Source: a virus
Reading direction: 5' to 3' (one strand)
DNA length: 22,205 nucleotides
IMG/VR virus record: IMGVR_UViG_3300010354_000756
Span: 1-22,205 of that record
The notes under the pieces were generated by a model that worked only from the letters and a program-made list of their open reading frames with translations, ran no database searches and was not told the origin of the DNA. Positions 1 through 22,205 of this stretch are shown in pieces. The position numbers and the translations under genes were made by a program. The first letter of the stretch is position 1; the number at the start of each line of letters is the position of its first letter.

Positions 1-3000
1 AATTTGATACATCAGTTGAAATACCACAAATTCGTGGAAATATAAACGAAATAAATGTTGAAGTATTAAATTCAATTAGATCTGCAATTTTTCAAATTGA
101 ACATACTCTTGGTATAGCTCCAAACGGAGTCCTAACATCAACACTTTCTGATAGATTATCTAAATCTTTAGATGCATCTGGAAATATAAAAAAAGAAGCC
201 TTTGATAAAGCTGGAGTTATATACGGACCAATAATAAATGATTCTGTATCAAAAGTTGCCGCTATAGAAGAATCAAAATTAAGATTAGATTTTCCAACAA
301 GATTAATTCATAGCGAATTGACTCTTACAATTAGCAAGATTGATGAAATTATTAATAAATTAGAGGAAGTTTCTTCTAAATTCTCTTCTCACGTATATCC
401 AGATGTTCCAAATAGACATACAGCAAAATCAATATCAATAGAGGCAATATCTGCACTTCCATCAGATACCGGATATTCTGAAGTATCGGCAGGTAGTGTT
501 TATGAAGCAATAGATGATATAGTTAATAAACATATTAAATATTCTGGTTTAAATATATCATCAACAAATAACTCACATTTGAGTAGCCAAATATATTTTG
601 ATAATCTAAATGTTTCTGAGTATATAAATTCAGAAAATTTACAAGGTGCAATAGAAGAGCTTACAGAGGTTGCTGCTGGTCAGCAAATTAGTCATCAAAA
701 TATATTTCATGGAAATGGATATTTAAATACTTCAAGCTTAGAGTTGCTAAAAGCAGGAACAGCAATAGCAGAAAATATATCAGTTACATTTTCTAAATCA
801 AATTATTTAGACTCTGGAAGAAAAACCGAAATATTATTATCAACACCTCAGACTATAGATTTGCTTCAAGTTTCAGATTTTGTTAGCATAAATTTAGCAT
901 CTGGAACTACATTATATACAATATCTGATATTGTATATAACACTTCTAATGAAGTAGAAAAAATAATTATTTTTGGATCAATAGGAGAAGATTCTACAGC
1001 AGGCTCTGAAATATTTATATATAAAAGAGATAAGACCGCAACAAATGAGTGGGGTCTTGCAACAACAATTTTAGAATATCCAAGCCTAACATCTGCTGGT
1101 ATAGTTTCTGTCGCAAATCCAAACTCACCAGGAGTAGTCTCAAATAATTTTATATCAAATGCTGTAACATTTGGCTCTCAATTTTCTATAGATATAGATG
1201 GAAAAACATATACAGTAGACTGTTATAGTTTATCTTATTCACTTCAAACAATAGAGTCTATAATAACCACAATAAATGAATCGCTATTAGAGCAAGGAGC
1301 TGGAGCGTTAGCTTATAAAGTATTTAGCAAAGAAACAAAACAATATGAAATAGCAATTGTATCCAATTTTTATGGAGAGGATAGTTATATCGAAATATCT
1401 TCAACAACAGATTCTTTGTTAAATCTGGGATTAAATAGATGGAATGGAATAAGAGTATATGGATATACTGGAAATAATTATATTTTAAATGGATCTATAT
1501 ATTCAAACTTAAATAAAGTTTTTAATTTATATGGACTAACACTTGATTCTGGAACAAACTCAATATCAGGTGTTGATTTTAGCCAATACGATATTAAAAA
1601 AGGAGATATAATAAATATCTCAAACACAGATAGCGATAATGGAAGCTATCTAATTGTTAACGTAACTTCATCTGCTATATATGTAAATTCATCGCAGCTA
1701 TCAGGCGGATCATGGACTTCTACAAGTTCTACAAATTCAAGATTTGAAATATTGAGAAATACAGTTTCTTTTGATCAATATAATTTTATAGAAACTGATG
1801 GATCCCCAAGTGGTTCTGTATTTGAATTAATATTAGATAATAAAGTTAATTTTACTTACAGAACAAAATTAGAATATGATATGACTTTCTATTTAAGTAA
1901 GTCTTTATATTCTATAGTAGATTGCTCTAATTATATAGAAAAAATATCTGAACAATTAACCTTTGAATATGATGGAACAGATTTATTTTGTTATCTAGAT
2001 TCTTCAGATAAAAAGAAAATAACAAACTATAAAAATACTTATTTAAATATTTTTAGCAAGCAACATAATGTATACATTAGATTAATTATATACGAAGCAA
2101 CAAGAATAGTCAACTACATAGGATTTGTTGGTGGTAGCAGTTTCTCTTCAAATTTATATTTTTATGAAAAAGCAGAATATAATGATATAATATTGCTTGG
2201 AAATGTAAACTTTTCAGCTGCAAATGGAAGAATAGATGGATCAAGCTTTACAGCTCCATCTATATATGACTTAAAAGATTCTGGAACTATAAAATTAAAA
2301 GATATAAATGATGATGTAAAAAGAGAGCTACAGATAGTTCCAATGAGAGAAACAAGAACATCTGGAGTTGTAACTGGTCTAGAAATATCATCTGTATCAA
2401 TTGGATTAGATTTAAATTATGTAGTTAATGTAAATGCAGGTATTGCATATATTTCGGGTAAAAGATTTTTCCTAGATTCAAAAACAAACTTTAATACAGG
2501 CATATCATCTGGAGCATTTGATAAGATAGTTTTATTCATTAATAATGATGGCATTTTATTTGCAGATAATGCAGATTCTATATCTTGTAACTTCTATATA
2601 AACAGTGATGAAATAGTTGTTTTAGGAACAATAGAATATAATTCTATAGATACACAAATAATAGATCAAAGATTACTAATAAGCAATATAGATTTAAAGT
2701 TATTAAATTCAATAACTGTAAGTCCAGTATCTGGTATGGGTCATTTTACAAATGTAAATAATGCAATAAAATATGCAAAAAGATTTTCTCAAATTTACCC
2801 AGATGCAGGAATTCCGGAGATAGTATTAAAAGCCGGAACTCATAAAATTGAAGTAAACATACCAATTGCATTTGCATCTAAAACAAATTCTGATCTTATA
2901 AGATATTATGATAAATATGGTATTTATTTAGATTTTCCAGTAAAAATACTGGGTGAAGGCGATTCTACAGTATTAGATATCATAACTACTTATAGTGATA

Positions 3001-4862
3001 GGCCATTATCATTAGATGATAGAAGCTCTACTGCTGATAATAGAGGATATATAATAATAAATGGAGCAGGAGGAACTGAATATCCAGACTTTGCAGCAGA
3101 CAATTTCGATGATGGCAATATAACAATAAGTAATTTAAAATTAAAAAATTCAACAATATTATGTCTTGATACAAAGCTTGTAAATTTTACAAGTAATACA
3201 GTTAATTTTAATAAAATAAAATTAAAAGATATTTATTTTGATTGGTCAAATATAATATTTGATACAGCAACTTTTGTAGACACTTATTATTTTCAAAATG
3301 CATATGCTATAAAAGTGTTACTAAGTTCTGGTGATTCAAATGATATAATAGGAAATTTATCAATAGAATCCTGTACATTTGATACATGCTATATAGATTT
3401 AACAGACGCAACTAATATGTTAAATCTTTCAATATATAATAACTATTTTTATTCACAAGAAAAAAAGACAAATATTAATGCATCATCATTTTTAATAAAA
3501 ATAGGAACTCCATCATTTATATCCAACTATATTAAAAATAATTTAGAAATATCATCAAACTTTTCAGTTGCATCATCAATATTTGATTTATATGATTCAT
3601 ATTTATTTAGTAATACAGCTGGTTTGTTATCTGAAGCTCCATCTACATCTTATTCTAGGGGATTAAATACATTTGATGTAAATATGAATGGAGATGTAAA
3701 TATTAATGATTTAGGTTTTTTTAATACATTTAATGTTTTTGTAGAATCTACTTTTGATGAATCTGTTACATTTAATAATAATGTAATCATTGGATCTAAT
3801 TCATCGGATTTACTAACAGTAAATTCTGTATCTGATTTTAATGCAAATGCTTCATTTACATTTATTGATTCAAACCTAACGCCAGTTTTAGGAAGTTCCT
3901 ATAATCTGGGCTCACTTTTAAGTAGGTGGAACACTATATATTTAAATACAGTTAGTTCAGATTTAATTCCATCTTCTTCATCAAATTATGATCTTGGATC
4001 TACATCGTTTAGGTGGGATAATTCATACTTTAATTTAGTAAATACATATTTATTAGAAACATTAACATCAAAAATTATAAATAATGAAATGATAGGTGCT
4101 GATCAAAGTGCAGAGGCAAAACTGCACATAAAACAATCAGCAGATGCAATAGCTAGCTCAATTGGCCCTGGAATAAAATTAGAATCATCATTATCGTCAG
4201 ACTATTGGGATATATATTTTGGTGCTTCTAGTAAATTACAGTTTTCATTTAATGATATTAGTTTAGGACATATAAGTGTCTCAGGTGCTGATTCCCAGCT
4301 AAACTTCACAGGACAGCACAAATGCTGTGTAGCTGATGGTGAAAATATAGAAAATTATAAAAATTTAACAGGTTTGATTGTTGTATCTAGCGGAACTTAC
4401 CTAAACACTGTAGATGAAAAAAGTAAGGCAACTATTAATGAATCACTGCCAAGAATAAAGCTATCAGACAAAATTAATCAAAAGAGTATTTTTGGAGTAA
4501 TTTCTAGCGCAGAAGATATATCAGATACCTCTAGAGATTATGCAATAGGCATTTTCGTAAGTACGTATTCAAAAGAGCCAACAAAAGATGATACAAGGGT
4601 AGTTGTTAATTCTATTGGAGAGGGCGGCATATGGGTTCTTGATGAGAATGGAAATATTGAAAATGGAGATTATATAACAACATCCAGCGTGCCTGGATAT
4701 GGAATGAAACAAAATGATGATATACTTAGAAATTACACTGTTGCAAAAATTACTCAAGATTGCGATTTTATAAATAATAAAAATTTAACCAAAAAACAGG
4801 TAATTTTTGAAGGTAAAACATATATAGCAGCTTTCGTTGGCTGCACTTATCATTGCGGTTAA
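1..4862 (+). CDS. Large tail fibre/appendage protein A, beta-helix with fibre tip (5' end outside window)
   Basis: The reading frame is open from base 3 to TAA at 4860-4862 (1619 visible residues). Alignment with the downstream paralogue suggests that only about 10 N-terminal residues are missing. Visible residues 1-140 match the paralogue's N-terminus closely and probably form the virion-docking domain. From about residue 910 comes a pectin-lyase-like right-handed beta-helix start (GMGHFTNVNNAIKYA, then IVLKAGTH). Near residues 1290-1340 there are two fibre repeats of the form LGS..SRW..IY (SSYNLGSLLSRW, SNYDLGSTSFRW). Residues about 1440-1619 form a C-terminal domain with GEGGIWVLDENGN, NGDYITTSSVPGYGMKQ, NYTVAKITQDCDF and terminal AAFVGCTYHCG. 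I recall these motifs from virion proteins of aquatic phages and large algal viruses. A trimeric host-binding or decorating fibre is inferred; the receptor is unknown. The ATG at 318 is internal, because conserved coding sequence continues upstream of it. Confidence 0.82.
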   Translation, partial: FDTSVEIPQIRGNINEINVEVLNSIRSAIFQIEHTLGIAPNGVLTSTLSDRLSKSLDASGNIKKEAFDKAGVIYGPIINDSVSKVAAIEESKLRLDFPTRLIHSELTLTISKIDEIINKLEEVSSKFSSHVYPDVPNRHTAKSISIEAISALPSDTGYSEVSAGSVYEAIDDIVNKHIKYSGLNISSTNNSHLSSQIYFDNLNVSEYINSENLQGAIEELTEVAAGQQISHQNIFHGNGYLNTSSLELLKAGTAIAENISVTFSKSNYLDSGRKTEILLSTPQTIDLLQVSDFVSINLASGTTLYTISDIVYNTSNEVEKIIIFGSIGEDSTAGSEIFIYKRDKTATNEWGLATTILEYPSLTSAGIVSVANPNSPGVVSNNFISNAVTFGSQFSIDIDGKTYTVDCYSLSYSLQTIESIITTINESLLEQGAGALAYKVFSKETKQYEIAIVSNFYGEDSYIEISSTTDSLLNLGLNRWNGIRVYGYTGNNYILNGSIYSNLNKVFNLYGLTLDSGTNSISGVDFSQYDIKKGDIINISNTDSDNGSYLIVNVTSSAIYVNSSQLSGGSWTSTSSTNSRFEILRNTVSFDQYNFIETDGSPSGSVFELILDNKVNFTYRTKLEYDMTFYLSKSLYSIVDCSNYIEKISEQLTFEYDGTDLFCYLDSSDKKKITNYKNTYLNIFSKQHNVYIRLIIYEATRIVNYIGFVGGSSFSSNLYFYEKAEYNDIILLGNVNFSAANGRIDGSSFTAPSIYDLKDSGTIKLKDINDDVKRELQIVPMRETRTSGVVTGLEISSVSIGLDLNYVVNVNAGIAYISGKRFFLDSKTNFNTGISSGAFDKIVLFINNDGILFADNADSISCNFYINSDEIVVLGTIEYNSIDTQIIDQRLLISNIDLKLLNSITVSPVSGMGHFTNVNNAIKYAKRFSQIYPDAGIPEIVLKAGTHKIEVNIPIAFASKTNSDLIRYYDKYGIYLDFPVKILGEGDSTVLDIITTYSDRPLSLDDRSSTADNRGYIIINGAGGTEYPDFAADNFDDGNITISNLKLKNSTILCLDTKLVNFTSNTVNFNKIKLKDIYFDWSNIIFDTATFVDTYYFQNAYAIKVLLSSGDSNDIIGNLSIESCTFDTCYIDLTDATNMLNLSIYNNYFYSQEKKTNINASSFLIKIGTPSFISNYIKNNLEISSNFSVASSIFDLYDSYLFSNTAGLLSEAPSTSYSRGLNTFDVNMNGDVNINDLGFFNTFNVFVESTFDESVTFNNNVIIGSNSSDLLTVNSVSDFNANASFTFIDSNLTPVLGSSYNLGSLLSRWNTIYLNTVSSDLIPSSSSNYDLGSTSFRWDNSYFNLVNTYLLETLTSKIINNEMIGADQSAEAKLHIKQSADAIASSIGPGIKLESSLSSDYWDIYFGASSKLQFSFNDISLGHISVSGADSQLNFTGQHKCCVADGENIENYKNLTGLIVVSSGTYLNTVDEKSKATINESLPRIKLSDKINQKSIFGVISSAEDISDTSRDYAIGIFVSTYSKEPTKDDTRVVVNSIGEGGIWVLDENGNIENGDYITTSSVPGYGMKQNDDILRNYTVAKITQDCDFINNKNLTKKQVIFEGKTYIAAFVGCTYHCG
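195..305 (+). repeat. Copy 1 of duplicated fibre N-terminal coding segment
   Basis: This 111-base stretch matches 5086-5196 with 13 mismatches by direct count (about 88% identity), mostly at third codon positions. It encodes the EAFDKAGVIYGP and KVAAIEESKLRLDFP segments shared by both fibre paralogues. Confidence 0.85.
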
Positions 4863-4872
4863 TGGAAGGAAT

Positions 4873-7800
4873 ATGCCAAAATCATCTTATCCAAATAAAA
4901 TAGACTCATCAGTAGAGTTGCCAATTGTTAGAAATAATGTAACAGAAATAAATGCAGAATTTATAAATTCTCTAAGAGATGCTATAATTCAAATAGAAAA
5001 AACACTTGGAATAAATCCACAAGGAAACTCAACCGTATCTGAAAGAATCTCTTCTGTTATAGATCAATCTGGAGAAATAAGAAAAGAAGCTTTTGATAAG
5101 GCTGGCGTTATATATGGGCCAATAACAAATGATGTTATATCAAAAGTTGCTGCTATAGAAGAATCAAAATTAAGATTAGACTTTCCAACCAGATTGATAC
5201 AAAGTGAAGTAACATTATTAAAAACAGAATTAGAAAATTTTATAAATATTATAGAAGAAATATCTGCAAAGCTATCTTCACACATAAATACTCTTTCAGA
5301 ATCAAGACATAATACAAATAATATTAGTGTAAGCACCCTTAGCAATACAGCATCAGACACCTCTACTTCCGGATTTGCCGGTGGTAGCTTAACTGAAGCA
5401 TTAGAAGATATATATAACAAACATATACTATTCTCAGGATCTGCAACACAAGCAAGTAATTCACATAATGCATCTCAAGTTTATTTTAATAATTCATCTG
5501 TTTCAGATTTAATTCAAACTACAGATGTTCAAACAGCAATAGAAACACTTGCAGATCAAAAAACAAATTCTTTAAAAACAAATGTATTTCATACAAATGC
5601 AAACGGAATTATAAGAAAAGCAAAATACTTTGATTTAATTAATAATGTAGATGGAAAATTAAAATTAGATTTTACATCTGTATCTTATTCTGCAACAACA
5701 TCTCAGAGACAAGTTATAACTTTAATAACTCCAACTGCAACTTTATATGAAATAGAAAAATTTGATATATTAGAAATATCATCTGGTGTTTCCGAAGAAG
5801 ATGACAAGCAATATTTAATAGTTGATTTTGAAGTAACAACTGAGTTGTTATCAGTAACAATATTGGGTGGAACAAAAAATGATAGTGGTGTTAATTCACA
5901 AATTAGGATATTAAAAAATCCATATGAATATTCAAATGAAAATGCTTATAATACAGTTGTAAGACCAAGATATAATAGAACAAATACTCCTGATATTATA
6001 GTGGCACATCCAAATAGTGCTACCATAATTACTCAAAATATAGCAGTAGAAAAAATTTCTACAACAAAAGCAAATATAGGTCTAGAAATTGACGGTACAT
6101 CATATGACATACCAATATATAATCCAGCAAGGGGCACTACAAACACTTTAGATGAAATAATATTTAATTTTAATGAATATTGTTCTGATAATAAAATACC
6201 AGTATTTGCATATAAATATAGAGATATATCCTGCAATGAAATTGCAATATCTCACATAATACCAACATGGCTGGATTCATCTGTAAATAGATATATAAAG
6301 GCTACACTTGCATCATCAAATGATGCTTCATCTGAGTTTGGTATAAGCAATCTTATAGATGTAGAAATTTATGGTAATTATGGAAATGCTGTATTAATAA
6401 ATGGAAATATTATTTCTGATAATAATAGTTTTATTACTTATTCTGATTCAGATTTAAGTTTAGTTATAGGTGGTAATACTATATTATTTAGTGTTTTGAA
6501 TCCTATAGCTGAAGGTATTAAAATTGGCAATCTTTGTTATGTAGAAGGAAATGGTTTATATAGAGTAAGCTTAGTTTTGGAAGATAGAATCATATTAGAT
6601 GACCAAGGGGACACATTTTCTTCTGCTTTATCAGAAAATGATAGAGTATTTATATACAAAGGAACAGTATCACTAGAGGAGCTTGAGTTTTCAGAAATAG
6701 TTGGTCCAGATGGCTCTCTAATTCTAGATATCTTTATGACAGAAAACTTAGAATATGGTTATAATATAAGGGCAACAATAGAATCAAGTTTAATAAATTC
6801 ATCTTTTTATGGAATTATAAAAGATATATCAAAAAACTATTTAACATCTGGAACAGATATAATATCAATATCTTCTTCTGGACTTGTAACAGTAAATGAT
6901 GGAGTTTCAACATCTTCTGGTGATCAAATTTACTCATCTGGAGAATACATAATAAGAACACCAAGTGGATCTAGTTTTTATAAGCTAGAAGCATTAAATG
7001 GACCGCTATTAACAACATCTTTGTCTGTAAATATAAATGGATTTGATGAATTACCAGAAAACTTAATACACCTATCTAGATGTGTTTATTCAACATCTTT
7101 TGGATTTATTATTGGTGATTCAAGCTTTGGAATACCAACTCTAACAGACAAGAGGCCATCTGGTACATTAAATGAGGTAAATGTATCATCTTCATTAATT
7201 GAAAAATATATAACTGGCCCAAGATCAGAACTCAGAGATGATGGAACTCTTTCTGGATTGGATTTTTATATAACCGGAAATACAACAACAAATTGTTTAC
7301 TATCTATAAATCCAGGTTTTTATTACAACAGTGGAATCAGATATAAATTCGATGGAATAGAAAATCTTCCAGTTGTACATGATGGAACTAGTTTTTATGT
7401 TGCATTTGATAAAAATGGATGCTTGAAAGTTGGCAATGAAATATCGGATCCAATTGGCTCTGGAATGATATCTCCATTTTATGGAGATAAAGTAACTTAT
7501 TTAGCTTATATGATTGTAAGGACTGGTGGTAGTATAGTTGAGGTAGATTTAAGAAAAAACATATCATTTATTGATAAAAAAATAGACCAAATAATTGTTG
7601 CAAAAGAATCTGGAGCAGGACACTTTACTGATGTAAAAGATGCAGTTAATTACGCTAGATATTACAAGATGTTTAATAAATCAGATTATATTCCATCAAT
7701 ATTAATAAAGAATGGAACATATGAAATAAATGAAAGAATAATATTAGATTTTGATGTTGAGATTTCTGGATCTGGACCATCTACAGTTTTGGTACAAGGA

Positions 7801-8481
7801 AATGATATTGTTTCAAGTAGCTTTACCGAAGAAATGCTATCTTTAAATTACTTATCAGCAATGTTTTTGATAGGATCTGATAATGATGCCTTGGCAAATC
7901 AATCATTAAATATAAATAATGGCATTAGAATAACTAATATGAAATTAAAAACATCTAATGATTATGATTCAGCAACTAATTCAAATTTTAATTTCTTTAT
8001 ATTGATAACTCAAGGCATTATTGATAATGAGGAAACAAAAATATTTAAATTTGATAATATAGTATTTGAAGGATCATCTTCAATGTTAGAAACAGATGAT
8101 AATACATCTGGATTATTAAATGGAGTAAGACAAATTATTCCAATAGGTTTTGGCCTTGCAAGCGATTCACCTGGGATATCTCCAACTATATATGGAAACC
8201 TAATGGTAGAATCATGTATTTTCAGATATGTTGGAAGTGGCTGGACAACTATTGGTGGAATTATATCTAAAGCTGGTTCTTATACAATAAAAGATATATC
8301 AATTTTTGGAAATATAATAAAAAATGCATCACCAGCAAATTCAAGAGTATCAACAGGAGAATACAATATATTTGATAGTTCTGTTAATTATTCTATGTCT
8401 GGCTTTACCTATCCGACCCTTTCCTCGGTGACATTAACGATGGAGAACATTTCTGTTGCCGGCAACGCTTTGGCTGATTAA
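4873..8481 (+). CDS. Large tail fibre/appendage protein B, beta-helix paralogue without fibre tip
   Basis: This gene encodes a 1202-residue protein if it starts at ATG 4873 (MPKSSYPNKIDSSVELP), which follows GGAAGGA at 4864-4870 and lies 11 bases after the previous stop. A longer frame opens at TTG 4837 inside the upstream gene but lacks a ribosome site. The protein is collinear with the preceding paralogue: the same N-terminal domain, shared middle domains (for example IDGTSYDI against IDGKTYTV), and a beta-helix opening at residue about 912 (GAGHFTDVKDAVNYA, then ILIKNGTYEINE). It stops after the helix and lacks the LGS/RW repeats and the GEGGIW/CTYHCG tip. The last 27 codons have a strikingly different base composition. 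It is inferred to be a second structural fibre or a partner that co-assembles with the first; no enzymatic residues could be assigned. It could also be a baseplate or neck appendage. Confidence 0.8.
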   Translation: MPKSSYPNKIDSSVELPIVRNNVTEINAEFINSLRDAIIQIEKTLGINPQGNSTVSERISSVIDQSGEIRKEAFDKAGVIYGPITNDVISKVAAIEESKLRLDFPTRLIQSEVTLLKTELENFINIIEEISAKLSSHINTLSESRHNTNNISVSTLSNTASDTSTSGFAGGSLTEALEDIYNKHILFSGSATQASNSHNASQVYFNNSSVSDLIQTTDVQTAIETLADQKTNSLKTNVFHTNANGIIRKAKYFDLINNVDGKLKLDFTSVSYSATTSQRQVITLITPTATLYEIEKFDILEISSGVSEEDDKQYLIVDFEVTTELLSVTILGGTKNDSGVNSQIRILKNPYEYSNENAYNTVVRPRYNRTNTPDIIVAHPNSATIITQNIAVEKISTTKANIGLEIDGTSYDIPIYNPARGTTNTLDEIIFNFNEYCSDNKIPVFAYKYRDISCNEIAISHIIPTWLDSSVNRYIKATLASSNDASSEFGISNLIDVEIYGNYGNAVLINGNIISDNNSFITYSDSDLSLVIGGNTILFSVLNPIAEGIKIGNLCYVEGNGLYRVSLVLEDRIILDDQGDTFSSALSENDRVFIYKGTVSLEELEFSEIVGPDGSLILDIFMTENLEYGYNIRATIESSLINSSFYGIIKDISKNYLTSGTDIISISSSGLVTVNDGVSTSSGDQIYSSGEYIIRTPSGSSFYKLEALNGPLLTTSLSVNINGFDELPENLIHLSRCVYSTSFGFIIGDSSFGIPTLTDKRPSGTLNEVNVSSSLIEKYITGPRSELRDDGTLSGLDFYITGNTTTNCLLSINPGFYYNSGIRYKFDGIENLPVVHDGTSFYVAFDKNGCLKVGNEISDPIGSGMISPFYGDKVTYLAYMIVRTGGSIVEVDLRKNISFIDKKIDQIIVAKESGAGHFTDVKDAVNYARYYKMFNKSDYIPSILIKNGTYEINERIILDFDVEISGSGPSTVLVQGNDIVSSSFTEEMLSLNYLSAMFLIGSDNDALANQSLNINNGIRITNMKLKTSNDYDSATNSNFNFFILITQGIIDNEETKIFKFDNIVFEGSSSMLETDDNTSGLLNGVRQIIPIGFGLASDSPGISPTIYGNLMVESCIFRYVGSGWTTIGGIISKAGSYTIKDISIFGNIIKNASPANSRVSTGEYNIFDSSVNYSMSGFTYPTLSSVTLTMENISVAGNALAD
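5086..5196 (+). repeat. Copy 2 of duplicated fibre N-terminal coding segment
   Basis: This is the partner of 195-305, aligned without gaps over 111 bases with 13 mismatches. The differences are mainly synonymous, so the protein segment has been held constant since the duplication or since the last gene conversion. Confidence 0.85.
8401..8481 (+). other. Compositionally atypical 3' end of fibre gene B with a 12-bp palindrome
   Basis: G+C is 39 of 81 bases (48%) here, against 23 of 80 (29%) in 8321-8400. Codons rare elsewhere in the window cluster here (CCG, TCG, GTG, ACG, GCC, GGC). A perfect 12-base palindrome, GTTGCCGGCAAC, lies at 8455-8466. The encoded peptide still looks like a last beta-helix coil (ENISVAGN), so the frame is functional. 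A recombination junction is the simplest reading; a protein-binding site is also possible. Confidence 0.6.
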
Positions 8482-8499
8482 AATCTGGGTGGGTGAAAT

Positions 8500-8994
8500 A
8501 TGGATAGAGAAATCTCCGCTATAGATGCAATTTATCAAATATTTGATAAAATTAATGATTTAGAAAAAAGAATTCAAGTTATAGATGATAACATTAAAAT
8601 TTTAAATAATAAAATAACGAAGTTAAATAAAAATGTTTCACAAGAAACTAGCAAATCAATTCCAACTGCAACAACAACTCCGCAACCTACTTTTAATGAT
8701 TCAGATTTAGCAAGTACTACTCAGAGTAGAGATGCAGAAAGATTATTGCTCGGTCCAACAAAAGTATATGGCTATATAATGACTAGAGCTAGACAGCCAA
8801 TATCAGATGTTATTATAAATATTTTTGATTCAAATAAAAAACTTGTAAAAACAAATAAAACAAATTCAGATGGATATTGGGAATCAAGGCTTCCAGCTGG
8901 AAGTTATGTTGTTGAATATATTCATAGTAAGTTTAAGCCAGTAAATAAAGAAATTGATATTGCTAAAAATATAAAAGAATATGAGGTTAAATAA
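8500..8994 (+). CDS. Small coiled-coil plus Ig-like (carboxypeptidase-regulatory-like) structural protein
   Basis: The protein has 164 residues. Residues about 8-50 form a heptad-rich helix (IFDKINDLEKRIQVIDDN, then ILNNKITKLNKNV) that predicts an oligomeric coiled coil. A Thr/Pro/Ser-rich linker follows (about 52-78). Residues about 88-155 resemble a carboxypeptidase-regulatory-like beta-sandwich: VYGYIMTRARQPISDVIINI, then TNSDGYWESRLPAGSYVVEY. The pattern of new strand, 'T.SDG.w...LPAG.Y.v' and closing strand is typical of such domains on virion surfaces. There is no signal peptide. The gene lies 18 bases after fibre gene B, with only a weak GGGTGGGTGA ribosome site, and overlaps the next gene by one base (TAATG). 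This suggests a fibre-attachment, decoration or collar part. The domain assignment is by pattern only. Confidence 0.65.
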   Translation: MDREISAIDAIYQIFDKINDLEKRIQVIDDNIKILNNKITKLNKNVSQETSKSIPTATTTPQPTFNDSDLASTTQSRDAERLLLGPTKVYGYIMTRARQPISDVIINIFDSNKKLVKTNKTNSDGYWESRLPAGSYVVEYIHSKFKPVNKEIDIAKNIKEYEVK

Positions 8995-9380
8995 TGTTTT
9001 CAATTTCAATAAAATCAAATGAAGATTTAAAAGAAGATTCAGTTAAAACTGGTAATAATATTGCAAAATTTATTAAAGAAAATTTAAATAAAGAATCTTT
9101 AATTATTAAAGATACTAATACATTTAATATTATATCAGGAAACATAAATACTAATAAAAATGATTTAATTGCAGAGATTAATTTTTCTTGCGAATTTTCC
9201 ATTTCTCAAGATGAAATTTTAGATAGAGATAAATTAGATAAATTTATTTTTTACATAAAAAGCTGTTTAGATAATCTTTCTACAATAGAAGATAACAAGT
9301 ATTTACCAATTCAATATAGGACGGAAAAAAACAACAATGATAGATCAGATAAATCTACCGGGACTGGGGCTAAACGCTGA
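8994..9380 (+). CDS. Hypothetical protein in tail operon
   Basis: The protein has 128 residues and I do not recognise the family. Its start overlaps the upstream stop (TAATG) and is preceded by GAGG at 8983-8986, so translation is probably coupled. The sequence is lysine- and asparagine-rich and begins MFSISIKSNEDLKEDS. It has alternating helix and strand character, with no membrane segment or signal peptide. The last 14 codons overlap the next gene in another frame, and the C-terminal tail is low-complexity and hydrophilic (NNNDRSDKSTGTGAKR). Its size and place just ahead of the sheath genes would fit a small tail-completion or tail-terminator protein, but no motif supports this. Confidence 0.6.
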   Translation: MFSISIKSNEDLKEDSVKTGNNIAKFIKENLNKESLIIKDTNTFNIISGNINTNKNDLIAEINFSCEFSISQDEILDRDKLDKFIFYIKSCLDNLSTIEDNKYLPIQYRTEKNNNDRSDKSTGTGAKR

Positions 9381-10146
9381 TCATATTGTATATTCTAGTT
9401 TTTTCAATGATAACTATATAATTCAACAAACTGCGATAGTTCATCCAAAGCATTTATTGATAGATGGCTTGAGACAGATTTTTAGAAGAGATTCAGTTTA
9501 TACCTATAGAGATGATGAATACGGTTATCCACTAACTCCAGATTTAACTGGAAAAACAATAGATTCTCTTGATACCACTAAGATACTAATTAGTGATGGA
9601 TATAGATATGAAACAAAATTTTATCCAGCAATAGTAATTAAATCAAATGGTGGAAGTTATAAGCCAAATTCTTTTAATCAGGATATGACCCTAAAATATA
9701 GATCTGATATTATAGAAAATGAATTTGGATCTAGAAGAGTTGTTTCAACACCAACACATAGAGTCTATACTGGTAAATGGAATTTAAATTTTGATGTTGC
9801 TGTATACTCTGAAAGTTTATCAGAGCTAAATGAGCTAATAGATATAACGTCGCTAGCTTTGCAGTTTTCACTATGGCATCCGCTAAGGGCTGCAGGTTTA
9901 TTTATTAGTGGTCTTAATATTGGCAGCGAAAATGCAGAGCCATATGCAAATGATTATGTATATAATACAAATATTACACTAAATACTATATCTGAATGGA
10001 GAGCTGAAATACCAATTGATAATTTAGTTGAAAAAATAGTTTTTAGAATTGAGCCAACTTTGCATCAAATTCCAGAAAATATTAAGACAGTTCAGGAATT
10101 AACTACTAAATATGATGATATATTAGAAATAACACAAATTATCTAA
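9337..10146 (+). CDS. Conserved-looking tail protein upstream of sheath, possible tail terminator/completion protein
   Basis: The protein has 269 residues and starts inside the previous gene (44-base overlap). Only a weak, distant AGGACGGA lies upstream, so the gene may depend on translational coupling. Recognisable segments are HRVYTGKWNLNFDVAVYSES, then LNELIDITSLALQF, ANDYVYNTNITLN, and EWRAEIP near the C-terminus. A mixed beta strand / helix / beta strand layout with 'DYVYNTNI.L....EW' resembles proteins encoded next to the sheath in many myoviruses. By position, before sheath and tube, a tail terminator, completion or sheath-capping role is plausible. This is inference from gene order; the fold was not tested. 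A neck or baseplate-wedge protein is the main alternative. Confidence 0.6.
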   Translation: MIDQINLPGLGLNADHIVYSSFFNDNYIIQQTAIVHPKHLLIDGLRQIFRRDSVYTYRDDEYGYPLTPDLTGKTIDSLDTTKILISDGYRYETKFYPAIVIKSNGGSYKPNSFNQDMTLKYRSDIIENEFGSRRVVSTPTHRVYTGKWNLNFDVAVYSESLSELNELIDITSLALQFSLWHPLRAAGLFISGLNIGSENAEPYANDYVYNTNITLNTISEWRAEIPIDNLVEKIVFRIEPTLHQIPENIKTVQELTTKYDDILEITQII

Positions 10147-10210
10147 TAATATTATCATTTATTATAACTACTAATAATAAAAATTTTGGTGTAAAGGATC
10201 GGAGGTATTA
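10147..10210 (+). promoter_or_regulatory. Sheath gene leader with strong ribosome binding site
   Basis: This 64-base AT-rich gap is the longest gap upstream of the sheath gene. A strong Shine-Dalgarno sequence, GGAGGT (10201-10206), sits just ahead of ATG 10211 and is the best match to consensus in the window, which fits a very abundant product. A TATAAC at 10163-10168 could be a -10 element, but no matching -35 is visible, so I do not call a promoter. No GC-rich hairpin is present. Confidence 0.55.
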
Positions 10211-13200
10211 ATGGCTAACATTCCAGGTATATCAGGATATATTCAGCCTGGCGCATTTGCAAGAGATCGTGTTGTTTCAAAGGCTGCCAGTATTCCTGGT
10301 GGACTAAGAGTTGCTGCAATTATGGGCGAAGGTATAAAAGAAGAAGTTATAGTAGAGTCTGCCGCAGGTGCCGGTCAGGATGGTTCTGCATCCTGCTCAC
10401 CAACAGGCAGTGGTGATGGAAGATTTTTCCAAATATCCAACTTTCCTGTTGTATCAGGAAGGACCGAAATAACTCTAAATGGCGAGCAGCTATATGGGGT
10501 TGAAGACGAAATTGATGAAGCTGGTTTTGATTCTAGATATGATTTCAGACTAGATACACAAACTGGATGCATAGAATTACAAGCACCAACCATAAAAGAT
10601 CAGGATGGAAGAGACTATTCAGTTAGCTCATTAAATATTGGAAATGGAACAATACCAAATACCTCAGATCCATGCAAAGTTTTAGATGTAATTGATAATA
10701 CAGCTCCAGCTGAAAGATGGACACTAAAATGTGCATCTGTAGTTAGAGATTCATCTGGAGCTCCAGTTCCAGGTAAAGCAACTTTTACAGTAACTGGTGA
10801 CGTATCTGGTCAAATATATGATTCAATAGGAAATCCTATATTTTTCCATAGCACATATTTCACAAGTTCATCTGGTGCAGTATCTGGAAATATAGATCCC
10901 TGTGTAGATGGTTATACAGTTGCATCATCTGATGAGTTTGGACAGGGAACCCCACAATCAGATGGTGGAGAAACTTTAGATACAACAAGTATATTTACAT
11001 TTTCTGGCAACCTTGTAGCTCAAGGTCAAGCGCTGCCAGGAGATTTCCTATGCCTTGATGGTTATACTTCTGTAGAAATTGATTCAATAACTTATGATTC
11101 AGGAACTGATACAACTACAGTAACTTTGGCATCCGATTCACTAGAAGGAGTTGGTTTTGCAAGAGATTGGGAAATAAAAGCAACAAATCTATTCATAGAT
11201 GATGTCGTATCTGGAAGCTTCACCGGATCTGATATAGGCAAGATTATATTGGCATGTCCAACAGGAAGTTTTGATGGTGGAAAGTTTGTAATTAAAAAAG
11301 TTACTGCAAACAATAGAGTTAGAGTACAAAAATATGAAGATGAAACAGTTGCATTTAGCTCACAAAGTGGTGTCGGCTTAACTGGAGTTGCACAAGATAA
11401 TATTACCTTCCATCTTGTAGAAACAAACGGAATAATTTTAGCAGGAATAAAAGAAGGATCAATTCCATTTGAAGTAGGAGATAGAATATTTGTTGATGTG
11501 GCATCCAGAGCCTTGGCTTTTGGAGATAGGCTAGCAGCAAGATATATATTTGAAGGCGACTTAAATGATCCTCAGTTCTTTACAGATGCAGAGCTTTTAT
11601 TCCAGAAGCATGGATTGCCATCTGAAGAAAATACTCTATCACTTGGTGCTCAAATGGCATTTGAGAATGGCGCACCAGGCATTTTGGCTGTACAATGCAA
11701 ACCTCCAGTTCCAAGAAGAACATCTGCAGAATTACTATCACCAGTAAATTCACTAGGAGTTGGTGGATTTACAGGATGTCTTGATGGCTCTGGCGTTATA
11801 GATGATGATCTATGTGGAGTTGAAGATCTAAGATTAATTATACCAAGACCTATCTTTGGACTAAGAGCTGGAAGACCAGACGCAGATTCTAGAGTTAATA
11901 TCTTTGTAAATAGAGCTGGAGTTGAAACTCAAATATTCCCAAATAAAGTAGAGTTCTACAATAGTCTGTTAGAATCAGATTCTCAACAGTTAAACTTCAT
12001 AACTAGTAATGATAATCCATTCTCATACACAATTGTAAATACAGATACAGAAATTTTATTTACAGCAGAAGATGGTGTAATGGTAAGCTCATCTGGAGTT
12101 AGATCAATATCAAGCTTATTCATAGATCTTGATGGAAGTCATGTTGGCTCTACAATAGTAATAGAGTCAATGGAAGATACATCTGGAAATATATATACAA
12201 GTGTCTCCGATATATCAGAGCAGCTATATGGTCCAACACCAGATGACGTATCTGCTGAGGTTGTAATATCGGCAGTATCCTCTGATTCAAAGGCTGTTAT
12301 AGCTGGAAGTGGAACAAATACCTTAACATTTACAGATAAATTTGTAAATATACAATTCTTTATCAAATCACAAAACACAACAAATGTAAATGCTGCTTTA
12401 TTGCTACATAAAGACTTAGTAAAGAGCGGAGCAATAAAGAAAGGTGATGGCATAAGAATAACTTATGTTGATGAAAATGATGCTGATTATTTTGATACAA
12501 ATTGGTTTGAAGCATTTGAGAAGCTAGAAGCTGCAGATGCTCAGATGATAATTCCACTGCCTTCCAGCACCGTTTCCTCTATATTCAAGGCTGCAGTAGG
12601 ACACTGCGAGACTATGAGCTCCATAGCCAATAGAAAGGAAAGAATGGCAATAATTGGAGCACAGATTGGATTAACTCCAGCCAATATACTTGGCGAATCA
12701 AGTGCAGCTGTAGAAGACCTTGGAATTTTAGAAGGAATACAGGGAGATGATCCACTGGAAGTTCTAACTGGTGATGTAGAAGACCTTGCGAACTACAAGT
12801 TATCTGATAATTACTCATCATCAAGAGCTGTTTATCTGTACCCAGATTCTATAGTTAGAAATGTATCTGGTACAAATATTGCTCTACCAGGATTCTACAT
12901 GGCTCCAGCAGTAGCCGGTCTGATGTCAGCAACTCAAAATGTCGCAATACCTCTAACAAATAAAGTTCTTCAAGGATTTACTCTAACAAGAGATAAAATC
13001 TTTAGACAGGTAATTCTAGACAGACTAGGTGGTGCTGGCGCCACAGTAATTCAACCAATACCAGGTGGTGGAAGAGTTTTAGCCGGAAGAACAACAAGTC
13101 AGAGTGGATATGTTGAAGATGAAGAAATCTCAATTGTATTTATTAGAGATAGAGTAAAGCAAGTCCTAAGACAATCACTAGCTGGATTTATTGGTGGAGT

Positions 13201-13408
13201 TCAAGGTCCAGATACACTATCCCTAATATCTGCTAGAACAAAAGTCATAATGACCGGACTTTCATCTCAAGGCTTAATTACAAGCTTTGGAAATATTAGA
13301 GCATCAAGGGATAAGGTTGATCCAAGACAAATAAACATTTTCCTACAGTTCGTACCAACCTATCCAATAAATTATGTCTTTATAGACATTGAAGTTGGAA
13401 TAATTTAA
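10211..13408 (+). CDS. Contractile tail sheath protein (large form)
   Basis: This 1065-residue protein forms the outer contractile layer of the tail. The N-terminus (MANIPGISGYIQPGAFARDR) has the typical sheath opening. The sheath core is visible at about 470-500 (ENTLSLGAQMAFENGAPGIL), about 775-820 (MIIPLPSSTVSSI, then HCETMSSIANRKERMAIIGA) and in the C-terminal domain (LQGFTLTRDKIFRQVILDR, VFIRDRVKQVLRQSLAGFIG). The end, FVPTYPINYVFIDIEVGII, is a beta strand of the kind that links neighbouring subunits. Residues about 45-440 and about 540-740 are extra beta-rich domains, making it much longer than T4 gp18 (659 aa). It has a strong ribosome site and somewhat GC-richer codons than its neighbours, consistent with high expression. 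The tube gene follows after 13 bases. Confidence 0.95.
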   Translation: MANIPGISGYIQPGAFARDRVVSKAASIPGGLRVAAIMGEGIKEEVIVESAAGAGQDGSASCSPTGSGDGRFFQISNFPVVSGRTEITLNGEQLYGVEDEIDEAGFDSRYDFRLDTQTGCIELQAPTIKDQDGRDYSVSSLNIGNGTIPNTSDPCKVLDVIDNTAPAERWTLKCASVVRDSSGAPVPGKATFTVTGDVSGQIYDSIGNPIFFHSTYFTSSSGAVSGNIDPCVDGYTVASSDEFGQGTPQSDGGETLDTTSIFTFSGNLVAQGQALPGDFLCLDGYTSVEIDSITYDSGTDTTTVTLASDSLEGVGFARDWEIKATNLFIDDVVSGSFTGSDIGKIILACPTGSFDGGKFVIKKVTANNRVRVQKYEDETVAFSSQSGVGLTGVAQDNITFHLVETNGIILAGIKEGSIPFEVGDRIFVDVASRALAFGDRLAARYIFEGDLNDPQFFTDAELLFQKHGLPSEENTLSLGAQMAFENGAPGILAVQCKPPVPRRTSAELLSPVNSLGVGGFTGCLDGSGVIDDDLCGVEDLRLIIPRPIFGLRAGRPDADSRVNIFVNRAGVETQIFPNKVEFYNSLLESDSQQLNFITSNDNPFSYTIVNTDTEILFTAEDGVMVSSSGVRSISSLFIDLDGSHVGSTIVIESMEDTSGNIYTSVSDISEQLYGPTPDDVSAEVVISAVSSDSKAVIAGSGTNTLTFTDKFVNIQFFIKSQNTTNVNAALLLHKDLVKSGAIKKGDGIRITYVDENDADYFDTNWFEAFEKLEAADAQMIIPLPSSTVSSIFKAAVGHCETMSSIANRKERMAIIGAQIGLTPANILGESSAAVEDLGILEGIQGDDPLEVLTGDVEDLANYKLSDNYSSSRAVYLYPDSIVRNVSGTNIALPGFYMAPAVAGLMSATQNVAIPLTNKVLQGFTLTRDKIFRQVILDRLGGAGATVIQPIPGGGRVLAGRTTSQSGYVEDEEISIVFIRDRVKQVLRQSLAGFIGGVQGPDTLSLISARTKVIMTGLSSQGLITSFGNIRASRDKVDPRQINIFLQFVPTYPINYVFIDIEVGII

Positions 13409-13421
13409 GGAGTAAATAAAA

Positions 13422-14060
13422 ATGGCATCTTATCCATATACAGGTACACTATTTGATTCTGAGGCAGTAACTGGTGCAAAAACTAGAACTGGTTTAAGTA
13501 CACAGATCGTTATCTATGTAAATAATCAGCCAGTTGGTGCCATCCAGTCTTTCTCAGAAAGACAAAATAGACCAATAAAGAGAATAAGCGAAGTCGGAAC
13601 AGACGGAGTTATAGAAGCAGTACCACAGGGTCCAACAACCGTAGATTTAACAGTAAACAGACTATATTTTGATGGTCTTTCTCTTCCAGAATCTATGGCA
13701 AGAGGATTTAGAAACATTCACTCTCAAAGAATACCTTTTGATATTGTTGTAATCGACAGATTTACAGGAACAGAGGAAGAGGGTGGGTCAATAGTTACTA
13801 CATATCATAACTGCTGGTTCCAAAGCTTAGATAGAGCATATAACGTAAACGATTATACAATCGTAGAAAATGCAAGCATTATGGTTGAGACTGTAAGCAC
13901 AGAAAGAAACGGAGCACCAGTTGCAAGCAGTCAGGGTGTTGGTGGAGGAAGAGATCTTGGCTCAGAAGGTCGCCAGATTGATGCAGTTGAGCAGGCTGCT
14001 GATTACGGCACATATAGAGGCAGCTTAGACTTCCCAGGTTTAATTAAATCTGCATTTTAA
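13422..14060 (+). CDS. Tail tube protein
   Basis: The protein has 212 residues. Placement directly after the sheath and directly before a terminator and the chaperone genes is the classic myovirus tube position. The sequence is beta-rich (VIYVNNQPVGAIQSFSERQN, then RISEVGTDGVIEAVPQG, TTVDLTVNRLYFDG, IPFDIVVIDRF, YTIVENASIMVETVS), as expected for the gp19-like beta-barrel that stacks as hexameric rings to form the inner tube. The C-terminal region is glycine-rich (QGVGGGRDLGSEGRQ) and may be a flexible or sheath-facing tail. The ribosome site AAGGAG (13407-13412) overlaps the sheath stop codon, so sheath and tube are probably translated from one message. Confidence 0.88.
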   Translation: MASYPYTGTLFDSEAVTGAKTRTGLSTQIVIYVNNQPVGAIQSFSERQNRPIKRISEVGTDGVIEAVPQGPTTVDLTVNRLYFDGLSLPESMARGFRNIHSQRIPFDIVVIDRFTGTEEEGGSIVTTYHNCWFQSLDRAYNVNDYTIVENASIMVETVSTERNGAPVASSQGVGGGRDLGSEGRQIDAVEQAADYGTYRGSLDFPGLIKSAF

Positions 14061-14078
14061 TATTAGTTAAATATTTAT

Positions 14079-14115
14079 TAAGCCTATCGTATTTTTGCGA
14101 TAGGCTTATTTTTTT
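14079..14115 (+). terminator. Intrinsic (Rho-independent) terminator after tail tube gene
   Basis: An 11-bp perfect stem (14079-14089 paired with 14098-14108; TAAGCCTATCG with CGATAGGCTTA) closes an 8-base loop and is followed at once by seven T residues (14109-14115). It lies 18 bases after the tube stop. It would end or attenuate transcripts carrying sheath and tube before the low-copy chaperone and tape-measure genes. Confidence 0.9.
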
Positions 14116-14123
14116 GGTATAAT
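14095..14123 (+). promoter_or_regulatory. Candidate sigma70-type extended -10 promoter overlapping the terminator
   Basis: TTGCGA (14095-14100, 4 of 6 to TTGACA) is followed after exactly 17 bases by TATAAT (14118-14123), with TGG directly before it giving an extended -10 (TGnTATAAT). The predicted start near 14130 would leave a leader of about 15 bases beginning with the GGAG ribosome site. The -35 lies in the terminator loop and 3' stem arm. The placement in an intergenic gap supports it, but the AT-rich background makes chance matches easy. Confidence 0.45.
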
Positions 14124-14144
14124 ATTTTTGGAGATTATATTAAA

Positions 14145-14594
14145 ATGTCAAAAACATCTGTATCACTAGATAATAAAAGAGATTCTGATAAAAAAGTTAC
14201 TACAGAAGAAAAAAAAATGTCATTAAAAAGCTTAAAAGACTTATTGTTCTTAGGAAGATCCGAAAATATTATAACAATAGAAGGTATAGACTTTAAGTTA
14301 AAAACAATAACGGCTGAAGAGCAGAGAAATATAATTTTAAAAATTATGAAAATGCAAGAAGAATATAGGATTCTATCTGCTAAAATTGTTACTTTGGCTT
14401 TTTCAATTACATCAATAAATAATGTTCCATTTGAAAGCTTTACAGATGATAATTTAGATGGAGATATTTACGATAAAAGAATAGCTATTGTTGAGCAGCT
14501 ACAAGCATCAGTTATTGATAAGTTATATAATTTTTATGAAAAAATGGTAAAAGAATCAAATTTAGAGGCTGATGTTGAAGAAATAAAAAAATAG
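14145..14594 (+). CDS. Tail assembly chaperone, short form (gpG-like)
   Basis: This 149-residue protein ends at TAG 14592-14594 and is preceded by GGAG at 14130-14133. In myo- and siphophages, a small acidic/basic helical protein in this position binds the tape-measure protein and is absent from the mature virion. The first 30 residues are charged and probably flexible. The core (FLGRSENIITIEGIDFKLKT, then ITAEEQRNIILKIMKMQ) has the 'strand-turn-strand then helix' look of chaperone proteins that assess a tail/tube peptide. The gene sits between tube and tape measure and ends in A-AAA-AAA-TAG followed by a stem-loop. The identification rests mainly on this position and architecture; sequence similarity is not demonstrated. 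Confidence 0.85.
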   Translation: MSKTSVSLDNKRDSDKKVTTEEKKMSLKSLKDLLFLGRSENIITIEGIDFKLKTITAEEQRNIILKIMKMQEEYRILSAKIVTLAFSITSINNVPFESFTDDNLDGDIYDKRIAIVEQLQASVIDKLYNFYEKMVKESNLEADVEEIKK

Positions 14595-15019
14595 CAGAGG
14601 GTCCAGAATCAAAGATTCTATGGACCCTATCTAAGTACTGGGGCTGCCCAATAACGGACAGCAAAATAACTAGTATAAATCCAGTTCAGCTATACTGGTA
14701 TGCTATAATGATTAGTAAGGATATTGAGGATGATCTTGAAAAAAATCTTAATTTCTCAGAATATATAGCATCATTCTTTAACCCAGATGCTGTATCAAAA
14801 ATAAAGAAAGCAAGAGAGGCAAGAAAAGATAATAGATTTATGAGTGATGAAGATTTTGATAATTTGATTAAGAATAAAGATTTCCTAAATGTAGATTACA
14901 AACAAAATAATACTAATATTAATGATATTAATACCGCTCCAGAGAGAAAAGGCGCTAGAGATGTTAGACTTCCAAAAGAACTTTCTGGTATTCTGAAGAT
15001 AAATAGAGAAAATTTTTAG
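14145..15019 (+). CDS. Tail assembly chaperone, -1 frameshift fusion (gpGT-like)
   Basis: Slippage by -1 on A AAA AAA (14585-14591) joins the 149-residue G part to 142 more residues, for a 291-residue protein ending at TAG 15017-15019. After the shift the sequence reads IAEGPESKILWTLSKYWGCP and continues to NPVQLYWYAIMISKDIEDD. The 'LW.L..YWG' segment is typical of T-domains, which recruit tube subunits. The -1 frame is closed by TGA at 14576-14578 just upstream, so the shift must happen within about 16 bases that contain the slippery site. The downstream frame is open for 39 codons before its first ATG (14708), which lacks a ribosome site; independent translation is therefore unlikely. The C-terminal part (about 225-291) is polar and charged. 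Confidence 0.85.
14585..14591 (+). promoter_or_regulatory. -1 ribosomal frameshift slippery heptamer A AAA AAA
   Basis: Zero-frame codons are ATA AAA AAA TAG, so the heptamer is in the correct phase for X-XXY-YYZ slippage: both AAA codons re-pair perfectly after a -1 shift. The zero-frame TAG follows immediately, which tends to lengthen the pause. Confidence 0.88.
14598..14628 (+). promoter_or_regulatory. Frameshift-stimulating stem-loop
   Basis: AGGGTCCA (14598-14605) pairs perfectly with TGGACCCT (14621-14628), and GAATC (14606-14610) with GATTC (14614-14618). This gives 13 bp, a 3-base AAA loop and a 2-base bulge (14619-14620). The spacer from the slippery site is 6 bases, within the usual 5-9. 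There is no T-run after it, so it is not a terminator. Confidence 0.85.
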
Positions 15020-15027
15020 GAAATTAA

Positions 15028-16845
15028 ATGTCATCTAGTGATATACCAATAATAAATAATATTAGGCAAGCAAAAGAAGCTGCTGGAAATCTTAATAATG
15101 ATGTAAGAGATTTAACTAAGTCTTATTCAAAATTTGGTGATGCTGTATATTTGGCAACAAAGGGCGGCAAGGATGGTCTGGATGATCTTATTAAAGCTTC
15201 CGGCCAAGCCAACGAAAGCATTAAGGCTACAATTAATTTATTTTCAGATATAGCAGGTAATATACCTGGTCTAGATGGAGTTTCAGAGGTTTTTAGGGAA
15301 ATAACTTCTAGTGCATTTGATTTTTCAACAAAATTATTTGAAACTGCTGGAAGGGGTGCACAAGAATTAATTGATGGATTGGACTCTCAAAGTAAGGCAC
15401 TAAGAGAAGTTGATTCCAGTATGTTTGGTGTGGTAAAATCTTTTGGAGAAGGTATAGGTGTTGCTAGAGAATTCACAGCATCAATATCAGCTCAATCTTT
15501 AACAGATTTTGCAAAAGCAGCTTATATATCAACTGATGATTTAAAAAGTTTTATAGAAGCAACAAGAGGATCTAACTTATCTCTATCAACTTTATCTCAA
15601 ACAATATCCACTGCATATGGTAATTTAGATTTCTATACAGTTGCCTTGCTGCAAGCAAGTGCTGCGGGAATATCTATCAATGAATCTACTAGATTATTAG
15701 ATGTTGCAATTAACAAACAAGGATTAACAGCCCAGACGGCTTTGGAGGTTATGTCTGGCTTTTCAGAAGTATCAAGAGAGACTGGAATATCATTCTCAAC
15801 TGTAGCAAATACATTAAATAGTGCCGCAAATCAGTTTAGTAAACTAGGCATGTCAGCAGAGTTTGGAAGACCAATTTTAGAAAATTTTGCAAAAACAGTT
15901 AAAGAGGTTGGACTAGGTATTGATGTTGCAACTGAATCTACAACTTCGCTCGTTTCTGCTATGGGTGGTTTATCTGATAATTATGGTTTAGCATATTTAA
16001 CACAGCTTAGAGGCGGTGGGGGAGTTACATCTGGGGTTCTTGGAACATCAATTGAGATGAGGCAGAGTTTAAGAGAGGCCGAGGAATCTGGTGATCAAGG
16101 ATCAATTGCGTTAAGAATGGCAAACCAGATAAAAGAAGCAATATCATCATTAACTGGTGGAAATATAATAACTTTAGAGCAAGCTGCAAAATCACCAGAT
16201 CTTCAGTCACAATTTTACATGCAGGGACAACTTTTATCACAGTATGGAATAAGAGATACCGGAACTCAAGATGCAGTATTAGATTTACTCTCAAAAATAG
16301 ATGAAGCTGGAATATCTGGAAATATGGGGGGACAAGAAGAGCTTGCAAAACAGCTATCCATGGAAATAGAAGGAAGAGAGAAAATTATAAGTGAAAATGA
16401 AAAATTAGGAATAGAAATCGGTTCATTAAAGTTTGCAATAGCAGAGCTAACAAGACCAGTTTCAGAGATTAGCAGAAGTATTGCTGGTGATATTAGAGGT
16501 GTTATAACTGATGAATCTAGAGATATTTATGAAAATCTTGTTGAGTCTATATCTGAAAAAATGCCAGATGCAATTAAAACATTATCTGATGCCATTGATT
16601 CTTTAAAATCATTTGATTTTAAAGAATCAATAAAAGGTTTATTTGCAAGTACTGATTCATCTATGGTGAACAATGCAGCTGATCCGGTTGAATTAGGTAA
16701 AACAGCTATATCATCAATTAGAGATGATATAAAACAAGCACTAAGAGAAGCCTTAATAGTAAAAATTGAACTATCACAAGATGCGCAAAGATTAGTTGCA
16801 GCTACAGCATCGTCACCCGCAGTAACCTTGAATACTACACAATAA
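15028..16845 (+). CDS. Tail tape-measure protein
   Basis: The protein has 605 residues and directly follows the G/GT frameshift cassette, the standard place for the tape measure. It is alanine/serine-rich and mostly helical: long amphipathic runs at about 1-140 (NNIRQAKEAAGNLNNDVRDL), a glycine/alanine-rich middle (LTQLRGGGGVTSGVLGTS near 325-345) and helical charged C-terminal stretches. At about 1.5 angstrom per residue it would set a tail of roughly 90 nm, if the whole chain spans the tube. I see no lysozyme or peptidase motif, unlike many longer tape measures. The ribosome site AGGAA (15018-15022) overlaps the upstream stop, so translation is tied to GT output. Certainty rests on context, length and composition. 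Confidence 0.85.
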   Translation: MSSSDIPIINNIRQAKEAAGNLNNDVRDLTKSYSKFGDAVYLATKGGKDGLDDLIKASGQANESIKATINLFSDIAGNIPGLDGVSEVFREITSSAFDFSTKLFETAGRGAQELIDGLDSQSKALREVDSSMFGVVKSFGEGIGVAREFTASISAQSLTDFAKAAYISTDDLKSFIEATRGSNLSLSTLSQTISTAYGNLDFYTVALLQASAAGISINESTRLLDVAINKQGLTAQTALEVMSGFSEVSRETGISFSTVANTLNSAANQFSKLGMSAEFGRPILENFAKTVKEVGLGIDVATESTTSLVSAMGGLSDNYGLAYLTQLRGGGGVTSGVLGTSIEMRQSLREAEESGDQGSIALRMANQIKEAISSLTGGNIITLEQAAKSPDLQSQFYMQGQLLSQYGIRDTGTQDAVLDLLSKIDEAGISGNMGGQEELAKQLSMEIEGREKIISENEKLGIEIGSLKFAIAELTRPVSEISRSIAGDIRGVITDESRDIYENLVESISEKMPDAIKTLSDAIDSLKSFDFKESIKGLFASTDSSMVNNAADPVELGKTAISSIRDDIKQALREALIVKIELSQDAQRLVAATASSPAVTLNTTQ

Positions 16846-16871
16846 AATATATTAATAAATAAAGATATAAA

Positions 16872-17939
16872 ATGAAAACAAAAAGAGATACAATAATTTT
16901 CTACCTACCACTAAGCATGGATGCACTAACTAGAGATGTATCTCCTGTATCTGGAGTTCCAAATATTGCTTTAAATAACTCAACACAACAAAATGGGATT
17001 CAAAATAGTTCTCAAAAACTAGATGGTGTTTATTGGGAAAAGAAAAAAATGTATATAAATCCATCTCAAATAAGAATAAATGAAAATAAAAATATAAAAG
17101 ATACCCTAACAAAAGGCGGATATTCTATTCAGTATTGGGGTGAGGTTTTAACAACCCTAGATATAAGCGGAACAACAGGATCATCTGGTGTTGAAGGCAT
17201 AAATGTTCTTTATTCAATATATAGGCATGAACAATTACATTTTCCAAAAATATTAGAAGAAAGAGATCGCAGATTAGCCCAAGAAGCTTTAGATCAATCA
17301 ATAACTGGAGCGCAAGAGGCAGCAGTCGGACAAACATCAGTTGCACAAGCTCTAACTATAGCTGATACAATACTTACTGGTGGCGCTATATCAAGCACAA
17401 TTAATGGCTTAGCCAGCACTATAAGCGTTTTTTCAGATTTGGTTCAAAATGGTGGATCAGAATATACTCCAGCAGTCGCTCCAACAATCCCTACTTTGGC
17501 AGCTTTTGCAACAAATATACAGATGTATCATGATGGAATTTTTTATAGAGGATATTTTACAAATTTTGGCTTTACTGAAAACGGAGATACTCCTGGTCTT
17601 TTTGATTATAGCTTTAACTTTAAAGTAACTAGAAAATATGGACAAAGAAATAACTTTATGCCATGGCATAGAAATCCTCTTGATTTTAGCGGAAACCCAC
17701 AGCAATCTCAAGGTTCAAACGTATCAAAGGGAACATATCCAGGTGTAAATAGACTCTCATTCCCTCTTGAGCCAGTAGAAAGCAGTAAGGCTTGGGAGCA
17801 GAATGATTATGATAATTTCTACAGGAATGATAATTCAGACGACTTTTTTGGAGTCAGAGAGCAAAAATCTACTTTCTCAGAAACAGAAGATACAACTGTA
17901 AATAAGTCTGTTTCTAGAAGAAAACTTATTACTGGATAG
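16872..17939 (+). CDS. Baseplate protein (hub-proximal / tube-initiator-like)
   Basis: The protein has 355 residues and lies between the tape measure and the giant hub gene. Residues about 50-120 contain VYWEKKKMYINPSQIRINEN, then GGYSIQYWGEVLTTLDISGT, TGSSGVEG and YSIYRHEQ. An alanine-rich helical stretch follows (about 125-200), then a second beta-rich part (MYHDGIFYRGYFTNFGFTEN, FDYSFNFKVTRKYGQ). I recall the 'WG..L.T....G.TGSSG.EG' plus 'Y..G...F.F.E....P..F.Y.F.F.V.R' pattern from baseplate proteins next to the hub in many myoviruses, where they join the hub to the first tube ring. The ATG at 16872 has only a weak purine-rich AAAG upstream; a later ATG at 16917 is possible but no better supported. 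Confidence 0.65.
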   Translation: MKTKRDTIIFYLPLSMDALTRDVSPVSGVPNIALNNSTQQNGIQNSSQKLDGVYWEKKKMYINPSQIRINENKNIKDTLTKGGYSIQYWGEVLTTLDISGTTGSSGVEGINVLYSIYRHEQLHFPKILEERDRRLAQEALDQSITGAQEAAVGQTSVAQALTIADTILTGGAISSTINGLASTISVFSDLVQNGGSEYTPAVAPTIPTLAAFATNIQMYHDGIFYRGYFTNFGFTENGDTPGLFDYSFNFKVTRKYGQRNNFMPWHRNPLDFSGNPQQSQGSNVSKGTYPGVNRLSFPLEPVESSKAWEQNDYDNFYRNDNSDDFFGVREQKSTFSETEDTTVNKSVSRRKLITG

Positions 17940-17952
17940 GTATAATTTATTT

Positions 17953-20900
17953 ATGAGCTTTAATGAACTATTAAAAAAGACAGCAAAAACTTTACAAAGA
18001 GTTAGGAAAGATATTACAACAGGAAACCCTGTTTATATATCTGAGCCTGGACTTGTTGAAACTGGTGTATCTTTATATTTAGAAGATAATATATTAAAAT
18101 CATCTACTCCAAAGTTTCGAAATATAACATCAATATCTCCAGAGTCAGTTGTTTTAATAAAAAAGAAAGCATTCTCTACATTTGCCTCATCTAATGATAT
18201 TAGATATATGGAAAAAACAGAGAGAATGCTATTAAGAGCAACTAAGGCCTTATTTGCTTACAAGGTTCAGCAGATAAGAGCATATGAAAGTCTTACAAAA
18301 TTTGAAACTTTTTATACAAAAACTGGAACATATAGCTTAAATCTTCTTTCATCTATGATGAGGCAAAGTTCATTTTTAACATCTAATCCAAATTCTTTTA
18401 ATTCTCAGTTTTTAACAAAATTAAACTATAAAAATGAAGATGAATATGCAAATGCAAAGCTAGAAGAATGGCTGCGCCAACCATTAAACAGCAATGATGA
18501 TGCTATATCTTTGGTCTCATCAAATTTGAGAGTTAATAGCGCAGGATACTTAGATGCTTTATCTGAAAGAGTTAAAACAAATAAAGATTATATTTTTTCT
18601 TTATCATCATTTCAGGCAAAAGAAATATTGAATTTTAAATTGAATTTTTTCAAATCTGAATTTAATTCTGAAATAAATTCAGGAGTATATAGCGCAGATA
18701 ACGAATCTTTTGATTTTAATAAATACTTTTCATCACTTGCAGATTATTATAGCTATAATTCTTCTGGTGATTCAAAGATATCTGAAATAATAGAACTAAT
18801 AAAAAGAAATGCATTTTCTCAGGATTCCAATCTTACTACGTGGATAGTTGATCCAAATAGTATAGACCATTATTTAACAGGACCAGGTACTGGGGTTATA
18901 GAGCTTACAAACTTTACAGATTTTTCATGTGAAGTTGGGTTGTCATCAAGTCCATCTGGTGGGTCATTATCAATTGACTTTCCATATGGACTAGGAAGAA
19001 TAACAGAGGATGATATAGAAATAGCAATAGAAGAAGCACTAAGAGGAACTCTTGGTCTATTTTCTGATCTGGCATCAAATGGCTTAATGTCATCAGAAAA
19101 CGGTATAATGAAGCCAATGGTAGATGGTATTAGCTTAATTGGAGCTGGAACACTTTTAAGTGGATCTGATGCATTCGATTCTACAATAGACATAGACTAT
19201 ATAAGAAAGTCATTAAGATCTTTTTATTTAGGAAAAACAATAATAAACCCATCAGATTATGTCCACTTTTTTGTTAGAGGAAATAGATTTAGACAATCTA
19301 ATAAAGGAATTAAAAGTGATTTACTTGTAGAGGATACAGAATATTCTATAAGTGAACTTGTATTTAAAGCAGAATATGAGCTTTATACAAATAAACAAAT
19401 ATCATATGAAGATTATAAAAATCTAAGAAAAGAACAAGATAACTCACTAAGTATGATACAGGTATTCTGTGGATATGTGGATAATGTATCTGAAACTTAT
19501 GGAAATGGATCATTCTCGTTAAGAGCAACAATAAAAGATAATATGGGTTGGTTATCATGGAGTAGAATCCCGTCTGAACCAATATTATCAGATGTTAGTG
19601 GAATATTAGAAGATCCATTAACTCCATTTAAATTAAAGGTAAATGATACATACAGTGTAGATTATGAAAATGTAGATTTATTAGATGAAAATAAAAGATT
19701 ATTAGAGTTAAATTTATTATCATATAGCAGCGGCTTGCTTGCAGGAAGCAATGCAAATCCATCTAATATATATCAGGGCCAATTTAATGGAATAGGATCC
19801 CTGGATGGTAAAAGAATAATTCAGCATGCTGATGGCTTTGTATATAGGTGGAAAACTGGAATTATAGCTGCAACAGCAAACTTTAACACAGTTGGTGGAA
19901 AAAGCACTGCAGAGCTTGCACAATATACACAATATTATGCACCAAGTGCTGTAAAAAATCCAGTAAATAATTTAGATGTTGCAAATATAGTATCAACACT
20001 AGTTACTGGAGAGCCATATAATTTATTAAGGTTTATAGAGCAATCTTTTGAAGCTGGAAATAAATCTTCAAGATTTACAGCAACCCTTGGATCAAATGAT
20101 CCATTAACTGGATATTTGGACTCTATTAAAAAACAAAATAAAATTTATGGAAATTTTAAACCATATAGACTATTTACTCAAAATTCAGCAACTTTAGAAA
20201 TATTATCTTTACAAGGAAGAAAGCAAGAATTAAATAATGAAATAAAAATATTGTCTAATAGAAAATCAAAATTAAATGAACAAATTTTAAAGTTAAAACA
20301 AAATAATATTAATGTTCCAATAATTTTAGCATTAAAAGCAGAAGTTGATTCAATTAATGCATCATTATCATTAAAACTAGGCGATGCATTAGAAATAAAT
20401 AATGCTATAAATTCTGCAGAACAATTATCTGCCAGTTCATTATTTGGAACATTATTTGATTCACAAAACTCACCTCCATTATTTATTGGTTCAACAAAAG
20501 ACGAGCATGAAGAAATAGTCAGAGCAATGTCTAAAGTTGGAGCAATGAGAAGAATAGAGGATGTAAGATTAAATAGAGATAATAACTATTTAATTATATC
20601 AGATCAATATGATACATCTGATATAAGGCCATTTATATTGGGTATGAATAATTCACAATATAAAAAATTTGATGGTGAATACGAGGGAATATATGAGTTA
20701 TGTGTTTCTGCATCAAAAAATATTCACATGGAATTCTTCTGCAATTCACAGGGTCACCTTGAACTAAGACCACCTCAGTGGAACAAGACTCCATTAACAT
20801 TATTAAGAGATTTAGTTAGATATAAGAAAATAACAGGAAAAGATATAATTCCTGATTTTATAACATCTTCTTTAAAAACAAGGGAAAAAGTTTTATACGA

Positions 20901-22205
20901 AAATATATATTATTCAAATATAAGAATTGTATTAATAGCACTGTTACTTGGAAGATTTCCAGATTCAAGCTTGATACCCGGCCTTAGATATGCGTCTTCA
21001 ACAGAATATCTAATTGATGCCACAATTGTAACTGACTCTTCACTATCATTTTTTGGAGTTACTTTTACCGAAGGAGAGGACCCTGTTACAAAGCTAAGAA
21101 GCAATACAAATAACTATTTATTTGATGCAAATAGCTCTACAGATATTTCTATAGATCCAATATCAAGTCAAAGACTAAAATCTAATGGATTAAGCAGAGG
21201 ATTATTTTTAAATATATCTACTTCTGATGAAGTTAAAATATTGGATGGTGATACGGAAACATTACTTGGAGAGATTGATGCAATAAGCGTTGCATCACAA
21301 ACTTTAATTGAAGATATACAAAATTCAGCCTATGGATATGGTGATCCAGCGGCAAAAAGTATAGCAACTGTTGAAAATTTAAATAAATTAAAGAATGAGT
21401 TTAAAAAACTAACTGGTAGGGATCCTGGCGTTGGTCTTTACGCAAAAGATAATTTTGAAGAAAAAGATATTATATTTAATGAATTTAGATTATCAGAAAA
21501 TGAATTTTTTGATGATAAAAGCATTAATATTACAGGAAAAATAAATAAACTAGTAAGAGAGCTTCAAATAACTTTATCTTCTAGGGATTCTTATATTAGA
21601 TTATTAAAATCAAGTCTTCAGAGAAAGCAGGAGCTCGAAGAAGCTGTAGGAATATTGACAAATGAGGGAAATGCTCTAAATTTAGAACAAGATCCAGTTC
21701 AAGGTACTTCTGATTTAACCAGAATACTAAATGGAGCTCAAGAGGTCTTGGAGAGAACATCTGATGTAATACAAACAACTATTGATATAATTACAGGAGA
21801 TACATATAGGTCTACACCATTTGATTATTTGGTTGAAGATGATACAATAAATATATTAGGATATGGATCTGGTAAAAGATTTATAATTTATGATGATCAA
21901 ATCATTAGTGCAAATTTTTCAGAAAATCCACCATCATTCACAAGATGCGATGTTGTTGGTGATACTCCACTAAATCTAACTGGAGAATTATCCAGTCAAA
22001 CAGATGGGAAACTATTATGGGCTGGAGCAACTGACTTTGATTTATGGAGACAATATGGATATAAAGTTGAAACTTTAAATATTCCATTTATAACTGATTC
22101 TGAAACAATGGGTAAACCATATGCTATATTGGAATTGTTGCTTGCATCAGCTGAAGTAAATTCTGGAAGCATAAGTGTTATAGGAAATGAGTTTTATCAA
22201 CCAGG
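17953..22205 (+). CDS. Giant baseplate hub-like protein with coiled-coil insertions (3' end outside window)
   Basis: The frame is open without a stop from ATG 17953 to the window end: at least 1417 residues. It is 13 bases after the previous stop, with only a weak AGG upstream. Hub-like stretches, in order: VFCGYVDNVSETYGNGSFSL near 505-525; VGAMRRIEDVRLNRDNNYLI near 860-880; YELCVSASKNIHMEFFCNSQ near 915-935, then GHLELRPPQW; NILGYGSGKRFIIYDDQIIS near 1300-1320, then FTRCDVVGDTPL; WAGATDFDLWRQYGYKVETL near 1356-1375. The pattern 'degraded/embedded residue state, structural domain, D.I.S..F.E..P.FTR.DV.GD' resembles gp27/gpD-like hub proteins at the tail tip. Predicted coiled coils interrupt it near 750-800 (QELNNEIKILSNRKSKLNEQ) and 1197-1245 (LLKSSLQRKQELEEAVGILT). 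A very long N-terminal region (1-500) is unassigned. Confidence 0.75.
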   Translation, partial: MSFNELLKKTAKTLQRVRKDITTGNPVYISEPGLVETGVSLYLEDNILKSSTPKFRNITSISPESVVLIKKKAFSTFASSNDIRYMEKTERMLLRATKALFAYKVQQIRAYESLTKFETFYTKTGTYSLNLLSSMMRQSSFLTSNPNSFNSQFLTKLNYKNEDEYANAKLEEWLRQPLNSNDDAISLVSSNLRVNSAGYLDALSERVKTNKDYIFSLSSFQAKEILNFKLNFFKSEFNSEINSGVYSADNESFDFNKYFSSLADYYSYNSSGDSKISEIIELIKRNAFSQDSNLTTWIVDPNSIDHYLTGPGTGVIELTNFTDFSCEVGLSSSPSGGSLSIDFPYGLGRITEDDIEIAIEEALRGTLGLFSDLASNGLMSSENGIMKPMVDGISLIGAGTLLSGSDAFDSTIDIDYIRKSLRSFYLGKTIINPSDYVHFFVRGNRFRQSNKGIKSDLLVEDTEYSISELVFKAEYELYTNKQISYEDYKNLRKEQDNSLSMIQVFCGYVDNVSETYGNGSFSLRATIKDNMGWLSWSRIPSEPILSDVSGILEDPLTPFKLKVNDTYSVDYENVDLLDENKRLLELNLLSYSSGLLAGSNANPSNIYQGQFNGIGSLDGKRIIQHADGFVYRWKTGIIAATANFNTVGGKSTAELAQYTQYYAPSAVKNPVNNLDVANIVSTLVTGEPYNLLRFIEQSFEAGNKSSRFTATLGSNDPLTGYLDSIKKQNKIYGNFKPYRLFTQNSATLEILSLQGRKQELNNEIKILSNRKSKLNEQILKLKQNNINVPIILALKAEVDSINASLSLKLGDALEINNAINSAEQLSASSLFGTLFDSQNSPPLFIGSTKDEHEEIVRAMSKVGAMRRIEDVRLNRDNNYLIISDQYDTSDIRPFILGMNNSQYKKFDGEYEGIYELCVSASKNIHMEFFCNSQGHLELRPPQWNKTPLTLLRDLVRYKKITGKDIIPDFITSSLKTREKVLYENIYYSNIRIVLIALLLGRFPDSSLIPGLRYASSTEYLIDATIVTDSSLSFFGVTFTEGEDPVTKLRSNTNNYLFDANSSTDISIDPISSQRLKSNGLSRGLFLNISTSDEVKILDGDTETLLGEIDAISVASQTLIEDIQNSAYGYGDPAAKSIATVENLNKLKNEFKKLTGRDPGVGLYAKDNFEEKDIIFNEFRLSENEFFDDKSINITGKINKLVRELQITLSSRDSYIRLLKSSLQRKQELEEAVGILTNEGNALNLEQDPVQGTSDLTRILNGAQEVLERTSDVIQTTIDIITGDTYRSTPFDYLVEDDTINILGYGSGKRFIIYDDQIISANFSENPPSFTRCDVVGDTPLNLTGELSSQTDGKLLWAGATDFDLWRQYGYKVETLNIPFITDSETMGKPYAILELLLASAEVNSGSISVIGNEFYQP

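Follow-up and report, generated by a model that had tools for sequence, protein, structure and literature searches.

The tail chaperone gene in the window, the 22,205-nt stretch of IMG/VR virus record IMGVR_UViG_3300010354_000756 analysed here, almost certainly carries a programmed −1 ribosomal frameshift, by which two tail assembly chaperones would be made from one start; the slippage itself we infer from the features listed in Table 1. The locus is very probably a well-supported further example of a device known from many phages, the giant Bacillus phage G included. The frameshift reading rests on an in-phase heptamer found in all of the 46 distinct loci compared, on a −1 frame that is conserved directly from that heptamer, and on a downstream hairpin stronger than the coding sequence demands.

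Reading frames and slippery site

The zero-frame ORF is preceded by a GGAG Shine-Dalgarno sequence and ends as ATA AAA AAA TAG, so that the A7 run, read in the frame of the TAG at 14592, fits the pattern X XXY YYZ. The earlier note had placed A AAA AAA in this phase right before the stop, which was confirmed to the base. It had also described the −1 frame as closed by TGA at 14576-14578 and open from there to the TAG at 15017, and this holds as well; the overlap in which a switch of frame is permitted is, however, 13 nt (14579-14591) and not about 16 bases, a figure that includes the TGA. A slip on the heptamer gives a fusion of 291 residues with the junction ...EIKK-IAEGPESK.... As anticipated earlier, this product escapes simple gene calling, the mechanical ORF caller beginning the second half at 14708; gene-calling programs would leave the fusion unreported and give the T half a wrong start.

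Table 1. Positions of the frameshift elements and of neighbouring features in the window
Feature	Position	Strand	Basis
Zero-frame ORF, gpG-like tail assembly chaperone, 149 aa	14145..14594	+	ORF, PHROG, predicted fold
Slippery heptamer A AAA AAA	14585..14591	+	Zero-frame phase; equivalent site in 46/46 distinct loci
Zero-frame stop TAG, abutting the heptamer	14592..14594	+	Sequence
−1 frame, T-like extension	14579..15019	+	Post-slippage reading from 14591 to TAG 15017
Putative stimulatory hairpin, 8 bp + 2-nt bulge + 5 bp, AAA loop, 6-nt spacer	14598..14628	+	Folding, shuffles
Artefactual second-half ORF of simple gene calling	14708..15019	+	ORF caller; no Shine-Dalgarno
Probable tail tube protein, 212 aa, upstream neighbour	13422..14060	+	Homologue of phage G gp180, tube candidate
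Intrinsic-terminator-like hairpin with T-run, then GTATAAT	14079..14123	+	Between tube and chaperone genes
Probable tape measure protein, 605 aa, downstream neighbour	15028..16845	+	Position; phage G synteny; weak profiles

In the proposed mechanism, most ribosomes would translate 14145-14591 and terminate at TAG 14592, releasing the 149-residue gpG-like chaperone. While tRNA-Lys occupies both the P site and the A site over A AAA AAA, ribosomes would be held up by the hairpin 6 nt farther on, and some of them would slip back one base and read ATA GCA GAG GGT... into the 291-residue gpGT-like protein. This tandem tRNA-Lys slippage would be aided by the hairpin, and perhaps also by the adjoining stop. 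By analogy with lambda, the tape measure would be bound by the G part and tube subunits recruited by the T part, and the ratio of the two products would matter for assembly.

Conservation of the site among related loci

Relatives were gathered from close relatives and by a profile search with the T segment, which led to dozens of viral contigs, some of them 200-335 kb long; 46 distinct loci from many metagenomes, the window included, were tabulated. All 46 carry a canonical heptamer in phase, either 0 nt (30 loci) or 3 nt (16 loci) before the zero-frame stop, and the heptamer is A AAA AAA, T TTA AAA, A AAA AAC or T TTA AAG. Only 2 of 197 control ORFs end with such a heptamer as compared to these loci (Fisher p about 1e-47, for sequences that are not fully independent). 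A search seed that is independent of the heptamer, EY[ILM]ASF[IFW]N, is found in each of the 46, and recovery of the loci therefore need not have relied on the heptamer. Four more distinct loci (L083, L095, L098 and L099) likewise have A AAA AAA. The open −1 frame recurs in all 46 loci, in the four further ones and in Bacillus phage G. The check that the earlier note had proposed, whether heptamer and hairpin are conserved in relatives, thus gave the heptamer throughout the 46 loci and, in most of them, a hairpin beyond coding need. No relative was found when the T-segment profile was run against 84,980 bacterial and archaeal genomes, and so no host or prophage link was obtained.

Purifying selection acts on the T segment as early as the first codon 3' of the heptamer, with dN of 0.09-0.26 as compared to dS of 0.89-1.94 over the 39 codons that precede its first ATG.

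Downstream hairpin

The 13-bp stem-loop described earlier at a spacing of 6 bases has the structure then given. Its folding energy is −17.7 kcal/mol (z −3.3, and −4.2 in a second computation), and the z value at this site is the lowest among 143 segments sampled across the chaperone gene and the neighbouring genes. Base-pair covariation shows one pair changed on both sides, a score equalled by 31 of 500 shuffles, and is weak when taken alone because most stem pairs never vary among close relatives. As the stem is nearly invariant in them, codon-preserving shuffles were used. Shuffles that keep the protein in the −1 frame and the codon usage of the window match the hairpin energy in 4 of 10,000 cases (z −4.1), and synonymous shuffles of the 46 distinct loci, the window among them, give a mean hairpin z of −3.1, with 33 loci below −2. 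The hairpin is stronger than protein coding demands, and its stimulatory role is putative. Four loci, L023, L064, L065 and L066, show no significantly strong hairpin (z −1.0, −1.2, 0.5 and −1.0, respectively). A Shine-Dalgarno-like stimulator upstream of the heptamer was also sought; GAGG is present in the window and absent in many relatives, and the element is not consistent.

Identity of the two products

The G part matches tail assembly chaperones in PHROG (8e-6; PHROG 2792 and 2992, six of nine members matching). Its AlphaFold2 model has a mean pLDDT of 75 and a disordered N-terminus. The best two matches of the predicted fold are the HK97 tail assembly chaperone 2ob9 (Z 7.9, 98 of 107 residues), a Z value that is middling on its own, and Bacillus YqbN 3klu (Z 7.2, 99 residues); the likeness is one of fold, yet at 8-15% identity. 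Foldseek of the G model against the PDB alone gave no significant match, and the chaperones were obtained through a second look. Against a viral structure library, the G model matches gp181 of phage G (Foldseek E 7e-8), and the best match of the T model is gp182 of the same phage (E 6e-4). The PHROG matches, the predicted-fold matches and the gene order together support the first product as a probable tail assembly chaperone.

The chaperone gene lies between the tube and tape measure genes, an order shared with the relatives and with phage G. By profile the tape measure call is weak, the TMP_3 and PhageMin_Tail matches being below cut-off.

Relation to Bacillus phage G and lambda

The phages of this lineage are uncultivated and contractile-tailed, and the nearest named relative found for them, and the only one clearly recovered, is Bacillus phage G (Donellivirus gee; JN638751). 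A tblastn search of P0002 against annotated phages gave no match, and phage G was reached only via more distant members. Its gp181 is homologous to the G part (hhalign 97.9%, E 3.6e-13) and its gp182 to the T part (hhalign 96.5%, E 8.8e-10). In phage G, too, a slippery heptamer abuts a TAG, between a tube candidate and the tape measure, and gp181/gp182 are annotated as a joined CDS for the frameshift product. In phage G the heptamer is A AAA AAC where the window has A AAA AAA, the hairpin is weaker by MFE than that of the window, the T part is longer (gp182, 367 aa), and the tape measure gene has about 2,893 codons as compared to the 605 residues here.

The likeness to gpG and gpGT of lambda is one of arrangement: a position between tube and tape measure, a −1 frame, and a short chaperone with a longer fusion. 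The slippery site of lambda and its distance to the stop differ from those at the present loci. In lambda, gpG and gpGT are made at about 30:1, and the tape measure is bound by G and the tube by T (PMC5009743). According to the work of Xu, Hendrix and Duda (2004) as cited in that paper, the tail-assembly frameshift is conserved in dsDNA phages. The gp181/gp182 pair of phage G has been published as a G-T frameshift, and it was on account of the lambda-type frameshift that its authors called the two proteins chaperones (PMC8570332). Since this homologue is already published, the arrangement is not new, only this instance; the earlier note was right that G/GT arrangements are known, and its suggestion of novelty stands for this particular sequence only. 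No paper describing this frameshift for jumbo metagenomic phages came up in a literature search that reached few subscription papers. Some 50 distinct examples are added by these loci, among them several from contigs 200-360 kb long, and together they present a conserved signal whose heptamer changes type.

Alternative explanations and the split-gene relative

If the two halves were separate genes, translation of the second would begin independently at ATG 14708, or else ribosomes terminating at the TAG would reinitiate close by. Such an arrangement does occur in L078, a distant relative with a Shine-Dalgarno sequence and ATG for T and a terminator-like hairpin between its G and T genes, and an ATG lies near the stop in the L095 group, L067 and L073. 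For the window it is highly improbable. ATG 14708 is the first ATG of the −1 frame, has no Shine-Dalgarno sequence and follows 39 codons that are conserved in that frame, in agreement with the earlier claim that the downstream segment has no credible start of its own. The −1-frame codon overlapping the zero-frame stop in the 46 loci (ATA in 39, CTA in 5, TTA and GTA in one each) is never ATG, GTG or TTG, which disfavours reinitiation, and separate genes leave the heptamer of all 46 unexplained.

The two remaining explanations appeal to the A7 run as a homopolymer. Transcriptional slippage, for which runs of A or T can be permissive, would produce mRNAs one base longer or shorter and fuse the frames without any slip of the ribosome. 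It is very unlikely, as T TTA AAA, A AAA AAC and T TTA AAG in the relatives are canonical tandem-slippage heptamers that contain no 7-base homopolymer, and a selected hairpin at a 6-nt spacing suits the ribosome. A sequencing or assembly error in the run, to which homopolymers are prone, could divide one real gene, as the earlier note had warned. This can hardly be entertained, because the frame relation is equal in the 46 distinct loci of many metagenomes, non-A7 heptamers included, and in the isolate phage G; recurrence across independent assemblies refutes it in practice. The switch of heptamer type among relatives thus rules out sequencing error and disfavours RNA-polymerase slippage, and programmed ribosomal frameshifting is the preferred reading.

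Relatives with two clearly separate genes had been named earlier as a finding that would count against the frameshift, and L078 (2454-3316) is one such case; the 46 tabulated loci all keep the heptamer. The gene order of L078 is sheath, tube, G, T and a tape measure of 606 aa. Its G gene stops at TAA 2826-2828 and is followed by a terminator-like hairpin with a T-run (AGACGAGAAG...CTTCTCGTCTTTTTTTT), and its T gene starts at ATG 2891, preceded by an AGG Shine-Dalgarno sequence. The split is seen on one contig, unreplicated; L078 is a distant outlier and has no bearing on the window's own site. It is conceivable, though rather doubtful, that the lineage sets its G/GT ratio by two interchangeable devices, almost all members using the frameshift, and L078 split genes in which the terminator-like hairpin would act by transcriptional attenuation. 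If true, the lineage would offer a natural experiment on what makes phages retain the frameshift, and the outlier makes that question of retention testable.

The near-identical loci L095, L096 and L097, on contigs of 49, 61 and 359 kb, have A AAA AAA before a TAA whose last bases are overlapped by an ATG (TAATG); T might therefore also arise by reinitiation in these three.

Other observations in the neighbourhood

The GTATAAT motif lies just 5' of the chaperone ribosome site, and the order of terminator-like hairpin and GTATAAT is found in eight relatives with differing hairpin sequences. The sequence of this region suggests that the tube and chaperone genes may be transcribed separately.

The tail sheath (10211-13408) has 1065 aa, almost twice the 579 aa of the phage G sheath. 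A large insertion is likely, because homology to known sheaths is limited to about the last third. The ORFs 8994-9380 and 9337-10146 overlap by 44 nt, with an A7 run at 9325. This overlap may be genuine, or the second ORF may have been assigned a wrong start.
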